NCBI GenBank assembly: GCA_023381755.1
Contig: JAMCUF010000013.1
Coordinates: forward strand, 1-46,031
Length of the DNA: 46,031 nucleotides
Direction of reading: 5' to 3'
Origin: Deltaproteobacteria bacterium
GTDB taxonomy: Bacteria > SZUA-79 > Acidulodesulfobacterales > Acidulodesulfobacteraceae
Part shown: positions 1-46,031 of the stretch, piece after piece
How positions within the stretch are numbered: the stretch's first letter is position 1
Layout of the letters: each line of letters begins with the position of its first letter
Notes under the pieces: generated by a model
The model's database searches: none
Told to the model about the DNA's origin: nothing
The model's input: the letters and a program-made list of their open reading frames with translations, nothing else
Program-made: the position numbers and the translations under genes

Positions 1-1473
<1,473 letters not shown>

Positions 1474-1589
1474 TTAAATTTATTTAGTTGCAAGATAAAT
1501 TAGTTGTAAATTATAAGTACGGTTCAATAAAAAATTGCCTATAACTTTATAATTATACCTTAAATATGTTACTTATGTAATACCCCGAT

Positions 1590-2252
1590 TTAATTGCCGG
1601 CATTATAATCCTTTGCCTTAGAAACAGAGATTAAAGAAGGCCTTAGCAACCTTTCTTTGTAGATATAACCCCTCCTTTTTTCCTCTAAAATTTTTCCGGC
1701 AGGAATACCCGAATCTTCGACCGTTTCGACTACCTGATGAAAATTGGGATCGAAGGTTTTTTCGGTGGTTTCGATAGCCTCTACGCCGTGGTTCTTTAAC
1801 ACCTTGATAAATTCATCGTACGATAATTTTATTCCATCGACGAATAATTTTAAATTTCCGGTTTTATCCTGCTCCAAGTAAGTTTCCGAATGTTCTATGG
1901 CAAGATCCAAAAAATCCAGTACGGGAAGCAAATCCTTCAGAAGTTTTTCATTGGAGTATTTCAACGACTCCTCTTTTTCTTTATACACCCTTTTTCTAAA
2001 ATTTTCGGCGTCGGCTAAACTTTTAAGATATTTTTGGTTAAGCTCGTCATACTCCTGCTTTATATTTTTAAAGGCATTTGTTATATATTTAAGCTCGTTT
2101 TCTGCTTCGGCAAGGTTGGAAGGGCCTGGAATCTCGTTTATATCTAAATCGGCCGTATTGGCAATGGCCTCTTCGTTATTACGCAGTTTCTTCCCAAGCT
2201 CTCTTTCAATGCCGTCTCCGTCGTTAAAATCATTTTCATTCTCGTTCATCAA
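1590..2252 (-). CDS. grpE: Nucleotide exchange factor GrpE
   Basis: 220 aa; KYLKSLADAENFRKRVYKE...NLKLFVDGIKLSYDEFIKVLKNHGVEAIE...FDPNFHQVVE; located between hrcA and dnaK. Confidence 0.95.
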   Translation of the reverse strand: MMNENENDFNDGDGIERELGKKLRNNEEAIANTADLDINEIPGPSNLAEAENELKYITNAFKNIKQEYDELNQKYLKSLADAENFRKRVYKEKEESLKYSNEKLLKDLLPVLDFLDLAIEHSETYLEQDKTGNLKLFVDGIKLSYDEFIKVLKNHGVEAIETTEKTFDPNFHQVVETVEDSGIPAGKILEEKRRGYIYKERLLRPSLISVSKAKDYNAGN

Positions 2253-2331
2253 TTAAATCTCCCGTTAAAAATTTAGTTTTTCTAAATCTGCCGCGCATAT
2301 TTTTTATTATTTGTATATATAAATATAAATC

Positions 2332-3393
2332 CTATATAATTTCACCCAGAAACTCAGCTATAAAATCTATTATCGGAATAACCTGAGAATAGTTCATTCG
2401 GGAAGGGCCGATTATACCTATTGACCCCCGGAGTGCCTTGTCTTCACTTAAGTAAGGTGCGGTTATTAAAGACAAACCGGTAATCTCCGACCATTCCGCA
2501 TCAGACCCGATGAATATTCGCTTAGTCTCGCAGTTTTTAGCGAGCCCAAGTAATTTTATTATTATCTTTTTATCGTTAATAGTCTTAATAAAAAATTTTA
2601 TCTGTTTATTATTCGAAAATTCAGGTTCGTCAAGCAAAACCGTTTCGGGGCCGATATAGAGGCTGTTAGCAAGGTTCCGGTCGGGATTATTTGTAAAATT
2701 CAATATAGTGCCGTTTAGTATCGAATAAAGGTTCTCCTTATCGTCGCACATTTCACTCTCGATAATATTTCTAAGTTCGTCTATGCCGCAATCCCTTTTT
2801 TCTATAATCTCGTTTAATCTATCGGAATATCCGTTAAGTTCGTTTTGTTTAATATCTTTATAAACATATATCAGCCTATTTTCCACTATGGCATTTTTAA
2901 ACACCATAATTACAAGAATGTTATTGGGTTTGACACGCACGAATTCTATATGCAAGAGGTTGGTTTGCGATGTTTCAGGGGCAAGAACAATTCCCGTGTA
3001 GTGCGATAAATCCGATAATGCCCTCGATGTTTGATGCAATATATCGCCCATGTTTCTATTTTCCAAATGGAACGTTTTTTTTATCGTTTCCCTTTGTTTT
3101 TTTGATATCTTTTCGGTTTTCATTAGACTTTCTACGTAAAACTTATATCCCTTAGCGGTGGGAACCCTGCCCGCAGAAAAATGGGGCTGGTAAATATATC
3201 CGCCCTCTTCCAGAATCGCCATTATGTTCCTGATTGACGCCGGAGACAGGTTTAAATAATAATTTTCAGAAACAAACTTCGAACCCACGGGATTTGCCGT
3301 TGCAAGATATCCTTCGATTATCGCCAATAAAACGTCCTTACATCTTTCATTCGTAATAATATCTATATCTTCCATCCGCGATTTATTTTGCAA
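2332..3393 (-). CDS. hrcA: Heat-inducible transcription repressor HrcA
   Basis: 353 aa; N-terminal winged helix (YYLNLSPASIRNIMAILEEGGYIYQPHFSAGRVPTAKGYKFYV) and C-terminal GSIGIIGPSRMNYSQVIPIIDF. Confidence 0.95.
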   Translation of the reverse strand: MQNKSRMEDIDIITNERCKDVLLAIIEGYLATANPVGSKFVSENYYLNLSPASIRNIMAILEEGGYIYQPHFSAGRVPTAKGYKFYVESLMKTEKISKKQRETIKKTFHLENRNMGDILHQTSRALSDLSHYTGIVLAPETSQTNLLHIEFVRVKPNNILVIMVFKNAIVENRLIYVYKDIKQNELNGYSDRLNEIIEKRDCGIDELRNIIESEMCDDKENLYSILNGTILNFTNNPDRNLANSLYIGPETVLLDEPEFSNNKQIKFFIKTINDKKIIIKLLGLAKNCETKRIFIGSDAEWSEITGLSLITAPYLSEDKALRGSIGIIGPSRMNYSQVIPIIDFIAEFLGEII

Positions 3394-3437
3394 TCCATTT
3401 GTTATTGGATTTTATTAAATTTTATTAAGATTTTTAT

Positions 3438-3464
3438 TTAGCACTTAACTGCTATGAGTGCTAA
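3438..3464 (-). promoter_or_regulatory. CIRCE element (HrcA operator)
   Basis: TTAGCACTT-N9-GAGTGCTAA; one mismatch to consensus TTAGCACTC-N9-GAGTGCTAA; directly upstream of hrcA. Confidence 0.93.
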
Positions 3465-3543
3465 GTATCATTTAATCAATATTTTTATGATTTGTCAAGA
3501 TTTATTAGGTTTCTTTATTTCAGGCTAATTTTTCTTTACATTT

Positions 3544-3579
3544 ATAATATAATCCGATATAATATAATCCGATATAATA
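3544..3579. repeat. Tandem 15-bp repeat (ATAATATAATCCGAT x2 plus partial)
   Basis: 3544-3558 and 3559-3573 are identical, followed by ATAATA; each unit contains TATAAT. Confidence 0.9.
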
Positions 3580-3699
3580 AAAAAATCAAATCAAATTAAT
3601 TAAATTAATATAAAATTGACTTAGTCGGTCTTTAAGCGGTTTTTAAATTTTTAAACAATGAGCGTTTAATAATTTGCCTAATTAATATTTTCAAAATTA

Positions 3700-5076
3700 A
3701 TGCTTTCAAAATTAAACAGTTTTTTTTCTTCCGTTAAGTTAGCCATATTCCTGTTTATATCAATTGCCGTGGTTTCGATAATAGGGACATTTATAAACCA
3801 GGGCAATACTATGGCGCAATACAAGATTATATACGGGGCGAAGGTCTTTGCAACCTTATATTGGCTTGGGTTTTTAAATATATATAATTCCTGGTATTTT
3901 ATCGGGCTTGCCGCCTTATTAATGATAAATCTTTTGACGGCATCGATAAACAGATTCCCCCGGACATTGAGCGCAGTTTTTGGACCATATCCGTCCTTTA
4001 AAGAGGCGGCGGAGAAAAAGAGCCCTAAAGCCGTATATGAAAGTTTTGAGTCAAAACAGGGTATTTTTGAAGTTGTAAGCGTTTTAAAAGGCGTTTTCGG
4101 ATCCCCTCTCAAAGAATCCAACGCCCCCGTTTCGGGAGAGAAAGAATTATACTATTCAAAAAATTCAATATTTAGATTTTCTTCCTATATTGCGCACCTC
4201 AGTGTTATAATAATTATCATAGGCGTATTATTAACGGTAAAATATGGTTTCAGGTCTTACACTAACATTAAAGTGGGGGAAAAGACAAATGTTTCGTATC
4301 TGATAGAAAACAACAAACCCATAAAACTCCCTTTCACCATCAGGCTCGATAAATATGAAACCAAATATTACCCGGACGGAATACCGAAATCTTATATTAG
4401 CAAAATTAGCATAATTAAAAGGCATACGAGGGTTCTTACCAAAGATATTAAAGTAAATCATCCGTTGACGTATAACGGCATAACCATATATCAATCCAGT
4501 TACGGCCACTACAAACCGGCGGCCGCCAGGCTTCTTGTCCTTAATTTAAAAAACCGCAATTACAAAAGGGCTATCGATGCCCGGCCTGGAACATTTTATG
4601 ATCTAAAAAAAGAAAACATAAGATTCAAGTTTACCCTCAAGAAGAATCCTAAAAAATCCGAAGTACCTTTTTTTATTGCCGTTTATAACAATAAGAATAA
4701 AAAAGATTTTCAGAAATTAAACTTTAATATTCTGCCCGTTAAAAATCACAACCACAAGGTTCCATTAATCTTCGCAAAATATCAAAATACAGTTTTCTTA
4801 TACAACGGTATAAAAAATTATTATTACAGCGGGGTCGAAATAACTAAAAATTCTTACACTTCGGTTGTATGGGTTGGCTCCATCATACTTATTATTGCCC
4901 TGTTTTTTTCATTTTTCTTTAATCAGCAAGAAACATGGGCAAGGTTGATGCCCAAAAATGGAGGGGAAGTGGTGGGCGTAGAGATATTATCGATCCCCCG
5001 CAAGAAATTTCCATCGTTTTACAGAAAATTCGGTGAAAAAATAGCGAATATAAAAAATAAACTTAACCTAATCTAA
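3700..5076 (+). CDS. resB: ResB-like cytochrome c biogenesis protein
   Basis: 458 aa; N-terminal TM segment (KLAIFLFISIAVVSIIGTFINQG), NGITIYQSSYG and C-terminal TM; followed by ccsA. Confidence 0.9.
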   Translation: MLSKLNSFFSSVKLAIFLFISIAVVSIIGTFINQGNTMAQYKIIYGAKVFATLYWLGFLNIYNSWYFIGLAALLMINLLTASINRFPRTLSAVFGPYPSFKEAAEKKSPKAVYESFESKQGIFEVVSVLKGVFGSPLKESNAPVSGEKELYYSKNSIFRFSSYIAHLSVIIIIIGVLLTVKYGFRSYTNIKVGEKTNVSYLIENNKPIKLPFTIRLDKYETKYYPDGIPKSYISKISIIKRHTRVLTKDIKVNHPLTYNGITIYQSSYGHYKPAAARLLVLNLKNRNYKRAIDARPGTFYDLKKENIRFKFTLKKNPKKSEVPFFIAVYNNKNKKDFQKLNFNILPVKNHNHKVPLIFAKYQNTVFLYNGIKNYYYSGVEITKNSYTSVVWVGSIILIIALFFSFFFNQQETWARLMPKNGGEVVGVEILSIPRKKFPSFYRKFGEKIANIKNKLNLI

Positions 5077-5140
5077 AAATGTCGCAAATTTTATTTTATT
5101 GATATTTTACCTGTCGTACCTAATTTAACGATTTAATGTT

Positions 5141-5166
5141 TTTTAAAAGCTATTTTTAAAAGCTAT
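5141..5166. repeat. Tandem 13-bp direct repeat TTTTAAAAGCTAT x2 in ccsA leader
   Basis: Perfect repeat, 5141-5153 and 5154-5166. Confidence 0.9.
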
Positions 5167-5189
5167 TATAGATAAGGGGAGTATGTATC

Positions 5190-6086
5190 ATGATTTCTCC
5201 AAACGTATCGGTGCTCGACGGTTCATTATTCTTTACGATATCTTTAATATTTATACTGCTGTCGTTTATCGGCTATTTTTCGTTTATATTTTCGGGTAAT
5301 AAGCCAATCGCTAAGTTATCTTTCGTTGCTTTGATTATAACCCTTGCGATACAAACATTTGCTTTTGCCCAAAGGTGGATTTACGCCTATAAGATTGGAA
5401 TAAACACGCCTCCGCTCGTTGACTTATACGATTCGCTGGTATTCTTTGCCTATGTTATTATCCTTGGTTTTATTTTTATCAGGATTTTTTATGATTTTGA
5501 TGCGCTCGGGTTTATTATAACATTGGTTTCCGCATTAGCGTTAGTCTTTGCATCATTTTCCCCGCTTGCCCCAAGCGCAATAGAACCTACCATTCCCGCG
5601 CTTCAAAGCTATTGGCTGCTTTATCATATTGTAACACTTTTTATAGCTTACGGGGCGTTTGGAGCATCCTTCGGCTTAGGCATTCTTTACCTGTTTAAAT
5701 ACAAAAAAGAAAGCGGCCATCTCAAGAAAGAAGGGAGGTTTTTAGGCCTTTTGCCTCCTTCAGCCATTATCGATGAAGCAATCTATAAAGTCATAGTATT
5801 CGGACTCTTATTTTTAACCGCGGGTATTGTTATCGGCGCTGCATGGGCCGATAGCGCATGGGGGGGGTTCTGGAGCTGGGACCCGAAGGAGACATGGTCT
5901 CTCATAACATGGCTTACTTATATCTTGTTCATACATGCCAGGGTTACAAAGGGTTGGGGCGGAAAAAGGATGGCATGGATTGCGGTTATCGGATTTGCAG
6001 TGGTGATATTTTGTTATCTGGGGGTAGACCTGATAATTCCCGGTCTCCATTCTTATGCAACGCCGGGGTCAACGCCGGTATTATAA
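5190..6086 (+). CDS. ccsA: Cytochrome c biogenesis protein CcsA/ResC (system II)
   Basis: 298 aa polytopic protein with WWD-type motif WADSAWGGFWSWDPKETWSLITWL and conserved His. Confidence 0.93.
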   Translation: MISPNVSVLDGSLFFTISLIFILLSFIGYFSFIFSGNKPIAKLSFVALIITLAIQTFAFAQRWIYAYKIGINTPPLVDLYDSLVFFAYVIILGFIFIRIFYDFDALGFIITLVSALALVFASFSPLAPSAIEPTIPALQSYWLLYHIVTLFIAYGAFGASFGLGILYLFKYKKESGHLKKEGRFLGLLPPSAIIDEAIYKVIVFGLLFLTAGIVIGAAWADSAWGGFWSWDPKETWSLITWLTYILFIHARVTKGWGGKRMAWIAVIGFAVVIFCYLGVDLIIPGLHSYATPGSTPVL

Positions 6087-6163
6087 AAATAAATATTTAT
6101 AATTATATTATAAGAATATTATTATAATAAGGAAAAAATAACCCAATCGAGGTTTCGGCAAAC

Positions 6164-7474
6164 TTGGAAGAAGCAGGCGCCAAGGTTTTACCTTTTAGGC
6201 CATATATTTATAATAGCGAATTTATTGATATCAAAGACGTTGTTTCTCCGCCTTACGATGTAATAGACACTAAACTTCAAGACAGCCTGTATAAAAAGTC
6301 TGGTTTTAACATCATAAGATTAGAGCTGGGAAAAGAGTTTGCGGGAGATAGCGATGACGATAACAGATATTCAAGGGCCAAGAGGTTTTTTAAGGATTGG
6401 ATATCGGAAGGGATTCTAAAATTAGAGGCGGAAGATTCGATATATATTTACGTGCAAAAATTTTATATTGACGGTATTTTATATGAAAGAACAGGATTTA
6501 TCTCGCTTTTTGCGTTAAATACGGCGGGTGACGTCCATGACAATAGTATCTACGGACACGAAATGACGCTTTCAAAGCCGAAAGAGGACAGGTTCAAGCT
6601 TATGGAAGCCACTAAAGCTAATTTTAGCCCTATTTTCTCGATACTTGAAGATAACAAACTAAATGTTTTAAACATATTAAATAATTCCATAAAAGACGCC
6701 GTAGCCACGAAAATAATGGCTTTTCAAGATGACAGCAATATAGAGCATATATTATACAGGGTTTCCGAAAATAATACGATTAAATATATCCAAAATGAGA
6801 CAGCTGAAAAATCCTTTTATATAGCGGATGGTCATCATAGATTTGAAGCATGCGTTAATTTTAGGGACTATGTAAGAAAAAATGGGATAAAAGGGGTCAA
6901 CGCCGATGCCTGCATGATGTACTTTGCTCCGGCAAATCAAAGGGGTCTTATTATATTGCCGACACATCGCTGCATAGTTAACAAAAAAGTTGAGGTTGAA
7001 GCATTTCTTAATAAAATAAAAGCCGATTTTAATATACGTGAGGTTGATTTGGAAGTTTTGCCGGAAGAGACAAAGAAAGCCGGACAAACCGGCGCTTCCT
7101 TCGGATTTGCACATAATTCAGGAAAGAGTTTTATTTTATCTTTTAAAAATAGGATAAAAGATAATGAAGTCGCCGGGAAAGCCTCCCTCGAATCTCTTGA
7201 TGTTTCTATTTTGGAGAATTATGTCTTGAAAAAAGCCTTAAAAATTTCCCGGGACGATATCGATAATCAAAGATATCTAATTTACGAAAAGGACGCAAGC
7301 AGGGCTTTGGAAAAACTTAACAGCGGGGCTGTAAGCGCAATATTTTTTATGAACCCCGCTAAAATAGAAGATGTAATTAAGACAGCTTCGCAAAATTTAA
7401 GAATGCCGCAAAAATCCACTTTTTTCTATCCTAAAATTATTACCGGGTTAACTATTAATTTATTAACAGGTTAA
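6164..7474 (+). CDS. DUF1015 family protein
   Basis: 436 aa; PPYDVID, NIIRLELGKE, IADGHHRFEA, TPTHR-like segments typical of DUF1015. Confidence 0.88.
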   Translation: MEEAGAKVLPFRPYIYNSEFIDIKDVVSPPYDVIDTKLQDSLYKKSGFNIIRLELGKEFAGDSDDDNRYSRAKRFFKDWISEGILKLEAEDSIYIYVQKFYIDGILYERTGFISLFALNTAGDVHDNSIYGHEMTLSKPKEDRFKLMEATKANFSPIFSILEDNKLNVLNILNNSIKDAVATKIMAFQDDSNIEHILYRVSENNTIKYIQNETAEKSFYIADGHHRFEACVNFRDYVRKNGIKGVNADACMMYFAPANQRGLIILPTHRCIVNKKVEVEAFLNKIKADFNIREVDLEVLPEETKKAGQTGASFGFAHNSGKSFILSFKNRIKDNEVAGKASLESLDVSILENYVLKKALKISRDDIDNQRYLIYEKDASRALEKLNSGAVSAIFFMNPAKIEDVIKTASQNLRMPQKSTFFYPKIITGLTINLLTG

Positions 7475-7606
7475 TAAAATTACTATCCTTATATCCGCAG
7501 TTTCCTTTAATTTTCAATTCCTGTTTTGGCGGTCAAAATTATATTGTTTATATTTTATAAATTAATTATAATAACAAACTAAACGTCTATAAAATTGGAA
7601 AAAGCA

Positions 7607-7945
7607 ATGGAAGATTGCATCTTTTGCAAGATTGTCAATAAAAAAATAAACGCGGGCGTGGTTAAAGAAACCGGTAATTTTATCATTATAAAGGATATAA
7701 ACCCGGTCTCACCCGTTCATCTTTTGTTAATATCGAAGAAACACTACGACAGCCTTCTTAATATTGACAGCAGGGTGGACGGAAACGAAATATTTGGCGT
7801 AATTAAGGACTTGGCGAACGATTATAACGTTAAGGACAGCGGCTTCAGAATTGTTATAAATACCGGGGAAGACGGCGGTCAGACAGTCAGCCACATGCAT
7901 ATTCACTTTATGGCCGGTCGCGGTTTTGGCTGGCCTCCGGGCTGA
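7607..7945 (+). CDS. HIT domain protein (histidine triad)
   Basis: MEDCIFCKIVNKKI...SHMHIHFMAGRGFGWPPG; HIT motif HMHIH. ATG at 7607 preferred over the track TTG at 7595. Confidence 0.92.
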   Translation: MEDCIFCKIVNKKINAGVVKETGNFIIIKDINPVSPVHLLLISKKHYDSLLNIDSRVDGNEIFGVIKDLANDYNVKDSGFRIVINTGEDGGQTVSHMHIHFMAGRGFGWPPG

Positions 7946-8008
7946 TGTCCCGCTTTAAGGTTAAGCTTAGAGGTATCTTTCAAAACTATAAAGGAGCACG
8001 TAAAATTA

Positions 8009-8857
8009 ATGGAAGCCTGGTTTTTTGAAAACCAAACCGGCAATTTTGGAATAAAAATTCGTATAAAAAAGGTACTGCATCACGAATATTCCAGTTTTCA
8101 AGAGATTACCGTTTACGATACATTTGAATTTGGCAAGATGCTTGTTTTAGATCGAGCGGTTATGTTTACCGAGAGAAACGAGTTTATTTATCATGAAATG
8201 CTTGGACTTGTTCCTCTTTTTTCACATAAGAACCCCGAAACGGTTCTCATCATAGGCGGAGGCGACGGCGGGGTTGTCAGGGAATGCCTTAAAAATCCCT
8301 TTGTTAAGCATATAGACCTTGTCGAAATAGATAAAAGGGTCGTCGATATATCTAAAGAATTTTTTCCCGGGATTTCCGCCGGATTAGACGACAAGAGGGT
8401 TCAGATTATCAGGGACGACGGCATAGAATTTTTAAAAAGGGTAAAAGATAACGATAAATATGATGTTATTTTGATAGATTCGACCGACCCGGTCGGTCCT
8501 GCCGAGGGCTTATTTAAAAGGGATTTTTATTCCTCGGCCGAAAGAGCGTTAAAATGCGACGGCATCTTTTCCGCACAGACGGAGTCCCCATTTTTTAATA
8601 AAGATTTAATAGGGGATATTAATAAAATTATTGAAGATATTTACGGAGAGTCGTCCCTTTATTGCGCCATGATTCCGGTTTATCCCGGCGGCTTATGGAG
8701 CTTTACGATAGGTTCCAAAAAATATCGGCCCCAAAATATCCATAAAAGTTATAAGGGGCTTGATTTTGCTTCCCTTGATCTTAAATACTATTCGCCTGAA
8801 ATTCATACATCATCATTTATTTTACCTAATTTTGTAAAGGAGATATGCAAACCTTAA
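8009..8857 (+). CDS. speE: Spermidine synthase
   Basis: 282 aa; VLIIGGGDGGVVREC, LVEIDKRVVDISKEFFP, DVILIDSTDPVGPAEGLF. Confidence 0.95.
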   Translation: MEAWFFENQTGNFGIKIRIKKVLHHEYSSFQEITVYDTFEFGKMLVLDRAVMFTERNEFIYHEMLGLVPLFSHKNPETVLIIGGGDGGVVRECLKNPFVKHIDLVEIDKRVVDISKEFFPGISAGLDDKRVQIIRDDGIEFLKRVKDNDKYDVILIDSTDPVGPAEGLFKRDFYSSAERALKCDGIFSAQTESPFFNKDLIGDINKIIEDIYGESSLYCAMIPVYPGGLWSFTIGSKKYRPQNIHKSYKGLDFASLDLKYYSPEIHTSSFILPNFVKEICKP

Positions 8858-8883
8858 TCCTTGCTGCAATAGAAAATAATTAT

Positions 8884-8939
8884 TTCTCATAATCCCCTTC
8901 CCCCTTGATGGGGGGGCTGGGGCAGGGGAGTTATGAGAA
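8884..8939. repeat. GC-rich palindromic hairpin element
   Basis: TTCTCATAA-TCCCC...GGGGA-g-TTATGAGAA; 9+5 bp arms around TTCCCCCTTGATGGGGGGGCTGGGGCA. Confidence 0.85.
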
Positions 8940-8971
8940 GTTCTAACGCAGGATTAAGGGCAAATAGTTTT

Positions 8972-9850
8972 ATGAAAATTAAAGAAGAAAATTTAATATC
9001 AAAAACCACAGCGTTTCTTAACTCCTCCGATTCTTACGAAAATTCTAAAATAGTTCTTCTCGGGATTCCGATGGATTATACCGCAAGCAATATTCCGGGT
9101 TCCAGGTTCGCCCCCAAAAGGATAAGGGAGCTATCAAGCACGCTTGAAAGTTACAGTCCTATCTTTGATGAAACGATAGACAATAAATTTTACGATATCG
9201 GCGACGTTGTTATGCCGTGGGGAAATATCGATAAAAGCATCAAATTTATCGATAAACTTGCAAAAATTTTAATTAACGACGGCAAAAAAATCATAGGTAT
9301 TGGCGGCGATCATTTAATAACCTATCCCATTGTCAGACAGTATATATCTAAATTTAAGGATTTAACGGTGGTACATCTCGATGCCCACGCCGATTTAAGG
9401 GATAAATGGAGCAACGAAAAGTTTTCCCATGCCACCGTTTTAAGGCGCGTTCACGAGATTATAAAAGAAGATAATTTATACCAGTTTGGCATTCGCTCGG
9501 GTTCAAGGGAGGAGTTTGAGTTTGCGGCTAAATTTACCCATCTTTATAAATATGAGGTTTGCGAACCTCTTAAAAGGGTTATCGGGCAGTTAATCGGCAG
9601 GGATATTTATTTAACGATAGATATAGATGTACTCGACCCTGCTTTTGCTCCCGGAACCGGCTACCTTGAAGCGGGGGGGATTACGTCAAGGGAGCTTTTT
9701 GATGCCGTATCGTTAATTATATCCGAGCTTAATGTTGTGGGCGCAGACGTTGTCGAGGTTTGTCCGCCGACCGATAATTCTGATAGAACCTCGGCTATAT
9801 CCGCAAAATTAATCAGGGATATTATTATCGGCTTAAGCAAAAAATCGTGA
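8972..9850 (+). CDS. speB: Agmatinase / ureohydrolase
   Basis: GIGGDHLITYPIV, VVHLDAHADLRD, TIDIDVLDPAFAPGTG ureohydrolase motifs. ATG 8972 preferred because the track start at 8933 lies in the palindromic element. Confidence 0.92.
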   Translation: MKIKEENLISKTTAFLNSSDSYENSKIVLLGIPMDYTASNIPGSRFAPKRIRELSSTLESYSPIFDETIDNKFYDIGDVVMPWGNIDKSIKFIDKLAKILINDGKKIIGIGGDHLITYPIVRQYISKFKDLTVVHLDAHADLRDKWSNEKFSHATVLRRVHEIIKEDNLYQFGIRSGSREEFEFAAKFTHLYKYEVCEPLKRVIGQLIGRDIYLTIDIDVLDPAFAPGTGYLEAGGITSRELFDAVSLIISELNVVGADVVEVCPPTDNSDRTSAISAKLIRDIIIGLSKKS

Positions 9851-9928
9851 TATTTTTAAGTTAAAATAAATAAAATAATGAAGGATAAAGCAAATTTATA
9901 AAAATAGTGATAGAGGAGGAATAGAGCC

Positions 9929-10405
9929 GTGTTTGAGACACCGGATATATATACTTTGGCAAGCGGGTTATCCGAAGGAACTTCAAAATTGGGGGCATTT
10001 GACATTGCGATTTTAAAAGCAGGCATCGGCAATACAAATTTAATCAAATTAAGTTCCATTCTGCCGCCAAATTCAACTTTTACAGATAAGATTATATACC
10101 CGAAGGGTGTTTTGGTTCCCGTTGCTTACGGCTATGCCGTAAGCAATAAGCGGGGGGAAACTATTTCGGCATCCGTTGCTATTGCTATATCCAAACAGGA
10201 CGGATTTGGCGTTATAATGGAATATTCCGGCGTTGCATCCGCAAAAGATGCCGAAGAAACAGTCAAAAAAATGGCGGAAGATGCCATGAATTACAGAAAT
10301 ATTGAGATTAAGGAGATAAAATCTATTGCTATAGAGCACACCGTCACGGGGGGTTGGGGCTGCGTCTTTGCCGGCGTTCCCATGTGGTATTCAAAACTTT
10401 TGTGA
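9929..10405 (+). CDS. pdaD: Pyruvoyl-dependent arginine decarboxylase
   Basis: 158 aa; LIKLSSILPPNS self-cleavage-type site, PVAYGYAVSNKRGETISASVAIA, VTGGWGCVFAGVPMWY. Confidence 0.92.
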   Translation: MFETPDIYTLASGLSEGTSKLGAFDIAILKAGIGNTNLIKLSSILPPNSTFTDKIIYPKGVLVPVAYGYAVSNKRGETISASVAIAISKQDGFGVIMEYSGVASAKDAEETVKKMAEDAMNYRNIEIKEIKSIAIEHTVTGGWGCVFAGVPMWYSKLL

Positions 10406-10463
10406 GTTTGCAGGATTATAAGTTTACAAACGGTTTTTATAAAAAAAGAGGGGTTAATTTGTA

Positions 10464-11477
10464 TTGACTAAAACCTTTGCAGTTTCAACGTCGGTCGGCT
10501 TATTATTTGTCATAGCCTTGATTTTTATCGTAGGTCCAAAAGGCATATTACAGATGATAAGCCATTTAAGTATTTTAGACTTTATGGCATTATTTTTTCT
10601 ATCCTATGCAGCGCTGTTTTTTTCGGCCCTTTCCTTTAACAATGCTCTGAATGTTTATGATGCCAAAGTAGATTTGAAAAATCTTGTAAATATCAAGTTA
10701 ATAGGCTATAGCACAAACTATATTGCTCCGTCGGGGATATTTGCCGGTTTTATCGGCGGCGATGCCGTCATGGCATTAATATTAAAAAAAAGAAGCGGAC
10801 TTGAATTCAAGAGGGGTTTTTCTGCGGGTCTCGCGGCTAAGGTACTAGAGTTTGCAGTATTTCTACTCTTTATTTACCTCGGGCTTATACTTGGTTTCAG
10901 GTATTTTTACCTGCCGCCGGAAATCTGGTTTTTTTTATTTGTTTCCGGCATATTTACCGGTGTCGTAACCCTTCTTTTTTTAATTAATCCCATTATAGAT
11001 AACAGATTTTTTACAAAAATATTGCAGTATTTGACGAGATTTAAAATCTTTAACAATGTAATATCCAGAATTTTAAAACATATAAACGATTTTGAAAAGG
11101 AGCTTCACCTGTTTTACGTAAAGGGCGTAAAGTATCTGTTTTTGAGCCTGTTTTTGAGCACTGCGGAGACCGTCGTCCTTGTTTTCCAAATATGGCTTCT
11201 CGTTCACTTTCTCGGAATTAATATGGGTTTTTCAAAGACGCTCCTTGTATTTTCCGTTTCGATGCTTGTATTTGCCTTGCCGCTCGCACCCGGTTCGGCA
11301 GGAACTTATGAGCTGTCGCAGGTCGGCCTTTTTGACATCCTGGGCTTAGGTTCGGATTTAGGCCTTACCTTCAGTCTTATAATGAGGGCGGTAAATTTGC
11401 TTATGGTTGCCATTTCTTTTTTCCTTGTTCCGCATTACGGCATACATTTTTTAAAAAAAAGCGAAGAGGATTCATGA
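10464..11477 (+). CDS. Lysylphosphatidylglycerol synthase TM-like / flippase family (UPF0104) membrane protein
   Basis: 337 aa, multiple TM helices; NIKLIGYSTNYIAPSGIFAGFIGGDAVMAL, PLAPGSAGTYELSQVGLF. Confidence 0.8.
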   Translation: MTKTFAVSTSVGLLFVIALIFIVGPKGILQMISHLSILDFMALFFLSYAALFFSALSFNNALNVYDAKVDLKNLVNIKLIGYSTNYIAPSGIFAGFIGGDAVMALILKKRSGLEFKRGFSAGLAAKVLEFAVFLLFIYLGLILGFRYFYLPPEIWFFLFVSGIFTGVVTLLFLINPIIDNRFFTKILQYLTRFKIFNNVISRILKHINDFEKELHLFYVKGVKYLFLSLFLSTAETVVLVFQIWLLVHFLGINMGFSKTLLVFSVSMLVFALPLAPGSAGTYELSQVGLFDILGLGSDLGLTFSLIMRAVNLLMVAISFFLVPHYGIHFLKKSEEDS

Positions 11478-11481
11478 AAAT

Positions 11482-12558
11482 ATGAAAATATTGTTTTCGT
11501 TATGCAGTTGGGGTTTAGGACATGCCACAAGGTCTCTTCCTATCTTAAGACGGCTTGTAAAAGATTCCCACGAGGTTATAATCTACACGTCCGGAAGGAG
11601 TTTGGCCTTATTGCAATCCGAACTTAAAGACGGTGTAAGGTTTATTGCTTCGGTGCCGTATCCCTCGCCTTATTCCGATAAAATAGGTTTTGCCTTCAGA
11701 TTTATAAAAACAGCTCCAAAGATAATTAAAATTATTAAGGAAGAAAACCTTGAAGTGGCAAAGATAGCCGCGGAGAACAAAGTCGGCCTGATAATCTCGG
11801 ATTCGAGATTCGGGTCGTACTCAAAAAGCCTGCCGTCATACCTGTTATTTCACCAGTTAAGATTTATAGCTCCTTTAAGGCTTTTGCCAGCAGAAATGGT
11901 AACCGAATTCTATAATCATAATCTGCAAAATAAGTTTGAAAAAATTATCGTTCCGGATTATGCCGAAAATTCGCTTTCGGGGGATTTATCGCATAATTTA
12001 AGATATTTCAAATCTGAAAAGATCGAATATATCGGCATTCTTTCCGATTATGAGATCTTGGATGTCAAACAGGATATTGATTACCTGTTTTCTATTTCCG
12101 GTCCGGAACCTACAAGGACGGTGCTTGAAGAAAAGCTCTTTTCGCAGCTTCCTCTTTTAAACGGCAGTAAAATTGCCGTTGCACTCGGAAAACCTGGTAA
12201 GTTTACCAAAGAGGTTATCGGCAATACGGTTATATATTCCTACCTCGAAAAAGCAAGGCGGGATGAGCTTATGAATAGGGCAAGGATAGTTGTTTCAAGG
12301 TCCGGATATACGACCGTTATGGATGTTGCCGAGATTAACAGAAATGCCCTTTTTATACCTACCCCCGGACAGACGGAACAGGTTTATCTGGCAAATCATT
12401 TAGAAAAGGCCGGGTTCTTTCATTCGGTAAAGCAAAGGAAATTAAAATTGGATAAGGATACAGGAGATGCCTTTAAATATAAAGGGTATTTTCCGCCGTG
12501 GAAAACAAAAGACAGCGTGGAAAGATTTCTTAATGCCGTAGGTCTGTCAAGGCAATAG
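11482..12558 (+). CDS. MurG/GT28-like glycosyltransferase family protein
   Basis: 358 aa; MKILFSLCSWGLGHATRSLPILRRL; C-terminal RARIVVSRSGYTTVMDVAEINRNALFIPTPGQTEQVYLANHLEKAG. Confidence 0.8.
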   Translation: MKILFSLCSWGLGHATRSLPILRRLVKDSHEVIIYTSGRSLALLQSELKDGVRFIASVPYPSPYSDKIGFAFRFIKTAPKIIKIIKEENLEVAKIAAENKVGLIISDSRFGSYSKSLPSYLLFHQLRFIAPLRLLPAEMVTEFYNHNLQNKFEKIIVPDYAENSLSGDLSHNLRYFKSEKIEYIGILSDYEILDVKQDIDYLFSISGPEPTRTVLEEKLFSQLPLLNGSKIAVALGKPGKFTKEVIGNTVIYSYLEKARRDELMNRARIVVSRSGYTTVMDVAEINRNALFIPTPGQTEQVYLANHLEKAGFFHSVKQRKLKLDKDTGDAFKYKGYFPPWKTKDSVERFLNAVGLSRQ

Positions 12559-12598
12559 CAAATATAGCATAAATAAATAACATAATTATTCTTTAAAA

Positions 12599-13330
12599 AT
12601 GGAGGAAGAAATTGTGGTTTCGATAATTATACCTGCCCATGAAGAAGAAAAGTATATAGGAATATCCATCGAAAGGCTATTAAATCAAAACGGAGTTGTT
12701 TTTATAGGAAAGAATGAAAATCCGGCGGATTTTCCAGCTAAAGATAGGACAATTTGCGATCTTACGGTTGTCGTTACAAGCGGGCAGGATAATACCGAAG
12801 GGGTTGTTGCCAAATATCAGAAGGTAAATCTTATTTCGGGTAATTTTAGTGGCGTGTCGGAGGCAAGAAATATCGGCGCCGATGTATCGAGGGGAGATAT
12901 TTTTTTGTTTCTGGATGCCGATACGCTTTTAAACGACGGCTTTATTAAACGGCTTGACGGCTTTAAGGACAGGAGAAATTTTATCGGAACTTCAAGACTT
13001 TTACCAGATATTGACACCTTTAAAGCAAGGATTTTCATGTTTTGCAATAATATAGCCCATATAATATCGAGAACATCCATGGCTTTGATATTTTGCCACA
13101 GGGATGTGTATAAAGGGATTGGCGGTTTTGACGAAGGTATGCCGGCGGGTGAAGACCTTAAGTTTATAAGCATTGCGTTAAAAAACGGGGCACGGTTTAG
13201 ATACTTAGGGGATATTAGCGCGATAACATCTATGAGGAGATTTGAGACGAACGGCTATATTAAAACCGCGATAGAATGGATGGGAGGCTATTTCTTTAAG
13301 CCGTCCGAACATTATGATGTGGTAAGATAG
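12599..13330 (+). CDS. Family 2 glycosyltransferase
   Basis: VSIIIPAHEEEKYIGISIERLL; GVSEARNIGADVSRGDIFLFLDADTLL; GGFDEGMPAGEDLKF. Confidence 0.87.
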   Translation: MEEEIVVSIIIPAHEEEKYIGISIERLLNQNGVVFIGKNENPADFPAKDRTICDLTVVVTSGQDNTEGVVAKYQKVNLISGNFSGVSEARNIGADVSRGDIFLFLDADTLLNDGFIKRLDGFKDRRNFIGTSRLLPDIDTFKARIFMFCNNIAHIISRTSMALIFCHRDVYKGIGGFDEGMPAGEDLKFISIALKNGARFRYLGDISAITSMRRFETNGYIKTAIEWMGGYFFKPSEHYDVVR

Positions 13331-13447
13331 GACAACTTTTTCATTGCCAAAAAAAACGATATGGTATAACATCGTAAAGATATTTTAAAGAAAAATTAAA
13401 GTATTTTCGTTTTCGTATTTTATTTTATAAAGTAAAGAGGGCGCATT

Positions 13448-14485
13448 ATGTTTATTGACAATTTAATTGGGTTATTCAGCAACGATTTGGCGGTTGATCT
13501 TGGTACCGCAAATACGCTTATTTATGTTAAAGATAAGGGCGTTGTTTCAAACGAGCCGTCCGTTGTGGCGGTTCATATCGATTTGCATGGAGTAAGAAAG
13601 ATTCTTTCCGTGGGAAAAGACGCTAAAAAAATGCTTGGCAGAACGCCCGGAAACATTATTGCGATTAGGCCTATGAAAGACGGCGTCATTGCCGATTTTG
13701 AAGTTGTCGAGGCCATGCTTAAATATTTTATACGAAAGATTCATAACAGAAAGACCATGATAAGACCGCGGGTTATCGTAGCAATTCCCTCAGGTATTAC
13801 CGCCGTTGAAAGAAGGGCCGTCAAGGAGTCGGTTGAAGCCGCCGGGGCAAGGACTGTTTATCTTCTGGAAGAACCGGTTGCCGCAGCCGTTGGAGCGGGA
13901 CTTCCAATTACGGAAGCCGCCGGGAATATGATAGTAGATATCGGGGGCGGCACAACGGAGGTTGCGGTCATTTCTATGTCCGGCATAGTTTATGCAAAAT
14001 CATTAAGGGTTGGTGGAGATAAGATAGATGATGCTATCATACAATATGTTAAAAAAAAGTATAACCTGCTTATAGGGGATAGAACCGCCGAGCTCGTAAA
14101 AATAACGATAGGAACAGTTTATCCCGTCGAGGAAGAATCAAAAATGAGTATAAAAGGGAGGGACTTAGTTAGCGGAATACCTAAAATTGTTGAGATAATA
14201 TCATCGGAGGTATTGGAGGCAATATCGGAACCCGTGGGTCAGATAATAGATGCGATAAAAGCCACCCTTGAAAATATACCCCCTGAGCTTTCGTCGGATA
14301 TTGTGGACAGAGGGATTGTTCTTGCAGGGGGCGGAGCCCTTTTAAAAAATATCGATGTCCTTATAAGGGAACATACCGAACTTCCGGTAATAATAGCCGA
14401 TGACCCGCTTACATGCGTAGTAAGGGGTGCGGGTAAAGCATTAAGCGAAATCAATATGTTGAAAGATATAATGCTTGAGAATTAG
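13448..14485 (+). CDS. mreB: Rod shape-determining protein MreB
   Basis: 345 aa; DLAVDLGTANTLIYVKDKGVVSNEPSVVA, MIVDIGGGTTEVAVISMSG, GIVLAGGGALLKNID. Confidence 0.97.
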   Translation: MFIDNLIGLFSNDLAVDLGTANTLIYVKDKGVVSNEPSVVAVHIDLHGVRKILSVGKDAKKMLGRTPGNIIAIRPMKDGVIADFEVVEAMLKYFIRKIHNRKTMIRPRVIVAIPSGITAVERRAVKESVEAAGARTVYLLEEPVAAAVGAGLPITEAAGNMIVDIGGGTTEVAVISMSGIVYAKSLRVGGDKIDDAIIQYVKKKYNLLIGDRTAELVKITIGTVYPVEEESKMSIKGRDLVSGIPKIVEIISSEVLEAISEPVGQIIDAIKATLENIPPELSSDIVDRGIVLAGGGALLKNIDVLIREHTELPVIIADDPLTCVVRGAGKALSEINMLKDIMLEN

Positions 14486-14487
14486 TT

Positions 14488-15312
14488 GTGGGAAAATTTT
14501 TTAAAAATGTAAAGATTAAAAAATATAAGGATGCAATAGCCCTGTTTGCAGTAATTGCAATATCCGTTTTGCTGTATATTTTATCCGTTAACGGATTTAA
14601 ATCCGGCGGTTTATTTTCTAATTTTATAAACAATTCTTTGTATAATGCATATAAAGTGGCAGACTATCCCATAGGTGTTCTTGAAAAATTATATGCGAAT
14701 TACTTAAATCTCTTATCGCTTAAAAGAGATAACTCGTTACTTAAAGCCAGAATAAAAATCATTAAGTATAAATTAGACAAATATAAGGCTTATCGGATAG
14801 AAAATGAAAAACTTAAGGCCCTTTTGTTTTTAAAGGATACTATTGCCAAAAAATCCATTCCGGCTACCGTTACGCTTCACGGAATAGAGGGCTGGTTAGA
14901 CAGCTTTTATATAAACAAAGGAAAAAAAGACGGGGTTAAAGTGGGAGAGGGGGTTATTTCCTATAGCGGAATTGTTGGAAGGGTTGTTTACGATGGGAAT
15001 AGTCGCTCCGAAGTTATTCCCGTTACTAATCCTAAATGTGTTGTTTCCGTAGTGGATGCAAATACCGGCACTCTCGGCATAGCTCAGGGGTTTGGAGACG
15101 GCTATCTTAAAATGCGCTTTGTGTTTAATTCCCAAAAAGTCAATGTAGGCGATGAAATTTTAACCTCGGGATTGGGGGGGATTTTTACTTCCGGTATAAA
15201 GGTCGGCAAGGTATTTTCGGTAAAGAAGAAAGGATACAAAATATTTCAAAGAATAACGATAGTTCCCCATAAAAACTTATTTAATGCCAAACATGTACTT
15301 GTCGAAGAATAA
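14488..15312 (+). CDS. mreC: Rod shape-determining protein MreC
   Basis: 274 aa, N-terminal TM, coiled coil, VTLHGIEGWLDSFYINKGKKDGVKVGEGVIS...GIVGRVV; follows mreB. Confidence 0.92.
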   Translation: MGKFFKNVKIKKYKDAIALFAVIAISVLLYILSVNGFKSGGLFSNFINNSLYNAYKVADYPIGVLEKLYANYLNLLSLKRDNSLLKARIKIIKYKLDKYKAYRIENEKLKALLFLKDTIAKKSIPATVTLHGIEGWLDSFYINKGKKDGVKVGEGVISYSGIVGRVVYDGNSRSEVIPVTNPKCVVSVVDANTGTLGIAQGFGDGYLKMRFVFNSQKVNVGDEILTSGLGGIFTSGIKVGKVFSVKKKGYKIFQRITIVPHKNLFNAKHVLVEE

Positions 15313-15829
15313 TGCGGCAGAATATATTTGCATATTTTGTTTTTCCTTGTTTTTAATACTTATGTCTTTGGTGCTGAGGGGTAATTTTCATGCGACCAAT
15401 ATTCTTCCGAACATGCCCCTCATAGCATTAATATATATTTCGGCATATATAGATGTCTATCCCGGCGCCGCATTATCTTATCTGATATTTTATATTTACG
15501 GCTCTATGACGGCTTTAAATCCTGCGGTTTTCCCCCTTGCAGGGATTGTTTCTTATGCCGTTTCTTATATTTTATGGCGGAAAGTTTCATCAAAAAATGG
15601 GGTAAACGAGATTTTAATAACATTTTTGTCATCCACAATTTATTACCTTATGCTTTTTTTAATAGTTTTTTACTCTTTAGGCATGCATTTTAATTACTGG
15701 AATTTTTTTCTTTTCTACAGCCTTCCGGTATCCATAATTACTTCATTAATTTCGCCGTTGCTATTTTTTATTTTTAAAAAAATTGGTTACAAGAACTTTT
15801 TAAAAAGAAATAGAATAATTCTGGATTAG
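15284..15829 (+). CDS. mreD: Rod shape-determining protein MreD
   Basis: 181 aa polytopic membrane protein overlapping the end of mreC. Confidence 0.8.
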   Translation: MPNMYLSKNNAAEYICIFCFSLFLILMSLVLRGNFHATNILPNMPLIALIYISAYIDVYPGAALSYLIFYIYGSMTALNPAVFPLAGIVSYAVSYILWRKVSSKNGVNEILITFLSSTIYYLMLFLIVFYSLGMHFNYWNFFLFYSLPVSIITSLISPLLFFIFKKIGYKNFLKRNRIILD

Positions 15830-15965
15830 CATTGCCCAATTTTTTATTTGCATAAAATTTTATTGGCATATAAAATAAGACTGTATGTAATTTATTTTAT
15901 TTTGGTAACGGCCGTAAAACCGGTAACGGATAAAAGTTTTTATTTTTAAGGGGTTTTAAAACATT

Positions 15966-17009
15966 ATGCTGGATTTTTTGAGGAGATTTTATGCCTCCAC
16001 TGTGGGCAAGATTATTACGATCCTTGTGGGGGTGCTGTTTGTTGTGGGGTTTAGTTTTCTTCCGTATATTATTGGCGGAGGCGGAGAAATTTCATCCCAG
16101 GATGTTGCCACCGTGGGCGGAAAAGGGATCTCCACGGATCAGTTTAATAGTTATTACGGGTCACTTGAAAATGAATATGAACGTTTATACGGCAATAAAT
16201 TAAACCGCAAACAGTTAAAAGAGCTAAATCTATCGGGGGCGGCGCTATCTTCGTTAATTGCCGACAAAGTCCTTGAATCCAAAACAGGCGTATTTGGAAT
16301 TTATGTCTCCGCAGGTTTTATAGCAAGAAATATCGCATTATTCCCTTCATTTCAAAAAAACGGAGAGTTTAGCAATAAACTATTTAACTCTGTTTTATTA
16401 GCTAATCACACTACCCCCGCCGACTTTGAAAAGTCATATAAATCACAAATAGCAAGGTCTTATATCAGAAGGGCAATCGAGGAATCTTTCAGTATGGCGG
16501 ATGGACAGTTTTTAGATAACTACAAAATAGACAATAAATCAGTTGCTTTCAAGATTGCGCTTTTTAAATCCCTCACGGGTGCCGGTAGTTTTCTTAAAAG
16601 GGTTATTTTATCCGATAATAATTTTAAAGGATTAGCAAAAGAATTTAAGGGAACATTGGAATCCGTTCCGTTATACTCCGAAACCGGTTTTGTTAAATCA
16701 AGTTATTTTAAAAAATACGGTTTGAATGAAAGTGTATTGAAGGCTATTTTTTCAACACCCGCCAATGTTGTGATAAGCAAGGTTTTTCCAGTAAAATCAG
16801 AATTTGCCGTGATTAAAATATCGAGTGTTTATTTTCCAAAATATATTAATGTAAATATTAATAAAAACAAAAAAAATACGATGTTGAAACAAAAGAAAGC
16901 GTACGCAATGCAAGAGGAACAGGAATTTTTATATAATTATGTAAATTATCTTGAATCTAAAGCGGATATTAAGATAAACAAAAATGCGCTGGCCGCTTTT
17001 CATTTTTAA
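15966..17009 (+). CDS. PpiD/SurA-N-like membrane-anchored chaperone lacking a recognisable parvulin domain
   Basis: MLDFLRRFYASTVGKIITILVGVLFVVGFSF anchor, DVATVGGKGISTDQFNSYY, then SurA_N-like helices; no clear rotamase motifs. Confidence 0.65.
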   Translation: MLDFLRRFYASTVGKIITILVGVLFVVGFSFLPYIIGGGGEISSQDVATVGGKGISTDQFNSYYGSLENEYERLYGNKLNRKQLKELNLSGAALSSLIADKVLESKTGVFGIYVSAGFIARNIALFPSFQKNGEFSNKLFNSVLLANHTTPADFEKSYKSQIARSYIRRAIEESFSMADGQFLDNYKIDNKSVAFKIALFKSLTGAGSFLKRVILSDNNFKGLAKEFKGTLESVPLYSETGFVKSSYFKKYGLNESVLKAIFSTPANVVISKVFPVKSEFAVIKISSVYFPKYINVNINKNKKNTMLKQKKAYAMQEEQEFLYNYVNYLESKADIKINKNALAAFHF

Positions 17010-17014
17010 TTAAT

Positions 17015-17800
17015 ATGATAAATGTCTTAAAAAATAAGATAAACAGTCTCGAAAAAGTGATAAAAAAGGCGAAAAAGATTGCCGTTGCATTTAGCGGCGG
17101 GATAGATTCAACTTTTTTATTATTTATGTCAAAAAAGGTTCTTGGCAACAAAAATGTCATTGCCATTACCGGGAATTCCTTTGCTATGCCAGAAAAGGAG
17201 CTTAGTTTTTGCAAAGAAAGGGCAAGGGAACTTGAAATACAACATATAGTGGTCAGGACTTCAGAGTTTCTGGAAGAATCTTATATTAAAAACGACAGGA
17301 TGAGGTGTTATTTCTGCAAAATTTCGTTATTTAAAACGATAATGCCTTATATCCCCAAAACGTACAGCATAGCGGTTGGAACCAATGCGGACGACGTCTC
17401 AACGGCAAACGACAGGCCGGATATAATCGCGGAAAGAGAATTCGGTGTTTTATCCCCGTTGCAGGAGGCCTCTTTTTGCAAGTCGGATATAAGGCGGGTG
17501 TCTGAGTTTTTCGGCATAGATATTTGGGATAAGCCTCAAACGACATGCCTTGCGGTAAGAATACCTTTTGGAAGTACAATAACGCAGGATAAAATCAAAA
17601 TGATTGCCGGAGCGGAGGAAATTTTAGCGAAAAATGGTTTTAAGGAGGCTAAGGTCCGCCACTACGGTAAACTTGCCAAAATAGACGTGCCTAAGGAGCA
17701 TGTGGCATCACTTTTCGAATTAGGTTCCATCGGCAACTTAGTGAAAGAGATTAAAGGTATCGGCTTTAGATATGTTGCGATAGACCCACAAGGTTATTAA
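17015..17800 (+). CDS. larE: LarE-type ATP-dependent sacrificial sulfur transferase
   Basis: PP-loop AVAFSGGIDSTFLL; RCYFCK; PQTTCLAVRIPFGSTIT; VRHYGKLAKIDVP. Confidence 0.9.
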   Translation: MINVLKNKINSLEKVIKKAKKIAVAFSGGIDSTFLLFMSKKVLGNKNVIAITGNSFAMPEKELSFCKERARELEIQHIVVRTSEFLEESYIKNDRMRCYFCKISLFKTIMPYIPKTYSIAVGTNADDVSTANDRPDIIAEREFGVLSPLQEASFCKSDIRRVSEFFGIDIWDKPQTTCLAVRIPFGSTITQDKIKMIAGAEEILAKNGFKEAKVRHYGKLAKIDVPKEHVASLFELGSIGNLVKEIKGIGFRYVAIDPQGY

Positions 17801-17802
17801 AC

Positions 17803-17916
17803 ATGCGATCCTGCCTTATAGAAGACAAAGAATACTTGCATCCAAATGGTTTATTCGCAATGAACCAGCAAAAATTTTATGTAATCAAAAAGGGTCATGT
17901 CATCATTATACAATGA
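17803..17916 (+). CDS. Candidate 37-aa ORF overlapping mrdA start
   Basis: MRSCLIEDKEYLHPNGLFAMNQQKFYVIKKGHVIIIQ*, read directly; too short for the ORF track. Confidence 0.25.
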   Translation: MRSCLIEDKEYLHPNGLFAMNQQKFYVIKKGHVIIIQ

Positions 17917-19798
17917 AGGCGGAATATTAAAAGGGCAAAAAAACAGGATTAATTTATTGGCTATAATATTTACCCTGTTAACTTTTATTTTAATAGTCAG
18001 GTTGGTTTATTTGCAGGTAATTAAAGGCGATTATTATTATAAGCTGGCAGAGAATAATGCCACCAGGGTTATATATCTCACAGCTCCAAGGGGTAATATA
18101 CTTTCAAGCGGAGGTAAAATTTTTGTAGATGACGAATCTTCATTTAATATTGCAATTACCCTTGCGCATATAAAGGATTTAAAAACAGAATTAGTATTTT
18201 TAGCGAGGTTAATGCATGAAAATTATAATAAGCTTTTAAAGACGGTCGAAAAAGAAAAATTTTTACCCACCTACGAGCCGATTATTCTTATGCGCAATAT
18301 TTCGGTTAAAGAATTATCGAGGTTTGAGGTAAATAAGATATTTCTGCCCGGTTTTTTTATCGCTAAGATTCCGATAAGGCACTATCCTTATAAAAAAATC
18401 GGCGCCCAGGTTTTTGGATATGTCGGGCCTGTTTCATCCTTCCAACTTAAAGAAAAAAAATACGATTATCTTAATTCTTCCGATATTATCGGCGAAACTG
18501 GGATAGAATATTATTACCAAAAATATTTGCGGGGCAAAGACGGGGGAGAACGGGTTGTTGTAAATTCCCGTGGCGAACCTATCGGTAAAATTATTATCAA
18601 AAAGCCCGTTATGGGGGCAAATCTATACACAACCCTTGATTTACCTTTGGAAAGGCTTGCGTATAAACTTATGAAAACAAGGGAAGGGGCGGTAATCGCC
18701 ATGAATCCGAACAACGGAAAGATACTTGCCATGGTTTCCACCCCTTCTTTTAATCCGTTTTACTTTTCCGAAGGGATTAGCCAAAAGCGCTGGGATAAAA
18801 TTATAAAAAACGACCAACATCCCTTAGAAAACAAAGCTATCCAGAATGCGCTTGCACCAGGCTCTACTTTTAAGGTGGTAGGCGCTTTGGCAGCCCTTTC
18901 TTTGCATTTAATAACACCAAAAGAAAAAATTTATTCCGGTTCCAGCTTTAAATTGGGCAATGCCGTTTTTTACAATTGGAACCCTAACCAGAACTCTAAA
19001 GTAAATCTTTACAGGGCAATCGCGGAATCTGTCGATACGTATTTCTATCACCTGGGGGCAAAAATGCGCATTGATAAGCTGGCAAGCTATGCGTTTAAGC
19101 TTGGTTTCGGAAAAAAAACGGGAATAGACCTGCCCGGTGAAATCCCCGGTTTCATACCGACAAGGCAGCTTGTTTATAAAATATATCACAGTCATTGGTA
19201 TAAAGGTTCCACCCTTTCGGCAATTATCGGACAAAGCTATGACATTGTCACCCCTATTCAGCTTATAACGGCATACAGCGCTATTGCCAACGGCGGAAAT
19301 TTATACAGGCCTTATTTATTAAAAAAAATCGTATCACAGAAAGGCAAGGTTTTAAAAAAAATGGCGCCGGAGCTTGTCAAACATGTAAGTATTAAAAAAA
19401 GTTATTTGAGGGTGGTAAAAAAGGGACTTTGCGATGCCGTAAACAAAAACTACGGGACTGCGGTAAACGGCAGAATTAACGGTGTAACTTTTTGCGGAAA
19501 AACCGGAACTGCGCAGATTATATCAAAAACTTACTCGATTTACGATATTAAAAAGATACCGAGAAAATACAGGGATAATGCCTGGTTTGTCGGATTTGCC
19601 CCGCTTAAAAATCCCCAAATAGCCGTCGTTGTTTTAGATATGCATGCAAGTTTTATGGGTGCAAATGCGGCGGTTATCGCAAAGGAAATCGTCGAAAAAT
19701 ATTTAGAGCAAAAAGGCTTGTGGAAACCGCCAGTCCGTAGAAAAGTTAACGGTAAGGGCAAGAGCGGGATGCCGAGTTTTATCTATACAAACTTTTAA
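17897..19798 (+). CDS. mrdA: Penicillin-binding protein 2 (elongasome transpeptidase)
   Basis: 633 aa; PBP dimer domain, SxxK in APGSTFKVVGAL, SxD in AESVDTYFYHLG, KTG in CGKTGTAQI. Confidence 0.95.
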   Translation: MSSLYNEGGILKGQKNRINLLAIIFTLLTFILIVRLVYLQVIKGDYYYKLAENNATRVIYLTAPRGNILSSGGKIFVDDESSFNIAITLAHIKDLKTELVFLARLMHENYNKLLKTVEKEKFLPTYEPIILMRNISVKELSRFEVNKIFLPGFFIAKIPIRHYPYKKIGAQVFGYVGPVSSFQLKEKKYDYLNSSDIIGETGIEYYYQKYLRGKDGGERVVVNSRGEPIGKIIIKKPVMGANLYTTLDLPLERLAYKLMKTREGAVIAMNPNNGKILAMVSTPSFNPFYFSEGISQKRWDKIIKNDQHPLENKAIQNALAPGSTFKVVGALAALSLHLITPKEKIYSGSSFKLGNAVFYNWNPNQNSKVNLYRAIAESVDTYFYHLGAKMRIDKLASYAFKLGFGKKTGIDLPGEIPGFIPTRQLVYKIYHSHWYKGSTLSAIIGQSYDIVTPIQLITAYSAIANGGNLYRPYLLKKIVSQKGKVLKKMAPELVKHVSIKKSYLRVVKKGLCDAVNKNYGTAVNGRINGVTFCGKTGTAQIISKTYSIYDIKKIPRKYRDNAWFVGFAPLKNPQIAVVVLDMHASFMGANAAVIAKEIVEKYLEQKGLWKPPVRRKVNGKGKSGMPSFIYTNF

Positions 19799-19800
19799 TT

Positions 19801-19830
19801 TTATAGAATGGATTTTTATAGAATGGATTT
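19801..19830. repeat. Tandem 15-bp direct repeat TTATAGAATGGATTT x2 in rodA leader
   Basis: Perfect repeat 19801-19815 and 19816-19830. Confidence 0.92.
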
Positions 19831-19913
19831 CCGCCGCATCTTCGCCTGCGCGTCTGTAAACAAAATACATGCCGCCGGTGCGGGTAAAAATGCCGGCTGC
19901 GGGGTAAGGCAAT

Positions 19914-21029
19914 ATGAGAATACTTGATAATGAATATGCAAAAAATTTTGACTTTGTAATATTTTTTACCGTGATTATAATCTCCATCATAGGCATTATA
20001 AACCTTTACGGGTCGTTAAGCGTAAATCATCAAGGCCTTTTCGATCCATATGCAATTAAGCAGATTATATGGTTTATCGTAGCCTTTTTACTGGTGTTTG
20101 CGATCATATCCATCGATTATAACACCCTTATAGAGATTGCGTATTATATCTACGGATTTATATTTATATTAATAATAGCCGTATTGTTAAAGGGCAGGAT
20201 TACTCACGGCGCTTCCCGCTGGATTTCCCTCGGCGCGTTTTCGTTTCAGCCGTCTGAATTTATGAAAATTGGGCTAATATTCGCTCTTGTTAAATATCTG
20301 ACCTCTTATAAAAATAAAAATTTTTATTCCATTAAGGAGTTAATAATCCCTTTAATAATAATTCTTTTGCCGGCGTTATTAATCGCAAAAGAGCCTGATT
20401 TAGGCACCGCGTTAATAGTTTTTTTTGCCGGAATTATAATAATTTACCTTGCCGGCATTAAAAGAAGCGCTATTTTAATTTTAACCGGCATAGCGCTATT
20501 TTTAGGACCCGTTTTATGGCTTGATTTAAAGCTGTATCAAAGAAACAGGATACTGATTTTTTTACATCCCGCTAAAGATTATTTGGGGGCAGGATATAAT
20601 ATAATACAGTCGGAGATTGCGGTGGGAGCAGGAAGACTTTTTGGAAACGGATTTAGCAACGGTTCTCAGAGCACTCTAAATTTTTTACCCGCGAAGCATA
20701 CCGATTTTGTATTTTCTACATTTTCCCAGCAGTTTGGCTTTTTCGGGGGATTAATCCTTATTGCATTATATTTTGTGCTCATAATAAGGGGATTTGAAAT
20801 TGTGTATCAGACAAAAAAAATGCAGGGATTTTTACTTGGAGCCGGGGCGCTTAGCATACTTGCGCTTCATACGATAATAAATATTTATATGACGGTCGGC
20901 TTGCTGCCGGTCGTCGGGGTTCCCCTGCCGTTTTTTAGTTATGGCGGGACATCCATTATTGTGGATATGTCGGCGGTTGCAATACTTTTAAATATAAAGA
21001 TGAGAAGATATAAATTTCAGTCGCCGTAA
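19914..21029 (+). CDS. rodA: Peptidoglycan glycosyltransferase RodA
   Basis: 371 aa SEDS protein; GASRWISLGAFSFQPSEFMKIG, KEPDLGTALIV, LPAKHTDFVFSTFSQQFGF, VVGVPLPFFSYGGTS. Confidence 0.96.
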   Translation: MRILDNEYAKNFDFVIFFTVIIISIIGIINLYGSLSVNHQGLFDPYAIKQIIWFIVAFLLVFAIISIDYNTLIEIAYYIYGFIFILIIAVLLKGRITHGASRWISLGAFSFQPSEFMKIGLIFALVKYLTSYKNKNFYSIKELIIPLIIILLPALLIAKEPDLGTALIVFFAGIIIIYLAGIKRSAILILTGIALFLGPVLWLDLKLYQRNRILIFLHPAKDYLGAGYNIIQSEIAVGAGRLFGNGFSNGSQSTLNFLPAKHTDFVFSTFSQQFGFFGGLILIALYFVLIIRGFEIVYQTKKMQGFLLGAGALSILALHTIINIYMTVGLLPVVGVPLPFFSYGGTSIIVDMSAVAILLNIKMRRYKFQSP

Positions 21030-21036
21030 TTTTAGT

Positions 21037-21112
21037 CCCCTCTCCCTGCCCCTCCCGCAAGGGGAGAAGGGAGTAAAGTATGATTAGAATACAAAAATCC
21101 CCTCCCCTTTAT
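21037..21112. repeat. GC-rich hairpin element, second copy (inverted relative to 8884-8939)
   Basis: CTCCCT(21042-21047)/AGGGAG(21068-21073) and CCCCT/AGGGG stems; reverse complement aligns with the 8884-8939 element; partial extra copy TCCCCTCCCCTTTATGGG downstream. Confidence 0.7.
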
Positions 21113-21161
21113 GGGATACAAAGGCATGTCTTTTATGGATAGGAGGTATGAAAGGTATATT

Positions 21162-21647
21162 ATGAAAAAGCAGAATAAATTTAATTTACCTATATTTATA
21201 TCAACCTTTTTTTATGCCGGTTTCTTTCCATATGCACCCGGAACGGCCGGTTCTATTGCCGGGTTTATTATATATGCCGCGTTGCTCCGGCTATTAAACC
21301 CGTATGAATATATAGTAATCTGTCTGGTTATTTTTGCCGCGGGGGCATATTATTCCTCCAAGGCAGAAAAATTAATTGGGGTCAAAGATCCACCGTCCGT
21401 CGTGATTGACGAGGTTTTAGGGTATTTTATAACTATGACGGGGGGATTTTGGGCGCCTTTTTCCTTTGTTTATGCTTTAGCCGGGCTTGGACTGTTCCGG
21501 TTTTTTGACATATTAAAGCCTTTTCCCGTAAGGTATATAGATAAGAAAATAGCCGGCGGGTTAGGCATCATGCTTGACGATGTTGCCGCCGGCATATTTT
21601 CGGCGGTTATTTTAAGAGTTATTATTCTTTTAATAGCCGCGGTTTAA
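21162..21647 (+). CDS. pgpA: Phosphatidylglycerophosphatase A
   Basis: YAPGTAGSIAG, DPPSVVIDEVLGYF, RFFDILKPFPVRYIDK, GIMLDDVAAGI. Start 21162 preferred over 21111, which lies at the edge of the hairpin element. Confidence 0.92.
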   Translation: MKKQNKFNLPIFISTFFYAGFFPYAPGTAGSIAGFIIYAALLRLLNPYEYIVICLVIFAAGAYYSSKAEKLIGVKDPPSVVIDEVLGYFITMTGGFWAPFSFVYALAGLGLFRFFDILKPFPVRYIDKKIAGGLGIMLDDVAAGIFSAVILRVIILLIAAV

Positions 21648-21716
21648 ATTCACGTCCTAAGCTTAAGAGGGATAAATTAAGCTTAAGGAAGAGATAAATT
21701 AAAAAAGATAAAATAA

Positions 21717-22976
21717 ATGAACATTAAAATTCTTGTCATAACCGGTGATTATAATTTTGCCTTCGGCGGAGAGGCTATTAAAGGTTTATCGGAAGTGCTT
21801 TTAACCTATAATATTGGATTTAACGAAGCTGTTATACTCCCCCAAACCGAAAGGAATAATATTTATAAGGCAATGTCGCATATGGTCTCGGAGGGGGGGT
21901 GTGTGATAATTTGCGGCGGGATGACGGAAAATAACTGTATTACCCAAAGCATCGCCGCCGAGGTACTTAAAAAAGAGCTTGTAGAAAGCAAAGATGCCGT
22001 GGATTTAATGAGGCTTGTGTATGAATTTAATAAGAAGGAGCTAAACCAGCCAAACGGAAAAGCCTGTTATTTTCCCGAGAATTCTTTTATTATCCCCAAT
22101 CAAAACTCCGGAATTTCCGGTTTTTATCTTACGGAGCCTGTATTTTTTGCGGCTATGCCTTTAGAGCCTAAAAATGCCGTTAATATGTTCAAAAGCCATG
22201 TTTTAGGGAAGATGCTTGGAAAATTGGGGGTTAATTATTTTATAAAACTGAGGAGATACAGGCTGTTTGGCCTAAAAGAAAAGGAATTGGAAAGGCTTTT
22301 TGAGATGTTAAAGAAGAACTCCGAGTGTAATTTTAATTTTGAATATTCTTTCGGCGAAATTATTTTGAGCACTTACATAAACGGGGTCTCGACGCAAAAA
22401 CTCAATGAAAATATAAGGGCGGCGGATGCGGCAGTCGTGGATATATTTAAGAATCATCTTTACGGTTATGATGATGACGAACTCAATACAGTCTGTTCAA
22501 ACCTGCTCAGGGAAAAGGGTGTCACTATTGCTCTTGCGGAGTCCTTGACGGGGGGTTATATATCCAATAAACTTACCGATTTGCCCGGTTCGTCCGGTTA
22601 TTTTATTTATGGCGGCGTTGTATATTCAAATTATTCTAAAACCGGTATATTAGGGATAGATAGCGGCATTATAGAAAAAGACGGGGCGGTTTCCGAAAGT
22701 TGCGCTATGGAGATGGCAAATCAGGTGAGAAAAAAGGCTTTAAGCGATATCGGTCTTGCCGTTACCGGTTTTGCCGGACCCAAGACCCCTCATGACAATT
22801 ATCCTGTCGGCACCGTTTTTATAGCCTTATCGTCGGCTAAAATAAAAGAGGTAAGAAAGTATTTATTTACGGGCTCCAGATCGGATATTAAGGCCTATAC
22901 GTCAAAAATGGCCTTATTCTGGATTTACAGGCTGCTAAACGGAACTTCTTTATCGCTGATAAAGGAACAACGCTAA
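21717..22976 (+). CDS. cinA: CinA family protein with divergent N-terminal domain
   Basis: C-terminal GVTIALAESLTGGYISNKLTDLPGSSGYFIYGGVVYSN...DIGLAVTGFAGP; N-terminal half only distantly MoaB/MogA-like. Confidence 0.85.
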   Translation: MNIKILVITGDYNFAFGGEAIKGLSEVLLTYNIGFNEAVILPQTERNNIYKAMSHMVSEGGCVIICGGMTENNCITQSIAAEVLKKELVESKDAVDLMRLVYEFNKKELNQPNGKACYFPENSFIIPNQNSGISGFYLTEPVFFAAMPLEPKNAVNMFKSHVLGKMLGKLGVNYFIKLRRYRLFGLKEKELERLFEMLKKNSECNFNFEYSFGEIILSTYINGVSTQKLNENIRAADAAVVDIFKNHLYGYDDDELNTVCSNLLREKGVTIALAESLTGGYISNKLTDLPGSSGYFIYGGVVYSNYSKTGILGIDSGIIEKDGAVSESCAMEMANQVRKKALSDIGLAVTGFAGPKTPHDNYPVGTVFIALSSAKIKEVRKYLFTGSRSDIKAYTSKMALFWIYRLLNGTSLSLIKEQR

Positions 22977-23060
22977 ACTAATGATGTCAACCATAATTTA
23001 ACTTGATATTATTTTTTTTTTAGGCTATAACTTTTAATTAATCGGCTTAATAAAAGAAAA

Positions 23061-23106
23061 GCGTGATGCCGTTTCCCGCCCGGAAGTTCCGGGAGGGGCA
23101 TCGCGT
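23061..23106 (+). other. Stable stem-loop in recA 5' region
   Basis: GCGTGATGCC/GGCATCGCGT 10-bp stem (with wobbles) enclosing CCCGGA-AGT-TCCGGG; no T-tract follows. Confidence 0.6.
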
Positions 23107-23181
23107 TAGAGGGCTCCAGGGTTTGAAGTGCCTGTAATAATTAAATATAATTAAATAATTATATAAAACATAGGAGCTAAA

Positions 23182-24222
23182 ATGTCTTTAAAACCCACGG
23201 ACAGCAAAGATAACAAGGTTAAAGATGCCGTAAACGACCAAAAATTAAAAGCCTTGGATTTAGCCATTTCTCAAATAGAAAAGCAATTCGGCGCAGGCGC
23301 CATAATGAAACTTGGCGGAAAACCGCCCGCCGAAAATATTCAGGCTATTCCAACAGGGTCTTTGTCTTTAGATATTGCACTGGGCATAGGCGGAATACCG
23401 AAGGGCAGGGTTATTGAAATATTTGGCCCTGAGTCCTCCGGCAAAACCACTCTTACGCTTCAAATAGTTGCCCAGGCACAAAAAAGGGGCGGAATCGCCG
23501 CCTTTATCGATGCCGAGCATGCCCTCGATTTGAATTATGCCAAAAAAATAGGGGTCAATGTGGATGATTTATTAGTTTCTCAGCCGAGCACAGGCGAAGA
23601 GGCCTTAGAAATAGCCGATTCGCTTGTTCGTTCCGGTTCCATAGATGTTTTGGTTATAGATTCCGTTGCGGCGCTTGTTCCAAAAGCCGAGATAGAAGGG
23701 GAAATGGGGGACGCTCATATGGGCCTTCAGGCAAGGCTAATGTCGCAGGCATTGAGAAAGCTCACGTCGGCGATAGCTAAGTCTAACACCTCCGTTATTT
23801 TTATAAATCAGATAAGAATGAAAATCGGTGTGATGTTCGGCTCTCCGGAAACTACAACCGGCGGAAACGCCCTGAAGTTTTACGCGTCCGTTAGAATAGA
23901 TATAAGAAGGATAGGTTCCATTAAAAAAGGGGATGAGGTTGTTGGTTCCCGCACAAAAGCGAGGATTGTTAAAAATAAAGTCGCCCCTCCGTTTAGGGAA
24001 GCCGAGTTTGATATAATATACGACAGCGGAATATCGCTGGAGGGAGATATTGTAGATTTGGGAGCGGATAACGGTATAATAGAAAAGACGGGAACATGGT
24101 TTAGTTACGGTAAAGAAAGATTAGGCCAGGGAAGGGAAGCGGCGAAAGAATCGCTTAAAAATAATCCCGCTTTAAGGGATGAAATATATTCTAAAATCAT
24201 GGTAAAATTTAACCTTCGGTAA
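23182..24222 (+). CDS. recA: Recombinase RecA
   Basis: 346 aa; [54 protein letters not shown]. Confidence 0.98.
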
Positions 24223-24303
24223 ATTATCCAAAAACTCCCTGATAAAATTATTACTTCCATATTATTTTGGCAAGATATTAATCTATGGAGCATAGTTATA
24301 TAT

Positions 24304-25464
24304 ATGGTAGCCGCAGATGAAGAGGCGTCTTTTATAGAAAGGCTTTTGAGGGCATCTGCCGATATGAGGGCATCGGATGTGCACCTTAAGGTAAATTTAT
24401 GTCCCGTATTCAGAATCAACGGGGAGATTTATCATCAAGAAAATTTTGGCATATTATCAAGGGATATGATTGAAAAAATTGCCCTGAGCATGATGGATAA
24501 ACATAAGCTTCAGGTGTTTCAGGAAAATAAAGATGTGGATTTGGCTTATAGCCTGCCTAATGTGGGTAGATTTAGGGTAAATATATTTTCCCAAAGAAAT
24601 TCCATAAGCATAGCAATGAGATATGTACCGTTTAACATCCCTTCTTTCGATTCTTTAAATCTTCCAAAAGTTATAAAATCTATTGCGTTAAAAGAAAGGG
24701 GGCTTGTCCTTGTAACGGGTGTTACCGGGAGTGGAAAATCAACAACGCTCGCGTCCATCATAGATTATATCAATAATAATAGAGCGGTTCACGTGATAAC
24801 GGTAGAAGATCCGATAGAGTATTTATATAAGGATGTAAAGGCTATGATAAACCAGCGTGAATTAGGCATGGATGTCTACTCCTTTTCGCATGGTTTAAGG
24901 GAAGCCTTAAGGCAGGACCCGGATGTTATTTTAGTGGGCGAGATGAGGGACATTGAAACTATCGAGACAGCAATAACGGCGGCAGAGACGGGGCATCTTG
25001 TTATGAGCACGCTTCACACGCTCGATGCGCAGGAAACCATTAACAGAATTATTGCTGTTTTTCCGCCGTATCAGCAAAAACAGATCAGGATACAGCTTGC
25101 GTCGGTAATTTCGGCCGTAATATCGCAGCGCCTTATTATTAAGGTTGATAAAAAAGACAGGCTTCCGGCCGTCGAAGTGATGGTCGGAACGGAAACGATA
25201 AAAGACTGTATTGCCAACGAGGATAAGACGGCAAGAATTAGGGATTATATAAAAAGCGGCAATATTCAATACGGGATGCAGACGTTCGACCAATCCCTTT
25301 ATAATTTTTATAAGGCCGGTTTGATTACTTACGAAAACGCTTTAGCCGAGTCTACTTCGCCAAACGACCTTGCCTTATTAATATCCGGAGTAAATGCTTC
25401 GGAAGGGGATATTACCGGGTCTTTAGGCAACAGGGCATCCGGTCCTTTCATACGGGGTAGTTAA
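24304..25464 (+). CDS. pilT: PilT/PilU-family twitching ATPase
   Basis: 386 aa; ASDVHLKVN, VTGVTGSGKSTTLASIIDYIN, VITVEDPIEYL, LREALRQDPDVILVGEMRD, AAETGHLVMSTLHTLDA. Confidence 0.94.
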   Translation: MVAADEEASFIERLLRASADMRASDVHLKVNLCPVFRINGEIYHQENFGILSRDMIEKIALSMMDKHKLQVFQENKDVDLAYSLPNVGRFRVNIFSQRNSISIAMRYVPFNIPSFDSLNLPKVIKSIALKERGLVLVTGVTGSGKSTTLASIIDYINNNRAVHVITVEDPIEYLYKDVKAMINQRELGMDVYSFSHGLREALRQDPDVILVGEMRDIETIETAITAAETGHLVMSTLHTLDAQETINRIIAVFPPYQQKQIRIQLASVISAVISQRLIIKVDKKDRLPAVEVMVGTETIKDCIANEDKTARIRDYIKSGNIQYGMQTFDQSLYNFYKAGLITYENALAESTSPNDLALLISGVNASEGDITGSLGNRASGPFIRGS

Positions 25465-25467
25465 AAA

Positions 25468-25971
25468 TTGAAGGTATCGCAAAATAGCATGTCGAAAAGA
25501 AAATTAAAAACTACGGGGACGCCTTTGGATTATTCCCTTAAGCTTCTTTCCATAAAATCGTACTCGGAAAAATCCATGCTGGGGAAGATGATTAGAAAAA
25601 AGTTTTCGACTAATGAGATAGCTCAAGCCGTTAAAAAATTAAAAGAATACGGCTATATAAATGATGAAGCCCTTGCCGAGGGCCTGATAAAAAGCGGCAA
25701 GGGAAAACTTACCGGAAGAATAAAATTAAGTTATGACATATATAAAAAGGGGATAAACAAGCAGCTCGCAGATGAACTTATCGATAAGTTTTATACTAAA
25801 GAGGAAGAAAAGGATATAGCCCTTAAGGCTTTAAATAAAAAAACGGTTTCACTGATTAAATATAAAGAAAATAATCTGATATTTAAAAAAAGGTTATATG
25901 ATTTTTTACAGCGTAAAGGGTTTTCTTCCGATGTTATCGAAGGTATATTGGATATAAATTCAATTGATTAG
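25468..25971 (+). CDS. recX: Regulatory protein RecX
   Basis: 167 aa; ALDYSLKLLSIKSYSEKSM-like start, KKLKEYGYINDEALAEGLIKSG; between recA/pilT and alaS. Confidence 0.88.
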   Translation: MKVSQNSMSKRKLKTTGTPLDYSLKLLSIKSYSEKSMLGKMIRKKFSTNEIAQAVKKLKEYGYINDEALAEGLIKSGKGKLTGRIKLSYDIYKKGINKQLADELIDKFYTKEEEKDIALKALNKKTVSLIKYKENNLIFKKRLYDFLQRKGFSSDVIEGILDINSID

Positions 25972-26013
25972 AAAGGATTAGAAATTAATCAGGAAGGATT
26001 AAGGATTTTACCG

Positions 26014-28650
26014 ATGAAAACTTTATCGTCAGGCGAATTAAGAGAGGTATTTATAAACTATTTTCAGGAAAAGGGGCATACCCTTGTGGCCGGCTCCTCT
26101 TTAATTCCTGCGGGCGACGAATCTATTATGTTTACTAATGCGGGCATGGTTCAATTTAAAGAGTATTTTACAGGTCAGGTTAAGCCGCCATTTTTACGAG
26201 CAGTGACTATCCAAAAATGCATGAGGGCGGGCGGTAAACATAACGACCTGGAAAATGTCGGCAAAACTTCGCGCCATCATACTTTTTTCGAAATGCTCGG
26301 AAATTTTTCATTCGGGGATTACTTTAAAAAGGATGCCGTCATCTTTGCCCATAAATTCTTAAAAGATATTCTGGAGATGGATGAAAATCGCCTTTATGTT
26401 TCGGTTCATGAAAGGGATAGCGAGGGATATTCGATATGGAAAGATGTCATCGGATTTGACGAAAGTAAAATTTACAAACTTGGGGATGATTCGAATTTCT
26501 GGCAAATGGGGGAAACCGGTCCATGCGGTTATTCTAGCGAGATATTTTTCGATACCGGAAGTGAAGAGCCCGGCCATAGAGGATGTGGTGTAAACTGTGA
26601 TTGCGGAAGGTATTTAGAGATTTGGAATCTTGTTTTTATGGAGTTTAATAAAGACACGGGGGGCGCCATTGCAAAACTTCCAGAACCCTCGATAGATACG
26701 GGTATGGGGCTTGAACGAATTTTGAGGGTTTTGCAAAATGTAAAATCTAATTATGATACGGATGTCTTTAAGCCGTACATAAACGAGATAGATAACATCA
26801 CGGGAAGAATGTATAACGGCGGGGATGAAAATTATGATACAGCCGTAAGGGTGATAAGCGACCATATCAGGACGTCAATGTTTTTGGCCGCAGAATCGGT
26901 TTTTCCGTCAAATGAAGGCAGGGGCTATGTCTTTAGAAGAATAATAAGAAGGCTCATAAGATTTTCTTTAAAGCTAAACTTAACATCAGAAAACTTGATA
27001 CATTTAGGAAATATTGTCGTGATTGTGATGGGCGGATTTTATCCCGAAGTTGGGGACGGCATCGCAGTTTTTGAGAAGATAATGCCTGAAGAGTATGATA
27101 AATTTAACAATACGGTTGGTTTTGGCTTAAAACTTCTCGAGGAAAAGATAATGGAATTAAAAGATAGCGGGGAGAAAACCATACCCGGCGACTTTATCTT
27201 TAAACTTTACGACACTAACGGCTTTCCCTTAGATTTAGCCATGGATATTGCATCGGAAAATAACCTGTCTTTGGATTTAAAAAGATTCGATGAACTTATG
27301 AATATTCAGAAAAAGGGTTCAAAGCAAAAAAAGGAAAAATTTAATATTTTAGATATCGCTCTAAGTTTTCCAAAAACAAGTTTTACAGGGTATGACAGGC
27401 TTGATGATAGAGGCAATATCCTTGGTTTTTTAAATGAGTCCGGTGCGTTGACAAATAATGCGGAAGACGGGGATGCCTTTTATGCGATATCGGATATAAC
27501 CTCATTTTATCCGGGCGGAGGCGGTCAGTCGGGTGATGAGGGGGTAATAGAATGGAAAGACGGACATCTAAGAGTTTTTAATACATTTAAAACAAAAGGC
27601 GGCATAATATTGCACTATGGAAGAGTATTTGGAAGATGTAAGACGCCAACCCCTGCAAGATTTACTGTCGATAGGAATACCAGAAAAAAAACGGCATCGC
27701 ATCACAGCGCCACTCATCTTTTACAGAGCGCTTTAAGAGCAGTTTTAGGAAATTATGTTGTTCAGCAGGGTTCGTCCGTGGATCCGGAAAGGTTGAGGTT
27801 CGATTTTTCGCAGGCAAAGCCTGTTTCCGACAGTGAGCTGCGGAAAGTGGAGTTCCTTGTAAACGAGTATATTTTTTCGGATTTGGAGGTTAAGACAGAG
27901 GAGCTTGACGTTGAATCCGCTTCCCGCGCCGGGGCGCTCCATTTTTTCGACGAGAAATACGAGGATACGGTCAGGATTGTTTCAATCGGGGATGTTTCAA
28001 AAGAGTTTTGCGGGGGAACGCACGTACGCAGAACCGGGGAGATAGGATTTTTTAAAATAATGCGCGAGTATTCCGTCGCTTCCGGCATAAGGAGGATTGA
28101 GGCGGTTACCGGTTATAACTATTTAAATCAGCTATATATGGAAGAGGATAACTTAAACAATATCGCTTCATTATTGGAGGCTTCAAGGCCGGATATATAT
28201 AATAAAATAATAACTCTTTATTATGACTACGAATATTTAAAAAAAGAAAATAGCGGTATCAAGCTAAAACTAAACACATTCGAATCCGAAAGGCTCGTTA
28301 AAAAATTTAAAAACCTCGGCTCTATCCATTACTTAATCTCCAAATTTCAAGATTTCTCGCAGGACGACCTTAAGGAACTGCTCAACATATTAAAATCCAG
28401 GCATGATTTTCCGGAGGGAGACAGCGTCGTGGTTTTTGTTTCTTTAATCAATAAAGAAAGATTAATTTATATCTGTTCTGCCGAAGGCGCCGTTGACGCC
28501 TCTAAAATAGTTAAGTTTTTAAGCGGGCAAGTTGGAGGAAAGGGTGGGGGAAAGAGGGATTTTGCACAGGGAGGCTCAACCGACATTTCAAAATTCCACA
28601 AAATCGAAAGAATATTAGAGGATTTATTTATAAATAAAATCCTGATTTAG
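26014..28650 (+). CDS. alaS: Alanyl-tRNA synthetase
   Basis: 878 aa; TNAGMVQFKEYFTG, RHHTFFEMLGNFSFGDYFK, SHHSATHLLQSALR, CGGTHVRRTGEIG, C-terminal GGKGGGKRDFAQGG. Confidence 0.98.
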   Translation: MKTLSSGELREVFINYFQEKGHTLVAGSSLIPAGDESIMFTNAGMVQFKEYFTGQVKPPFLRAVTIQKCMRAGGKHNDLENVGKTSRHHTFFEMLGNFSFGDYFKKDAVIFAHKFLKDILEMDENRLYVSVHERDSEGYSIWKDVIGFDESKIYKLGDDSNFWQMGETGPCGYSSEIFFDTGSEEPGHRGCGVNCDCGRYLEIWNLVFMEFNKDTGGAIAKLPEPSIDTGMGLERILRVLQNVKSNYDTDVFKPYINEIDNITGRMYNGGDENYDTAVRVISDHIRTSMFLAAESVFPSNEGRGYVFRRIIRRLIRFSLKLNLTSENLIHLGNIVVIVMGGFYPEVGDGIAVFEKIMPEEYDKFNNTVGFGLKLLEEKIMELKDSGEKTIPGDFIFKLYDTNGFPLDLAMDIASENNLSLDLKRFDELMNIQKKGSKQKKEKFNILDIALSFPKTSFTGYDRLDDRGNILGFLNESGALTNNAEDGDAFYAISDITSFYPGGGGQSGDEGVIEWKDGHLRVFNTFKTKGGIILHYGRVFGRCKTPTPARFTVDRNTRKKTASHHSATHLLQSALRAVLGNYVVQQGSSVDPERLRFDFSQAKPVSDSELRKVEFLVNEYIFSDLEVKTEELDVESASRAGALHFFDEKYEDTVRIVSIGDVSKEFCGGTHVRRTGEIGFFKIMREYSVASGIRRIEAVTGYNYLNQLYMEEDNLNNIASLLEASRPDIYNKIITLYYDYEYLKKENSGIKLKLNTFESERLVKKFKNLGSIHYLISKFQDFSQDDLKELLNILKSRHDFPEGDSVVVFVSLINKERLIYICSAEGAVDASKIVKFLSGQVGGKGGGKRDFAQGGSTDISKFHKIERILEDLFINKILI

Positions 28651-28670
28651 AAATTTTAAGCCATATCAGA

Positions 28671-28880
28671 ATGATAAAAATATACGGACGGGCAAATACC
28701 GGGATGCCGGAGGTCGAGGCTTTCATAAAGGAGTTTTTGCTTAAAAGGGAAAATTTTAAGCTTTATAATATTGACAATGACGAAGCGGCATATCTTGAGT
28801 TCTTGGATATTACCAAAGGAGACGCTAACCCCCCCCACGTATTGGTAATAAATGAAGAAGAAAATGTTTGTGAAAATTAA
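28671..28880 (+). CDS. Glutaredoxin-fold-like small protein without CxxC
   Basis: MIKIYGRANTGMPEVEAFIKEFLLKRENFKLYNIDNDEAAYLEFLDITKGDANPPHVLVINEEENVCEN; IYGR-(CxxC position = NTGM) and cis-Pro-like PPHVLVI. Confidence 0.6.
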   Translation: MIKIYGRANTGMPEVEAFIKEFLLKRENFKLYNIDNDEAAYLEFLDITKGDANPPHVLVINEEENVCEN

Positions 28881-28891
28881 ATAAGTAAAAT

Positions 28892-29671
28892 TTGAGATCC
28901 TTAAAACTAAAATATATAGCTATCCCGGCCGTCCTGATTATTTTATTTGTTTTGCCGTTAAGTTTTAGCGGATGCGGCTATTACGTCAAAAAAACCGAAA
29001 GATTTAAAAAACCTGTTAAAATCACGTATAAAACCGAGAAAGAGGTTTTGGCGGGGCTTGCAAAAAATTATGAAAATTTTCAAGGAATGTCCGGAAGACT
29101 TGTAATAACAACATACGGTGGCCGTTTTTCCCTTGAAGAAGCCGGACTTTATAAATACGTTAAAAATAAATATATAAAATTTATTATTTCCGATATATAC
29201 GGTGAGCCGCTTTTTTATGCTGAGATAATCAAAGGCAAAAATAAGGCCGTGTTTTTTGATCCGGGTAGCGATAAGACTAAAACCATTTATTTTAATAAAA
29301 AATATCAGGGTAAAAAACTTTTATACAAAAGATTTTTCCTGGCGTTTAGAATTTTTTTAAATTTAGACAATCTTCATAAAATCAAGAATTCCGATATTTT
29401 TTACGATACCGCGGACGGATTCTTTTTTGAATATCATAAAAGATCCGGCGGTTATTATAATAATTATTATATCTACGTGGATACAAAATATCTTATCAAG
29501 AAAATTGTTGCGGTAAGGAATAAAAAAATGCTCGAGGCTATTTATTTTAAAAACTATATTTCAAAAGACGGAATCGAAGTTCCTTTAAAAATAAATGTTG
29601 ACGATTACCTTTATAATGTTAAAATAAAAGTGGCGGTTTCAAAAGGCAGCAAGATATTTCATATAAAATAA
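28892..29671 (+). CDS. LolB-like / DUF4292-type outer-membrane lipoprotein
   Basis: Lipobox LSFSGCG, then a beta-rich lipoprotein sequence; upstream of a BamD-like gene. Confidence 0.6.
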   Translation: MRSLKLKYIAIPAVLIILFVLPLSFSGCGYYVKKTERFKKPVKITYKTEKEVLAGLAKNYENFQGMSGRLVITTYGGRFSLEEAGLYKYVKNKYIKFIISDIYGEPLFYAEIIKGKNKAVFFDPGSDKTKTIYFNKKYQGKKLLYKRFFLAFRIFLNLDNLHKIKNSDIFYDTADGFFFEYHKRSGGYYNNYYIYVDTKYLIKKIVAVRNKKMLEAIYFKNYISKDGIEVPLKINVDDYLYNVKIKVAVSKGSKIFHIK

Positions 29672-29692
29672 ACGATTTTAACGGAGCGCGAT

Positions 29693-30442
29693 ATGAAAAG
29701 TAAAATATACCGGTTATCAGTTATATCTATAATGGCGCTGACAATATCTTCGGCATCCTTTATCCTTTTAACCGGATGTGCCAAGAATATCAAAAAGCAT
29801 ATGTTGCCCCCCGATGTTTATTACAAAAAAGGTCTTTTTTACGCCCGGCAGCATAATTATTCCAAATCGGTCAAAAATTTTAAAGCCCTTATCGAGAACT
29901 ACCCGACATACCGCAATGCACAAAAGGCTGAGTTAAAGCTTGGCGACGCTTACTTTCTGGGAGGAAAGTTCATAGAAGCTGCGGGGGCGTATATGGATTT
30001 TATCCACCTTCATCCAAGGTCTAAATTTATCCCTCTTGCGATGTATTATGCGGCTATGTCATATTATAAAAGAAAACAGGCGACCGGAAGAACCGCAAGC
30101 CCCCTAAGGCATGCCAAGATTATACTTGAAGAATTGGCGTCAAAATATCCTTATTCAACATATTCGAAAAAGGCTCTTAAATATATAAAGATAATAAATG
30201 TGGATTTATCTAAAAATAGTTTTTTTGCCGGGCTTTACTATTTTAATGCAAGTTTATGGAAGCCGGCTGCCTACATATTTAAGAATGTTCTTAAACGGTA
30301 TCCGGGCACGCCTGTTATTCCGGAGACTTTATATTATTTAGCAGTGTGTTATAGAAACTTAAACGATAAAAAGACGGAAAGCTATTATAAAAATATTTTG
30401 CGGAAAAATTATCCGCAAAGTAAATATGCAACAATGGCATAA
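29693..30442 (+). CDS. bamD: BamD/YfiO-like TPR lipoprotein
   Basis: Lipobox LTGCAKN; repeated TPR-like segments YYKKGLFYARQHNYSKSVKNFKALIENYPT. Confidence 0.75.
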   Translation: MKSKIYRLSVISIMALTISSASFILLTGCAKNIKKHMLPPDVYYKKGLFYARQHNYSKSVKNFKALIENYPTYRNAQKAELKLGDAYFLGGKFIEAAGAYMDFIHLHPRSKFIPLAMYYAAMSYYKRKQATGRTASPLRHAKIILEELASKYPYSTYSKKALKYIKIINVDLSKNSFFAGLYYFNASLWKPAAYIFKNVLKRYPGTPVIPETLYYLAVCYRNLNDKKTESYYKNILRKNYPQSKYATMA

Positions 30443-30456
30443 CCCCCTAAATTTTC

Positions 30457-30485
30457 TTGACACTAAACATGAATTATGCAATAAT
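30457..30485 (+). promoter_or_regulatory. Sigma-70-like promoter for infC-rpmI-rplT
   Basis: TTGACA(30457-30462)-17 bp-AATAAT(30480-30485). Confidence 0.65.
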
Positions 30486-30528
30486 TCTAAAACCATATTA
30501 AAATTTAAAAAACAAAGGAGAGATTTGC

Positions 30529-31086
30529 ATACAGAAAAATACTAGGATAAATATAAATGAGGGTATTAAGGCGAAAGAAGTTAGAGTTATAGATGAAGAA
30601 GGCAAGCAAATTGGGATAATACCTCTATTTGCCGCTATTAAGCTTGCAAGGGAAAAATCCCTTGATCTCGTTGAGATGTCCAAGGACGCCACACCTCCCG
30701 TTTGCAGGATGATGGATTATGGGAAATTTAGATATGAGCAAAATAAAAAACTTCAGGAGGCCAAGAAAAAACAGGTTATTATCCGCGTAAAAGAGGTTAA
30801 ATTCAGACCGAATACCGATAAACATGATTACGGGTTTAAACTAAAAAATATAATTAATTTTCTTAAAGAGGGGAACAAGGTAAAGTTAGTCGTAACATTT
30901 AAAGGCCGGGAGCTTGTGCATATGGATTTAGGAATTAAGATAATACTAAGGGTTATCGAAGATGTTAAAGAATTCGGTATCCCTGAATTTCCTATCAAGC
31001 CGGATGTTAAGAAAACCTTCAGTACCGTGATTATTCCGGTTAAAGCGAAAAAGGAGGAGCTTAAAAATGACAAAAATAAAGATTAA
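30529..31086 (+). CDS. infC: Translation initiation factor IF-3, predicted ATA start
   Basis: Frame continues upstream of the track ATG 30676: [11 protein letters not shown]-like [76 protein letters not shown] 30514-30520. Confidence 0.9.
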
Positions 31087-31270
31087 GACCAACAGGGGGG
31101 CAAACAAGAGGTTTAAAATGACGGCTAACGGGAAGGTGATTCATTATAAGGCAAACAAAAGTCACATATTAACTTCAAAGGCAAGAAAAAGGAAGAACAG
31201 GCTTAAGAAAAGCGCTGCCGTTCATTTTGTCGATGCCGTGAATATCAAAAGGCTGCTTCCTTATTTATAA
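31067..31270 (+). CDS. rpmI: 50S ribosomal protein L35
   Basis: [48 protein letters not shown]. Confidence 0.97.
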
Positions 31271-31288
31271 TAAAAGGAGTCAAATACA

Positions 31289-31639
31289 ATGTCAAGAGTA
31301 AAAAGAGGGATTTTAACAAAAAAAAGGCATAAAAGGGTTTTAAAGCTCGCAAAGGGTTATTACGGCGCGAGGAGCAGGCTTTTTAAGTCGGCGCAGGAGG
31401 CTGTTTTAAAGGGCCTTCATTATGCTTATAGGGACAGAAAGGTTAAGAAAAGGACATTTAGAGGTCTATGGATAGTCAGGATTAATGCCGCATGCAGGGC
31501 TAACAATATATCTTATTCAAAATTTATTAATGTGCTTGACAAGAAAGGGATTAATTTAAACAGAAAGGTCCTGGCAGAAATTGCATTAACCGATCCGGTT
31601 GCATTTTCGAATATAGTCAAGGAAGCTACTTCAGATTAA
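31289..31639 (+). CDS. rplT: 50S ribosomal protein L20
   Basis: [68 protein letters not shown]. Confidence 0.98.
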
Positions 31640-31713
31640 AATTTTTAAGAGCCGGACTAATTTAAATTTATTTAACCTCAATTGAATCTTATAAACAGGG
31701 GTGTTAATAATAA

Positions 31714-32019
31714 ATGTCTTTGACCAAATCGGACATGGCAGACAAGATTCGCAGCAAGGTTGGTTTGACCTCTGCCGAATCTTTAGCCTATGTAAACTCT
31801 TTTTTTGATTTTATAAAATCGGAAGTAGAAGGTGATGGACAGATCAAGCTGGCCGGTTTCGGGAGCTTTCTTATTAAAGAAAAAAAACGAAGAAGAGGCC
31901 GGAATCCCCAAACAGGCAAGCCTATTTATATCAGCGAAAGAAGGGTGCTGAAGTTTAGGCCCTCGGTTGTTTTAAAATCAAAAATAAATAAAAAATATAA
32001 AAATGGATCCGGTGGATGA
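31714..32019 (+). CDS. ihfA: Integration host factor / HU family DNA-binding protein
   Basis: 101 aa; GFGSFLIKEKKRRRGRNPQTGKPIYISERRVLKFRPS. Confidence 0.9.
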   Translation: MSLTKSDMADKIRSKVGLTSAESLAYVNSFFDFIKSEVEGDGQIKLAGFGSFLIKEKKRRRGRNPQTGKPIYISERRVLKFRPSVVLKSKINKKYKNGSGG

Positions 32020-32332
32020 GAAGCTTTATTATAAAATCGGGGAAGCTGCAAAAATAGTAAATGTCGAACCTTATGTCATAAGATACTGGGAAACCGAGTT
32101 TACTTTTTTAAGGCCGTATAAATCTAAAAGCTCCCACAGGCTTTATTTAAAATCAGATATCGAAAAACTTTTACTGATAAAAGATTATCTATATAATAAA
32201 AAATTTACTATAGAAGGGGCAAAAAAAGCGATAAAGATAGAATCATCCCAAAAAAATGGCAATATACGGCTCATAAAAAACATTCATAATGAGCTTAATT
32301 TTATTAAGTCCCTTTTGTTGTCGAGAAAATAA
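32003..32332 (+). CDS. MerR family transcriptional regulator
   Basis: YKIGEAAKIVNVEPYVIRYWETEFTFLRPYKSKSSHRLYLKSDIEKLLLIKDYLY. Confidence 0.92.
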   Translation: MDPVDEKLYYKIGEAAKIVNVEPYVIRYWETEFTFLRPYKSKSSHRLYLKSDIEKLLLIKDYLYNKKFTIEGAKKAIKIESSQKNGNIRLIKNIHNELNFIKSLLLSRK

Positions 32333-32334
32333 TA

Positions 32335-33144
32335 ATGAATATTCTTCTTTCAAACGATGACGGGGTTTATGCAACAGGTATAAATATCTTATTTGAAGAG
32401 CTCAGAAAGTTTGCCGATGTCGTTATTGTTGCCCCGGATAGGGAAAGAAGCGCAAGTTCCCACTCTTTAACCATCGATAGACCGTTAAGGGTTAATGAAA
32501 TCAAACCGGATATATTCTCCGTTGACGGCACACCCACAGATGCCGTTAATATCGCCGTTCACTCCGTATTAAAGTCAAAACCAGATTTAATCATATCGGG
32601 TATAAATTACGGAGGCAATATTTGCGACGACGTTATTTATTCCGGAACCGTGTCTGCGGCAATGGAAGGGGCTATTATGGGGATAAAGTCGGTAGCCGTT
32701 TCATTGGTTGTGAACAAAGGCGGCGGGTATTTGCCAAAAGACCCCTCTCTTGAGGATAATCTTGAACTGTCGTTTCAAAAGGCGGCGGAGTTTGTTTTGA
32801 ATCTTGCCTTTTCCGTTCATAAATATTCCCTTCCGGAGTATACCCTGCTTAACGTAAATATACCGCAAACAATAATAAACAAACAAAACAGCTTCGAATA
32901 TAGCATTACAAGGCAGGGAAAGCGTCATTTTGAGGACTTTGTCGTTGAAAAGATAGACCCCCGCGGTAGGAAATATTACTGGATCTGGGGGAAAAATATA
33001 AGATTCGAAGACATGCCCGGAAGCGATTACGAGGCTATTAGTAACGGCGTTATCTCCGTTACGCCCATACACCTCGATATGACGAATTATAAGGCAATCG
33101 AAAAATTAAAAAATATCGACTTTCTTTATGATATTAAGTCTTGA
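32335..33144 (+). CDS. surE: 5'-nucleotidase SurE
   Basis: MNILLSNDDGVYATGI, VVIVAPDRERSASSHSLTI, GTPTDAVN, SGINYGGNICDDVIYSGTVSAAMEG. Confidence 0.96.
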   Translation: MNILLSNDDGVYATGINILFEELRKFADVVIVAPDRERSASSHSLTIDRPLRVNEIKPDIFSVDGTPTDAVNIAVHSVLKSKPDLIISGINYGGNICDDVIYSGTVSAAMEGAIMGIKSVAVSLVVNKGGGYLPKDPSLEDNLELSFQKAAEFVLNLAFSVHKYSLPEYTLLNVNIPQTIINKQNSFEYSITRQGKRHFEDFVVEKIDPRGRKYYWIWGKNIRFEDMPGSDYEAISNGVISVTPIHLDMTNYKAIEKLKNIDFLYDIKS

Positions 33145-33204
33145 ATAAAAAAAGAAAGGGAGGGGGTAATAAAATCTTATTGTCAAATTTGAAGGCATGG
33201 CTTT

Positions 33205-33849
33205 ATGATAAATTTTAAAAACTCCATAGGCAGGGTTACGGAGCAGGTGCTTATTGCGAAAGGGATTACCGATAAGAATACACTGGATGCGCTAAGAAAA
33301 ATTCCGCGGGAAAAATTTGTCGAGGAATCGTTAAAGGAATTAAGTTATTCGGATGCCCCGCTTCCTATAGGTTATAATCAAACAATATCCAGCACTTACA
33401 CTGTCGCTTTAATGACGCAGTCTCTTTGTTTAAATAAAAGCCATAAAATTCTTGAAATAGGAACGGGCTCAGGCTATCAGGCGGCGATTTTGTCCATGCT
33501 TTGCATGAGCGTTTTTACAATAGAACGCATAAGAAATTTGTCTTTAAAGGCAAGAGACATCGCCGGAAAGCTTAACGTTCATAATATTACGTTTATCATC
33601 GGCGACGGAACTATAGGGTTTAAAGAATACGCCCCTTACGACAGGATACTTGTTACGGCCTGTTCTCCCGATGTTCCCGAGGCACTTTTCGCCCAATTAA
33701 GCGAGGGCGGAATAATGGTTATGCCCCTTGAAAACGGCGGTTCGCAAAATATCTTCGTAATAGAGAAAAAAAATGGTAAAATGTGCTCTAACAGTATTGC
33801 TCCTGCAAATTTTGTAAGACTTATAGGCAAGGATGGTTTTAAATCCTAA
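33205..33849 (+). CDS. pcm: Protein-L-isoaspartate O-methyltransferase
   Basis: PREKFVEE, LPIGYNQTISSTYTVALMTQ, KILEIGTGSGYQAAILSML. Confidence 0.95.
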   Translation: MINFKNSIGRVTEQVLIAKGITDKNTLDALRKIPREKFVEESLKELSYSDAPLPIGYNQTISSTYTVALMTQSLCLNKSHKILEIGTGSGYQAAILSMLCMSVFTIERIRNLSLKARDIAGKLNVHNITFIIGDGTIGFKEYAPYDRILVTACSPDVPEALFAQLSEGGIMVMPLENGGSQNIFVIEKKNGKMCSNSIAPANFVRLIGKDGFKS

Positions 33850-33939
33850 TCAAGCGGGTTCATCCTTATCATGCAAGGCTTGCTTTATGTATTATATATA
33901 GTGTGAGTCGTTATAACCTTTTATTTTATTTTTATAATC

Positions 33940-34851
33940 TTGAAAACAAAAACTAATAAAAATGCGGAGCCTGCAGTTTTAGAAGGCGGCGAAAAAGTTT
34001 CCATCACCCCGCCTGCCGATAATGTTATATCCCGGCAATATTTAAACTATCTTAAAAAGTACCCCCTTTTAACAAAAGAAGAGGAATATAATCTTGCCCT
34101 AAGAGTGCAGGACGGGGACAAAGAAGCCAAAGACCTAATGGTTAAATCTAATCTCGGACTTGTTATCAGTGTGGCAAAAAAGTTTCTTGGAAGGGGGCTT
34201 TCGTTCGACGATTTAATTATGGAAGGCAATATCGGTCTTATAAAGGCCGTCGATAGATTTATCCCTAAAAAGGGTTTCAGGTTTTCGACATACGCTATAT
34301 GGTGGATAAGACAGTCCATTGAGAGGGGAATACTAAATTCAGGCAGGCTTATAAGGCTTCCTATACATATTTCCGAAAACCTTTTTAAATATTCAAGGGC
34401 GACAAGAGATATGACGGGCAAATTAGAAAGGGAGCCGAATATGGGTGAGATTGCACAATACATGGGAATTGAGGGGAAAAAACTAGAAAAGCTTCTAGGT
34501 TTTATCGGAAATATTTACTCCATTGATTTTTCCTATAGTCAAAATCAAAGCGAAGACGGGCAAAATTTAATCCTTGCAAATATTATAAAAGAGGATGAGG
34601 AAAGCACGTCCCCCTTCGGTATGCTTGATAAAATAGAGACGTTACAGCTGTTGAACAGATGGCTTTTAATGCTTGGCGATATAGAAAGAAAAGTCATAAT
34701 ATTACGATACGGGCTTAACTATGAAAAGCCAAGGACGCTTAACGAGATAGGGCTCATTTTCAATCTTACCAAAGAGCGCATCAGGCAGATTGAGGTTAAG
34801 GCGTTAAAAAAGCTCAAAAATATGGCTAAAGAAGCAGGAGTGGACGGTTAA
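33940..34851 (+). CDS. rpoS: RpoS/RpoD-type sigma-70 family sigma factor (TTG start)
   Basis: 303 aa; YLKKYPLLTKEEEYNLA, DLIMEGNIGLIKAVDRFIPKKGFRFSTYAIWWIRQSIERGI, KERIRQIEVKALKKLK. Confidence 0.88.
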   Translation: MKTKTNKNAEPAVLEGGEKVSITPPADNVISRQYLNYLKKYPLLTKEEEYNLALRVQDGDKEAKDLMVKSNLGLVISVAKKFLGRGLSFDDLIMEGNIGLIKAVDRFIPKKGFRFSTYAIWWIRQSIERGILNSGRLIRLPIHISENLFKYSRATRDMTGKLEREPNMGEIAQYMGIEGKKLEKLLGFIGNIYSIDFSYSQNQSEDGQNLILANIIKEDEESTSPFGMLDKIETLQLLNRWLLMLGDIERKVIILRYGLNYEKPRTLNEIGLIFNLTKERIRQIEVKALKKLKNMAKEAGVDG

Positions 34852-34857
34852 TTTTAA

Positions 34858-36597
34858 ATGTCGAAAGCTGAGTCTGAAGAAATCCAAAGAATTACCTACG
34901 CTATATCCAAATATGAAAAAATTCCTCCAAACTTAATACGTGTTACCCAAACCCACATATCTCGTATTTTTATAACCCCTGGATTTGTCTATAAACAAAA
35001 AAAGCCCGTTAATTTTGGGTTTGTCGATTATTCGTCCTTAGAAAAAAGAAGATTTTTTGCAAGAAAGGAACTTTCTTTAAACAGGAGGGCCTGTTCGGGT
35101 ATATATTTGGGTTTGGCGGAGCTGCGGCAAAGAGCCGGCCATGTTTTTATCGGCTTTAAAGGCGGGGCGTTAGAAGATGTCCTGGTAAGGATGAGGCACG
35201 TGGCGTCTGAAAGGTTTTTGAACGGCATATTGGATTTGGATTCGCTCGATAAAAACGTCGTTAAAAACTATCGGCTTAACAATAAAGAAGATGTATTAAA
35301 AAGGGTTGCCAGAAGAATTTATCTATTTCATAAAAATGCAAAATCTTCAAAAAGGATAAGCGGTTTTGCTAAAACCGAAGTCTACAGGGAAAACTGGGAT
35401 GATAACTTTTTATCCATCGGAAAACTTTTTAACGGCTTTAATAATTTAAAGGGAGCCGAAGGGAAAAGCGGGATTAAAAGTATTACGGGGGATGGGGTAA
35501 ACAGCCTTGCGGGCATTCTGGAACATATGAAAAAGTTTTACGACGGGTTTTTGCGTTCAAGGTTGTTTAACGAATTTGTAGATATCAGGATTGAAAACGG
35601 CTTTATTAAAGACCTGCACGGCGATTTAAGAATGGAACACATAGCCGTTATCGACAGGAGAAGGGTTAACGGCGTGTGTTTAATGGACTGCGCCGAATTT
35701 AACGAAAGGTTTAGAAACCAGGATTTATACTTAGATGTTGCCTTTTTACTCATGGATTTTGAGTTTAACGGGTTTTTCTACGAATCCGTCCTTTTTTTTA
35801 ATTACTATAAGGGGTTTTTTAACTATAAAAAGGATATCCGCGGGTATGAAAAATATGAACCCTTTATAATGCCCTTTTTTAAAGCATACAGGTCTGTTGT
35901 AAGAACAAAGATTTCTTTTCTTTCGGGCAGGCTTCAGGAAGGCTTGCGGCATCTAAATTTAGCCCTGTTTTACGTGGAGCTTTTAAAAAAACCGGTCGTC
36001 ATTCTTAATATAGGTTTGTCCGGTAGCGGAAAGAGCCTTCTTTCCGGCCTGCTGGCGGGCTATTTTTACTCCCGGAACATAAAATCGGACGTATTGAGGC
36101 ATGAGATATTCGGTTATACGGATAAAATACTGAAGTACAGCAGGCAGGCAAGCGAAACGGTTTATGATAATATGCTTCGGGAGGGGGTCAAGCTCTTTAA
36201 CGAAGGCAAAAGCATAATATTCGATGCAACCTTCCTAAAGAGGGAGCACAGGGAAAAATTTTTTAGCTATTTTGCAAAAAAAGACTGTAATTTTGCCATT
36301 ATATACTCTAAAATATATAATGGCAAAGAAGAAGTTATATTAAAAAGGCTTAAAAATAGAGAGGTTACCGGTGGTTTAGCAAAGGAAAACAAAGACTATT
36401 CGGAGGCCGGCATATCCGTTTATTTGAGCCAAAAAACCATCTTTGAAGAGCCGGAGCCGCAAGATATACCGTTACTTCAAAACTGCGCCGGGGCATTGAA
36501 TATTACCTTTATAACCGTAGATGCGTCTTTGGAATTAAGCGAGCGGTTCAATTATGTAATGAAGAAAATAAAGAAAACAAAGCCTTTACAAATTTGA
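34858..36597 (+). CDS. Bifunctional aminoglycoside-phosphotransferase-like / P-loop kinase fusion protein
   Basis: 579 aa; N-terminal APH-like region with KDLHGDLRMEHIAV, C-terminal Walker A VILNIGLSGSGKSLLSGLLAG. Confidence 0.85.
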   Translation: MSKAESEEIQRITYAISKYEKIPPNLIRVTQTHISRIFITPGFVYKQKKPVNFGFVDYSSLEKRRFFARKELSLNRRACSGIYLGLAELRQRAGHVFIGFKGGALEDVLVRMRHVASERFLNGILDLDSLDKNVVKNYRLNNKEDVLKRVARRIYLFHKNAKSSKRISGFAKTEVYRENWDDNFLSIGKLFNGFNNLKGAEGKSGIKSITGDGVNSLAGILEHMKKFYDGFLRSRLFNEFVDIRIENGFIKDLHGDLRMEHIAVIDRRRVNGVCLMDCAEFNERFRNQDLYLDVAFLLMDFEFNGFFYESVLFFNYYKGFFNYKKDIRGYEKYEPFIMPFFKAYRSVVRTKISFLSGRLQEGLRHLNLALFYVELLKKPVVILNIGLSGSGKSLLSGLLAGYFYSRNIKSDVLRHEIFGYTDKILKYSRQASETVYDNMLREGVKLFNEGKSIIFDATFLKREHREKFFSYFAKKDCNFAIIYSKIYNGKEEVILKRLKNREVTGGLAKENKDYSEAGISVYLSQKTIFEEPEPQDIPLLQNCAGALNITFITVDASLELSERFNYVMKKIKKTKPLQI

Positions 36598-36616
36598 AGG
36601 AGCAATAGTTAAACTT

Positions 36617-38365
36617 TTGGGATATTTTAATAAATATTACGGTAAATACAGGTTCGAATTTTATTTAATCTTACTATCCGTATCGGCTTTATTTATACAC
36701 CTGCACCTTGCTTCCACTTTAAACATTGGCAATGACGAAGCCCATTACTTTGTCTGGTCGCTCAAACCGGCGCCCGGCTATCTTGACGATGCCCCCTTCA
36801 CCAGTTATGTTATCTATTTCTTTACCGGACTTTTTGGAAAGAGTGAACTTAATGTCAGGATGGGTGCGGTTATTTTTTCGTTTTTAGACGGCTTTTTGAT
36901 ATACTGCCTTACATACACGCTTTTTAGAAATAAAAGAGCGTCTTTTTTTGCTTTTATGTTTTTTTTATCGACAGTAATATTCGGCACCGTTCTATCCGTT
37001 ATGATGTTGCCTGATGCACCCCTTTTGTTTTTTTATCTGTGTTTTTTGATAGCCTTTCATAAAAGCCTCGGGTATAAAAACAAGGACGGGGACAGGTTTA
37101 AAAAATGGAGCAACCCTGACAAGCCTGACAAGAGCTTATTGCTATGGATACTTACCGGGGTTTTTTTGGGTTTTGCATTTCTAAGCAAATATACCGCCGC
37201 TTTAATCCCCCCTTCCGCTCTCCTGTATTTACTGCTTTCTAATAAAAACAGAACCGTTTTAAAAACATTTTATCCGTATCTGGCTCTTGCTATCGCCCTC
37301 CTCGTTTTTTTGCCGGTAGTTTACTGGAATTCCAAATACAATTTTATATCCTTCAGGTTTCAGCTTTCGCACGGCTTTTCGCATCCTAAACCCGTGGCGT
37401 CTTTATTTATAGACGGATTGCTTGGACAATTTTTAGTGATTACGCCGTTTATCTATCTGTTTTTAATTTGGACATTCGGTTATTCCATAAAAAAATTTAT
37501 TCCCGGTTGGTTAAATATGAAATCAGGCGGCGGCAGCGGCGGTTTGGATATTGCCGAGGGGATTTTGTATTCCGTCTGTCTGTCGCTTCCCGTCTTAGTT
37601 TTCTTTATTGTAAACGGGTATTTCCACAGGATTCTTGTCCACTGGCCCGATATAGGATATATGGCTGCCTTTCCTGTTATGGGATATGTAGCGGACAGGA
37701 TTACCGGAAGCGGAAGCCATGCAAAACAACGGGGAACATTAATATTAAAAGCCGCCGGATCGTACGTGTATTTCGCGATATTTTTCGGATTTTTCTTAAG
37801 TTTTGTATTATACAATCAGATATATTATAATCTGATACCGGTAAGGAAAATAATAAGATATATCGATAAGGAAAAAAATATTAAAAAAAGCTGGGTGTTT
37901 TCATTAATTCCCCACATACCCGGAAGCCCCGAAACGGCAGACATAATAAACGACCTTTTCGGCTGGAAAAGAGGGGCGAAGTATGTCGGCATCGTTTATA
38001 AAGATTATAAGGCGGCCTATCATCCGCTTTTTATTTTAACCCACCACTATGCTATTGCCGATGAGCTCATATATTACGGAGGTTATGAACCCGCTGTAAA
38101 TATTTACAACATATCCGGATTTTTAAACCAGTACGACCTGTGGCAAAATTTAAACAAGATAAACAAGGAAAACGCCATTTTTATAATGGACAATAAATAT
38201 ATGATAAATCCGGCGAGGATATACGGGGGTGATTTTAAATCCATACAAGAAATAGGCAGGCTCGATATATATGTTAAATTCAGGCTTATCAGGGTGTATT
38301 ATCTGTATTTGATGAAAGATTTTGACGCAAAAAGGGCTATAACGCATATTAAAAAAAGCATGTAA
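36617..38365 (+). CDS. Glycosyltransferase family 39 (ArnT-like) membrane protein
   Basis: 582 aa polytopic; LNIGNDEAHYFVWSLKPAPGYLDDAPFTSYVIYFFTGLFGKSELNVR. Confidence 0.87.
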   Translation: MGYFNKYYGKYRFEFYLILLSVSALFIHLHLASTLNIGNDEAHYFVWSLKPAPGYLDDAPFTSYVIYFFTGLFGKSELNVRMGAVIFSFLDGFLIYCLTYTLFRNKRASFFAFMFFLSTVIFGTVLSVMMLPDAPLLFFYLCFLIAFHKSLGYKNKDGDRFKKWSNPDKPDKSLLLWILTGVFLGFAFLSKYTAALIPPSALLYLLLSNKNRTVLKTFYPYLALAIALLVFLPVVYWNSKYNFISFRFQLSHGFSHPKPVASLFIDGLLGQFLVITPFIYLFLIWTFGYSIKKFIPGWLNMKSGGGSGGLDIAEGILYSVCLSLPVLVFFIVNGYFHRILVHWPDIGYMAAFPVMGYVADRITGSGSHAKQRGTLILKAAGSYVYFAIFFGFFLSFVLYNQIYYNLIPVRKIIRYIDKEKNIKKSWVFSLIPHIPGSPETADIINDLFGWKRGAKYVGIVYKDYKAAYHPLFILTHHYAIADELIYYGGYEPAVNIYNISGFLNQYDLWQNLNKINKENAIFIMDNKYMINPARIYGGDFKSIQEIGRLDIYVKFRLIRVYYLYLMKDFDAKRAITHIKKSM

Positions 38366-38448
38366 AGTGTTTATTGACACGCTGCCGGCCAAATCACCGC
38401 ATAGATACCAAAAATTAAAGCAGGGTGAATCAATCTTAAGATAATTTT

Positions 38449-39216
38449 ATGAAAATACTCGTTGCCGTACCTACGTATAATGAAAAAGATAATATCGGAA
38501 TGATGATAAAATCCGTTTTAAGCTTAAATAACAATGAAACGGTTAAGGAGTTAAACATTGGCATAAGTCTTGTCATAATAGATGACAATTCGCAGGACGG
38601 AACCCAAGAAATAGTGAAGGGCTTTTTTGCAAGCGACGGAAAAAATGAAAATGCCGCCGGATTTAAAGATAATTTGTTCCTGATTACAAGGAAAAAGAAA
38701 TTAGGTCTCGGAACGGCTTATGTAAGCGCATTTAGGTTTGCCATAGGCAAGGGCTTCGATTACGTTATTACGATGGATTGCGATTTTTCCCATAATCCCG
38801 ATGAAATTATCGGTTTTATCAGCCTCATGAACGATAGAAAGTGCGGAATGATAGTTGGTTCAAGGTATGTCGGCGGGATAAGGATAATAAACTGGAGCAT
38901 GAAACGGCTTTTGATGTCATATTTTGCCAATATTTATGCTAAATTAATCACCGGGGTTAAAATAGATGATTTGACGGGCGGTTTCAATATGTATGACGCG
39001 AACTGTCTAAAAAGGATAAACTTAGACGGCATTAATTCAAGAGGATATGCCTTTCAAATCGAGATGAAATACAGGATGAAAAGAGCGGGTTGCGATTTCA
39101 AGGAATATCCGATAATATTTTACGAAAGAACCAAGGGCAAGTCCAAGATGTCCAAGGGTATTTTTTTTGAAGCCCTTTTTGCGGTGATAAGGCTCAGGTT
39201 CGGGCTTTATAAATAA
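38449..39216 (+). CDS. Polyprenol monophosphomannose synthase-like family 2 glycosyltransferase
   Basis: VAVPTYNEKDNIGMMI, LVIIDDNSQDGTQEI, GFDYVITMDCDFSHNPDEI, DDLTGGFNMYD. Confidence 0.92.
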   Translation: MKILVAVPTYNEKDNIGMMIKSVLSLNNNETVKELNIGISLVIIDDNSQDGTQEIVKGFFASDGKNENAAGFKDNLFLITRKKKLGLGTAYVSAFRFAIGKGFDYVITMDCDFSHNPDEIIGFISLMNDRKCGMIVGSRYVGGIRIINWSMKRLLMSYFANIYAKLITGVKIDDLTGGFNMYDANCLKRINLDGINSRGYAFQIEMKYRMKRAGCDFKEYPIIFYERTKGKSKMSKGIFFEALFAVIRLRFGLYK

Positions 39217-39225
39217 ACACCCCTG

Positions 39226-39274
39226 CTTATGGGGGAAAGGGGGGGTATATTATTCCATCCCATGCCCCTTTTTT
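39226..39274 (+). terminator. Terminator-like GC-rich element after the GT2 gene
   Basis: AAAGGGG...CCCCTTTTTT stem; upstream CCCCTGCTTATGGGGG resembles the 8884/21042 hairpin family. Confidence 0.5.
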
Positions 39275-39338
39275 GTGTTTGAATTTAATTTTACGATATT
39301 ATATAATAATTTAATTTTTAATTTGAGGCAAATAAACC

Positions 39339-39893
39339 GTGGATAAGTTAAATATTGTTAGTTCAATTGATGATTTAAGGGGTTTTATCAGGGAAATTCA
39401 AGATTTTCCCAAAAAAGGGGTTAATTTCAAGGATATAACACCACTGCTTGCAAACCCCAAGGCGTTTGCTTTTGCGATAGATAGCCTTGTAAATAAGTAT
39501 TTAAACGAAAGGATTGATTATGTTGTTTGCGTAGAGGCAAGGGGTTTTGTAGTGGGCTCCGCACTTGCCTACAGGCTTGGGGCAGGGGTGATAATGGTTA
39601 GAAAACCCGGCAAACTTCCCTATTATTGCAGTTCTTTAAGCTACGACCTGGAATATGGAAGCGCGACGCTGGAGATTCATAAAGATGCATTAAAAAAGGG
39701 GGACAGGGTGATAATTGCCGACGATGTTTTGGCGACGGGCGGCACGATTTTTGCGGCAATTAACCTCGTAAAAGAATTTGACCCGGAGGTTGTGGATGTG
39801 GCATTTTTGGCGGAGCTTTCGTTTTTAAAGGGGAGGGAGAAACTAAAGCCATATAATATCGATATTAATTGCCTGATTAGGTTTGACTGTTAA
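39339..39893 (+). CDS. apt: Adenine phosphoribosyltransferase
   Basis: IREIQDFPKKGVNFKDITPLL, CVEARGFVVGSALAYRLG, RVIIADDVLATGGTI. Confidence 0.97.
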   Translation: MDKLNIVSSIDDLRGFIREIQDFPKKGVNFKDITPLLANPKAFAFAIDSLVNKYLNERIDYVVCVEARGFVVGSALAYRLGAGVIMVRKPGKLPYYCSSLSYDLEYGSATLEIHKDALKKGDRVIIADDVLATGGTIFAAINLVKEFDPEVVDVAFLAELSFLKGREKLKPYNIDINCLIRFDC

Positions 39894-39983
39894 CTAATGA
39901 TATGAAATTAAACGGTTAATTTAAATTAAAATTAAAACAAAATAAATTACTTAAATTTTTAGAATCGAGATTAAGGGGGGTTT

Positions 39984-40373
39984 ATGAAAAAGGGTTTTAC
40001 AGTTATTTTTATTATTCTTGTTGTTGTTTTAGGCTATATCGTCGTTCATGCCATTACCTCTCCGGTCAAGTTATCGGCCGCACAGCTTGGGGCAGAATTG
40101 ATCCAATCCAATAAAGCGGGCATTGATTGTTTTGCATGCCATATTATAGACGGAAAGGGCGGCACTATAGGGCCTGACCTCTCAAAAGAAGCTCTGCTTA
40201 AGCACTCTATCAAATGGCTCGAGGTTCAAATACAGGAACCGTCAAAGCATTTTAAACCGGCTTCCATGGTTAAAATAAACGGCAAAACATATATGGCTAT
40301 CATGCCAGACCACAAAATGCTTTCCAAAAAAGAGCTTTTTGAGCTCGCCTCCTATTTGGACGGGCTTCGCTGA
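39984..40373 (+). CDS. Small c-type cytochrome, membrane-anchored or secreted
   Basis: N-terminal signal/TM, GIDCFACHIIDGKGGTIGPDLS heme c motif. Confidence 0.9.
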   Translation: MKKGFTVIFIILVVVLGYIVVHAITSPVKLSAAQLGAELIQSNKAGIDCFACHIIDGKGGTIGPDLSKEALLKHSIKWLEVQIQEPSKHFKPASMVKINGKTYMAIMPDHKMLSKKELFELASYLDGLR

Positions 40374-40410
40374 GCCCTGCGCTTTCTTAAAGTAAATATC
40401 TTGCATTTTT

Positions 40411-40478
40411 GAGGGGGAAGTTCGCGTGAAGAGGGTTTGTTTTTTATTGCAACCCCTTCGCCGCCCCCAAATTTTTTT
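40411..40478 (+). terminator. Compound rho-independent terminator
   Basis: GGGGG(40413-40417)/CCCCC(40464-40468) and GAAG-a-GGGTT/AACCC-CTTC stems followed by AAATTTTTTTAT. Confidence 0.75.
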
Positions 40479-40484
40479 ATAATA

Positions 40485-40509
40485 ATACTTGACTAATTTA
40501 GTAAAGTAT
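40485..40509 (+). promoter_or_regulatory. IscR type-1-like (Rrf2 family) operator overlapping a -35 TTGACT
   Basis: ATACTTGACTAATTTAGTAAAGTAT; 24/25 match to the E. coli IscR type 1 consensus ATASYYGACTRWWWYAGTCRRSTAT as I recall it. Confidence 0.7.
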
Positions 40510-40598
40510 GTTTTACTTAACGTATATTGGGCTGGGAATGAAATGCGAAATGTATTTTAAGTTAATTTTGCATGCATATTTTAGATTTGGAGGCAAAA

Positions 40599-41795
40599 TT
40601 GAAGATAATAAATTTTGACCATTTTGCGGCGACAAGTATGAGACAGGAAGTTAAAGAGGCCATGGATCCTTTTTTTATCAACGAATACGGTAATCCACAG
40701 AGTATTCACGCGCTTAGCGACGAGCCGAGAGAGGCTCTCGCCAGGGCAAGGCTTCAGGCGGCGGACCTTTTAAACGCTACAAGCAACGAGGTCATATTTA
40801 CTTCAAGCGGCTCGGAATCCAATAATCTTGCAATCAAGGGCACGGCTTTTGCAAGGATGGATAAAGGGAAGCATATTATAGTTTCTAAAATAGAACATTT
40901 TAGCGTTTTAAACGCCGTTAAGTCTTTAACCAAGCTTGGTTTTGAGGTTAGCGAGGTTTCCGTTGACAAATACGGCTTAGTTGATCCGCAGGACGTTAAA
41001 AACGCCTTAAGAAAGGATACGATTCTTGTCAGTATAACGCACGCGTCGAATGAAATCGGCACCATTCAAGACATCAAAGAAATTTCCAGAATAGTTCACG
41101 AGAACTCTGGAGCATACATGCATGCCGATGCAAATACATCTTGCGGGTTTATCGAAACCGACGTTAAGGAGTTGGGCGCGGATATGCTTTCCGCCGCACC
41201 GCACAGATTTTACGGCCCTAAAGGGACGGGGCTTTTTTACCTTAAAAAGGGTGTGCGGGTGATGCCTTTAATTGACGGCGGCATTCAGGAGTTTGGAAGG
41301 AGGGCGGGCACCGAAAATATTCCCGCCATCGTAGGCGCGGGCGTTGCGTGTGAGCTGGCAAAAAAGGAATTGAAGGACAGGACGGCGCATTTGCTTCCTA
41401 TCCAAAAAGAGATTATAAGCGGGGTATTAAGCGGGCTTGACGAGGTGTATTTAAACGGGCATCCCGAAAAAAGACTGCCTAATAACATCAATTTTGTGGT
41501 TAAGTATATCGAGGGCGAATCCATGCTTATGTGGTTAAACAACAACGGGATTATGGTGGCAAGCGGTTCTGCCTGCACATCCAAGATTTTAAAATCGTCC
41601 CATGTTTTAAGCGCGATAGGGGTTGACCCGGCGCTTGCTCAGGGCTCCTTGCTTATCTCTTTAGGGCAGGATAACTCATTGGAAGACGCTGCATTTTTTA
41701 TCAAGGAGCTTCCGGGGGTAGTTAATAAATTAAGGCAGATGTCTCCTCTTTATGAAGGGATTAAAAAGGAAAATAAAGCACAAAAAGATAAATAA
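40599..41795 (+). CDS. NifS/IscS-family cysteine desulfurase homologue lacking PLP lysine (TTG start)
   Basis: Class V aminotransferase fold; retains SGSACTS catalytic-Cys loop and EH(F)SVL His; has SAAPHRFYGPKG instead of SxxHKxxGPKG. SD GGAGG 40589-40593 favours TTG 40599. Confidence 0.9.
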   Translation: MKIINFDHFAATSMRQEVKEAMDPFFINEYGNPQSIHALSDEPREALARARLQAADLLNATSNEVIFTSSGSESNNLAIKGTAFARMDKGKHIIVSKIEHFSVLNAVKSLTKLGFEVSEVSVDKYGLVDPQDVKNALRKDTILVSITHASNEIGTIQDIKEISRIVHENSGAYMHADANTSCGFIETDVKELGADMLSAAPHRFYGPKGTGLFYLKKGVRVMPLIDGGIQEFGRRAGTENIPAIVGAGVACELAKKELKDRTAHLLPIQKEIISGVLSGLDEVYLNGHPEKRLPNNINFVVKYIEGESMLMWLNNNGIMVASGSACTSKILKSSHVLSAIGVDPALAQGSLLISLGQDNSLEDAAFFIKELPGVVNKLRQMSPLYEGIKKENKAQKDK

Positions 41796-41833
41796 AATAT
41801 AGATAAAGATAATATAAAATATGGAGGTACGCT

Positions 41834-42274
41834 ATGCCGATATATTCGGAAAAAGTCATGGATCACTTTCAGAATCCAAGGAATGTGGGAGAGATTGAAA
41901 ACGCCGATGGCGTGGGAGAACTTGGCAATCCTACCTGCGGCGATATAATGAAGATTTATATCAAAGTTAAAGACGATAAAATCGAAGATGTAAAGTTCAA
42001 GACTTTTGGTTGCGGCGCTGCGATTGCAACGAGTTCTATGGTGACCGAGCTTATTAAAGGAAAGACGCTGGAGGAAGCCGAAAAGATTTCCAATGAGACC
42101 GTTGCGGAGGCTTTAGACGGCCTTCCCCCCGTTAAAATGCATTGTTCCAATCTTGCGGCGGATGCGCTTCACCTTGCCATAGAAGATTACAGGGCGAGAA
42201 AAGAAGGCAAGGGCCCGATAGGCAGGGTGGAAACGCCTGAGCATGATGAAAGCGACATTCTTGAACATACTTGA
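41834..42274 (+). CDS. iscU: IscU/NifU N-terminal-type Fe-S scaffold protein
   Basis: YSEKVMDHFQNPRNVG, GNPTCGDIMKIYIKV, FKTFGCGAAIATSSMVTELIKGKTLEEA, PPVKMHCSNLAADAL; all three ligand Cys and the Asp retained. Confidence 0.95.
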   Translation: MPIYSEKVMDHFQNPRNVGEIENADGVGELGNPTCGDIMKIYIKVKDDKIEDVKFKTFGCGAAIATSSMVTELIKGKTLEEAEKISNETVAEALDGLPPVKMHCSNLAADALHLAIEDYRARKEGKGPIGRVETPEHDESDILEHT

Positions 42275-42360
42275 TACGCCCCTTAACTTTTTGTCCCTAC
42301 TTTTTTAAGGAAGGAGGCTTCAAGGCGGAGCGGTTTCGCAGTTTAGGGGGGCTTTAAATT

Positions 42361-42585
42361 ATGAAGCACGATTACGAACTTGACACATTCGGCTTGTTCT
42401 GCCCTGTTCCCGTTATGAAGGTAATAGAGGAGCTTAAAAACATCCCCGAGGGCTCCGTATTAAAAGTAATAGCCTCTGACGGGGGCATTATCGAGGATTT
42501 AAAAAGCTACTGCAAAAAAACAAATCATGATTTTTTGTCCTATGAAATTAATCTTCCGGAATATATAGTCTATGTAAAAAAATAG
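42361..42585 (+). CDS. tusA: TusA/SirA-like sulfur carrier
   Basis: 74 aa; DTFGLFCPVPVMKVIEELKNIPEGSVLKVIASD. Confidence 0.92.
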   Translation: MKHDYELDTFGLFCPVPVMKVIEELKNIPEGSVLKVIASDGGIIEDLKSYCKKTNHDFLSYEINLPEYIVYVKK

Positions 42586-42601
42586 CAAAATGAAAAAAAT
42601 A

Positions 42602-42629
42602 TTGACATTAAAAAAATAGGTATTATAAT
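42602..42629 (+). promoter_or_regulatory. Consensus sigma-70 promoter
   Basis: TTGACA(42602-42607)-16 bp-TATAAT(42624-42629); second TATAAT at 42635-42640. Confidence 0.85.
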
Positions 42630-42772
42630 CAGATTATAATATACAAAGAAATAAAAATATTTAAAATATTCAAGGAGGCGAAAAGGAAGAAGATAAAATT
42701 TACAGTTTGTTGCATGGCAGTTTCGTTTTTTTATTAATTTTTAATTTTAACTTTACTAAAGAGAGGAAAGTT

Positions 42773-44182
42773 ATGAAAAAAAAACAGGTATTAACATTAA
42801 TTGCTTTATTTATTTTAGCCGTTTCATTTGCCATGTCGCCGAAAAAGGCAAGCGCGATTCCGTCGTTTGCGCAAAAATACCATTTTTCATGTGCGGTTTG
42901 CCATACGGTATTTCCGAACTTAAACCCGTTTGGCAGGGAATTTTGGAGAAATGGCTTCAGGCTTCCCGGAACGAACGGCACTCCCTCCGACGCAACGCAG
43001 ATAACCGAAGGCTTGAGTCTCCCAAACCCATGGCCGATTCCTATTATGATTGAGCCTATTATCGGTTATCAGCATTACACGAACGAGAATGTGCCCGCGG
43101 TTAACGGCACCCCGGCAGATGCGTTTAGCGCCGGTGCGGACGTGGTGGCCGGCGGCGCATTTAAACTTTATACCCCGCTTGCAAATTCATTGTCGTTTTA
43201 TGTTCATTACGGGGCAACCCCGCTTAAGGCAAAACAGATATTTGCATCCATTAACGGCTTAGGAAACGGTTTTGGGGTTCCGTCGCACTTGCTTAACCTG
43301 AAATTAGGCCAGGTTACAACCGCAAGTCCTTATTTTTACAGGCAGATGCCGTTCTATATCTTAGGCGGCCCCTTAGGCAACGGGCAGGGGTTAACTGTAG
43401 GCTACGACGCCGAATCGGCAGCGTTAATCCATAGCAGAAATGCAGGGTTTGCCATTTACGGAACGCCCGGCTATCATTTGTGGTATAAAATAACGCTAAC
43501 AAATGATAACGGCAGTTATATTGGCAGCAACCCAAACGGCGCAAGCAATGCGATGGAATATTCATATCAGTTGAAAGAATATGCCCAGATCCCGATGGGG
43601 CAGCTTGAATTTGGATATTACGGTGCGACAATTGCTCAGCCTGTTACGTCTGCCGGATATTCCTGGTCCGACCGCGTAGCGGTTAACGGCGTCGATGTGG
43701 ACATTGCAAATGACATTTATGAGCTTGGTTTGACGTATATGGTTCAGGGCGATAACCATCCATACGGAAATCCATCGCAGCCGCCCGCTAACTTTTATAA
43801 TGCCGGCGGCACCGTAATTGGCGACACACACTCATCCAACGGATATTCAACCTTTGAAGTTTACGGAAGATATTTATTTCCGCAGATTGGAAACGGTTTG
43901 ATGCTATCAGCCGATTATGCCCAGTATTCATGGACGCATAAAGATTTGCAGGAAGCATATAACGGGGCGGGGCAGACACCTGCCGCATGTTCCGATGCGG
44001 GGCTTTATGAGTCAGGTTCTTATGTATCCAGCAACGGTTGCATAAGCGAAGGCATAAAGGATGCGTTTGCAATCGAGGCCGAATACAACTTGGCGTACAA
44101 TGCCCATCTGTATCTTGCATATTTATTAACCAATAAAGCCCAGGACAATACGCTTGGAACGGGTCTTGATTTTGCATTCTAA
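42773..44182 (+). CDS. Fused N-terminal heme c / outer-membrane beta-barrel protein, Cyc2-like candidate
   Basis: 470 aa; signal peptide, AIPSFAQKYHFSCAVCHTVFPNLNPFGREFWRNGFRLPG, then alternating amphipathic strands and C-terminal aromatic ...NTLGTGLDFAF. Confidence 0.7.
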   Translation: MKKKQVLTLIALFILAVSFAMSPKKASAIPSFAQKYHFSCAVCHTVFPNLNPFGREFWRNGFRLPGTNGTPSDATQITEGLSLPNPWPIPIMIEPIIGYQHYTNENVPAVNGTPADAFSAGADVVAGGAFKLYTPLANSLSFYVHYGATPLKAKQIFASINGLGNGFGVPSHLLNLKLGQVTTASPYFYRQMPFYILGGPLGNGQGLTVGYDAESAALIHSRNAGFAIYGTPGYHLWYKITLTNDNGSYIGSNPNGASNAMEYSYQLKEYAQIPMGQLEFGYYGATIAQPVTSAGYSWSDRVAVNGVDVDIANDIYELGLTYMVQGDNHPYGNPSQPPANFYNAGGTVIGDTHSSNGYSTFEVYGRYLFPQIGNGLMLSADYAQYSWTHKDLQEAYNGAGQTPAACSDAGLYESGSYVSSNGCISEGIKDAFAIEAEYNLAYNAHLYLAYLLTNKAQDNTLGTGLDFAF

Positions 44183-44215
44183 TCCGGCTGCCTCAGGCAG
44201 TTATAAGATTTAAAA

Positions 44216-44247
44216 TTAAAGCGGGGGGATTAATCCCCCCGCTTTAA
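44216..44247. terminator. Perfect-palindrome terminator
   Basis: TTAAAGCGGGGGGATTAATCCCCCCGCTTTAA followed by TTTTGCCGTTTTT. Confidence 0.9.
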
Positions 44248-44318
44248 TTTTGCCGTTTTTATTAATCGTATTAATTATGTTAATTATAGTATTTATTATG
44301 GTTTATTTTTTTTAGCTT

Positions 44319-44594
44319 ATGAAAAAGATCGCAGTGATACTTACGAGAAGGTATTCCGAGGGGATTCGAATGGCTGCCGGGTTTAGCCTTTTGGACGACA
44401 AGGTCGATATTTACCTGTTGGATAAAGATTTCGATGCCGCGGCCATTCCGCTTATAGAACAATATCTTGAGATGATAAAGCCGGTCGCCGGCATTGGGCT
44501 ATATTCCAATTTTCAAAAAGAAGGGTTTAATTTTATATCCAGCGCTTATTTGGGAAAAAAGTTTTTGGAATACGATTATGTGATTCCGTACTAA
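44319..44594 (+). CDS. DsrE/DsrF-like small protein without cysteine
   Basis: 91 aa; MKKIAVILTRRYSEGIRMAAGFSLLDDKVDIYLLDKDFDAAA; no Cys residues. Confidence 0.55.
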   Translation: MKKIAVILTRRYSEGIRMAAGFSLLDDKVDIYLLDKDFDAAAIPLIEQYLEMIKPVAGIGLYSNFQKEGFNFISSAYLGKKFLEYDYVIPY

Positions 44595-44627
44595 CCGGTT
44601 TATTTTAGCTTATTTTACTTATTATTT

Positions 44628-44807
44628 ATGAAAATTTTATATCTGATAAAGGAACGGGGCAGTTTGACAAATACCTTAAAAGAGATTATAGATGCGCAGG
44701 TTTTGGACGGAAACGAGGTTTTAGTCATAAATTTTTACGAGGAAAATGCAAATTACGATATTCTGATTGACGATATATTCGACTATGATGAAGTTGTGTG
44801 TTTTTAA
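44628..44807 (+). CDS. 59-aa DsrH/TusB-like ORF with penultimate Cys
   Basis: Read directly: MKILYLIKERGSLTNTLKEIIDAQVLDGNEVLVINFYEENANYDILIDDIFDYDEVVCF*; not in the ORF track. Confidence 0.6.
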   Translation: MKILYLIKERGSLTNTLKEIIDAQVLDGNEVLVINFYEENANYDILIDDIFDYDEVVCF

Positions 44808-44823
44808 AGGAGGTAAAAGTATT

Positions 44824-45594
44824 ATGGATTACGGTTTAAAAAACAGGCTTTCGAGAATCATTAAACCAAAGGATAACAGGACGGTTATGCTTGCAATAGA
44901 CCACGGCTATTTTATGGGCCCTACAAGCGGCCTTGAAGATATAAAAAGTTCTATCGTACCGCTTTTGCCCTATGCAGATTCGCTTATGCTTACCAGAGGC
45001 ATTTTAAGAAGTCAGGTCGATGCGGCTATCGATATTCCCATTGTTTTAAGGGTTAGCGGTGGGACAAGCATATTAAAGGACGACCTTTCCGACGAGGATA
45101 TTGCCGTTTCCATGGAAGACGCCATCAGGCTTAACGCAAGCGCCGTGGCTTTGTCGATATTTATCGGTTCTAAAAACGAAAGGCAGGGAGTAATAAATTT
45201 AGCAAGGCTGGTTGATAAAGGGAACAGGTACGGCATTCCGGTTCTGGCGGTTACGGCCGTAGGAAGGGAAATGACAAGGGATGCCCGTTACCTGTCATTA
45301 GCCGTGAGAATTGCGGCGGAGATGGGGGCAAGTATCGTGAAGACTTATTATTGCGATGATTTTGAAAGGGTGGTAGATACCTGCCCCGTGCCGGTAATTG
45401 TGGCAGGGGGGAAAAAAACCGGGGAAAAACAGGCCTTAGAACTTGCTTATAATGCCGTGAAAAACGGGGCGGCGGGTGTCGATATGGGTAGGAATATATT
45501 CCAGTCCGGCAAACCTATAAATATGATTATGGCGGTAAGGGCGGTAGTTCATGACGGGTTGACCGCAGAAGAGGCATACGGTACCAAATTGTGA
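44824..45594 (+). CDS. lsrF: LsrF/DhnA-type class I aldolase
   Basis: MDYGLKNRLSRIIKPKDNRTVMLAIDHGYFMGPTSGLEDIKSSIVPLLPYADSLMLTRG...RIAAEMGASIVKTYYCDDFERVV...VIVAGGKKTGEKQALE...GAAGVDMGRNIFQS; SD AAAGGAGG upstream of ATG 44824. Confidence 0.88.
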   Translation: MDYGLKNRLSRIIKPKDNRTVMLAIDHGYFMGPTSGLEDIKSSIVPLLPYADSLMLTRGILRSQVDAAIDIPIVLRVSGGTSILKDDLSDEDIAVSMEDAIRLNASAVALSIFIGSKNERQGVINLARLVDKGNRYGIPVLAVTAVGREMTRDARYLSLAVRIAAEMGASIVKTYYCDDFERVVDTCPVPVIVAGGKKTGEKQALELAYNAVKNGAAGVDMGRNIFQSGKPINMIMAVRAVVHDGLTAEEAYGTKL

Positions 45595-45682
45595 AATAGG
45601 ATTTTATTAAACCGCAAACTACCTGCCAGGCAATTAAATAATAAATAATTAAAAAATATTAAAAAATTAGGGATAGATTTTC

Positions 45683-45712
45683 TTGACATACACGATGCTG
45701 TTGTAGTAACAT
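45683..45712 (+). promoter_or_regulatory. Sigma-70-like promoter upstream of the LysM protein
   Basis: TTGACA(45683-45688) with weak -10 TAACAT(45707-45712), 18-bp spacer. Confidence 0.45.
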
Positions 45713-45821
45713 ACATAAAAAAATAATATAGCCGGGTTTAGTAAAAACAATAAAAATAAAAGAAAGAATAAAATAAATAGATGAGTTATTAAAATTACCT
45801 GTAAGAGGAGGTAAGGATCAA

Positions 45822-46031
45822 ATGAGGAAAGGAAATTCTTCCTTGCGCGTAAGGTTTCTTTTATTTATTTCATCTCTTTCAATGCTTTTTACCTGGTTTT
45901 TGCCTTTAAATGCTTATTCCTTCCATGTTCACGTAATCGTCAGTTCCGGGCAGACGCTCTCCCAGATCGCGGATACCCACAGTACCACGGTTGCATCCAT
46001 AATGTCCTTAAACGGGCTTCATAACTATACT
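45822..46031 (+). CDS. LysM-domain secreted protein (truncated by window end)
   Basis: MRKGNSSLRVRFLLFISSLSMLFTWFLPLNAYSFHVHVIVSSGQTLSQIADTHSTTVASIMSLNGLHNYT; signal peptide plus LysM; SD AGGAGG. Confidence 0.8.
   Translation, partial: MRKGNSSLRVRFLLFISSLSMLFTWFLPLNAYSFHVHVIVSSGQTLSQIADTHSTTVASIMSLNGLHNYT

Follow-up and report, generated by a model that had tools for sequence, protein, structure and literature searches.

We put at roughly 60% the probability that one of the proteins encoded in the window, the whole 46,031 nt stretch of DNA analysed here, is a Cyc2-family outer-membrane electron conduit whose favoured direction of flow is outward in most members of its phylum. By sequence, this protein, which we call Cyc2L, is a divergent member of the Cyc2 family, with a single-heme segment at its N-terminus and a predicted porin-like barrel behind it. 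The source genome belongs to the phylum Candidatus Acidulodesulfobacteriota (SZUA-79); it is a MAG (G000) of 0.88 Mb, estimated to be 85.6% complete, and its congeners, at 1.8-2.1 Mb, are about twice as large. Table 1 lists the features discussed below.

Table 1. Positions of cyc2L, its sequence elements and the linked genes in the window
Feature	Position	Strand	Size or basis
cyc2L (predicted fused monoheme cytochrome c/16-strand outer-membrane barrel)	42773..44182	+	469 aa
Signal peptide, residues 1-28 (...PKKASA/IPSF), MKKKQVLTLIALFILAVSFAMSPKKASA	42773..42856	+	read directly from sequence
Heme segment IPSFAQKYHFSCAVCHTVFPNLNPFGREFWRNGFR, CAVCH = residues 40-44	42857..42961	+	near-invariant in all relatives and paralogs
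Predicted barrel region, residues 91-469, 16 strands	43043..44179	+	two AlphaFold models
Sigma-70-type promoter, TTGACA-16-TATAAT	42602..42629	+	exact; near-exact or exact site in most relatives
Second Shine-Dalgarno-like motif, AAGGAGG(C), in the cyc2L 5' leader	42671..42678	+	alignment of 16 upstream regions
Intrinsic-terminator-like palindrome, 19 pairs	44211..44252	+	3' of cyc2L
Small monoheme cytochrome c, CFACH	39984..40373	+	129 aa; Pfam PF00034
nifS/iscS-type cysteine desulfurase	40572..41795	+	synteny; name read from sequence
nifU/iscU-type scaffold	41834..42274	+	synteny; name read from sequence
tusA/sirA-type sulfur carrier	42361..42585	+	synteny; name read from sequence
ResB, cytochrome c maturation system II	3700..5076	+	PF05140, E 4e-69
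CcsA-type cytochrome c assembly protein	5190..6086	+	PF01578, E 7e-48

The cyc2L open reading frame stays open upstream as far as a TTG at 42707. We assigned the start to the ATG at 42773 because relatives begin at an ATG that follows the conserved AGAGAGGAAAGTT, the ribosome site; conservation and the position of this site speak against the TTG, which we rejected. With the start corrected in this way, the signal peptide and the single heme c motif, CAVCH, that were described in an earlier, sequence-only reading are both present. The mature end of Cyc2L after the signal peptide is IPSFAQKYHFSCAVCHTVFPNLNPFGREFWRNGF, and the C-terminal residue is Phe, as is the case for many outer-membrane barrels. 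The same reading had noted a perfect consensus promoter and a perfect terminator, and both descriptions hold. The promoter boxes (TTGACA, 42602-42607; TATAAT, 42624-42629; 16 nt spacer) form the sole perfect match in the window, a perfect match was absent from all 5000 upstream regions simulated, and the corresponding site in most relatives lies 170-300 nt 5' of the cyc2L start. The palindrome 3' of the gene is perfect over its 19 pairs and is followed by CCG and then by a T-rich tract. The leader between promoter and gene holds another Shine-Dalgarno-like motif, AAGGAGG(T)G, which is conserved in relatives and lies some 100 nt 5' of the start codon, with no obvious leader open reading frame at this position; motifs of this kind stabilise some Bacillus mRNAs. 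No Rfam element was found in the cyc2L region. A 91 aa open reading frame without a Pfam match lies downstream of cyc2L, at 44319-44594, and has a counterpart at 72% identity in locus L002.

The heme segment supports the assignment to the Cyc2 family. CxxCH occurs once in Cyc2L and is invariant in 23 full-length relatives; nowhere else is the protein as conserved as in this motif and about 35 residues around it, even in paralogs whose barrels have diverged. Membership of the Cyc2 family has been defined by a signature motif, a PXL motif, length and a 16-strand barrel similar to OprO/OprP (PMC8406198). Where the signature is AXPXFAR[Q/K][T/Y], Cyc2L has AIPSFAQKY, so that A, P, F, A, K and Y match and Arg is replaced by Gln; one paralog clade has Glu at this position. 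The PXL motif is present just after CXXCH (CAVCH-TVF-PNL), and at 469 aa Cyc2L is longer than the required minimum of at least 365 aa. A strict PXFAR filter, or a search with the published signature, would drop the Cyc2L family owing to the Arg-to-Gln change.

Searches of Pfam, NCBIfam and PDB with the Cyc2L sequence gave no useful match; a TIGR04468 match (12 bits) and matches to nine-heme cytochromes were set aside as noise. In tblastn searches against plasmids, the N-terminal part matched "cytochrome C" genes from Caballeronia, Methylocystis and Ralstonia, among others, and a second round that used these finds as queries added proteins from an A. ferrooxidans plasmid and from Polymorphobacter. 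We compared the Cyc2L family by HHalign with seven such proteobacterial proteins of Cyc2 type (Caballeronia, Methylocystis, Paraburkholderia, Ideonella, Ralstonia, A. ferrooxidans plasmid and Polymorphobacter), most of which are encoded next to a c-type cytochrome or HiPIP gene. The seven share the heme pattern A-x-P-x-F-A-R-Q-T-G...C-x-x-C-H...P-x-L-T-P-[FY]-G-R-x-F-K-x-x-G-Y, although two of them also lack the signature Arg (FAAQT). The families align with a probability of 98.1 and an E value of 8e-14, over residues 2-81 of Cyc2L only.

Beyond residue 81, where this alignment stops, the Cyc2L barrel could not be aligned by HHalign with the Cyc2-type barrels. The Cyc2 family itself has been described as having low barrel conservation (PMC8406198), and we therefore dropped barrel sequence homology as a defining feature. 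The barrel is nonetheless predicted as a fold: each of two AlphaFold models has 16 strands, at modest confidence (pLDDT 63.6 and 62.8; pTM 0.61 and 0.58), with the heme segment below a pLDDT of 50. The closest solved folds found by Foldseek are the 16-strand porins OmpF, OmpC, PorB and Omp32 (E about 1e-9). OprO and OprP are absent from the best 50 PDB matches to the models, and a match in a viral library is to a protein annotated as porin O and P. The sequence-only reading had staked its Cyc2-type architecture on a predicted barrel and on conservation of CxxCH; that architecture is now backed by a predicted 16-strand porin fold, by phylum-wide conservation of CxxCH and by homology of the heme segment.

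A gene for a small monoheme cytochrome c, which the sequence-only reading had overlooked, lies upstream of cyc2L. It has a relative in all 30 phylum genomes. In 11 relatives the two genes are neighbours, with the cytochrome gene immediately 5' of cyc2L; nifS-nifU-tusA separates them in the window and at other loci. We consider the cytochrome a likely periplasmic partner of Cyc2L. The ResB/CcsA pair for system II cytochrome c maturation, named in the same reading, is borne out by its matches to PF05140 and PF01578.

The Cyc2L family is close to universal in the phylum. Its profile is present in 28 of 30 genomes, as one to six pieces or copies each, and in all 19 high-quality genomes (at least 90% complete, at most 5% contamination). 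The 28 loci in our genome collection are apparently all of the same lineage as the window; they include L013, from Candidatus Acididesulfobacter diazotrophicus AP1, and two loci of isolate SZUA-79. The family tree contains two diverged paralog groups, with divergent barrels and a heme segment that is near-invariant throughout. One group is found beside cydAB and a DsbD-like gene in genomes G008 and G010, with cydAB a few kb off in G010. The other group (L023 and L066) is surrounded by genes for proteins that carry three to seven heme-c sites; the L023 paralog is followed by genes for a Rieske protein, a cytochrome b and a heme-binding protein.

Two further observations concern these paralog loci. 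In two genomes of the window's genus, a longer Cyc2L paralog (541-555 aa) is encoded near cydAB and a DsbD_2 gene (L052, 5174-9710; L053, 317-5894). At two other loci, a Cyc2L paralog is set in a cluster of long proteins, each bearing three to seven heme-c sites (L023, 2777-13215; L066, 5995-15756), the second cluster also holding a cytochrome cd1-like protein; these could be extracellular electron-transfer clusters.

The direction in which Cyc2L would carry electrons depends on the respiratory genes that accompany it. Among the 19 high-quality genomes, 18 encode a bc-type complex and 15 encode CydA, but a full-length COX1, and hence a heme-copper cytochrome c oxidase, is present in only three. 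All of the 16 genomes that lack COX1 have the bc-type complex, and NorB-like and full cytochrome cd1 proteins are likewise absent from 13 of these 16. For these counts, COX1 matches in proteins of about 760 aa were scored as NorB-like by length and neighbours, and most weak PF02239 matches, which look like propeller repeats, were left out of the cytochrome cd1 total. Most genomes also have COX1-like matches of 140-150 aa, which we rejected as oxidases since those examined (G000 and G002) cover part of COX1 only; the protein concerned is a conserved membrane protein of about 140 aa (L062, 1340-1762, in G000; L067, 1194-1616, in G002). Relatives of MtrB/PioB were found in none of the 30 phylum genomes. 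No HiPIP was detected among the phylum genomes searched, nor was any rusticyanin-type or stand-alone small copper protein, copper-bind matches being confined to proteins of more than 670 aa in two genomes.

The substrate of cytochrome bd is quinol rather than cytochrome c, and the potential of quinol is far below that of Fe(III)/Fe(II) at low pH. Cytochrome bd therefore cannot serve as the downhill terminus for Fe(II) oxidation, and members without COX1 have no recognised low-pH route for electrons from Fe(II) to O2. Because the heme-copper cytochrome c oxidase is absent while the bc-type complex is kept, we favour outward flow in most members. Extracellular Fe(III), reached through Cyc2L, is the obvious candidate for an acceptor of electrons from cytochrome c reduced by the bc complex, although some genera may have alternative sinks: cytochrome c peroxidase is encoded in six genomes, all of one genus, and NO or nitrite reductases are possible. 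This argument applies at the level of the phylum. It is weaker for the window's own genus, in which two of four genomes encode a cbb3 oxidase, and the oxidases missing from the window's MAG mean little given its small size relative to its congeners.

The protein architecture, the homology of the heme segment, the linkage to a cytochrome c gene and the conservation throughout the phylum are results of this analysis. From them we infer an outer-membrane location, iron as the partner, the identity of the partner cytochrome and the direction of flow, as follows. The 16-strand barrel would lie in the outer membrane, and the N-terminal segment of about 60 residues would bind a single heme covalently; its probable site is the periplasmic mouth of the barrel, as proposed for Cyc2. 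This heme would exchange electrons with soluble extracellular iron on one side and with the periplasmic monoheme cytochrome c on the other, and the latter would link to the bc-type complex and the quinone pool. Electrons would preferentially run, in most members, from quinol through the bc complex and cytochrome c to Cyc2L and on to Fe(III); in members with a cbb3 oxidase, including two of the window's genus, electrons could also flow inward, with oxidation of Fe(II). For anaerobic At. ferrooxidans, a published model has bc1 feeding Cyc2, which acts as the terminal Fe(III) reductase (PMC7735108, PMC8790237), and Tan et al. raise Fe(III) respiration as a possibility for this order, in the text available to us without naming a reductase (PMC6776010). 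The broader proposal, that a Cyc2-family cytochrome-porin is core to a whole phylum of acid-mine bacteria, most of them without any cytochrome c oxidase, and runs mainly in reverse, as a terminal Fe(III) reductase fed by quinol, the bc complex and cytochrome c, is more tentative, and we give it somewhat less than even odds. For most members, reverse flow is at least as likely as Fe(II) oxidation.

The sequence-only reading had suggested Fe(II) oxidation or use of another extracellular donor; its electron conduit stands, but Fe(II) oxidation as the role is not established: the oxidase is missing from 16 of 19 high-quality genomes, all of which keep the bc complex. As a classical Fe(II) oxidase, Cyc2L would pass electrons from Fe(II) to cytochrome c and on to a terminal oxidase, and also uphill to NADH, as in Acidithiobacillus and Leptospirillum. 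Such a role has been shown for A. ferrooxidans Cyc2, Leptospirillum Cyt572 and Mariprofundus Cyc2 (PMC8406198). Iron oxidation was also inferred for the order by Tan et al., by analogy with Leptospirillum, and the distribution of the order was reported to correlate with ferrous iron (PMC6776010). Suitable oxidases do exist in a few members: G008 and G010 encode cbb3, and G022 encodes a full-length COX1. The lack of heme-copper cytochrome c oxidase in most high-quality genomes, the dependence of cytochrome bd on quinol and the lack of a rusticyanin-type protein in the phylum genomes nevertheless make this reading rather unlikely.

It is also conceivable, though we consider it quite improbable, that Cyc2L exchanges electrons with an extracellular partner other than dissolved iron, such as reduced sulfur compounds, a mineral surface or another cell. 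The function of Cluster 3 was called most uncertain by Keffer et al. (PMC8406198), the barrel sequence of Cyc2L is unlike those of the Cyc2-type proteins compared here, dsr and sqr genes are reported for these organisms by Tan et al. (PMC6776010), and the sulfur-handling genes nifS-nifU-tusA adjoin cyc2L in part of the phylum. This linkage is loose, however, because in 11 relatives those genes do not lie between the cytochrome c gene and cyc2L, and the heme segment is Cyc2-like. Since the fold search returned general 16-strand porins, Cyc2L might instead be an ordinary porin whose CxxCH is incidental or not loaded with heme. We regard this as scarcely credible: conservation peaks around CxxCH even in barrel-diverged paralogs, a cytochrome c gene is linked, and system II maturation genes are present. 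We retain a Cyc2-family conduit, with outward flow favoured in most members, as the preferred reading.

Cyc2L has been reported in part before, and is not a new discovery as such. Tan et al. (2019) describe a "cyt572-like" gene in all four genomes of the order, and in AP4 it is a top-20 transcript, with nifU, iscS and sirA also among the top transcripts (PMC6776010). The genome of AP1, from which L013 derives, is one of theirs and appears to carry a single copy of the Cyc2L family. Because the types of neighbouring gene agree and AP1 has this single copy, cyc2L and the cyt572-like gene very probably belong to the same family. The earlier suggestion that cyc2L is highly expressed is accordingly backed, for a member of the order, by this published metatranscriptome. 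In the main text of Tan et al. there is no mention of a fused barrel, a linked cytochrome c or the missing cytochrome c oxidase (PMC6776010).

The presence of Cyc2 is widely taken as a genetic marker of Fe(II) oxidation. Should genomes with Cyc2L be unable to pass electrons from Fe(II) to O2, cyc2 alone would be no proof of iron oxidation, and it may mark Fe(III) respiration instead.

Among known systems, Cyc2L most resembles Cyc2 and Cyt572, the latter being the characterised Cluster 3 Cyc2 homologue of Leptospirillum (PMC8406198). Shared features are a signal peptide, a single N-terminal CxxCH with A-x-P-x-F-A upstream of it and P-x-L and F-G-R-x-F-x-x-x-G-[YF] after it, a 16-strand barrel, a nearby c-type cytochrome gene and an acid-mine setting. 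Cyc2L differs in having QKY (EKY in one paralog group), then an invariant HF, where the Cyc2 consensus is RQT or RKY. Its barrel sequence, moreover, cannot be aligned with those of the seven Cyc2-type proteins compared. The rus operon of Acidithiobacillus (cyc2-cyc1-cup-coxBACD-rus) includes genes for an aa3 oxidase and rusticyanin, whereas neither is found beside cyc2L. The plasmid-borne Cyc2-type "cytochrome C" proteins (e.g. Caballeronia sp. SBC1 WP_206366205.1) have a homologous heme segment and a similar length, but their porin part cannot be aligned with that of Cyc2L, and their neighbours include HiPIP or other c-type cytochromes. MtrAB, MtoAB and PioAB resemble the proposed Cyc2L conduit in transferring electrons across the outer membrane, but do so with a multiheme cytochrome held in a separate, larger barrel.
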